This document shows, one piece after another, positions 1 through 35,604 of a stretch of 35,604 nt of DNA (position 1 is the stretch's first letter; every line of letters begins with the position of its first letter). Source of the DNA: an uncultured Chlorobiaceae bacterium (GTDB lineage: Bacteria > Bacteroidota > Chlorobiia > Chlorobiales > Chlorobiaceae); the NCBI GenBank assembly GCA_903920215.1, contig CAIXLG010000097.1, positions 1 to 35,604 of the forward strand, given 5' to 3'. Below the pieces are notes generated by a model. That model was not told the origin of the DNA. It ran no database searches and was given only the letters and a program-made list of their open reading frames with translations. The translations under genes and the position numbers were made by a program.

Positions 1-962
1 CCGCTGGACGAAATGCTCTCAATACTGTAAAAGGCTTTGAAAATTTTTTCTGTCTGGTCAGCAGGAATACCTATTCCGGAATCGCTGACATAAAACTCCA
101 GGAAATTTTCTTTTCGGGTATAGCCGAAGTCAATCCTCCCCTTACGGGTGAAATTGATTGCATTCTGAATCAGGTTGGTCAATATCCTGGACAGCTTGCC
201 ACTATCGGTTTCAATAAAACTATTCTCTTCAGAGAGAGAAATGCTATAGTTAAAAAGCAGTCCTTTATTGGTCACTGCAGGATTGAATGAAGCATAGAGA
301 TTACGCAAAAGCTCATTAAGCGCAGTTGGGATTATCTCTACCTTCGTCTCATCGGCTTCAAGAGAGGAAATAACAGAATAATTGTCTATAAGACGCATTA
401 AACGGTCACCACTTATACGTATAATATCTGTATATAAAACCATATCCTCTCTTGATAAATGAGGATTTTTCAGCAGATGTGCAAAGCCGAGAATACCATT
501 CATCGGAGTGCGGATCTCATGGCTGATATTATGGAGAAACCTGGATTTCAGTCGATCTCTCTCTTCTGCCTGATTTTTAGAGGCAATCAACTCATCCCTG
601 AGTTGCTTTTCGGCAGTGATATCTTCATTTATCGCCAAAAAATTGGTAATCACACCATCATTCTGAATGGCTGAAATAACTGCTTTCTCCCAAAAGAGTT
701 CACCGCTTTTCTTTTTGTTCTGCAATTCTCCATGCCACACCCTGCCCGAAAGAATTGTTTGCCAGAGATTTTCATAGAGAGCCTTCGGCATCAGTCCTGA
801 CTGGAGAATACGGGGATTTTGGCCAATGACTTCATCATTGGAATACCCGGTATGCTCAGTAAACAGAGAGCTCACGTATTCAATATTACCAAAAGAGTCG
901 GTAATAATAATGCTAGCTGGAATTTGATTTAAATAAGCACTTGATTTTATAAGCTGATCCAT
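1..962 (-). CDS. PAS-domain sensor histidine kinase, C-terminus cut by window edge
   Basis: About 320 residues are visible. A PAS domain (about residues 8-115) is followed by a short helical linker, a HisKA domain with phospho-acceptor His148 in the H-box NISHEIRTPMNG, and the start of an HATPase domain with N-box (LTNLIQNAINF) and G1 box (VSDSGIGI). The window ends before the G2 box, so a downstream receiver domain cannot be excluded. The ATG at 962 is the first one in frame; an in-frame TGA lies just upstream. No transmembrane segment is present, so it is probably a cytoplasmic sensor. It is closely similar to residues 460-770 of the hybrid kinase at 12041-14926, sharing LQSG-MP in the PAS domain and the whole H-box, so the two are paralogues. 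Ligand and partner regulator are unknown. Confidence 0.9.
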   Translation of the reverse strand, partial: MDQLIKSSAYLNQIPASIIITDSFGNIEYVSSLFTEHTGYSNDEVIGQNPRILQSGLMPKALYENLWQTILSGRVWHGELQNKKKSGELFWEKAVISAIQNDGVITNFLAINEDITAEKQLRDELIASKNQAEERDRLKSRFLHNISHEIRTPMNGILGFAHLLKNPHLSREDMVLYTDIIRISGDRLMRLIDNYSVISSLEADETKVEIIPTALNELLRNLYASFNPAVTNKGLLFNYSISLSEENSFIETDSGKLSRILTNLIQNAINFTRKGRIDFGYTRKENFLEFYVSDSGIGIPADQTEKIFKAFYSIESISSS

Positions 963-1531
963 TGGTGCGGGTGGTCAAGATTCAAAATAATATCAAGAAG
1001 AAATAATCTGATTGACTCCATTCCTGAGCGATGGTGGAAATGATAAATACCCTTACAGGAAGTTAATGATTTAATTTCTCAGTGCTGCATTCCCCGCCTC
1101 TTGTGGCGAAAGTCAGCCTTGATTGTTTGAATTTTGCTGTTTCTCACGAAATTCGCCGAAGAGCCTACATAATTATGCTGACGCATACACATGAAATGTA
1201 TAAATTATTTTCCAATAGTAATAATGCGTCTCGCCTGCTGTCAAGGGATTTTCTCTTACTTTGATACCCGGCCACAAGCTTCGCCGCAATCCTGATGGCA
1301 GGAAGGTATAACCCCTCAACACAAACCGCCTCCAGGCAGAAGGAAGAGTGAGTTTTTTAATGGTTGAAGCCGATAAGGTTGACGATGCTGCAATTTATTT
1401 TCAGGCAGCGCATCCATGGTATTCATGTTGAGTGGGCTCAGGAAGCACTGAATCTTTTTAGTAGGAGCATTGCAGCAAATCATTATTTTATCGCAAAATT
1501 CATTCACGAAAAATCTTGAAAAAGGAACATC
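963..1531. other. 569-bp gap without a convincing gene
   Basis: This lies between the divergent kinase and phnA-like gene. Short open frames exist on both strands (1082-1264 plus, 1316-1507 minus), but they have no family resemblance, no ribosome site and unlikely composition. I see no tRNA, no clear terminator and no member of the dispersed repeat families found later in the window. It presumably holds the promoters of both flanking genes. Confidence 0.5.
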
Positions 1532-1870
1532 ATGAGCACCTTGCCAAACTGCCCGGAATGCAACTCGGAATACACCTACGAAGTTGGCACCCTCCTTGCA
1601 TGCCCTGAGTGCGCCTACGAATGGAGCAACACTGCAGACCCTGCGTCAGAAAAAAATCGCGTCTGGAAGGATGCGCATGGCAATGTATTGCAGGATGGCG
1701 ATACCGTGACGGTGATCAAGGACCTCAAGGTCAAGGGAGCGTCATCGGTGCTGAAGGGCGGTACGAAAGTAAGAAACATCCGCCTTATCGACGGCGACCA
1801 TAACATCGACTGCAAGATCGAAGGCTTCGGTCAGATGGAATTGAAATCGGAATTCGTCAAAAAAGCCTGA
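1532..1870 (+). CDS. phnA: PhnA/YjdM-family zinc-ribbon protein
   Basis: This is a 112-residue protein, the usual length for the PhnA (YjdM) family. The N-terminus has two CPEC knuckles (about residues 8-11 and 24-27) forming a zinc ribbon. The rest is the conserved PhnA domain with the W-K-D-A-x-G-N-x-L-x-D-G-D block, ending K-S-E-F-V-K-K-A. Despite the name from the E. coli phosphonate region, the family is not itself a proven phosphonate enzyme and its biochemical role is unsettled. AAAGGAAC lies 4-5 bases before the ATG. No other phosphonate genes are nearby, so no phosphonate role should be read from the name. Confidence 0.9.
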
Positions 1871-1979
1871 GAGTTGACCATATTCCTCTTCATCACCATC
1901 AAGTGGCCTCTTTTTGCTTTGATTTTATTATTTTCCGGCAGTTTCATTCCACCAATACGCTCTATAACCAAAACCTCTT

Positions 1980-3362
1980 ATGACCCAGAAAAAAGAATTG
2001 CTCTGGCAGAGCCGCTTTTCAGAGCCTTTTGATCAGGATGCACTGTTCTATTCTTCTTCGGTTCATGTCGACAAAAAGCTCTATCGAGAGGATATTCAGG
2101 GCTCAATAGCTCACGTCACCATGCTTGCAGAAGAGAATATTGTGAGCAACGATGAGGCTCGCCAAATCATTGACGGCCTGCGGGAAATTGAGGAGGAGCT
2201 CACCAGCGGCACGCTTGTACCACACTGGGAAGATGAGGATATCCATACGGTTATAGAAAATCGGCTTAAGGAAAAAATAGGAGCCGCAGCCGGCAAACTC
2301 CACTCCGGCAGGAGCCGTAACGACCAGGTTGCAACCGATACCCGCCTCTACATGCGCCGGCAGATTGGCGAACTCCAGGAAGCGCTTGGTACTCTGTTGA
2401 CGGTAGTTGTTGAAAAAGCAGAAACATACCGCGAGACCATCATTTTCGGCTATACCCACCTGCAGCGTGCCCAGCCAATATCGGCCGGCCACTACTACCT
2501 GGCCTATTTCAATATGTTTCTTCGTGACCGTCAGCGCCTTGCCGACCTTTTGAAACGGGTGAATATCTCACCGCTTGGAGCAGCAGCATTTGCCGGCAGC
2601 ACCCTTCCGCTCAATGCCCGCAGGACTGCCGTACTGCTTGGCTTTGATGATCTTTTCTCAAACAGTATTGATGCTGTAAGCGACCGGGATATCGTGATTG
2701 AATTTATCTCCGACTGCTCCATGATCATGATGCATCTCTCGCGGTTTGCCGAAGATCTTATCCTCTGGAGCTCCTACGAATTCGGCTACCTGAACATCAG
2801 TGATGCATTCGCTACAGGGTCATCGATTATGCCGCAGAAAAAGAATGCCGATATTGCAGAGCTTGTCAGGGGTAAAACAGGACGGGTCTACGGAAACCTT
2901 GTTTCGATGCTTACCATCATGAAAGGCCTTCCACTCTCCTACAACCGCGATATGCAGGAAGATAAACCGCCACTTTTCGACAGTGCTGAAACCGCAGTGT
3001 CCAGTGTGAAAATATTTGCCAAGCTTCTGGAGCATACGACGCTGAGAGAGGAACGGCTGGCTAAACTGACTTCAGAGGATCTCAGCCTTGCTACAGAAAT
3101 AGCTGAATATCTTGTCGGCAAACAGATCCCCTTCCGCGACGCTCACCGCATTACGGGGAAAATTGTCACATGGAGCATTGCTTCAGATGTTACTCTGCCG
3201 AACATTCCTGTCGAAAAGTTCAGGGAGTTCTCCGACGTCATTGGTGAGGACATCTACGATTACCTCAAGCCTGACAGCAGCGTGAATTCAAAAAAGACAC
3301 ACGGCTGCTGTTCATTCGACTCAGTTGCTTTCCAGATCGAAGAGGCCAGAAAGCAACTTTAA
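1980..3362 (+). CDS. argH: argininosuccinate lyase
   Basis: This 460-residue enzyme cleaves argininosuccinate to arginine and fumarate, the last step of arginine synthesis. The length is typical. The fumarase/aspartase-superfamily signature [10 protein letters not shown] (about residues 281-290) carries the mobile-loop catalytic Ser. [13 protein letters not shown] (about 107-119) and the TH-LQRAQP block (about 159-166) are also diagnostic. The product works as a cytoplasmic homotetramer in this family. No strong Shine-Dalgarno precedes the ATG. Other arg genes are absent from the window. Its TAA stop overlaps the stop codon of the convergent prc gene within the tetranucleotide TTAA (3359-3362). 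Confidence 0.97.
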
Positions 3363-5428
3363 TTCAACACAGGTGATGATGTCCTCACTACTGTGTGACG
3401 TTCTATTGCCTTAAGCTCTGCCATATCAGAAACAATCGCCGCTGACTGGTTGATCAGAATATCCTTGTTCAGACTTTTAACTGAGTCGGGAGCCAGTGCC
3501 CACTGTTTTTCGATCTGTTTGATCGTTTCTATTTCCGACTTGAAGGCAGCTTCCTGAAGTGAGGTGATCTTTCTCTTCCGAATCTGGTTAAGAACACTCA
3601 CATCATGCAAATAAGCCTGGTATTGATGACTTTTCAATGACCGTTCCTGAAATTTTTTCTTCAGAACACCAATCTCTTCCAGATTGATCTCTGTCGTTGA
3701 TCGGTAAAATGCCTTTGAAATAGTGCTCCAGGGAAGACTGCTTGTATAGGTATCTTCGCCAATCGAAGAGGTATCAATCAGGGATGGCATAAAAATATCA
3801 GGCACGACTCCTTTATGCTGAGTGCTGCCTCCTGAAATCCTGTAGAACTTTGCAACAGTAAGCTTTAAATCTCCAAGGTCAGGCTTCTTTCCAAAAAACG
3901 TAAACGGTCTGGTCAGTTTGACAAGGCTTTGCACAGTCCCCTTTCCAAATGTTCTCTCTCCGACAATAATACCCCGGCCATAATCCTGGATTGCCGCTGC
4001 AAAAATTTCAGAAGCTGAAGCACTGTAACGGTTGACAAGGACTGCAAGAGGTCCATTATAAAGTATGCGACGATCTTCATCCCTGAGCACCATTTTCCCG
4101 CCAGTCGCATTACTGACCTGTACTACTGGTCCTGTTGTAATAAAGAGTCCGGTAACATTTACAGCCTCTTCAAGCGAACCTCCACCATTATCACGAAGAT
4201 CAATCACAACACCGTCAACATGTTCGGCATTGAGTTCATTCAGAATACGAGCCACATCACGACTGGTGCTGTTATAATTAACGGCATTTTTTTGCTGGGC
4301 GTCAAAATCAAGGTAAAATGATGGCAAGGTAATAACACCGATTTTCCTGCCACCTTCCTGAATGATGCTTTTTTTTGCGGCCTGCTCCTCAAGATCAACC
4401 TTGTCCCGCAGGAGTTGCACTGTTTTTGCCGGCCCACGACCTGCCTGAGTTGCAGGAAGGACGTTAAGGCGAACAATGGTACCTTTCTTCCCCCGGATGA
4501 GCTTGACAACATCATTGATTCTCCATCCAAGAACATCAACTATCTCACCCGTCAAACCCTGACCAACGCCAATAATTTTATCTCCCTTTTTCAAGAGATT
4601 GGTTTTAAAAACAGGACCTCCCGGAATAACCTCATTGATAACGGTATACTCTCCCTCTGTCTGCAGTTTGGCACCTATTCCCTCAAGAGAACGGCTCATG
4701 TCGATCTGAAAGTTTTCAAACTCGTCGGGAGAAAAATAGCTCGTATGCGGATCAAAAGAGGTTGTAACCGCCGACATGTAAGCCTGAAAAGCATCTTCAG
4801 GCTTCTGGTGGTTCAGGAGGTTCAGGCGGTTTGTAAACGTTTTTTCCAGGGCTCCCCGAACAGTCGGGCTGCTTTCACCTGAATATTTAAGATTAAGCCA
4901 CTGATATTTCAGCTCTTTTTTCCAAAGATCATAAAGCTGGCGGCGGTCTGCTGGCCACGGGTCAGTTTTGCGGTCAAGGTCAATAGTTTCAGGTACTGAA
5001 AAATTGAAATGAATGGTATCTGATGCAGCCCTCATAAACCGCATCTTCTCCTTCGCTCTTTTAAGAAAAAAGTTATAGATGCCAAAACCGGAATTTGCTT
5101 TTCCAGCAAGAAATTCTTTATCAATCCTGGCGCCAAAAATCTTTCTCAGGCTTTCCACCTCGCTTGCCACGAAGTAGCTTTTTGTGCCATCAAGATTATC
5201 GAGGTAACGATTAAATATCTGCTGAGAAAGAGAGTCATTGACCGATACCTTTCTATAATGATTAAGTAAAAGGTTTTGAGTGATGTATTTGCCAGCCTCT
5301 TGCTCCGCCGCGGAGGGCTTAAAGATAATAACAGGTTCAGGATGCGCAGATGTAACAGCGTTTGCGGCAAACAGAGACTCAGTACTTCCCAGGAGAACAA
5401 CGGTGAGAAGCAGACTTTTTCTAAACAT
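3359..5428 (-). CDS. prc: tail-specific carboxy-terminal processing protease (S41A)
   Basis: This is a 689-residue Prc/Tsp-type periplasmic protease, close to the length of the E. coli enzyme. The N-terminus [14 protein letters not shown]...LFAANA is a signal peptide. A helical N-terminal domain (about 30-235) precedes a PDZ domain (about 240-335) that binds substrate C-termini. The S41 domain follows with catalytic Ser471 in [11 protein letters not shown] and Lys496 in [10 protein letters not shown], the Ser/Lys spacing of 25 matching Prc. The region after about 560 corresponds to the C-terminal DUF3340-type domain. Family members degrade periplasmic proteins with nonpolar C-termini and trim cell-wall enzymes. 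It converges on argH with overlapping stop codons. Confidence 0.95.
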
Positions 5429-5586
5429 TTTAGTGTATGATGATCAAAGGTTCTGCAACAGCTCCCAAGCTGAATTGAATGGGAGAAAATTTATAACTAT
5501 ATTTGGAGACGTTAAGTATGTCGTTACGGGATGGTTTTCTTAGTAGAAAATACGGCACATAATAATAATAAACGGAGAGCTTTTCA

Positions 5587-6561
5587 ATGGAAAAGAAAAA
5601 TATCAGTTACAAAGAATTAGGCCTTTGTAACAGTCGGGAAATTTTTAAAAACGCTGTCACTGGGGGGTATGCGATTCCAGCATACAACTTCAACAACCTG
5701 GAGCAGATGCAGGCCATTATACTTGCCTGTGCCGAAACAAAATCTCCAGTTATTCTTCAGGTATCTAAAGGAGCCAGAAGCTATGCTAACGAAACCCTTC
5801 TCCGATACCTTGCTCAAGGAGCTGTAGCTTATGCCGCTGAACTCGGAGCACCTGTCCCTATAGTTCTCCATCTCGATCACGGCGACAGCTTTGAACTCTG
5901 CAAAGACTGTATCGAGTCCGGGTTTTCTTCAGTCATGATTGATGGCTCACATCTTCCCTATGAAGAGAACATCGAATTGACCAAAAAAGTTGTCGCTTAT
6001 GCACATCAATTTGATGTGACTGTTGAGGGAGAACTTGGAGTGCTTGCAGGTATTGAAGATGATGTTTCTGCCGCTCACCACACCTATACTCAGCCCGAAG
6101 AAGTTGAAGACTTTGTTGCAAAAACCGGAGTCGACAGCCTTGCCATTTCTATCGGCACATCACACGGCGCATTCAAATTCAAGCCGGGTGAAGATCCAAA
6201 AATCCGTCTCGACATCCTTCATGAAATCGAAAAGCGAATCCCCGGCTTCCCGATCGTTCTGCATGGCGCCTCTTCGGTTCCACCGGAACTGGTAGCAATT
6301 ATCAATGAGCACGGTGGAAAACTGAAAGATGCAATCGGTATCAGCGAAGATCAGCTTCGCCTTGCTGCCAAGTCGGCTGTCTGTAAAATCAACATTGATT
6401 CCGATGGTCGTCTTGCCATGACTGCTGCTGTCCGTAAAGTTCTGGATGAAAAGCCGGAAGAGTTTGATCCAAGAAAATATCTTGGACCTGCCCGGGATGC
6501 TCTCAAAAAACTCTATGTCCACAAAATCAACAACGTCCTTGGCTCCAACGGAAAAGCATAA
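5587..6561 (+). CDS. fba: class II fructose-1,6-bisphosphate aldolase
   Basis: This is a 324-residue zinc-dependent aldolase interconverting fructose-1,6-bisphosphate with dihydroxyacetone phosphate and glyceraldehyde-3-phosphate. Diagnostic elements are YAIPAYNFNN (about 28-37), the zinc/catalytic block VLHLDHGD (about 92-99), VEGELG (about 146-151), the zinc His in SIGTSHGAFK (about 189-198) and VLHGASSVP (about 222-230). In an autotroph using the reverse TCA cycle it would serve gluconeogenesis. GGAGAG lies 7 bases before the ATG, one of the better ribosome sites in the window. A strong terminator follows directly (6589-6620). Confidence 0.96.
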   Translation: MEKKNISYKELGLCNSREIFKNAVTGGYAIPAYNFNNLEQMQAIILACAETKSPVILQVSKGARSYANETLLRYLAQGAVAYAAELGAPVPIVLHLDHGDSFELCKDCIESGFSSVMIDGSHLPYEENIELTKKVVAYAHQFDVTVEGELGVLAGIEDDVSAAHHTYTQPEEVEDFVAKTGVDSLAISIGTSHGAFKFKPGEDPKIRLDILHEIEKRIPGFPIVLHGASSVPPELVAIINEHGGKLKDAIGISEDQLRLAAKSAVCKINIDSDGRLAMTAAVRKVLDEKPEEFDPRKYLGPARDALKKLYVHKINNVLGSNGKA

Positions 6562-6588
6562 TTCCGGCAGTAAGAAAAGTCTTCAAAT

Positions 6589-6620
6589 AAAAAAGGCGCC
6601 GCTTGGCGCCTTTTTTATTT
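6589..6620 (+). terminator. bidirectional intrinsic terminator
   Basis: An A-run and AAGGCGCC are followed by a GCTT loop, GGCGCCTT and a T-run. The perfect GC-rich stem has A-tract and T-tract on opposite sides, so it can end transcription of fba from the left and of the amidohydrolase operon from the right. Its edge touches the amidohydrolase stop codon at 6619. Confidence 0.9.
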
Positions 6621-7845
6621 ATGATGGCTGAAACATTCGAAGAAACCGGACTGCTGCAAAAGCAAGCAGACCACTGCCAGTTTCAAGAGCGCGTTCCTCA
6701 GGATTGAAGGTTGGAGAGTGCAGGGTATTGCTTTTTTCAGTAAGCGGCGTTCCCGTGCCGATCTGCCAGAATGTACCAGGACACTCCTGAAGAAAGTATG
6801 CAAAATCCTCGGCCGTCATGATTGGCTCACTTTCAAGCACATTGTCGCTGCCAAGATACTCACTGCACACAATGGCCGCCTGTTCAGTAACAGCAGGATC
6901 GTTAAACAATACTGGATAACCTTTCCTGATTTCAACTTCCCCCTTGACGCCAAGTCCTTCAGCCACATGAGTTACCGTCTCTTGCAGCCTCTCCTGAAGC
7001 AACGCCCGCAACTCCTCATTCATGGTTCTCATCGTGCCGGACATGGTTACCTGCCTCGGGATTACATTAGGAGCATTACCACCATGAATTGACGCAATAG
7101 ACACAACAGCAGGCTCATGAGGCGGAACAACCCTGCTTACAAGATGCTGGGCAGCGGTGATGATATGAGCCGCAGCAAGCACCGGATCAGCTGCTTTATG
7201 GGGAGCAGACGCATGGCCCCCCTGCCCTGTTATCGTAAAGTACAACTCATCGGTAGCCGCCATAAAACTCCCTTTGCACAAGGCCACTTTTCCAGTTGCG
7301 ACATTGGGAAAACAGTGCTGCCCGATAATAACCGATGGATTGAATCGCTTGAAAAGACCTGCATCAAGCAAAGGTTTTGCTCCTCCGGGCGTTTTTTCTT
7401 CGCCGGGCTGAAAAATCAGAAGCACATCCCCCTCAAGCTCATCTTTCATTCCAGCAAGGATTTTGGCTGCGCCAAGAAGCATGGCAGCATGCATATCATG
7501 ACCACATGCATGCATTTTTCCAGTTTCAAGCGAGCAGAAGTCGTGCAAGTTCTCCTCATTCAGCGGCAAGGCATCAATATCTGCCCGTAATGCAACAAGA
7601 GTACCCTTGCCGGACACATTCCCCCCCTTGATCAGGGCGACAACTCCTGTCTTAAGCAGAGGGGGTTCAGGTGTAATACCGAGACCAAGAAGATAGTCGG
7701 TTATCAGCGCTGTAGTCCTTACCTCCTCAAAAGAGAGTTCAGGGTGAAGATGAATATCCCTGCGCAAGGCGATAACTTCAGGATAAATCTCTGCGGCACA
7801 CTGCCGAATCCGTGCGGCAAGCGCGGTAAAGTTCTCTATTGACAT
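6619..7845 (-). CDS. M20D-family metal-dependent amidohydrolase (amino-acylase type)
   Basis: This 408-residue protein belongs to the M20D/IAA-amino acid hydrolase/hippuricase group, which removes acyl groups from N-acyl amino acids. The motif RRDIHLHPELSFEE starts near residue 28. The metal site includes MHACGHDMHAAML (about 113-125) with the family Cys, and QPGEEKTPGGA (about 144-154) with the Glu pair. A dimerisation domain lies in the middle (about 190-300). The C-terminal TAEDFAYFLQECPG block is also typical. There is no signal peptide, so it is cytoplasmic. It is the last gene of the minus-strand run behind ppk-rpiB-CBS, with a 52-bp gap. The exact substrate cannot be inferred. Confidence 0.9.
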   Translation of the reverse strand: MSIENFTALAARIRQCAAEIYPEVIALRRDIHLHPELSFEEVRTTALITDYLLGLGITPEPPLLKTGVVALIKGGNVSGKGTLVALRADIDALPLNEENLHDFCSLETGKMHACGHDMHAAMLLGAAKILAGMKDELEGDVLLIFQPGEEKTPGGAKPLLDAGLFKRFNPSVIIGQHCFPNVATGKVALCKGSFMAATDELYFTITGQGGHASAPHKAADPVLAAAHIITAAQHLVSRVVPPHEPAVVSIASIHGGNAPNVIPRQVTMSGTMRTMNEELRALLQERLQETVTHVAEGLGVKGEVEIRKGYPVLFNDPAVTEQAAIVCSEYLGSDNVLESEPIMTAEDFAYFLQECPGTFWQIGTGTPLTEKSNTLHSPTFNPEERALETGSGLLAFAAVRFLRMFQPS

Positions 7846-7897
7846 TGGATTCCAACGTTAAGGAAATGTTACTGTTCCCTGGATGGCGTTCATCTCC

Positions 7898-8587
7898 CTA
7901 CATATCCATAAAATGAATAAACTCAAGTGCCTTCTCTCTGAGTTCATCAGCTCTCTCTGTAAAAAAAGCAGAAGTGTATCGAATAGAATAACCGTATTTT
8001 TCCAGATTTTTCACAAGCCGAAAGAGGTCATGGGTCTGAACCCTGAAGGATACAACCATCCCATCACTCTCAGCACTCCTGCGATACATCCCGAAACTCA
8101 ACACGGTCGCATCGTTTTTTTCAAGTGTGGCAATGACCTCGGAGAGCTTCAGCTCAAATGCCGGTATATCCAGTTCAAGGGTCATTCCAACATCACCCAA
8201 ATGAAAAACTGTGGCAATTTTTTCAAAAAGAGTCCCTTTTTGAATAACACCAACATAGTTACCATCCTCATCCGATACAGGGATGAGAGTTCCACGAAAA
8301 GAACCTATCCTTGAAAAAACATCAAAAAGATGCTCATTACGCCCGATACTTCCTGACTGCTCAAGCTTTAAATCCCTCAGGCGCTGACGACTCTTTTTTA
8401 CGGACTGCAGAATCGGTAAAAGGTCAAGTAGGGTCAGCATTGCCAGAAATCTCCCATCATGCACGACAGGCACGCATTCCAAACCGCCTTCCCGCATGGA
8501 GGCAATCACATCAGCAACATCAGCATCATCCGTAAAAAACGGATAGTGTACAACAAGACAACTCTCTATGCTTTCATTCAGCAACAT
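7898..8587 (-). CDS. CBS-pair protein with C-terminal ACT-like domain
   Basis: This is a 229-residue cytoplasmic protein. Two CBS motifs form the N-terminal half (about 10-60 and 78-132), a module that usually binds adenine nucleotides and regulates a partner. The C-terminal part (about 137-215) has an ACT-like pattern. The CBS-CBS-ACT order recalls AcuB-type proteins, but no acetoin genes are near. Its start overlaps the rpiB stop by 10 bp (ATGTTGCTGA), implying translational coupling. Placement behind ppk and rpiB suggests a nucleotide or energy-charge sensing role, which is only an inference. Confidence 0.8.
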   Translation of the reverse strand: MLLNESIESCLVVHYPFFTDDADVADVIASMREGGLECVPVVHDGRFLAMLTLLDLLPILQSVKKSRQRLRDLKLEQSGSIGRNEHLFDVFSRIGSFRGTLIPVSDEDGNYVGVIQKGTLFEKIATVFHLGDVGMTLELDIPAFELKLSEVIATLEKNDATVLSFGMYRRSAESDGMVVSFRVQTHDLFRLVKNLEKYGYSIRYTSAFFTERADELREKALEFIHFMDM

Positions 8588-9012
8588 GGTTCAATTTTAT
8601 TCACTCTTCGTTCATGCCTGCCACCTTCAAAATCAGTGGCAAACCAATTGTAAAGACTTTTTTCAATCGCCTCTTTATCGCTGAAGCGAGCCGATAAACA
8701 GATAATATTGGCATTATTATGCTGCCGGGCAAGTGTTGCAAATTCCGGGTTGCAGCAAAGCGCAGCACGAATACCTTTAACCTTGTTTGCTGAAATTGAA
8801 ACCCCGATACCGGTTCCACACAGCAGAACCCCTTGATCATAAAGTCCATCAGCAACCGCTATGGCAACTTTGCGGGCATAATCGGGATAATCAACCGACT
8901 CTTCAGTATAGGGCCCCATATCGTTACTTTCATGGCCATTACTCTCAAGCCAGGCAATAACAGCTTTCTTTAATTCGACCCCTGCATGATCGCTACCAAC
9001 AGCAATTTTCAT
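8578..9012 (-). CDS. rpiB: ribose-5-phosphate isomerase B
   Basis: This 144-residue RpiB/LacA-fold enzyme interconverts ribose-5-phosphate and ribulose-5-phosphate, feeding nucleotide synthesis and pentose interconversion. Visible family features are MKIAVGSDHAG at the N-terminus, VDYPDYA (about 41-47), the catalytic Cys in LLCGTGIGVSISANK (about 63-77) and RQHNNANI (about 98-105). It begins 7 bp after the ppk stop and ends inside the CBS gene start, so the three are almost certainly cotranscribed. The C-terminus ends in Cys-Cys. Confidence 0.95.
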   Translation of the reverse strand: MKIAVGSDHAGVELKKAVIAWLESNGHESNDMGPYTEESVDYPDYARKVAIAVADGLYDQGVLLCGTGIGVSISANKVKGIRAALCCNPEFATLARQHNNANIICLSARFSDKEAIEKSLYNWFATDFEGGRHERRVNKIEPCC

Positions 9013-9019
9013 AGGTTGT

Positions 9020-11155
9020 TTACTTTGAATTTACATAATTCCATTTAAAGACTGATCGTGTTAAAAAGAGAGCCTGACTGTCCACTTTCGGTTCACCATT
9101 AGTAATCTTTGCGTATAAGCCATCAGGGTTCATTTCCCAGGCCTTGACGTTATCGCTTAAAATAAGATCAAGATCCGATTTGACAACCCCAATAAGCGAT
9201 TTGTTAAACACAGGAAAAAGGGTTTCCACCCGATCATCGAGGTTTCTCGGCATGATATCGGCACTGCCGAGATAAAGTTCTTCCTTCCCTCCGTTATGAA
9301 AATAGTATGCTCGGCTGTGTTCAAGAAAACGGCCAATAACGCTGATAACGCGGATATGCTCGCTTATCCCGGGAATTCCAGGTTTCAGGCAGCAAATGCC
9401 TCGCACTATAAGGTCTATCTGGACACCTTCACAGGAGGCTCTGTAGAGTGCCCGGATGGTTTTTGGATCCACAAGGGCATTCATTTTCATGATTATGCTA
9501 CCTTTCCCTTCCTTTTTGCACCACTCAACTTCACGTTCAATCATCTCGATAATCCGCTTTCGGGTGTTGATGGGCGAAACAAGCAGTTTTTTATACTCGG
9601 TATGTTTTGAATATCCGGTCAAGGCGTTGAAGAGTTCCGAAACTTCGTTGGCAAGCTGTTCGTTTACAATAAAAAGACTGTAGTCAGTATAGATTTTTCC
9701 GGTCGCAGGGTTGTAGTTTCCGGTACCGAGATGCAGATAGCGCTTTAGTTTCTTTTGTTCACGACGAACGACCAGGGTCAACTTAGCATGGGTTTTCAGA
9801 CCAGGCAGACCGTAGGAAACATGCACCCCCACATCCTCAAGAGCACGTGCCCAGACTATATTGTTCTCTTCGTCAAACCGAGCCTTGAGCTCCACAAGAA
9901 CTGCAACCTGTTTGCCATCTTCAGCAGCATTCATCAATGCCTGAACAATCGGTGAATTACTTCCGACCCGGTAGAGAGTCTGCTTTATGGAAAGAACATC
10001 AGGATCAGCCGCAGCCTGGTTTATAAAATCAACGACCGGCTGAAACGAGTCGTAGGGATGGTAGAGGAGCTGATCTTTAGCCCTTATAGCACTGAAAATA
10101 TCACCACTGAACTGTTCTTCAATCAGATTTTTTGGCACAAATGGCTCATCTTTCAAGGTCGGCCGTTCAATTTTCAAAAGGTCAATGAGACAACTAAGCC
10201 CAAGCGCTCCATCTATTTCATAAACGTTTCTTTTGGCAACATCAAGATTTTTCATGAGCAGTTTTCTTACCGACTGAGGCATTGCAGGCGTAATGTCAAG
10301 ACGGACAACTTTGCCGTAACGGCGTGACCGCAGTCCCTGCTCAATGGTCTTCAGGAGATCGCCTGCTTCATCTTCCTCGATTTCAATATCAGCATCACGA
10401 ATCAACCTGAACAGATGCGACCTGGTAATCCTCATCTTCGGAAAAAGGTGCGACAAATTGTGTTCAATAAGGTCTTCAAGCCAGATAAAGCGGATGATAC
10501 CGTCATCATCATTGAAACCCTTTATATTATTAAGTCTAAGAAGCCGCGGAAGAATGCTCGGGACCTTCACGCGGGCAAACTTGAGCGAGCCGTGTTCCTC
10601 ATCTTCCAGTTCAATGGCGAGGTTCAGCGACAGGTTCGACATGAAAGGAAATGGATGGCCCGTATCGAATGCCAGTGGAGTAAGCACAGGATAGATCTCT
10701 TTCCGGAAAAAATGACTCAACGCCCTCTGCTTCGTTGCTGAAAGTTCAGATACCTTAAGCAACTCAACATCCTCCTTTTTCAAAGCAGGCAGAAGGTCGT
10801 GATAAAAACACTCATAACTCTCGGTGAGCTGTCGCAAAACCATCGTGCGGATCTTTTCGAGCTGTTCAGCAGGAGTAAGCCCATCGATTGTTCGATCTTG
10901 AAGGCCAGCCTCATACTGATCCTCAATACCCGCAACCCGGATCATAAAGTATTCATCGAGGTTTGAGCTGAAAATCGAGATAAACTTCACCCGTTCCAGA
11001 AGCGGGTGCGCTTCAGGATCAAGCGCTTCCTCAAGTACCCTCTGATTGAAATCAATCCAGCTCAACTCCCTGTTGACATACAGGGAAGTATCAAAAAAAT
11101 TCAACTCTGGTACCGGTGCAGATATCTTTCCTTTTTTTTCTATCAATGTCAGCAT
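9020..11155 (-). CDS. ppk: polyphosphate kinase 1
   Basis: This 711-residue PPK1 reversibly transfers the ATP gamma-phosphate to inorganic polyphosphate. The domain order is an N-terminal helical domain ([16 protein letters not shown] near 29-44), a head domain, and two phospholipase-D-like C domains. His456 in GLKTHAKL matches the autophosphorylated His of the family, and HLGTGNYNP (about 475-483) follows. A second His lies in [15 protein letters not shown] near 600. The length is typical. It starts 16 bp after the cyclo-ligase stop and runs into rpiB, making one operon. Polyphosphate granules are common in green sulfur bacteria, which fits. No clear Shine-Dalgarno is seen. Confidence 0.97.
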
Positions 11156-11171
11156 ATGCGATTACAAATAT

Positions 11172-11804
11172 TCAGGTAAACCGAATAATTCCATTCTCAT
11201 GAACAACTGCATCCAGGCAAGCATCCCATTGGTCGACAGGAACACGATCAACCATCTGCCGGCTGAATGCAAGACCTATACGGCAAACCCTTCTTCCCTT
11301 CACTGAAAGACGATGCAAAAACGAGTCATACAATCCTTTGCCATAGCCGAGACGATATCCTCTTCCATCAAAGGCAAGGAGAGGTATCAGCACAACATCA
11401 ATCAATGATTCATCGACAACCGACACAACCTCAGGCTCAGGCTGTCCAAATTGTGCCGGCAAAACAGGATCACCTTTCTTATAAGCCGCCGAAACGAGAT
11501 TGCCATCCATGACAACCGGCACCACCAGCTCTTTACCCATTGTTGAAAGCCGATCAATAATGGCTGCGGTATCCGCTTCTGCGGAAGAACGAATGGCAAG
11601 GTAAAGATGAATATGGTGAGCATCAATAATTTCAGGCAAACCAATAACGTGCCCGGCAATAGCCATGCTCATGTCAATGCGCAGACTTTCCGGAATTGAA
11701 CGCCTTAAGGCCAGCATCCTGGCCCTGAGAACAGCTTTTTCTTCAGCAATGCCGGCATCTCGCACCATAGCACCCGACTTTGGTTTACCCTCTGCGTCCC
11801 TCAT
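11172..11804 (-). CDS. 5-formyltetrahydrofolate cyclo-ligase family protein
   Basis: This product of about 210 residues belongs to the 5-FCL (YgfA/MTHFS) family, which converts 5-formyl-THF to 5,10-methenyl-THF with ATP. Typical features are the N-terminal K-x-x-L-R-x-R-M-x-x-L-R-R stretch, LIPLLAFDGRGYRLGYGKG (substrate and phosphate loop) and YDSFLHRL. The open frame extends to a GTG at 11846, but those extra codons lie in a repeat shared with 15101-15197 and outside the family alignment. I therefore chose the ATG at 11804, preceded by AGGTGTG; an ATG at 11768 is the alternative. It appears to head the ppk-rpiB-CBS operon. Confidence 0.88.
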   Translation of the reverse strand: MRDAEGKPKSGAMVRDAGIAEEKAVLRARMLALRRSIPESLRIDMSMAIAGHVIGLPEIIDAHHIHLYLAIRSSAEADTAAIIDRLSTMGKELVVPVVMDGNLVSAAYKKGDPVLPAQFGQPEPEVVSVVDESLIDVVLIPLLAFDGRGYRLGYGKGLYDSFLHRLSVKGRRVCRIGLAFSRQMVDRVPVDQWDACLDAVVHENGIIRFT

Positions 11805-11822
11805 CACACCTGTAGATTTACC

Positions 11823-11928
11823 CCTCAAAAAATATTGAACATACACGACATGACCCTGACATGCATTAGCGTAAAATAATAAAATACAACACGGAACCCC
11901 CTCTTGATCGCAGAACTATTGCGCCAGA
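11823..11928. repeat. copy A of ~100-bp repeat flanking the hybrid kinase
   Basis: It begins CCTCAAAAAATATTGAACA, then after a variable stretch has TAAAATAATAAAATAC and a long match ending TGATCGCAGAACTATTG plus CGCCAGA. The same blocks occur in the same orientation at 15101-15197. The TGATCGCAGAACTATTG block is identical in both. The copy lies between the kinase 3' end and the cyclo-ligase start. Confidence 0.85.
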
Positions 11929-12040
11929 AGCAATTTATTGTATCGATAAACGGCTGAAGTCGAGCGCACTGCTCAGCTGGCCCTTAAGAACCATGCTGAA
12001 AATAAAAGGTGACTCATAGCAGCATCACACGCCGACCGAT

Positions 12041-14926
12041 TTACTTCTTCAGCAGAGATTCTATCAGTACAAGAAGCTCATTTTTCTTGACCGGCTTTGA
12101 TATGAATCCATCACAGCCGGCTTCTCCAGCTTTGTTCCGTTCATCTGCCGAGGCAAAAGCTGTCTGAAAAACAACTGGCAATTCCGGACGCATCTGTTTG
12201 ATAAGTATAGTCGCATCATATCCGTTCATAACCGGCATTTTGACGTCCATAAATACAAGATCTATTTCCGGATGTTGCCCGACCATTTTGACAGCTTCCT
12301 TTCCGTTACCGGCAGACAGGAGTGTGACGTTGTCCATTTTCAGGAATTTCTTCAAAAGGATGCAGCTTATCTCGTCATCTTCAGCCATCAGGATTGTCAG
12401 CCCTGGCTCCGATAATGGAGATTCAGGAATCACCTGATCAGCATCCGGATGGAGCTTTTTGTCCGATTCACAGGGATTGTAAGCAAGCGTAAACATGAAT
12501 CTGGCTCCCCCGGCATCCATCGATTCAACCCATATCTCGCCTCCAAGCAGTTCAACAAATCCCTTCGAAATGCTCAGACCGAGGCCTGCCCCTTCATGGA
12601 TACGGGAGAGAGAGCTGTTAACCTGCCTGAAGCGGTCGAAAACACTCTCTTTCATTTCCTGTGAAATACCGATGCCTGAATCTGACACAAAAAATTCGAG
12701 CATACCGTCTTTTTTCTCATAGCCGATATTGATACCACCTTGATCGGTGAATTTCAGTGCATTGTGGACAAGGTTTGTCAGTACCTGTTCAAGTTTTTTA
12801 ACATCGGTTTCTATAATGCTTTCGCTGTCAGGAAGTCCATAGCTGTAGTTCAGGCGCAACCCTTTTTTTTCAGCAGCAGGTTTGAAAAAAGCATAAAGAT
12901 CATAAATAAGTTTGTTGAGAGGTATCCGGGATATATGCAGTGCGATCTCCTTTGCATCAATACGGGAAATATCGATAAGATCATTGATAAGGTTGAGCAT
13001 GCGCTCGCCGCTCTGCCGAATGAGGTCGAGATATTCCTGCTGTTCCTCTCCAGAAAGGTTGGCATCTTTCAGCAGTTCTGAAAACCCGAGAATGCCGTTC
13101 ATAGGGGTCCGTATTTCATGGCTGATATTTGCAAGAAACGCACTTTTCAGCCTGTCGCTCTCCTCGGCTTTTTCTTTAGCCGCAACAAGGTCATTCCATA
13201 GAATTTTCTTTTCAGAAATATCTTCATTGACCGCGACAAAATTGGTGATCTTTCCCTGTTCATTCCTGATTGGCGAAACGACCGCCTGTGTCCAGTAGTG
13301 AGTGCCATTTTTCTTCCGGTTGTGCATTTCGCCCAGCCAGACTTCACCTGAAAGAATTGTATCCCAAAGATTTTTATGCACATCCTGCGGCATCATGCCT
13401 GATTGCAGAATACTGGGATTCTTTCCTTTAACCTCTTCGATGCTGTACCCTGTCAGCATCGAAAATGCAGGGTTCACGTATTCGATATTTCCTTCAGGAT
13501 CGGTAATGAGAACAACTGCGGGGCTTTGCGTTATGGCAACACTCAGCTTTTTCAGTTCATCCTCGGCCTGTTTGCGTTTCGTGACATCGATCAATGAACC
13601 GGCGATAAAATCCGGATCTCCGTTTTTACCTCGCACAATTTTTGCAGTATTGCTGAGCCAGGCCGTAGTGCCGTCCATGCGGAGGAACTCTGCTTCAAAA
13701 TTATTCACATAACCTTGTTTCAGAATCAAATCCCTGAGTCGCACAGGATCTGCCGGGTTAACATATAATTTCCTTGTATCCTGCTCAAACCATGCATCCC
13801 TGTATGATGCCGGGCATCTGCTAAGATCGAGACAACCCTGGTTTGCGCTGAGTAGTTTTCCGTCCAATGTAATCTTGTAAAGTCCGATCGGTAGACTTTC
13901 AAATAACTCCCGGTATTTTTTCTCACTTTCCCGTAAAGCCTCTTCGTTCAACATTCTTTCCAGTTCGCCGGCAGCACGGGTGGAAACCATTTTCAGAATA
14001 GCTTCAGCCATTTTTTGATCGGCGAGGGGACGTCGTCCGATGACGGCAATCAGACCGATCGGGTACCCGGAATGATCCATGAGGGTTACTCCAGCATAAC
14101 TTTCAGCATTCAATTCCTGAAGTGTCTGATTGCCTGGAAATGATTGACGCACATTTGCAGGATAACAGCAGAAATCCTTTCTGACGACATTACCACAGGG
14201 AGTATCTTTCAGAGAGTAAGCCCCATTATCTTCGAAATGGCCGTCACACCAGACGGCAAGAGTTCTTGCAGTCTGGTTGTCCCCTTCAATAATGTCAATG
14301 CTTACAAAATCCAGGTCGAGGCACTCGGCAAGATAACGGGCAAGGGCATTAAAAAACGGCTCATCATGCGAAACGTAGCTTGTATGAGAGAGAAAATGCT
14401 GGACATCCTCGATTTTTTTACGTTCAGTGATATCGGTGCCTATGCCTATCAGAAGTGGTTTGCAGTCAATTATTACTCTTCTGGCGCTCAATGCGAACCA
14501 GCGAAATTTCGGGCCGCCACGAAGAAGTATTCTCCCTTCCACACTTTCATCAATGCCATGCTCGAATACGTTTGTAATCTTTTCCTGTATGATTGCCCGG
14601 TCTTCGGGATGAACAGTCTCAATCACCTGCATAGTCGCCATTTCACTATCCGGTTTTCCGGCAATGACATCTCGATCGAACGCATTCCAACCGGCAAAGA
14701 AACCTTTTGTGTCGATTAAATAAAACGGACCGGGAATACTGTAGATAATGGTTTTATCGAGATCCTGCGCTTTATTGCTTGTTTCCCCGGCATTTTTCAG
14801 ATTGGTTATATCAACAAGGTATCTATGACGGGATTTTTCCAGTTCATCCCTCGTCTGAGTGAGTTCCTTCTGCAGTATAGCTATCTCAATCTGATGAATT
14901 TCAAGTTCCTGGGCCATATGAAGCAT
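12041..14926 (-). CDS. hybrid sensor histidine kinase (PAS-GAF-PAS-PAS-HisKA-HATPase-REC)
   Basis: This is a 961-residue soluble hybrid kinase. The order is an N-terminal coiled coil (1-50), PAS (about 58-170), GAF (about 180-325), PAS (335-452), PAS (460-575), HisKA with His603 in NISHEIRTPMNG, HATPase with N-box VLTNLVHNALKF (715-726), G1 DSGIGI and G2 GAGLGLSI, then a receiver domain with phospho-acceptor Asp894 in FMDVKMPVMNGYD and Lys944 in SKPVKK. No transmembrane segment is seen, so it senses a cytoplasmic cue. The GAF region is Cys-containing (CCY near 253). GGGGAG abuts the first ATG but sits 9 bases before the ATG at 14917, which may be the real start. It is paralogous to the kinase at 1-962, and direct repeats flank the gene. 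Confidence 0.93.
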   Translation of the reverse strand: MLHMAQELEIHQIEIAILQKELTQTRDELEKSRHRYLVDITNLKNAGETSNKAQDLDKTIIYSIPGPFYLIDTKGFFAGWNAFDRDVIAGKPDSEMATMQVIETVHPEDRAIIQEKITNVFEHGIDESVEGRILLRGGPKFRWFALSARRVIIDCKPLLIGIGTDITERKKIEDVQHFLSHTSYVSHDEPFFNALARYLAECLDLDFVSIDIIEGDNQTARTLAVWCDGHFEDNGAYSLKDTPCGNVVRKDFCCYPANVRQSFPGNQTLQELNAESYAGVTLMDHSGYPIGLIAVIGRRPLADQKMAEAILKMVSTRAAGELERMLNEEALRESEKKYRELFESLPIGLYKITLDGKLLSANQGCLDLSRCPASYRDAWFEQDTRKLYVNPADPVRLRDLILKQGYVNNFEAEFLRMDGTTAWLSNTAKIVRGKNGDPDFIAGSLIDVTKRKQAEDELKKLSVAITQSPAVVLITDPEGNIEYVNPAFSMLTGYSIEEVKGKNPSILQSGMMPQDVHKNLWDTILSGEVWLGEMHNRKKNGTHYWTQAVVSPIRNEQGKITNFVAVNEDISEKKILWNDLVAAKEKAEESDRLKSAFLANISHEIRTPMNGILGFSELLKDANLSGEEQQEYLDLIRQSGERMLNLINDLIDISRIDAKEIALHISRIPLNKLIYDLYAFFKPAAEKKGLRLNYSYGLPDSESIIETDVKKLEQVLTNLVHNALKFTDQGGINIGYEKKDGMLEFFVSDSGIGISQEMKESVFDRFRQVNSSLSRIHEGAGLGLSISKGFVELLGGEIWVESMDAGGARFMFTLAYNPCESDKKLHPDADQVIPESPLSEPGLTILMAEDDEISCILLKKFLKMDNVTLLSAGNGKEAVKMVGQHPEIDLVFMDVKMPVMNGYDATILIKQMRPELPVVFQTAFASADERNKAGEAGCDGFISKPVKKNELLVLIESLLKK

Positions 14927-15100
14927 CTCCCCGGATAAAGGAGAGGATGGCGGGTTTTTCGGGGCCCTGTTTCAGATTATATCAAGTTAATGGCAGAGCC
15001 AATGATTTCAATAAAGATCATGGCAAGTCCGTCCATATTGCTATCCATTATTCAGTAAGGCATTATCCGCTTTTCCCCAACATCAAGACTATAAATTTCA

Positions 15101-15197
15101 CCTCAAAAAAATTGAACAGATGCAGTACATTACGTCAAGTTAAAATAATAAAATACGACATGGAAACCCTTCCTGATCGCAGAACTATTGCACCAGA
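15101..15197. repeat. copy B of ~100-bp repeat flanking the hybrid kinase
   Basis: It shares CCTCAAAAAA(T)ATTGAACA, TAAAATAATAAAATAC and TGATCGCAGAACTATTG with 11823-11928 in direct orientation. It is a few bases shorter in the middle. It lies upstream of the kinase start, so the two copies bracket that gene. Confidence 0.85.
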
Positions 15198-15210
15198 CTG
15201 TATTTAAAAA

Positions 15211-15285
15211 GTGCTGAGGGACGAGTTCTGAGTTCTGCTGAGATGGGGGAGAAGAGAGATCCCTCACAGGAGTTCGGGATGACAA
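15211..15285. repeat. composite R2 + R1 dispersed repeat
   Basis: An R2 tract of GTGCTGAGG and GAGTTCTGAGTTCTGCTGA type (15211-15241) is followed by an R1 unit in minus orientation (15257-15285). The R1 unit is the exact 29-bp reverse complement of the one at 24641-24669. Confidence 0.85.
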
Positions 15286-15348
15286 TTGATGTGTGGGATC
15301 AGGATGGTTCAGACCATGCTTATTCATTATTTGTCGTATCTTTACGGA

Positions 15349-15432
15349 TTACGCTGCGGTGACCTTATATTTCAGGGGAACACCGTCCGGGAGCTTGTAA
15401 ACCTTCACCTTCGGGTTATCTAACGCTATAAT
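15349..15432 (-). pseudogene. possible C-terminal gene remnant, unidentified
   Basis: The minus strand reads about 27 codons, including DNPKVKVYKLPDGVPLKYKV and T-A-A, then TAA at 15349-15351. The composition is protein-like (alternating basic, hydrophobic, Pro-Asp-Gly), unlike the surrounding DNA. The frame runs upstream only into antisense of pyrC with no credible start. I do not recognise the parent family. It may be the tail of a gene lost when pyrC or the neighbouring repeats were rearranged, or chance. Confidence 0.3.
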
Positions 15433-15444
15433 TATTTCAGCACT

Positions 15445-16773
15445 ATGAGCTTTATATTTCAAAATTGCCGGCTGCTTAATCCTCTTGAAAATCTCGATAC
15501 GACAGGTTCCATAAAAGTCAATGATGACGGGATTATCGAAACTGTGGCTTACGGCAAAGAGACTATAGCTGCCTCACCTGTCGACCAGATTATTGATCTG
15601 AACGGCCAGATACTTGCTCCGGGGCTTTTCGATATGCACTGCCATTTCAGGGAACCCGGTCAAGAGTACAAGGAAACCCTTGAAAGCGGTTCACATGCAG
15701 CAGCAGCCGGCGGGTTCACCGGTGTTGCCCTTATGCCCAACACCAAACCAGTCATAGACAGCCCGCTCGGCGTAGCCTATATCCGCCATCACTCCGCCAC
15801 GCTTCCTGTAGATCTCGAAGTTATAGGTGCAATGACAGAAGGAAGCAAAGGCGAACACCTTGCCCCTTTTGGAAAGTTCCGTTCTTACGGAGTCACTGCC
15901 GTATCGGATGACGGTTCAGCCATTCAGAACAGCCAGATCATGCGCTTGGCGTTTGAGTACGCATCAAACTTTGATATCCTCATCATTCAGCACTGTGAAG
16001 AAAAGTCGCTTACCGAAAAAGCCGTCATGAATGAAGGGCTGTTTTCGACAAAACTCGGTCTGAAAGGCATTCCTGATGTCTCCGAAGCCATAACGCTCAG
16101 CCGGGATCTGCTGCTGATGCACTACCTCGAAAAGCACAAACTGCATGAGCCTCTCAAAAGGCCGCGATACCATGTTGCCCATATCAGCACAAAAGCAGCA
16201 CTTGACCTTGTCCGTAAAGCAAAACTTGACGGACTTCAGGTCACCTGTGAAGTAACCCCGCACCACTTCACCCTCAGTGATGAAGATCTGTTCAGTGCCG
16301 ACCAGAAAGGCAATTATATCATGAAGCCGCCACTCTCCTCCATTGAAAACCGTAATGCCATCCTGGAGGCACTTCGGGACGGAACCATTGATGCCATAGC
16401 TACAGACCATGCCCCTCATGCCTCACACGAAAAAGAGTGCCCTCTTGATCAGGCATCATTCGGCATTATCGGGCTTGAAACCTCGCTTGCCCTTACCATA
16501 ACCGAACTGGTTGATAAAAAGGTGATTACCCTGTCCCGGGCCATTGAACTGCTATCGGTCAACCCACGCAAAATCCTTAATCTCAAACCGATACTTTTCA
16601 AAAAAGGAGAGCAGGCTAATTTCACTGTCATCAATCCTGACACCCTGTGGACAGTTACCCCGGAATCACTGAAATCCAAATCATCAAACACTCCCTTTCT
16701 CAACCGATCTCTGAAAGGAAAGGCAACAGGGATTTTCCATAAGGGAAAACTTCATGAATCAGGCTCTCTATAG
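15445..16773 (+). CDS. pyrC: dihydroorotase (class I, PyrC)
   Basis: This 442-residue amidohydrolase-superfamily enzyme cyclises carbamoyl aspartate to dihydroorotate in pyrimidine synthesis. Visible marks are the metal-binding DMHCHFREPGQEYKETLESG (about 63-82), TGVALMPNTKPVID, HIST-KAAL (about 249) with a metal His, CEVTPHHFTLSDED (about 270) and the catalytic Asp in IATDHAPHASHEK (about 316-328). The length and the REPGQE form fit the class I (multifunctional-type) subfamily rather than the shorter E. coli type. There is no obvious Shine-Dalgarno. No other pyr gene is in the window. Confidence 0.95.
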   Translation: MSFIFQNCRLLNPLENLDTTGSIKVNDDGIIETVAYGKETIAASPVDQIIDLNGQILAPGLFDMHCHFREPGQEYKETLESGSHAAAAGGFTGVALMPNTKPVIDSPLGVAYIRHHSATLPVDLEVIGAMTEGSKGEHLAPFGKFRSYGVTAVSDDGSAIQNSQIMRLAFEYASNFDILIIQHCEEKSLTEKAVMNEGLFSTKLGLKGIPDVSEAITLSRDLLLMHYLEKHKLHEPLKRPRYHVAHISTKAALDLVRKAKLDGLQVTCEVTPHHFTLSDEDLFSADQKGNYIMKPPLSSIENRNAILEALRDGTIDAIATDHAPHASHEKECPLDQASFGIIGLETSLALTITELVDKKVITLSRAIELLSVNPRKILNLKPILFKKGEQANFTVINPDTLWTVTPESLKSKSSNTPFLNRSLKGKATGIFHKGKLHESGSL

Positions 16774-16889
16774 AAGTAATTTCATGATGAGATCACTTGG
16801 TTATCGGATATATTTTTATTACTTTCATGTTCATTTTGAGTAGAAAACAATAGAACAGCAGCTTAACCAAAAGAACTACTTTACGAGTC

Positions 16890-17084
16890 ATGGCAAAGAA
16901 ACAAACGTTTGCAGATAAAGGCAAAAAATCAGGTTCAAGTGATTTCAAATGTGCAAAGGTGATTTTTTCTGTTAAATCAGAAAAAACCAACGCATGGAAA
17001 TTCATCGAGAAAAACGTCCGCATTCCAAACGGCGAAAATGATCAGGTTATTCTTGCAAAAGCAATTTCTGATTACGCGAAATAA
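16890..17084 (+). CDS. small basic conserved-type protein
   Basis: This is a 64-residue Lys-rich protein starting MAKKQTFADKGKK, with a core KVIFSVKSEKTNAWKFIEKN. I cannot assign a function. The core has the same pattern (K-x-I-x-x-V-K-S-x-K-T-x-A-x-x-F-x-E) that I recall from the small Bacteroidetes DUF4295 proteins, so a distant relationship is possible. It stands alone between pyrC and a methyltransferase, with about 115 and 80 bp of spacing. Charge and size suggest a nucleic-acid or ribosome-associated protein, which is inference. Confidence 0.65.
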   Translation: MAKKQTFADKGKKSGSSDFKCAKVIFSVKSEKTNAWKFIEKNVRIPNGENDQVILAKAISDYAK

Positions 17085-17166
17085 GTAACGCACGGATGCT
17101 TCATCAGGGCATTATGCAATGCCCTGAATTCCCCCGCCTCTTTCACCCCTTTCTATTCACAAGAGC

Positions 17167-17973
17167 ATGTCAGAAAGTCCCGATAGTTCAGGAGCCACCC
17201 AATCGCTTCACTGGTTTGAATCGTGGTTTAACAATCCCCTCTATCTTGAAGTATACAGCCACCGCGATCAGGATGAAGCCGCTCGCTGCATTCGCACAAT
17301 TCTCTCTCTCTCCAAGCTGGACCATAAAGATCCTGCCACAATCGCAATACTCGATATAGCCTGTGGAGCAGGAAGGCATGCCCACGAACTTGCCCGGCTC
17401 GGTTACTGTGTAACAGGAAATGACCTTTCGCCGTTTCTGCTTGATGAGGCTCGCAAAGAGGCACTGAACTGCAAGCTTCAACTCGAACTTACCTGCTGCG
17501 ATATGCGCCGCATCACCGACATTGATCGCTTTGATCTTGTCGTGCAGCTCTTTACCAGTTTCGGCTATTTTGATGCAAAAGAGGAAGACCAGGTGGTGCT
17601 CGGCAAGGTTTACAGTGCACTGAAACAGGGTGGATGGTACGTACTCGACCTTATCAATCCCGTTCATCTGAAGAGAACCCTTGTGTCCGAGACCAGGCGG
17701 ACATCCGCAAACCTTACGATACTTGAAGAGCGGGTCTTTAATGATGACAAGATTACAAAAAACATCACCATTACTCCCCAAACAGGCGAAAAACTCAGCT
17801 TCAGTGAATCAGTAAGGCTCTACCCGAAAGAAGAAATTTGTACTCTGTTGCAACAGGCAGGATTTTCTGTCACACGCATTGCCGGCAACTATCAGGGTGA
17901 CATTTTTGCGGAAAATAATTCACCACGAATGCTGATCTTCTCTCAGAAACCACTTGCATCGAAAACCGTCTGA
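17167..17973 (+). CDS. class I SAM-dependent methyltransferase
   Basis: This 268-residue cytoplasmic protein has a Rossmann-type SAM fold. Motif I, ILDIACGAGRHAHELARLG (about residues 60-78), is followed by the acidic-loop region TGNDLSPFLLDEAR (about 82-95), the motif VLELTCCDMRRI-like strand (about 105-116) and FDLVVQLFTSFGYF (about 121-134). The later half contains a WYVLDLINP strand and a C-terminal FSVTRIAGNYQG block seen in small-molecule methyltransferases of the Methyltransf_25/11 type. The substrate is not predictable. It converges with the SDR gene with a 12-bp gap. Confidence 0.85.
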   Translation: MSESPDSSGATQSLHWFESWFNNPLYLEVYSHRDQDEAARCIRTILSLSKLDHKDPATIAILDIACGAGRHAHELARLGYCVTGNDLSPFLLDEARKEALNCKLQLELTCCDMRRITDIDRFDLVVQLFTSFGYFDAKEEDQVVLGKVYSALKQGGWYVLDLINPVHLKRTLVSETRRTSANLTILEERVFNDDKITKNITITPQTGEKLSFSESVRLYPKEEICTLLQQAGFSVTRIAGNYQGDIFAENNSPRMLIFSQKPLASKTV

Positions 17974-17985
17974 GCTGCCGGGTTG

Positions 17986-18981
17986 TCAGTTAAGCATATT
18001 TCGTTCGCGATACCACTCGAAGGCATTGATTATGCTCTTTTCATGGGGCTCAACCCGCATATGCAATTCTCGGGTCGCCTTTGATGAATCATAATAGAGA
18101 AACTCTGAGGCAACCCGGAACATTGAAAGGTTAAAGAGTTTCGATACACGGTTCCTGTTCTTGTACTTGTCAAGGATTGCCCGCAATATTCTTGCCATCC
18201 AGAACGGAAGTGGAAAGAGTACTTTCGGTGCCCCGGTTATCCGTGAAATCGTATCGGCAAGCTGCTTGTATGACACATTTTCACCACCGATGATATAGCG
18301 TTCGCCTGTTTTTCCTATCTCCATAGCGGTAATAATGGTGTCGGCCACATTCTCAACATCAACAACACAGACACCTCCTAACGGATAAAACGGAAGCTTT
18401 CTATTGTAAATATCCTTGATGATCCGTCCAGCGTTGAAATTGATATCACCAGCGCCAAAAACAAATGCAGGATTGACAATAACACAATCAAGTCCTTTTT
18501 TTACAGCCTCAGCAACTTCAATTTCGGACATATGTTTTGTCCTTGCATATTCAAGACCTAAAGCCTTGAAATTCCATTCAGAGGATTCGTTAAGCGGCTT
18601 TTTATCGAAGGCAATGCCAACCGCCGTGATAGAGCTGACATGCACCACCCTTTTTACACCCGCAGCAAGTGAAGCTTGTAAAATATTGCGAGTCCCCTCA
18701 ACATTGATTTTGTAAAGAAGCTCATTTTTTTTGTCACCCATATAGGTAAGACCGGCAGAGTGATAAACATAATCAATACCCTGAAGGGCAGAATCAAGAG
18801 AGCCTCTGTCGGTAATGTCACCATAGACAAGCTTGACCTTGTCAAGAACATCCTCAAGAGAGGTCAAATCTGAACTTTTGCGGACAATAATTGAAACTTC
18901 ATTAGAAGTAACCGCGAGTTTTTTCACAAGAGCTGAACCAATAAAACCGGTTGCGCCGGTTACAAGTATTTTTTTATTCAC
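17986..18981 (-). CDS. NAD(P)-dependent epimerase/dehydratase (extended SDR)
   Basis: This is a 331-residue extended SDR of the dihydroflavonol-reductase/3-beta-HSD-like type. The nucleotide motif GATGFIG is near the N-terminus, the YxxxK pair is in LEYARTKHMSE (about 145), and VNPAFVFGAGD and YIIGGENVSYKQLAD follow. The open frame reaches a TTG at 19002, but the GTG at 18981 gives the usual short lead (MNKKILVTGATG) and has GAAGG 10 bases upstream, so I chose it. Possible substrates include sugar nucleotides, isoprenoid or hopanoid-linked sugars, or ketones. No pathway partners are adjacent. Confidence 0.85.
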   Translation of the reverse strand: MNKKILVTGATGFIGSALVKKLAVTSNEVSIIVRKSSDLTSLEDVLDKVKLVYGDITDRGSLDSALQGIDYVYHSAGLTYMGDKKNELLYKINVEGTRNILQASLAAGVKRVVHVSSITAVGIAFDKKPLNESSEWNFKALGLEYARTKHMSEIEVAEAVKKGLDCVIVNPAFVFGAGDINFNAGRIIKDIYNRKLPFYPLGGVCVVDVENVADTIITAMEIGKTGERYIIGGENVSYKQLADTISRITGAPKVLFPLPFWMARILRAILDKYKNRNRVSKLFNLSMFRVASEFLYYDSSKATRELHMRVEPHEKSIINAFEWYRERNMLN

Positions 18982-19073
18982 CAGTAATATACCTTCAGTC
19001 AATTAACAATCACTGCAATTTTCCGCTCACCGCAAAGACCATTCATAGTAATCCATGATCGGTAATGCAACCA

Positions 19074-20117
19074 TTATTGTCCAACGGCGGTCTCATTGAC
19101 AACAATTTTCCCTTCAACTATTTTTTTGCGAATATCCTCAACCTTCTCATGATTTTCAATGCCGATCAGCGAGGCATTTTTATTGTTGTAAACATAGTCC
19201 GTGTAACGATCGGCTAAACCAAATACCGAAGCGCGTCCACCCTTAAAGCTTCCATCCAGGACATTCTCCACAGTTTTTAAAACTGCCCGGTCAACCGCTT
19301 TGGTCATACTTGACAATACAAAACCGGGAGCTTCTGATTCCTGGTCACGATCAGTGCAAATAACAAGACCTTTGCTTACTCTCGCCGCCTCAATGACCCC
19401 GAGCCCGGTAGCTCCTGCCGCCTCATAGATGATGTCGGCTCCCCTGCCATACTGGCCAAGCGCAAGCTCCTTGCCTTTTGCGGGATTTACAAATGCAGCA
19501 CCAGTCATGCCTACATAACCGGAAATCACTCTGGCACCGGGATTGACTGCATGAACACCCTCAATAAAACCTGTCTCAAACTTTTTGATGATATTCGATT
19601 CCATCCCCCCGATAAATCCAACTGTTTTTGTTTTGGTAACAAGCCCGGCAAGAGCTCCGGCGAGGTATGAACCTTTTTTCTCTTCAAAAACAATTCCCTG
19701 AAGATTGTCCGGGACACGGGTTCCTGTTTTACTGATGTAATCGATGCATGCAAATTTCTTATCAGGGAATTCAGAAGCAATTGCAGTAATATCCTCACTG
19801 AACAGCATACCGACACCGATAATCAATCCAACATCAGAATCTGCAGCCATCTGGCGCAACGCTGCTTCACGATCAGCACCCTCCCCCTGAGGCTCAAGGT
19901 AAATAAAAGTTACCCCATGCTTTTGCCTGGCAAGTTCCAAACCGTTATAGGCAGAATCATTAAATGCTTTATCGCCTCTTCCACCAACATCAAAAACCAG
20001 ACCAACCTTTAATTTGCTCTTCACAGAGTCCTCTTTCCCTCTTTTTTCGACGGATTTTCCGGAGCAGCCGACAAAAAGAAATAGCAATAAGAGAAGAAAA
20101 GCGACCGGATGCTTCAT
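19074..20117 (-). CDS. BMP/PnrA-family substrate-binding lipoprotein
   Basis: This 347-residue protein has a lipoprotein signal ending LFVGC, with Cys18 as the lipidation site. The mature part is a BMP (basic membrane protein, Med/PnrA-like) periplasmic binding fold: VGLVFDVGGRGDKAFNDSAY near 39-58, VGFIGGMES near 166 and GADIIYEAAGATGLGVIEAA near 231-250. Relatives deliver purine nucleosides to ABC importers. No permease or ATPase gene is adjacent, so either the transporter is elsewhere or the protein acts as a sensor. It is divergent from parA, with about 220 bp between them. Confidence 0.88.
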   Translation of the reverse strand: MKHPVAFLLLLLFLFVGCSGKSVEKRGKEDSVKSKLKVGLVFDVGGRGDKAFNDSAYNGLELARQKHGVTFIYLEPQGEGADREAALRQMAADSDVGLIIGVGMLFSEDITAIASEFPDKKFACIDYISKTGTRVPDNLQGIVFEEKKGSYLAGALAGLVTKTKTVGFIGGMESNIIKKFETGFIEGVHAVNPGARVISGYVGMTGAAFVNPAKGKELALGQYGRGADIIYEAAGATGLGVIEAARVSKGLVICTDRDQESEAPGFVLSSMTKAVDRAVLKTVENVLDGSFKGGRASVFGLADRYTDYVYNNKNASLIGIENHEKVEDIRKKIVEGKIVVNETAVGQ

Positions 20118-20339
20118 CGGGTTGTTGAAAACTGGTTGTTGAGAACAGATTGAGCGAACCTTTATAGACTCTCTGTATAATTATACTGTCTCGTAATTTA
20201 TGAAAAACTCTCTCTATTTAAAAGCATCATCTCTTAGCTGAAGGAGGCGGCAAACCTCTCATTTAGAACATATCTTCCTATATTAGTGAAAGAAAAATCT
20301 AAGCTGCTTCAAGATTTTCCAACGGGTACTTCGGTTACA

Positions 20340-21089
20340 ATGAAAACAATAGCGCTCTACAGTATCAAAGGAGGAGTAGGAAAAACCGCTACAGCGGTCA
20401 ACCTCTCTTATCTCTCGGCCCTCTGCTCCCCTCCAACGCTGATCTGCGATCTCGATCCACAGGGAGCAAGTTCCTTTTATTTCAGGATTACCGCCTCAAA
20501 AAAGTTCAACAGCGACAAATTTCTAAAAGGCAGCAAGAAAATCCATAACAATATCAAGGCAACCGACTATGAGCACCTCGACCTGCTGCCTTCAGACTTT
20601 TCATACCGAAACCTTGATATTGAACTTTCCGATGAGAAAAAACCAAGAAAAAAGCTCAAGAAAAACCTTGAGGAACTGAGCGAAGATTACCGCTTTGTTT
20701 TTTTCGACTGCCCCCCAAACCTTACCCTTCTCTCTGAGAGTGTTTTTGCCGCCTCAGATATTATCCTTGTACCCATGATTCCTACAACGCTTTCAATACG
20801 AACCTATGTTCAGCTGAAAGAATTTTTTGAGACAAACAACCTTGACAGCTCAAAAATCCGTGCATTTTTCACCATGGTTGAAAAAAGAAAAAAAATGCAT
20901 CACGACATCATTCATGAATTCCGAAATACCCCTGGATTCCTCTCCCAGACTATTCCCAACAGTTCTGAAGTTGAAAAAATGGGAATCTATCGTGCACCGC
21001 TCAATGCCGTTCTGCCAAACTCCACTGCAGCAAAAGCATACAGCAACCTCTGGAAAGAGCTGAGTTCAGAACTCAATACCCAGAGATAA
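20340..21089 (+). CDS. orphan ParA-family ATPase
   Basis: This is a ParA/MinD/Soj-type P-loop ATPase of 249 residues. The deviant Walker [19 protein letters not shown] lies at about residues 8-25, Walker A' [12 protein letters not shown] near 37-48, and Walker [17 protein letters not shown] near 118-133. The frame extends to a GTG at 20286, but family members start just before the P-loop strand, so I chose the ATG at 20340. No parB, parS-like array or plasmid gene is adjacent, and the C-terminal half lacks an obvious DNA-binding HTH. It could position a protein cargo rather than DNA. It converges on the SDR with only 4 bp between the genes. Confidence 0.88.
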
Positions 21090-21093
21090 AAGC

Positions 21094-21957
21094 CTATCTT
21101 TTCCCACTAGTACGGAAAATTCCGGTTAACGCCTTTAAAAGCGTCATTACAAAAGGCTGATACCTGATATGGCGATGGGAACCGGTAATCGATCGGATTT
21201 TCGGTGCAAGTCGAGTCGCTACATGTTCAGGTCGCTCTGCAATTACCCGGAACAACCTTATCGCTTCTGGCGAAGCGTCCTGCAGGAGCAGCCCGGTCAA
21301 CACAAGGCCCGGACTCAGCTCATGAACTCCGATGCTGGTTTTTCCTGCACCCCTCAACTCCTTTGAAAGAAAATGTGTCAGCTCCGCCACCCCCCTTTTC
21401 GATGCCTTATGAGGCACTGCAGAGCGCGAAAAAGCTGCACCTGAAAACGAAAACCCCATGTTGAAAATATGGTAGATCGCTTCCGGTGACGACGGCTGGC
21501 TCTCCATAAGCCGGACAGCTTCAGCACACAGCAATATTGAGCCTGAAAGATTGGTCGTAATTGTTTCAAGGATATCATCCGACCGAAGCATCCATAACGG
21601 ACGCTTCAACTGACCCGCAGTACCGGCATTATTAATCCATCGATCAACCCTTCCGAGCCGATCTGCGGCAAACCCGGCAAGCATCTCGACATCCTCAGGA
21701 TCACCAACATCACACCTTATTCCATAAACCTCTCTCTCGGGAAATCCCTCACTGAGCGAATGTAACGCCCCATCGAGACGTTCATGGTTTCGACCGCAAA
21801 TAACCACACGATCGCCAGCTGCAAGAAAGGCTGAAGCAAGAGCAAATCCCAGTCCGGCACTCCCGCCTGTTATCACAACTCCCAGAGAAAGATCCGTCAT
21901 ACTTTTTTTTAATTCCACACGGTCGTAACAGTCAATCTTGCCGCTGTTCCGGCACAT
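21094..21957 (-). CDS. short-chain dehydrogenase resembling chlorophyll(ide) b reductase (NOL/NYC1)
   Basis: This is a classical-type SDR of 287 residues from the ATG at 21957, which has AGGAG 9 bases upstream; the ATG at 21900 is a shorter alternative. The nucleotide motif GGSAGLG is at 31-37, the acidic turn RCDVGDPEDVE near 81-91, and WINNAGTAG at 107-115. From memory of plant NOL/NYC1, several blocks match well: CDV-x-x-PEDVE, WINNAGT, TTNLSGSIL, HIFNM, SPGLVLTGLLL and the late ERPE-VA-x-x-L-x-P segment. Those enzymes reduce the C7-formyl of chlorophyll b. The expected catalytic Tyr of YxxxK reads His183 (H-K-A-S-K, Lys187). Either activity is altered or a different residue serves. Confidence 0.85.
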   Translation of the reverse strand: MCRNSGKIDCYDRVELKKSMTDLSLGVVITGGSAGLGFALASAFLAAGDRVVICGRNHERLDGALHSLSEGFPEREVYGIRCDVGDPEDVEMLAGFAADRLGRVDRWINNAGTAGQLKRPLWMLRSDDILETITTNLSGSILLCAEAVRLMESQPSSPEAIYHIFNMGFSFSGAAFSRSAVPHKASKRGVAELTHFLSKELRGAGKTSIGVHELSPGLVLTGLLLQDASPEAIRLFRVIAERPEHVATRLAPKIRSITGSHRHIRYQPFVMTLLKALTGIFRTSGKR

Positions 21958-22005
21958 CCCCGTTTACTCCTGTAAACTCCTCAATAAAAAAAAGAAGGCT
22001 CTGTT

Positions 22006-22698
22006 TTACTGACCCTCCGGGCCAAAAAGTGACGCATTCTCGTCAAAAGGAATAATCCTTTGGTTTTTGAGATTGGATTGAAGCGGAGGAACAGCCTGTT
22101 CACGATACGGCAGCCAGAACCTGAAAATATGCATAACGCTCTCGCCCACAAGGCCTTTAAGTATATCCCTGTCTTCAGCAGTCAGCTCATGCACCTCGTC
22201 CCCTTGGCCAGCAAGAAGCAGAATCGGAGCAAGAATCAAGTCATCATCTTCACTATCAACATCCGCCACGTCAAAGATCGGCTGCCACTCATCAAAACGC
22301 AGCTCCATGCCCAAAATAAATCCAAGAGCCCAGGAGGTAGCTGCTGAATCTTCATCCTCCCTGGTTTCAAACTCACAACATTCAAAAATTGGAACAAACT
22401 CGTCGGCATCACCATGAAAAGCAGCTGCAATCGAATTCATATAGCGCAAAAGCAGTTGCATGATATCCTGAGCCTCTTCAATCGATGAAAATGCCCCGTC
22501 CATTTCTGCTCCAAGAACAAACGGAATCCACTCATTTGGCAAAACCATTGCCGGCCCGATAACAAGAGCAGTAAAAAATCCATCCAGTGCATCGATCGAC
22601 ATGGCGTTGCCTGAAGATCGCTCTGACGTCAGAAACGCTTCAAGAACAAGCATATCCTCAACGCCAAGCGGTTCGTTGAGGCCATCAAATTCGGCCAT
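22006..22698 (-). CDS. YecA/YgfB-family (UPF0149) protein
   Basis: This 230-residue acidic cytoplasmic protein has the UPF0149 pattern: SIDALDGFFTALVIGPAMV (about 38-56), WIPFVLG, a middle Glu/Asp-rich helix set, and TSWALGFILGMELRFDEW (about 125-142). It lacks the C-terminal SEC-C zinc motif of longer YecA proteins; the tail is RFWLPYREQAVPP plus about 25 residues. Function is not known for this group. It sits upstream of the SDR on the same strand with about 48 bp between them, so cotranscription is possible. Confidence 0.8.
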   Translation of the reverse strand: MAEFDGLNEPLGVEDMLVLEAFLTSERSSGNAMSIDALDGFFTALVIGPAMVLPNEWIPFVLGAEMDGAFSSIEEAQDIMQLLLRYMNSIAAAFHGDADEFVPIFECCEFETREDEDSAATSWALGFILGMELRFDEWQPIFDVADVDSEDDDLILAPILLLAGQGDEVHELTAEDRDILKGLVGESVMHIFRFWLPYREQAVPPLQSNLKNQRIIPFDENASLFGPEGQ

Positions 22699-22923
22699 CA
22701 GACAATGAGTTTAAAGGTGAAACAAAAAATATGACAAGATTCCCTCCTTACTTCAACAAAGTAACTATCTTTCGGCTCATCCTGAAAAGCAATGCTGATA
22801 TAAAAGGAAAAACTCATTATTATCCGTAAAAACATTGGGATATCTCCCGATATGTTCTTATACTTTCAAGATAAAATTTTACTGGCAAGACGAAGCCCTG
22901 AACCTCTTTAAAAAACAGCGCCT

Positions 22924-23574
22924 ATGCCTTTGCAGCAAACTCCCGACCAATCACTGCGTTTAAATATTGCGACGAAAAATAGATTTAAACCATCCCGTTT
23001 TTTTGCTCTCTGCCTGACTGTATCATCACTTCAATTTGCACAACCAGCAACAGCTTTTTGTGACACTGCTGCAAATGCAGCATTAAAGGATCAACAGACA
23101 ACCCAAAGTTCCGAACACGCCCCTCAGGCCTTTGGGCATATGGGAACGTTCTTCAGCGATGTCGTCCACTACTTTGGAACCCGATACCGCTTCGGCGGCC
23201 AGACAGCCAAAGGATTTGACTGCTCAGGCTTTGTCCGCTTCATGTATGACAAGGCATTTAACATGCATCTCCCCCGTTCTTCAAGAGAGATGTCAGCTAT
23301 AGGCAACAAAGTTGAAAAAAATGAGCTCCAGCCAGGCGATCTTGTATTTTTCCAGACACATGGCCACCAGATCAACCATGTAGGAATATTTATCGGCAAC
23401 GATACCTTTATTCACTCCTCACTCTCAAAAGGCATCACCGAAGATAGACTGAAACAAAGCTACTTCGACAAGCGCTTTGCCGGAGCTGTGCGTCTGCTTA
23501 ACGTCCCATCAGAAAAGCTGCCAAATCCTTCAGCCAAGCCCGAAGCCACAACCGACCAGGCCGAACCGTCCTGA
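22924..23574 (+). CDS. NlpC/P60 family cell-wall peptidase
   Basis: This is a 216-residue exported endopeptidase. After a charged lead, a hydrophobic stretch FFALCLTVSSLQFAQPATA (about 27-45) looks like a signal peptide with cleavage near Ala45. The NlpC/P60 domain spans about 76-195: YRFGGQTAKGFDCSGFVRFMY with catalytic Cys, LQPGDLVFFQ, INHVGIFIG with catalytic His, and FIHSSLSKG with the third polar residue. The family cuts peptide stems of peptidoglycan. The Pro-rich tail has no extra wall-binding domain. A repeat-filled gap follows before the convergent dioxygenase gene. Confidence 0.92.
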   Translation: MPLQQTPDQSLRLNIATKNRFKPSRFFALCLTVSSLQFAQPATAFCDTAANAALKDQQTTQSSEHAPQAFGHMGTFFSDVVHYFGTRYRFGGQTAKGFDCSGFVRFMYDKAFNMHLPRSSREMSAIGNKVEKNELQPGDLVFFQTHGHQINHVGIFIGNDTFIHSSLSKGITEDRLKQSYFDKRFAGAVRLLNVPSEKLPNPSAKPEATTDQAEPS

Positions 23575-23613
23575 TCCCTGACCATTTTTGGTCATCGAGA
23601 CACTCCCCTCTTT

Positions 23614-23640
23614 TGTCATCCCGACAAAGGAGGGATCCAT
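23614..23640 (+). repeat. R1 dispersed repeat (CAAAG variant)
   Basis: It reads TTGTCATCCCGA-CAAAG-GAGGGATC. The reverse complement at 30194-30219 carries the same variant middle. It lies between the convergent nlpC/p60 and dioxygenase genes, and an R2 fragment (GGCACTCAGCACT) follows at 23752-23766. Confidence 0.8.
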
Positions 23641-23763
23641 CTTCTCCCGGCAATTGTTTTCGGCAAATTTTACCTGCAAGCTGAAAAGTGCTATCCCTTT
23701 CAGGGCAACTTTAGTTTTGTTGAGGTTCAGGAATCACCCCAATTTACATATGGGCACTCAGCA

Positions 23764-24543
23764 CTACCCTACCCTGACCGACAGCATAGAAAGCGACCCT
23801 CCCACAATTCCCTCTACCGGAAAGCTGACCTGTTCATGCTCTTTGCGTAACCCAAGCAGATAGAGCAGAGGCAGAAAATGGTCAGGAGATGGCACCGAAA
23901 GCCTTGCATCATCTCCCTGGATGGTGTAATCAACGACTTCACGATCTTTACCTTCAAGCATGAGTTTTCGTGTAGCAGATTCAAATCGAACAGCCCAGTC
24001 GAAAGGTGCAGTTTTCTCATTGTCCCAATCATAAGCACGAAGGTTGTGAACAATATTGCCGCTTCCAACAATCAGTACCCCCTCATCCCGAAGCGGTTGA
24101 AGAAGCCGGCCGACCTCATAATGAAACCGGGGAGGCTTCCTGCTATCAATGCTGAGCTGAACAACCGGAATATCAGCCTTCGGATAGAGATGGCACAGCA
24201 CCGCCCAAACACCATGATCAAGACCCCGGTGAGCATCGAAACACACTTCAATCGGCAAAAGGAGCTTACGCACACGCTCCGCAAGTACAGGACTCCCTGG
24301 GGCTGGCCACGTCAGATCAAACAGTTCTCTGGGAAACCCGTAAAAATCATGGATAGTTTCGGGAGAGGCACTTCCTGAAACCGCCATGTCAGGGCCGTAC
24401 CAGTGAGCCGATATGGCAAGAATAGCCTCAGGTCGCGGGATGCTTTGCCCGAACATGCACCAGCCTTCAGTGTAAGCATTCGACTGAATCGCATTCATCG
24501 GATTGCCATGCCCGAAAAAAACAGCCGGCATTACCTCTCCCAT
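23764..24543 (-). CDS. DODA-type extradiol aromatic ring-opening dioxygenase (YgiD-like)
   Basis: This is a 259-residue LigB/class III extradiol dioxygenase of the YgiD/4,5-DOPA dioxygenase group. The metal site is built from His in FFGHGNPMNAI (about residue 12), His in LAISAHWYGPD (about 46), and His in GSGNIVHNLRAYDW (about 171). A conserved LDHGVWAVL block lies near 108, and LPLLYLLG lies near the C-terminus. The start at 24543 has GGAG 7 bases upstream. An oxygen-using enzyme is curious in a presumed strict anaerobe; plant and bacterial members act on catechols, but the natural substrate of YgiD is unclear. Its upstream region is an R2/R1 composite element. Confidence 0.88.
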   Translation of the reverse strand: MGEVMPAVFFGHGNPMNAIQSNAYTEGWCMFGQSIPRPEAILAISAHWYGPDMAVSGSASPETIHDFYGFPRELFDLTWPAPGSPVLAERVRKLLLPIEVCFDAHRGLDHGVWAVLCHLYPKADIPVVQLSIDSRKPPRFHYEVGRLLQPLRDEGVLIVGSGNIVHNLRAYDWDNEKTAPFDWAVRFESATRKLMLEGKDREVVDYTIQGDDARLSVPSPDHFLPLLYLLGLRKEHEQVSFPVEGIVGGSLSMLSVRVG

Positions 24544-24576
24544 TTCATGTCTCCATTTAAGATTTCACACGTAAAT

Positions 24577-24720
24577 CAGCAGTTAGCAGTAGGCAGTTAG
24601 CAGTAGGCAGTCTGCACTCAGCACTGTGAACTTTTTACCCTTGTCATCCCGAACTCCTGTGAGGGATCTCTCAATCACTCCGCACTCCCTCTTGCCCACT
24701 GCCCACTGCTGACTGCCTGC
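24577..24720. repeat. composite R2-R1-R2' repeat element
   Basis: The left arm consists of CAGCAGTTAGCAGTAGGCAG units (24577-24610) plus CTGCACTCAGCACT. The centre is an R1 unit in plus orientation (24641-24669). The right arm is the inverted type TGCCCACTGCCCACTGCTGA (24693-24720). The arms are inverted copies, so the ~145 bp can fold into a long hairpin. The last base is the first base of the yceI stop codon. Confidence 0.85.
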
Positions 24721-25322
24721 TATTTAATCTTCGCCTTGACCATTTCAACGTCCAGCGAAATATTGACATCTTCACCGACAGCCACTCCACCTGTTTCCAG
24801 TGCCTGATTCCAGACCAGCCCGTAATCCTTGCGGTTGATGGTTGTGCTGGCCGAAGTTCCGCGTCTCATATTACCCCATGGATCCTTGCTCTCCCTGGAA
24901 AATGGGGCAACAGAAAGCACTACCGATTTGGTGACTCCATGTATCGTAAGATCTCCGGTAACCTTCAAAGCACCTTTGCCTGCCTGTGTCCATTTTTTTG
25001 AAACAAAGGTCAGAGTCGGGTATTTGGCTGCATCAAAGAAATCTGCACTCCGCAAATGCTCATCACGTTTCTGAACATTCGTGTTGATGGACGCCGCATC
25101 AATAGTGACGTTCACACTGGATTTCGTGATATCTTTATCATTAATATCAACAACACCGCTATATTTGTTGAAGTTACCCTTTACATGCGATACCATAAGA
25201 TGACTGACACTGAACCCGACATTCGAGTGATCAGCATCAATATTCCATTGTGTTGCATCAGCAAGTGCAGGTGCACCCATCATTGCAAGAGTGAGCAAGG
25301 TTTTGGTGATGTTCAGTCTCAT
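24720..25322 (-). CDS. YceI-family periplasmic lipid-binding-type protein
   Basis: This 200-residue exported protein begins MRLNITKTLLTLAMMGAPAL with cleavage expected after ALA. The mature YceI lipocalin-like barrel shows WNIDADHSNVGFSVSHLMVS, VKGNFNKYSGVVD, SADFFDAAKYPTLTFVSKKW, TGDLTIHGVTKSV and WGNMRRGTSASTTINRKDYG. Family members bind long polyprenyl-type lipids, and some respond to base or stress. The frame extends to 25439, but AGGAG sits 7 bases before the ATG at 25322 and the signal peptide begins there. It is just downstream of a marR gene on the same strand, a plausible two-gene unit. Confidence 0.93.
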   Translation of the reverse strand: MRLNITKTLLTLAMMGAPALADATQWNIDADHSNVGFSVSHLMVSHVKGNFNKYSGVVDINDKDITKSSVNVTIDAASINTNVQKRDEHLRSADFFDAAKYPTLTFVSKKWTQAGKGALKVTGDLTIHGVTKSVVLSVAPFSRESKDPWGNMRRGTSASTTINRKDYGLVWNQALETGGVAVGEDVNISLDVEMVKAKIK

Positions 25323-25393
25323 CTTCATTCTCCTTTTTTTCTTTTGATTGATTGTAGAGTTATTTAACGTTGAACGATATGGCTGAAAAAAAA

Positions 25394-25861
25394 TCAACTC
25401 TCCAGACACCTCTCTTCCTGCAGACCAATGAGACGGCAAAGCCTTGCCAACTCATCCTGTTCACTCTCTTGAAGAATACTCATCTCATTGACAATGGCCG
25501 CCATAACAGACGGAAAAACATGTTCAATCAGCACATGCCCCGATTCCGTCAGATGAATAGCTATAAAACGCCTGTCATCCAGATCACGTTCCCGTCTCAC
25601 CAGGTTGCGCTTCTCCAGATTATCAATAACCATGGTAATATTGCCCGTACTTTTTAAAATCTTGGTGGCAATTTCACTCTGGCAAAGAGAACCTTTATGA
25701 AAAAGAACCTCAAGTACTCCAAACTGACTCACCGTCAAGTTAAAAGCAGCCAGAATACGGCTCGTTCGTCCAGTGACCGACTCAGCAGCCCGCATCAACT
25801 TCGTATAAGCACTCAAAGCTCTTTTTTCAGTATCCGAATATGAAACAATTCCATTAAGCAT
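25394..25861 (-). CDS. MarR-family transcriptional regulator
   Basis: This 155-residue winged-helix regulator has the dimer helix at the N-terminus, then LTVSQFGVLEVLFHKGSLCQSEIATKI (about 43-69) with the recognition region STGNITMVIDNLEKRNLVRR (about 71-90) and the wing RDLDDRRFIAIHLTESG (about 92-108), a canonical DRR motif. It has two Cys (about 61 and 142) that could be redox-responsive, but that is unproven. It lies 71 bp upstream of yceI on the same strand, so yceI is its likely target along with itself. A palindrome sits 25 bp before its start. Confidence 0.93.
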   Translation of the reverse strand: MLNGIVSYSDTEKRALSAYTKLMRAAESVTGRTSRILAAFNLTVSQFGVLEVLFHKGSLCQSEIATKILKSTGNITMVIDNLEKRNLVRRERDLDDRRFIAIHLTESGHVLIEHVFPSVMAAIVNEMSILQESEQDELARLCRLIGLQEERCLES

Positions 25862-25885
25862 AGCAATAATTACAACATTAAATAT

Positions 25886-25897
25886 CTTAACATTAAG
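25886..25897. promoter_or_regulatory. candidate MarR operator palindrome
   Basis: CTTAACATTAAG is a perfect 5-bp inverted repeat with a 2-bp centre. The TAACATTAA half also recurs as AACATTAA 15 bp to the left (25874-25881). The AT-rich palindrome upstream of marR suits autoregulation. Short AT-rich palindromes arise easily by chance. Confidence 0.35.
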
Positions 25898-25958
25898 CTA
25901 ATAAAATACCTACCGAGAATCCAAATATTTTTTGGTGTCATCCCAACCCATCACCCTC

Positions 25959-25985
25959 TGTCATCCCGAATGTAATGAGGGATCT
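25959..25985 (+). repeat. R1 dispersed repeat at a gene breakpoint
   Basis: It reads TGTCATCCCGA-ATGTAAT-GAGGGATCT, with a partial unit (TGTCATCCCA) about 20 bp to the left. It ends 7 bp before the first recognisable codon of the truncated efflux gene. Confidence 0.8.
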
Positions 25986-25992
25986 ATCTTCC

Positions 25993-26801
25993 ATTGCTGA
26001 AAAACAATACCAGGCTGGTATTTCCACCTATGGAGCACAGCTCACACCTTACGCATGCAGCTCAAAGCGCTTGAAGCGACACTGCCTCCACTGAAACAAA
26101 AGTTAAGCCAGGCTGAGCATCTTCTTGCGACACTTGAGGGCAAAACACCTGCTGAATTTCAATCACCGACAGTTCGGCTAGCTGATATTTCACTGCCGCG
26201 ACAGTTACCCTTATCCCTCCCTTCAGAGCTGGTTCGCCAGCGCCCCGACATTCTTGCAGCCGAAGCTCAGTTACATGCAGCAAGTGCCGGTATAGGGGTT
26301 GCTACTGCAGCATTGTTCCCTGGCGTTACCCTGAACGCAAGTTATGGACAGACCAGTCAAACAACGGGCAATCTCTTTAACAGTGCCAGTAATGTTTGGG
26401 GGTTAGGGGCCAATGTTACGGCTCCGATATTTAAAGGCGGCACACTGAGAGCACAACGTCGGGCGGCAATTGATGCTTACCAGCAGAGTTTTGCCAGCTA
26501 TAAGCAAACCGTTCTTGCTGCTTTTGCACAGGTCGCTGATATTTTGCGTGCTTTGGAGCACGACGGCGAACTGGTGCAAACCGAAGCTCAGGCTGTGCAT
26601 GATGCAAGGCTTGCAATGGATCTGCTTAAGGCCAATTACCAGGCAGGAAGAGCTAACTACTTGCAGGTACTGGTCACTGATATTCAGTATCATCAGGCTG
26701 AAATCGGCTATTTGCAGGCCCAGGCACAGCAACTGCAGGATACGACCGCTCTCTTCGTCGCTCTGGGTGGAAAGTTGACCGACAAACTGTTCGCGCTCTG
26801 A
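25993..26801 (+). pseudogene. truncated, frameshifted RND outer-membrane efflux lipoprotein (NodT/OprM family)
   Basis: Only the C-terminal half of an outer-membrane factor remains, roughly 265 of the usual 450-500 residues. From 26055 the frame shows ATLPPLKQKLSQAEHLLATL, the signature SELVRQRPDILAAEAQLHAA, ATAALFPGVTLNASYG, APIFKGGTLRAQ and a closing helix pair (YQAGRANYLQVLVTDIQY). Just upstream, in another frame (25993-26055), the sequence reads IAEKQYQAGISTYGAQLTPY, the expected preceding helix, so a one-base-type frameshift joins them. The signal peptide, lipid Cys and first half are gone, replaced by an R1 repeat. The ATG at 26055 is unlikely to give a working channel. Confidence 0.85.
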
Positions 26802-26927
26802 ACATGGCTGACTGTGAAATAACTGCCTGAACAAGAACCTGAGCCCTCTATTTTCTATTACTACGGTAATTTTGTATTTTTATATAGGAGTGATTGTAAC
26901 TCATATAACAATTAAAAAGGAGATGGC

Positions 26928-27617
26928 ATGAAAAACCGGTATCTGAAACTGGCATTGTTTGCTTCTTTGGTTTCTTTTGGATCTGCATCATCCGCTTTTG
27001 CCGACACGGGGGATATCGCCATTGGAGCTAAAGCATCCACGCTCGGTTTTGGAGGGGAGGTTACTGTTGGATTAACCCCTTCCTTTAATGTAAGAGCTGG
27101 CTATAACGGGTATAATTACAGCGGCTCGACCTCTCAAAATCAGATTAACTATGATTACAAGCTATCACTGGGATCAGTTCCTGTACTGCTCGACTGGTAT
27201 CCATTTGAACATTCAGGATGGAGACTGTCTCCCGGAGTTATTTTCAATAACAACAAGGTAAGTGCTACCGGCACATCGACCCTGGTTGGATCTACCATAG
27301 AGATTAACCATGTGCCATATCAAATATCAGATATAGGCTCTCTGACAGGTAGTGTTGACTTCGACAAGACAGTCCCTTATTTGGGTCTTGGATGGGGAAA
27401 TGCTGTTGGAAAAAATGCGGGCCTTTCTTTTGTTTTTGATCTTGGTGTGATGTTCCAGGGAACTCCCAAGGTTGCACTTGCAGCCAGCAACCCCACAATA
27501 CAAAATAACCCTGCATTCCAGACAGACCTCAACAAGGAAATCGCTGACTTGAAGGACAAGACAGATAAATTCAAGTATTATCCTGTTCTCTCTATAGGAT
27601 TAGCGTACGGCTTTTAA
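26928..27617 (+). CDS. outer-membrane beta-barrel protein
   Basis: This 229-residue exported protein has a clear signal peptide (hydrophobic LALFASLVSFGSASSAFA, cut near residue 25 before DTGD). The mature part alternates polar and hydrophobic residues in short strands with Gly/Tyr/Phe and ends in LSIGLAYGF; the terminal Phe is typical of barrels recognised by the BAM machinery. The layout resembles small OmpW/porin-like 8-strand barrels. Function is unknown. AAGGAG lies 6 bases before the ATG, and a strong terminator follows, so it is a well-defined single-gene unit. Confidence 0.85.
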   Translation: MKNRYLKLALFASLVSFGSASSAFADTGDIAIGAKASTLGFGGEVTVGLTPSFNVRAGYNGYNYSGSTSQNQINYDYKLSLGSVPVLLDWYPFEHSGWRLSPGVIFNNNKVSATGTSTLVGSTIEINHVPYQISDIGSLTGSVDFDKTVPYLGLGWGNAVGKNAGLSFVFDLGVMFQGTPKVALAASNPTIQNNPAFQTDLNKEIADLKDKTDKFKYYPVLSIGLAYGF

Positions 27618-27646
27618 TCCTTTAGGGATATTTAAAACTTTCGGTT

Positions 27647-27688
27647 GCAGCAGGCGCTTTTATTACAAAGCTGCCTGCTGTTTTTTTT
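27647..27688 (+). terminator. intrinsic terminator of the beta-barrel gene
   Basis: The stem CAGCAGGC (27648-27655) pairs with GCCTGCTG (27673-27680), extended inward by GCTTT/AAAGC, followed by eight T. It is 30 bp after the stop codon. Confidence 0.9.
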
Positions 27689-27848
27689 GCCCTGCCGCTT
27701 TAGATGGAAGCACATCAAGCGGCTTCAAAAAAAACAAACCTCCACTCTCCCTTAAGCTGCAGTAAGGTTTCCGCAAAAATGATTATTATCCGACTTAAAG
27801 ACTGGCAATGCAAATGCAAGGCAAGATTAATAACCGCCATTCGAGTCT

Positions 27849-28439
27849 ATGAAAATCCTGTTTAAATTGATAGTGAATTTTCTTCTTGTTTTAAGCGTAG
27901 CGGCTGTAATCATTTTTTTATGCCTTGGCTTTATTGTTTCACAACATGCTGGGATTCCTCAAAAATCAGATGTCATTATTGTGCTGGGGGGCGATAACGG
28001 ACTCAGGGTGCGCAAAGGTGCTGAATTGTATAAAGCAGGATATGCGCCACACATTATTTTAACCGGCATTGATGAGCGCTTCTACAATCCAGGTCATCCA
28101 AACTGGAGGGAACGCCGCTTGATAGCATCGGGCATCCCGAAAAGTTCGATAAAGGTCGATGCCATATCTACCACGACCTGGGAGGAAGCTGAAAACACAT
28201 CGGACACCATGGAAGAAAAGGGGTGGAAAAGTGCAATTGTCGTCAGCGACCCCCCTCACCTGCTCCGTCTTCAAGATACGTGGAGCAAAGCATTTGAAGG
28301 ATCGTCTAAAAAATTTATCCTTGTGCCAACTGACCCGACATGGTGGAACCCGCTGCTTTGGTGGAACAACGACAAAAGTTACCAGTTTGTCATGAACGAG
28401 ATCAAAAAGAATGTGTTCTACGCCATGGTATACTACTGA
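27849..28439 (+). CDS. YdcF/SanA-like DUF218 membrane-anchored protein
   Basis: This is a 196-residue protein. An N-terminal hydrophobic segment (about 5-33) is probably a membrane anchor with the domain outside. The DUF218 domain shows SDVIIVLGGDNGLRVRKGAELYKAGYAPHIILTG (about 40-73), a STTTWEEAENT block with the conserved Glu pair (about 116-126) and AIVVSDPPHLLRL (about 139-151). Relatives (SanA, ElyC, YdcF) are linked to envelope integrity, with no firm enzymatic role. No operon partner is visible; the sqr cluster converges from the right. Confidence 0.85.
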   Translation: MKILFKLIVNFLLVLSVAAVIIFLCLGFIVSQHAGIPQKSDVIIVLGGDNGLRVRKGAELYKAGYAPHIILTGIDERFYNPGHPNWRERRLIASGIPKSSIKVDAISTTTWEEAENTSDTMEEKGWKSAIVVSDPPHLLRLQDTWSKAFEGSSKKFILVPTDPTWWNPLLWWNNDKSYQFVMNEIKKNVFYAMVYY

Positions 28440-28443
28440 TCAA

Positions 28444-28602
28444 CTACGAGTGCCCGCCGACAACAATTCGCATAATTTTAACATTCAGCACAATAAAGCG
28501 AACAAGCTGCCACAGCAGGTTTTTTCGCCAGTAAAGGGTGCTTTTGGACGGTACCGGTGGATAAGCTTCGTCGTAATATGCCTTGACTTTATTGGTGCCC
28601 AT
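28444..28602 (-). CDS. small 52-residue protein downstream of sqr
   Basis: An ATG at 28602 opens a 52-codon frame closed by TAG. The protein starts MGTNKVKAYYDEAYPPVPSK and has a long amphipathic to hydrophobic C-terminal half containing YWRKNLLWQLVRFIVLNVK. The use of Tyr, Trp, Pro and Lys is protein-like rather than random. It begins 36 bp after the sqr stop on the same strand, so it would be read on the sqr transcript. It may bind the membrane beside the reductase. No strong Shine-Dalgarno is present, as for several neighbours. I do not recognise a family. Confidence 0.55.
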   Translation of the reverse strand: MGTNKVKAYYDEAYPPVPSKSTLYWRKNLLWQLVRFIVLNVKIMRIVVGGHS

Positions 28603-28638
28603 AAGTTTTCAGATTTAAGGTTATCATCAAAATAAAGG

Positions 28639-30093
28639 TTATTCCGGAATTAACCACCAGAACGGATAGCCCTTTGCTTTATGGAAAAAGAGGTAGTGCA
28701 AAATTACTTTCAGCCAATGTCCTGCAAGGCCGGCCTCTCCAACAGAGTAGTTCATATCACGACCCCATTCAGGATACGTTTTCCAGTCAGGCACAACAGG
28801 GAAGAGAGTCATTGAAGCACCAAGGCCATCAAACGAACCAAACCCTGCCGATACAATACAGGCGGCACCCATTTTGCTCATTGATGCCTTATGGCGATGC
28901 TCTGTTGCTCCCTGGATCTTTTCAGAAATATTAAGCGCAACAATTTTTCCCATAACACCGGACGGCATGCCTGTACGAGGCGGAGTTGGAAAAATCTGTC
29001 GACCGCTCGGACTTGTCATTGGTTTCGAAATCGGATGCGGAGGGGCAAAGGCAATACCTGGTGCGTAGATGTTTTTGAAAAGAGGGTTTTGATAAATCGA
29101 GGGCCAATCTTCAGCTTCCCAATCCTCAAAGGCCTTCGGCGTGTAATCTGCATCAACCTTCATGAACTTGTTTGGCGCAAACATCTTGTCGGTGATCTCC
29201 GCTCCGCTCTTATCGAAAGCGGTCAGCCCGACGCCTGAAAATGAGGGAATAAGCATGGCAAAATCAAACTCCTGCGTCAACTCTTCGCCGGCAAGTGTCT
29301 CGTAGTGAGCTTTGCCTGGTTCAACGTTGTGAACTCCAGCACGACGGATCCAGTTAATGCCGTACTCGGCCATAATAGATTCAGTAAAGACCTTCGTCGG
29401 GGTTGAGTAGCCGCCTCTGTTAATAAATGCGCCTCCCATGCCGAAATCACCCAATTCATACTCATTGGACAACCAGGTAATCTGAGCCTTATCGCTAAGA
29501 CCGCGTTTTGAGATTTCATAGGCCACATTCAGGATGTATTCAAAGGCCGCTCCCTGACAGGTCGACATAGCGTGACCAGTGCCGATCAAAATACGCTGCT
29601 TGTGACCGGCCTGCATCTTTTTGATATTATCCTGAAGGTGTTCCCATGCATGGGCGGCATGGCTGTAGGTGCAAACCGAAAAGCTGTTTTTATCGGGACC
29701 AAGACCCTCAGTTGCCTCAAAATTCAGTTTCGGACCGGTTGCATTGACAAGATAATCATAGTCGACTTTTTCGGTCTGACCGTTTCGAATCCCATCGGTA
29801 TACTCAATCGTCACATACCCTTTTTTGATTTCACCATCACCTTCCGGATGTATTTCCAGGGCTTTTGCCTGTTTAAGAACAATGCCCCAGCGGTTATACA
29901 CTTTTTTGAGTTCAAACCGTACATCGTCAATAGACATCTGGCCCACGCCGACCCAGATATTTGATGGAATCCACTGGTAATAACTGTTCGGGGTAACAAC
30001 AACGACTTCATGCTGTTTACCAAGATTCTTTTTTAGAAAAGATGCAGCGGTATGTCCTGCAACTCCGCCTCCTAAAACGACGACTTTTGCCAT
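28639..30093 (-). CDS. sqr: sulfide:quinone reductase (SQR/FCSD flavoprotein family)
   Basis: This 484-residue FAD protein of the SQR group oxidises sulfide and passes electrons to the quinone pool, the likely electron source for anoxygenic photosynthesis here. The FAD-binding VVVLGGGVAGHTAA is at 4-17, and the second nucleotide region YLVNATGPKLNFEA is at 114-127. Three cysteines fit the redox-active set: Cys141 (SVCTYSHA), Cys179 (MSTCQGAAFEY) and Cys412 (GAACIVSAGFG). The C-terminus (about 455-484) is aromatic and amphipathic (HWLKVILHYLFFHKAKG), suited to monotopic membrane attachment. Its length exceeds the ~430-residue type I enzymes, so it may be one of the other SQR types known in green sulfur bacteria. 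Confidence 0.93.
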   Translation of the reverse strand: MAKVVVLGGGVAGHTAASFLKKNLGKQHEVVVVTPNSYYQWIPSNIWVGVGQMSIDDVRFELKKVYNRWGIVLKQAKALEIHPEGDGEIKKGYVTIEYTDGIRNGQTEKVDYDYLVNATGPKLNFEATEGLGPDKNSFSVCTYSHAAHAWEHLQDNIKKMQAGHKQRILIGTGHAMSTCQGAAFEYILNVAYEISKRGLSDKAQITWLSNEYELGDFGMGGAFINRGGYSTPTKVFTESIMAEYGINWIRRAGVHNVEPGKAHYETLAGEELTQEFDFAMLIPSFSGVGLTAFDKSGAEITDKMFAPNKFMKVDADYTPKAFEDWEAEDWPSIYQNPLFKNIYAPGIAFAPPHPISKPMTSPSGRQIFPTPPRTGMPSGVMGKIVALNISEKIQGATEHRHKASMSKMGAACIVSAGFGSFDGLGASMTLFPVVPDWKTYPEWGRDMNYSVGEAGLAGHWLKVILHYLFFHKAKGYPFWWLIPE

Positions 30094-30193
30094 AGAGAGT
30101 CAAAGTTTGAAATTGCACTCTAACGAAAAATAAAACTATATGACTATTTAGTTATTTAAAGATTAACGTGCAATAGCAAATTTTATTTTTGAC

Positions 30194-30219
30194 AGATCCC
30201 TCCTTTGTCGGGATGACAA
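30194..30219 (-). repeat. R1 dispersed repeat (CAAAG variant)
   Basis: AGATCCCTC-CTTTG-TCGGGATGACAA is the reverse complement of the unit at 23614-23640. A degenerate GGAATGACAAAAG follows at 30230. It lies between hcp and sqr. Confidence 0.8.
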
Positions 30220-30278
30220 GGGAGGGGGCGGAATGACAAAAGAAGTACCAACAAAAAAACTACTGGAAAATGGTATGT

Positions 30279-31907
30279 TCAGGCACCCACCATCATGGCT
30301 TCGATATCAGCATCAACGGTACCAATCGGCATGATGCCGAATTTTTCGACCAGAACGGCGGCGACATTCGGTGTCAGAAACTCGGGAAGTGTTGGTCCGA
30401 GGCGAATGCCTTTTACCCCTAAATAGAGCAGAGCGAGCAGCACGGTAACGGCTTTCTGCTCGTACCATGCAATATCAAAGGAGATCGGCAGATCGTTGAT
30501 ATCCTCAAGAGCAAATACTTCTTTCAGTTTGAGGGCAATCACTGCAAGCGAATAGGAGTCGTTGCACTGACCGGCATCAAGCACGCGGGGTATGCCGCCA
30601 ATGTCACCAAGCTCGAGCTTGTTATAGCGGTACTTGGCACATCCCGCTGTAAGGATAACGGTGTTATCGGGAAGTGCGGCAGCAACGTCGGTATAGTATT
30701 TGCGTGATGCATGACGTCCGTCACAGCCGGCCATAACGATAAACCGCTTTATTGCACCCGACTTTACTGCATCGACTACTTTGTCGGCGAGTGCAATCAC
30801 CTGATGGTGTGCAAAGCCGCCAGTGATGGTGCCGTTTTCAATCTCTTTTGGTGGCGGGCAGCTCTGGGCAAGTTTGATAAGCATTGAAAAGTCCTTCTGC
30901 TCTTCGTGGTGCCGTGCCGGAATATGCCTCAGTCCGGGATAGCCGGCCATGCCTGTTGTAAACATGCGGTTGCGATAGCTTTCGCGCACAGGGACTATGC
31001 AGTTTGTGGTCATGAGTATGGGGCCGTTGAAGGTGTCGAACTCTTTGTCCTGCATCCACCATGAACCGCCATAGTTTCCAACAAAGTGAGGGTACTTCTT
31101 GAACGCCGGATAGTAGTGTGCAGGGAGCATCTCGCAGTGCGTGTAAACATCCACTCCCGTTCCGGCTGTCTGCTTCAAGAGGTCCTCCATATCGCGAAGA
31201 TCATGGCCTGAAATCAGGATGCCGGGGTTTTTACCCACCCCTGTCTTCACTGTGGTGATTTCTGGATGGCCATAGGTGCTTGTGTTGGCTTTGTCAAGCA
31301 GTGCCATTGCCTTGACTGCAACTCCACCGGTCTCAAGCACAAGTGCGGTCAGTTCGTCTGCCGACAGCTCTTTGGTGAGCGCTGCAAGCCCTTTTACATA
31401 AAAAGCATAGATATCGTCATCATGATAATCGAGCACTGCTGCATGATCTGTATAGGCAGCAAGTCCCTTCAGACCGAAAAGCACAAGGCTTTTAAGAGAG
31501 CACAGGTCAACATTCTCACTCAAGCTCTCAAGACCGACTTCAAGAGCTTTCGAAAGAAAATCCTCTTTTGAACTTCCAGTCCATTGAGCGGCATCATGAT
31601 GCGGCTGATGAGCGAGCGTAGTATTCAGTTCATCGCGCACTGCAAGGGTCTTGCGTATCTGGGCGACTATTGCATCCTCATCAAAGTTGGTGTTGGTTAC
31701 TGTAACAAAGAGTGATTCGCTGATAAGCTGGCCAACCTTCCTTGAAACACTGCCCTCCATTTTTTCTGCAACCAGAGCAAGCCCTTCTGTAGCATACACC
31801 AGCACATCCTGAAGCTGGGCAGTAGGTTCATCTTTCCCGCATACCCCCCGCACAGTACACCCTGTACCATGAATACTTTCCTCACATTGATTACATAACA
31901 TTCCCAT
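30279..31907 (-). CDS. hcp: hybrid-cluster protein (hydroxylamine/NO reductase type)
   Basis: This 542-residue prismane protein reduces hydroxylamine in vitro and is tied to NO detoxification in vivo. The N-terminal cluster ligands are Cys5, Cys8, Cys17 and Cys23 (C-x2-C-x8-C-x5-C). Hybrid-cluster regions include [66 protein letters not shown] and [12 protein letters not shown]. The frame extends to a TTG at 31955, but GGAGG lies 8 bases before the ATG at 31907 and the Cys motif starts there. Neighbours rrf2 and the Fe-S protein on the same strand support a nitrosative-stress role. Confidence 0.96.
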
Positions 31908-31955
31908 CGTTCTTTCCTCCATTATTGGTTTATTTAAAGAAAGTGCCGAGTACAA

Positions 31956-32110
31956 TCAGTTGGCAATCAGCAGTTGGCAGTGGGCAGAGGATAAGACGAG
32001 AGCGTTGAAAATTGCCAACTGCCCACTCTCTTGCCTTCACTCAGCACTCAGCACTCAGAACTCAGCACTATTTCTCTCCCCTCTTCACTGCCCACTGCTA
32101 ACTCAGTACT
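31956..32110. repeat. composite R2 repeat block between hcp and the TPR gene
   Basis: The left arm is CAATCAGCAGTTGGCAGTGGGCAG type (31956-31987). An inverted arm, GCCAACTGCCCACT, lies at 32013-32027. CTCAGCACT units fill 32040-32069, and CACTGCCCACTGCTAACTCAG lies at 32087-32107. It overlaps the 3' end of the TPR coding sequence. Confidence 0.85.
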
Positions 32111-32377
32111 TCTCTTTCTATCCTCCGCTGCTCCTTCGAAATCACCACTTTTCACCCTTGCTATACCGCGGTTACCATAAGTCGCAATAGCTTCACGGAA
32201 ACGCAGGCCTATTTTCAATGCCATCGTGAAATCAGCTATTGCGCCATTATAATCATCGCAACTGCTCCGGGCATTTCCCCGATCGTAGTAGGCCTCTGCA
32301 TTGCCAGGATGTTCAGCAATAACCCGGCTGATTTCTATTGCTGTCCCCCTGTAACCACCCATAGCATCTTTCAGCAT
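32048..32377 (-). CDS. small TPR protein with repeat-derived C-terminus
   Basis: This is a product of 109 residues. Two tetratricopeptide units are visible: GNAEAYYDRGNARSSCDDYN with GAIADFTMALKIG (about 25-58), and REAIATYGNRGIARVKSGDF with EGAAEDRKRS (about 61-92). They suggest a protein-interaction module. The ATG at 32377 has AGGA 8 bases upstream. From about residue 90 to the stop, the codons lie wholly within the R2 repeat tract (32048-32110), so the original C-terminus was probably lost and the frame now ends in repeat DNA. It lies between the Fe-S gene and hcp on the same strand. Function unknown. Confidence 0.65.
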   Translation of the reverse strand: MLKDAMGGYRGTAIEISRVIAEHPGNAEAYYDRGNARSSCDDYNGAIADFTMALKIGLRFREAIATYGNRGIARVKSGDFEGAAEDRKRSTELAVGSEEGREIVLSSEC

Positions 32378-32465
32378 CACATCTTTCCTGTTATTTTTTT
32401 ATAACAAAATTCAAGCCGCATAAGTGCTAAGGCTCAAGTTCCGAGTTCTTCGAATGGAGCAAGAT

Positions 32466-32557
32466 AGATCCCTCACTGCGTTTCGGGATGACAAGGAGAG
32501 AACTGCCAACTGTTTTCAATTTGTTACCTCAGCACTCAGCACTCGTCCCTCAGCACT
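32466..32557. repeat. R1 (AACGCAGT variant) plus R2 tract
   Basis: The R1 unit at 32466-32494 is the exact 29-bp reverse complement of the unit at 35422-35450. R2 fragments follow: AACTGCCAACTG (32501-32512) and CTCAGCACT units (32528-32557). The tract ends just before the stop codon of the Fe-S gene. Confidence 0.85.
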
Positions 32558-32561
32558 TCTT

Positions 32562-33455
32562 TCAAACCCACTCTTCCGACAACGTCTCGCCCTGCAGACT
32601 GATAACCACCTTTTTCACCGGCACCTTACGCTTGGCCTTTCGCAAGGCTTCGGCCACAATCGACATCAGTCCGCCACAGCATGGCACCTCCATAATGGCT
32701 ACGGTAATGGTGTTGATGTGCGACAGGTCAATCATGGCTGCCAGTTTGTCGACATACATATCCATATCCGAATCAAGCTTCGGGCAGGCTATTGCAAGAC
32801 TTTTCCCCTTCATGAAAGAACCATGGAAGTCACCGACAGCAAATGCGCAACAGTCGGCTGCAAGCAGGAGATCAGACCCTTCGAAATAGGGTGCCTGCGG
32901 TGAAACAAGGTGAAGCTGGATGGGCCACTGGCGGAGTGCGCTTTCGGCTGGTGCACCAGCCATAGCGACAACTGCTGCTTCTGATTTGCCATTGGCACTG
33001 AAATCTATAGTCCTGCTGCCTGGGCATCCTCCAGCGTGCGGTGCATGACTGTGGGCCGTATGAGAATGTTGCACTTCAGGTATTTTTGCAGGTTCACTCT
33101 CAAGAGGGTTCGCAATTCCCTGCTCCTCGAGATATTCAAGCGCCTGCTGCACAAAATCGCGCTGGCCGTGATCCATAAGGTGATGCAGATGGGCCGCTAT
33201 TACATTTTGCCCGCCTTTCGCAATACTCTCATGCATGACGCGCTTTTCGTCGTAGGGTTCAGCTTCACGGGTTTCAATCTTCATGGCACCTGTTGGACAG
33301 TGACCTATACAGGCTCCAAGACCGTCGCAAAAAAGGTCGCTGATGAGACGGGCTTTGCCGTCAATCACCTGCAGCGCTCCCTCGGGACAACCAGGAATGC
33401 AGTCTCCACAACCGGTACATCTTTTTTCATCTATAGTGATAATCTGACGTTTCAT
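32562..33455 (-). CDS. Cys-rich 4Fe-4S ferredoxin-type protein with His-rich linker
   Basis: This is a 297-residue protein. The N-terminal ferredoxin domain has a complete CTGCGDCIPGCP motif (Cys13, 16, 19, 23). A second motif, CDGLGACIGHCP (Cys43, 49, 53), has Leu46 where a fourth Cys is usual. A His-rich linker (HSHTAHSHAPHAGGCPGS, about 130-147) leads to a C-terminal domain with further Cys: AADCCAFAVGDFHGSF, AIACPKLD and MEVPCCGGLMS. The family is common beside hcp and rrf2 in anaerobes and probably passes electrons or binds metal; the exact role is unknown. AGGAG lies 6 bases before the ATG, and the gene begins 27 bp after rrf2, so the two form an operon. Confidence 0.88.
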   Translation of the reverse strand: MKRQIITIDEKRCTGCGDCIPGCPEGALQVIDGKARLISDLFCDGLGACIGHCPTGAMKIETREAEPYDEKRVMHESIAKGGQNVIAAHLHHLMDHGQRDFVQQALEYLEEQGIANPLESEPAKIPEVQHSHTAHSHAPHAGGCPGSRTIDFSANGKSEAAVVAMAGAPAESALRQWPIQLHLVSPQAPYFEGSDLLLAADCCAFAVGDFHGSFMKGKSLAIACPKLDSDMDMYVDKLAAMIDLSHINTITVAIMEVPCCGGLMSIVAEALRKAKRKVPVKKVVISLQGETLSEEWV

Positions 33456-33482
33456 CTATTACTCCTTTTTCCAGGTTCAATT

Positions 33483-33929
33483 TCAGCTGATTGTTGCTGC
33501 TGTTGGATTCACTTTATTTGCCGCTTCAAGGTCACGAAGCAGCTTCCCTATGGTCACCTTTTCAAACTCGCTCTGAACGACCGACTCAATACGCATTATT
33601 TCGTGACGCAGAACACAGTTCGCACGATTGCCGCAAATCTGCTTGCGGAACATGCACTCCGATACCTGAACCTTGCCCTGAAAAATCTCAATCAGTTGCG
33701 TAACGGTGATCTCATCCGGATCCTTTTGCATCATAAACCCGCCCTGAACTCCCTCTTTTGAAACAATCAGATTGTGGCGGATCATCTCCTGGAGCAAGCG
33801 TCGAAGAAACTGGTAAGGGATATCGTGCTCAGTCGCAATACTCTTTGCCGACAGATAACTCCCCTTCCTTGCAGCCAGCGCCAGCAGGGCTCGTATAGCG
33901 TAATCCGTATTCTTGGTCAGTACTTTCAT
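33483..33929 (-). CDS. Rrf2-family Fe-S transcriptional regulator
   Basis: This 148-residue Rrf2 protein starts MKVLTKNTDYAIRALLALA, the standard family N-terminus; the longer open frame to 34058 is outside the family and lies over the promoter. The winged helix includes KSIATEHDIPYQFLRRLLQEM (recognition region) and VQGGFMMQKDPDEITV (wing). The sensor segment has Cys-x6-Cys-x5-Cys (CMFRKQICGNRANC), the spacing class that binds a 2Fe-2S or 4Fe-4S cluster in IscR, NsrR and RsrR. Next to hcp, an NO or redox sensor is the best guess. A 19-bp palindrome covers its predicted -10 box, suggesting autorepression. Confidence 0.92.
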   Translation of the reverse strand: MKVLTKNTDYAIRALLALAARKGSYLSAKSIATEHDIPYQFLRRLLQEMIRHNLIVSKEGVQGGFMMQKDPDEITVTQLIEIFQGKVQVSECMFRKQICGNRANCVLRHEIMRIESVVQSEFEKVTIGKLLRDLEAANKVNPTAATIS

Positions 33930-33944
33930 AGTTGTTCGTTTAAT

Positions 33945-33963
33945 TGATACTAATATAGTATCA
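33945..33963. promoter_or_regulatory. 19-bp palindromic operator upstream of rrf2
   Basis: TGATACTA-ATA-TAGTATCA has perfect 8-bp arms around a 3-bp centre, located 16 bp before the rrf2 ATG. Rrf2 regulators bind such dyads. I found no second copy upstream of the Fe-S gene or hcp, so the downstream genes are either read through or controlled by a variant site. Confidence 0.75.
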
Positions 33964-33979
33964 GATGAGAATAAAGCAA
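33952..33979 (-). promoter_or_regulatory. predicted sigma-70-type promoter of rrf2
   Basis: On the minus strand a TTGCTT -35 box (33974-33979) and a TATATT -10 box (33952-33957) are separated by 16 bp. The -10 box lies in the centre of the 19-bp palindrome, so bound regulator would block it. The leader would be only about 15-20 nt. Confidence 0.5.
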
Positions 33980-34149
33980 TATTATTTTTTAATAATTCCC
34001 ACATGGAAGGATTTTGTCTCAGAGATTGCAAGAGAATGGATAGTTGCGTTACATTCAATAAATTTGGTTTAGTTTTTAGTGGGATACCTTACCCATTTGA
34101 ATACAATGGGTAACTCTCCATAACCCTATACAAGAGAAGAGAAGTAACA

Positions 34150-35379
34150 ATGGCATTCGAAATTGACCCTGGATTATTTGAGAACGCGCAATGCAAAGGA
34201 ATATCCATCAAAATCGTTGGTGTCGGCGGTTGCGGTTGCAATGCGTTGAACACTATGATTGAGTATGAAATAAGTGGGGTTGAATATATCGCGTTCAATA
34301 CGAAGCCTCAGGAGCTTCTGAATTCCAACGCTCCGATCAGGGTGAGAATCGGTAAAAATGCTGGAAATGGAATTGAACTTCCAGCTGCTTTTGTAAAAGG
34401 CCCTTTAAACAATCCTCTCTTTGCTGAAGAAGACCGCCAGCATATTGCAGCTCAACTGCATGGAGCAGATATAGTCATTATTGCTGCAGGAATGGGCAAA
34501 GATACAGGATCCATGGCAGCCCCGTTGATTGCCCTGATTGCAAGAAATATGGGCATCCTCACGCTTGGGCTGGTAACGAAGCCGTTCACCTGCGAAGGGA
34601 AAATGAAAGCGAAAACAGCTGAAGAGGGTATCAGTGAGCTGCGCAAATACATCGATACGCTCATCCTTGTCGATAATGAGCAAATCATGAGCGGTGCTGA
34701 GGAGAACACGACCGTCAATGAGGCCTTCAATCTGGCAAACGATGTCATGTACAGGGCCGCGAAAGGGATTGCCGACATTCTTAACAGCCGGGGCCATATC
34801 AATGTCAACTTCGGAGATGTCTCGGGCCTTATGACCAATGCGGGTGACGCGGTTATCGGTACTGCTGCTGCGTCAGGTGAACGACGCGCCCTTAAGGCGG
34901 CAACAGATGCATTCAACAATATTCAGATGGAAGGCGTAGTTGTGCATGGTGCCACCGGAGTTCTGGTCAACATTACCGGAGAGGTGACCATGAGGGATAT
35001 GACTGAGGCTATGACCTATATCGAGGAGCAGGTAGGCAGTGAAACCAATATTATCAATGGCTACATAGGCGATGCAAGCCTATCGGGCGAAACAAGGGTT
35101 ACGATTATTGTCACTGGCTTCAAACGAAATAAGAGTGATGAACCGATGCCCCAGATCCGGGAAACCTGCGACATCGGCTATGGAACTCATGCATCTCCAT
35201 CTATTGATTTTTCAATACCGGCCTATATCCGTAGACATACATTGAACAGTGATGGCGAGCCTCTTGAACATAATCCGTTGCCTCAGACCAAGGTAGAATT
35301 GCGAGCGGATAGAATTCAAAAAGGTTTGACAGATACTCCGGCATATCTCCGAAGAATGAAAGAAGGAAACACTGATTAA
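34150..35379 (+). CDS. divergent FtsZ-family protein (probable second FtsZ)
   Basis: This 409-residue tubulin/FtsZ-fold protein aligns along the whole FtsZ core. T1 reads GVGGCGCNALNTM (24-36), where typical FtsZ has all glycines. The T4 signature reads AAGMGKDTGSMAAP (112-125) instead of GGGTGTG. T6/H7 is preserved (NEAFNLANDVMYRAAKGIAD, 190-209). The T7 catalytic loop reads NVNFGDV (218-224), with Asn220 for the usual first Asp but Asp223 kept. The tail carries two FtsZ-like end peptides, SIPAYIRR (355-362) and DTPAYLRR (395-402). No cell-wall cluster gene is adjacent. It could be a regulatory or GTPase-weak partner of a canonical FtsZ. It is divergent from rrf2. Confidence 0.9.
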   Translation: MAFEIDPGLFENAQCKGISIKIVGVGGCGCNALNTMIEYEISGVEYIAFNTKPQELLNSNAPIRVRIGKNAGNGIELPAAFVKGPLNNPLFAEEDRQHIAAQLHGADIVIIAAGMGKDTGSMAAPLIALIARNMGILTLGLVTKPFTCEGKMKAKTAEEGISELRKYIDTLILVDNEQIMSGAEENTTVNEAFNLANDVMYRAAKGIADILNSRGHINVNFGDVSGLMTNAGDAVIGTAAASGERRALKAATDAFNNIQMEGVVVHGATGVLVNITGEVTMRDMTEAMTYIEEQVGSETNIINGYIGDASLSGETRVTIIVTGFKRNKSDEPMPQIRETCDIGYGTHASPSIDFSIPAYIRRHTLNSDGEPLEHNPLPQTKVELRADRIQKGLTDTPAYLRRMKEGNTD

Positions 35380-35421
35380 CAATCCTCAGAAAGTGTAAAC
35401 GTCATCCCGAAACGCTTCTCC

Positions 35422-35450
35422 TTGTCATCCCGAAACGCAGTGAGGGATCT
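35422..35450 (+). repeat. R1 dispersed repeat (AACGCAGT variant), with partial copy
   Basis: It reads TTGTCATCCCGA-AACGCAGT-GAGGGATCT. A partial unit, GTCATCCCGAAACGC, lies immediately to the left at 35401-35415. Its perfect inverse is at 32466-32494. Confidence 0.85.
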
Positions 35451-35483
35451 ATTTTCTATTCTCCCCTCACCGTCCTTATAAGT

Positions 35484-35509
35484 CCTATAGGTACCATACG
35501 ACCTATAGG
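35484..35509. repeat. CCTATAGGT hairpin repeat
   Basis: CCTATAGGT (35484-35492) and ACCTATAGG (35501-35509) are perfect inverted repeats around an 8-bp loop. Each arm contains the self-complementary CCTATAGG, and related GTCCTTATAAG and GGGCCTATT flank it. It looks like a member of a palindromic intergenic repeat family. An R2-like GCACTCAGC closes the window. Confidence 0.65.
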
Positions 35510-35604
35510 GCCTATTCCTCTACTATATAACCTCTTAATGCAAAATACCTTAGGCCTTGTGCGTTGTTGAACCAAGTTTACTTTTAAGTTCATTCGCACT
35601 CAGC

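Follow-up and report, generated by a model that had tools for sequence, protein, structure and literature searches.

A conserved FtsZ paralogue with an altered GTPase site in the Chlorobiaceae, and a linked FtsA duplicate

The usual view is that bacterial FtsZ requires both aspartates of its T7 loop; second FtsZ copies are also found in plastids and other bacteria. In Staphylococcus aureus FtsZ, the attacking water is held by two aspartates of the upper subunit, D210 and D213, together with G72 from the lower one (PMC8936486). Assembly is suppressed by either of the substitutions D46A and D210N, and the crystal structure of the D210N protein (PDB 7oja) shows a displaced T7 loop without its K+ and a rearranged T3 (PMC8936486). 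The D209A mutant of E. coli FtsZ aggregates in yeast, where the FtsZ of the archaeon Nitrosopumilus maritimus, a natural protein with an altered GTP-binding motif and T7 loop, shows no polymerisation (PMC3684127). Odinarchaeota carry two FtsZ paralogues in one cell, FtsZ1 and FtsZ2, and both keep the two signature motifs, the T4 motif being defined there as GGGTG[T/S]G (PMC12583498). Makarova and Koonin described FtsZ-like families that lie outside the division cluster and are highly diverged from FtsZ, one of them in operons with VWA proteins (PMC2875224). In the literature searched, we found no report of green sulfur bacteria with an additional FtsZ or FtsA.

We analysed a window of 35,604 nucleotides (the whole stretch of DNA considered here), which forms contig 97 in a Chlorobiaceae assembly of 228 contigs and 3.04 Mb with an estimated completeness of 99.7%. 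On its forward strand, the intact frame at 34150-35379 encodes a 409-residue FtsZ paralogue, here called FtsZ-P, and the locus has the following features (supporting evidence in brackets):

34049..34072, + strand: upstream element TTACATTCA(A/G)TA(A/C)ATTTGGTTTAG, also written TTACATTCA(A/G)TA(A/C)ATTTG (upstream-region alignment)
34150..35379, + strand: ftsZ-P, catalysis-altered FtsZ paralogue, 409 aa, ATG start (profile matches, orthologues, model)
34219..34242, + strand: T1 loop, residues 24-31, GVGGCGCN (alignment)
34297..34311, + strand: T2 loop, N50-T-K-P-Q54 (B. subtilis alignment, residue table)
34360..34392, + strand: T3 loop, residues 71-81, GLGAG motif lost (alignment, residue table, model)
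34495..34515, + strand: T4 loop, residues 116-122, GKDTGSM (GKGTGTG in canonical Chlorobiaceae FtsZ)
34801..34818, + strand: T7 loop, residues 218-223, NVNFGD (residue table)
35218..35235, + strand: inner tail motif PAYIRR, residues 357-362 (this or a near form in 11/11 orthologues and 30/30 canonical proteins)
35338..35355, + strand: end peptide PAYLRR, residues 397-402 (this or a near form in 10/11 orthologues and 30/30 canonical proteins)

A preliminary description of the locus had called the product an FtsZ paralogue with an intact frame, and this is confirmed. Pfam matches to Tubulin (1.3e-30) and FtsZ_C (8.3e-17) were obtained, a PDB sequence search matches FtsZ (2e-65), and the NCBIfam ftsZ match has an E-value of 5.6e-81, although its 272.6 bits fall below the equivalog cut-off of 295.2 bits. 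The FtsZ profile match extends over the full length, and the predicted fold is that of FtsZ: an AlphaFold2 model built from an alignment of 32 family members (mean pLDDT 75, pTM 0.72) is confident in the core and of low confidence at the N-terminus, the T3 loop (71-81) and the tail linker, and all 50 PDB matches listed by Foldseek, 7oja among them, are FtsZ.

The same genome contains a canonical ftsZ on contig 135, directly after ftsA (PF14450) in a division gene cluster that also includes an ftsW-family gene, so that the separate canonical gene for which the preliminary description proposed a search is indeed present. FtsZ-P resembles canonical Chlorobiaceae FtsZ in its start, fold, two tail motifs, K117 and C28, with 62% identity in a genome search, but differs in lying outside the division cluster, in the changes D210 to N and G30 to C, in the loss of the T3 motif with an insertion, and in the loss of T4 glycines. 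A third ftsZ match, at the start of contig 218 (positions 2-367, 82% identity), was considered as a further or tandem copy and rejected; its downstream flank is the same as the window contig end (88% over the overlap), and it is therefore most likely a strain allele of the ftsZ-P locus.

Rather than ftsA, ftsZ-P adjoins Rrf2, Fe-S and Hcp-type genes. Upstream lie genes for a pyridine-nucleotide-disulphide oxidoreductase resembling sulfide:quinone reductase, an Hcp-type protein, a TPR protein, an Fe-S protein and an Rrf2 regulator, and downstream are genes for a 77-aa protein, a PAS kinase, an HTH protein and RmuC; these flanking genes, in part or whole, are common to most members of the window clade. 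The divergently oriented neighbours at window positions 28639-34058 (Rrf2, Fe-S, TPR, Hcp-type prismane and sulfide:quinone-reductase-like proteins) suggest a nitrosative or sulfur stress locus. The partly conserved element at 34049-34072 recurs ahead of most orthologues, including those with other upstream genes, and is a possible promoter of ftsZ-P. No VWA gene was found among the neighbours, in contrast to one of the families of Makarova and Koonin (PMC2875224), from which FtsZ-P also differs in that its core matches canonical FtsZ models and the protein shares 62% identity with the local FtsZ.

An FtsZ match was found in 85 of 86 family genomes, and the window type, at no less than 71% identity, in 11 of the 86, the window genome included; more diverged FtsZ paralogues occur in a further set. 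Named records at least 70% identical to FtsZ-P are all metagenome-assembled genomes labelled Chlorobiaceae or Chlorobium. The window clade has support of 96/86 and branches in broad agreement with the canonical FtsZ tree, most loci are syntenic, and the 11 orthologous frames share one start position and are intact, with one shortened at its end. Pairwise Nei-Gojobori dN/dS (omega) is 0.06-0.15 for the FtsZ-P core (residues 1-326), 0.2-0.6 for its tail and 0.01-0.15 for canonical FtsZ. By these values, FtsZ-P is faster-evolving than canonical FtsZ, yet clearly constrained; the constraint covers helix H7 and the C-terminal domain, and the earlier proposal that the protein is under selection is upheld. 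The gene ftsZ-P is an old FtsZ paralogue, mostly vertically kept under purifying selection, and the view of the preliminary description that a non-canonical FtsZ exists beside the normal one is well supported, with orthologues conserved in 11 genomes. A horizontal or phage origin was rejected, since both synteny and the tree favour vertical inheritance, and no relatives were confirmed in viral contigs. Two further candidate associations were rejected: SEDS counts did not differ clearly enough to suggest that the window clade has an FtsW partner of its own, and gas vesicles, considered as a marker of net formation, occur in 4/11 genomes of the clade versus 19/75 others (p 0.47). Gas vesicles are weakly associated with having any paralogue (p 0.019, kinship not corrected).

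To compare catalytic residues, numbering was taken from an alignment to B. subtilis FtsZ, which agrees with the S. aureus residue numbers used in PMC8936486, and a residue table was compiled for the 11 orthologues, 30 canonical Chlorobiota FtsZ, 9 more diverged paralogues and the canonical-like duplicates. The preliminary description had proposed an altered GTPase site, and this holds most strongly at T7, where its reading of Asn220 in place of the first catalytic aspartate (D210) is confirmed in 11/11 orthologues, whereas 30/30 canonical proteins have D there; the T7 sequence NVNFGD thus departs from NxDxx[D/E], while D213 is kept as Asp223 in all orthologues. D210 is absent from all 20 diverged paralogues (the 11 orthologues plus the 9 more diverged, in which it is N, S or G and D213 is kept), whereas the canonical-like duplicates of genomes G090, G025 and G083 retain it. 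Two other positions are replaced in most orthologues. The equivalent of S. aureus D46 is Lys52 in FtsZ-P, changed in 10/11 orthologues (K6 E3 A1 D1; D in 30/30 canonical proteins), and G72, changed in 8/11, is Pro78 within a T3 loop where an insertion follows the motif and the model is of low confidence. These T2 and T3 changes, the latter with loss of GAG, were missed by the preliminary description, as were the ftsA partner and the wider paralogue clade.

At T4 and T1, the letters first reported are correct, but only part of their interpretation stands. GKDTGSM does not fit GGGTG[T/S]G; its Lys117, however, is not particular to the paralogue, as the local canonical FtsZ also has K at the second place and 28/30 canonical proteins carry it, and Asp118 and Met122 are not conserved, since position 118 is D7 G2 N1 S1 and position 122 is M7 T2 N1 I1 across the 11 orthologues. 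In terms of S. aureus residues, G108 is changed in 9/11 and G112 in 11/11. Of the two T1 cysteines, Cys30 (G30 in canonical FtsZ, where Cys is absent) is fixed in the window clade, while Cys28 is standard in canonical Chlorobiaceae FtsZ. By contrast with these changes, the equivalents of N44, Q48, T109, G110, E139, N166, F183, N208 and D213 are kept in 11/11 orthologues, and E149, N176, F193 and N197 of FtsZ-P are kept among them. With its guanine- and ribose-side residues kept, the guanine-side pocket is, as read from the alignment, intact. By analogy with the behaviour of the D46A, D210N and D209A mutants, ordinary GTP-driven self-assembly of FtsZ-P is unlikely, and nucleotide binding may persist.

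The two PAY-RR tail peptides were likewise read correctly, but they are not specific to the paralogue. PAYLRR is the usual FtsZ C-terminal peptide, of the FtsA type, and both peptides or near forms occur in 30/30 canonical Chlorobiota FtsZ examined, so the suggestion that two end peptides confer a special ability to engage two partners is unsupported. The orthologue of G089 is without the last peptide.

A second FtsA, first visible in some genomes by a Pfam FtsA scan, bears on the origin of the paralogue. By protein search, this FtsA2 is present in 8/86 genomes, seven with the window-type paralogue plus G090, and is thus confined to genomes with FtsZ-P or its G090 relative (Fisher p 9e-9, kinship not corrected). 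FtsA2 is monophyletic (100/100) with G090 at its base, and in G090 an ftsZ copy lies directly after ftsA2 (L045:6817-9325). That copy is placed at the base of the paralogue clade at 95/90, or 76/90 without distant outgroups, although an alternative placement was not rejected (p-AU 0.205). Taken together, the adjacency in G090, the FtsA2 clade and the position of the G090 FtsZ copy indicate that a single ftsA-ftsZ pair was probably duplicated and that the copies later separated in most lineages. The FtsZ of the G090 pair keeps its catalytic aspartates and is without the last PAYLRR peptide.

FtsA2 is absent from the window genome and, by our searches, from G009 as well; therefore, the FtsZ-P/FtsA2 pair is not obligatory. 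The window genome has the whole ftsA2 site on a single contig, but ftsA2 itself has been deleted. What is left is a scar of roughly 18 codons from its 3' end (GVAWKKVVDGLQDWCVKL), which lie ahead of recQ and continue the reading frame of the upstream cupin gene (fusion at L181:2540-3055, contig 40). These residual codons encode the presumed membrane-binding helix of FtsA. The absence of ftsA2 is uninformative in two further genomes: in G104 a contig end lies close by and the recQ match begins only at residue 56, and G088, which is 88% complete, yielded no close recQ match.

Other FtsZ copies in the family were also noted. The more diverged paralogue clade lies in recurring clusters (L050:8119-12768, L049:6288-13727, L052:3998-11082 and L056:8015-11156) that also encode an additional FtsW/RodA-family member and, depending on the cluster, proteins of DUF3298 and DUF2085 and one with a VWA-looking C-terminal part and no Pfam match; this looks like a second, separate division-related module. 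The diverged paralogue of G033 (L056:8611-9738 and 9909-11156) looks damaged, with part of the T4 region missing and its FtsW neighbour split, and that of G021 is divided over two contig ends (L054 and L055). In G083 (L048:8422-9687) and G025 (L047:7753-9150), an apparently independent ftsZ duplicate retains its GTPase motifs.

Compared with the described systems, FtsZ-P carries, at the aligned position, the substitution of S. aureus D210N; the latter, however, is a laboratory mutant that did not assemble (PMC8936486), whereas FtsZ-P is natural, conserved and further changed in T2, T3 and T4. It shares a naturally altered GTP-binding motif and T7 with the archaeal N. maritimus protein (PMC3684127), but keeps D213 and the N of NxD and coexists with a canonical FtsZ. 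Two paralogues in one cell recall Odinarchaeota (PMC12583498), although FtsZ-P has lost both signature motifs and in the Chlorobiaceae FtsA is duplicated as well.

The loss of a key catalytic residue and the probable origin from a duplicated pair favour a role as altered partner or regulator of the division ring over one as ring-builder in its own right, and we give about an even chance to a reading in which FtsZ-P, its catalysis altered, acts on the canonical ring as a modulator tethered through FtsA-type proteins. The suggestion of the preliminary description that it copolymerises with, or poisons, the normal FtsZ stays a conjecture. After duplication of the ftsA-ftsZ pair, FtsZ-P would have lost its assembly-driven GTPase switch and would now serve as a subunit, or a regulator, that hydrolyses GTP poorly or not at all. 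It might reach the division site via FtsA2 where this is kept, and via canonical FtsA in the window genome, and would there alter how canonical FtsZ filaments turn over or where they are placed. Against this reading, a D210N-type protein with T2 and T3 changes might be unable to bind canonical FtsZ end to end.

Alternatively, FtsZ-P could form its own stable filament with little dependence on GTP hydrolysis, serving cell shape or positioning and not constriction, through compensating interface changes such as Lys52 standing in for the bound cation. The strong constraint across the whole core and the FtsZ-like fold of the modelled core are in keeping with this, but single changes at D210 or D46 suppress S. 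aureus assembly (PMC8936486), and position 52 varies (K, E, A, D), so the lysine-for-cation swap cannot be general; we consider this filament unlikely. A non-polymerising decoy, whose two tail peptides compete for FtsA or other tail-binding partners and so restrain division, would explain why the peptides are kept while both longitudinal faces are altered; it seems rather doubtful, given that the tail linker is the fastest-changing part and the core is conserved, the reverse of what a tail-only decoy predicts, and that the G089 orthologue does without the last peptide. That FtsZ-P is an ordinary GTP-hydrolysing second ring protein, like those of archaeal and plastid FtsZ pairs, has to be weighed because D213 (Asp223) and the guanine-side residues are conserved, but it is improbable with GGGTG[T/S]G and NxDxx[D/E] both broken and with D210N suppressing S. 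aureus assembly (PMC8936486). A decaying duplicate heading for loss, as the deleted ftsA2 and the patchy distribution of ftsZ-P could suggest, is very improbable in view of the low core omega and the frames maintained in 11 genomes.

Ternary fission is assigned to Pelodictyon nets. Its occurrence in the family is noted in PMC8232776, and in a more speculative reading, attractive but one to which we give little credence, FtsZ-P and FtsA2 would form a dedicated second division or branching module in some Chlorobium, with a hydrolysis-dead FtsZ marking or holding open a division plane; such a module could underlie the ternary fission branching of net-forming Pelodictyon (Chlorobium clathratiforme) cells. 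The genome collections searched yielded no reference genome of a net-forming species. Overall, many species that have retained a normal FtsZ also carry a naturally fixed FtsZ of the D210N type under strong selection, and the linked FtsA duplicate records its history. The paralogue offers a natural experiment on the capabilities of FtsZ once its normal catalytic site is gone, and a concrete candidate for study in a group whose division is known to be unusual.
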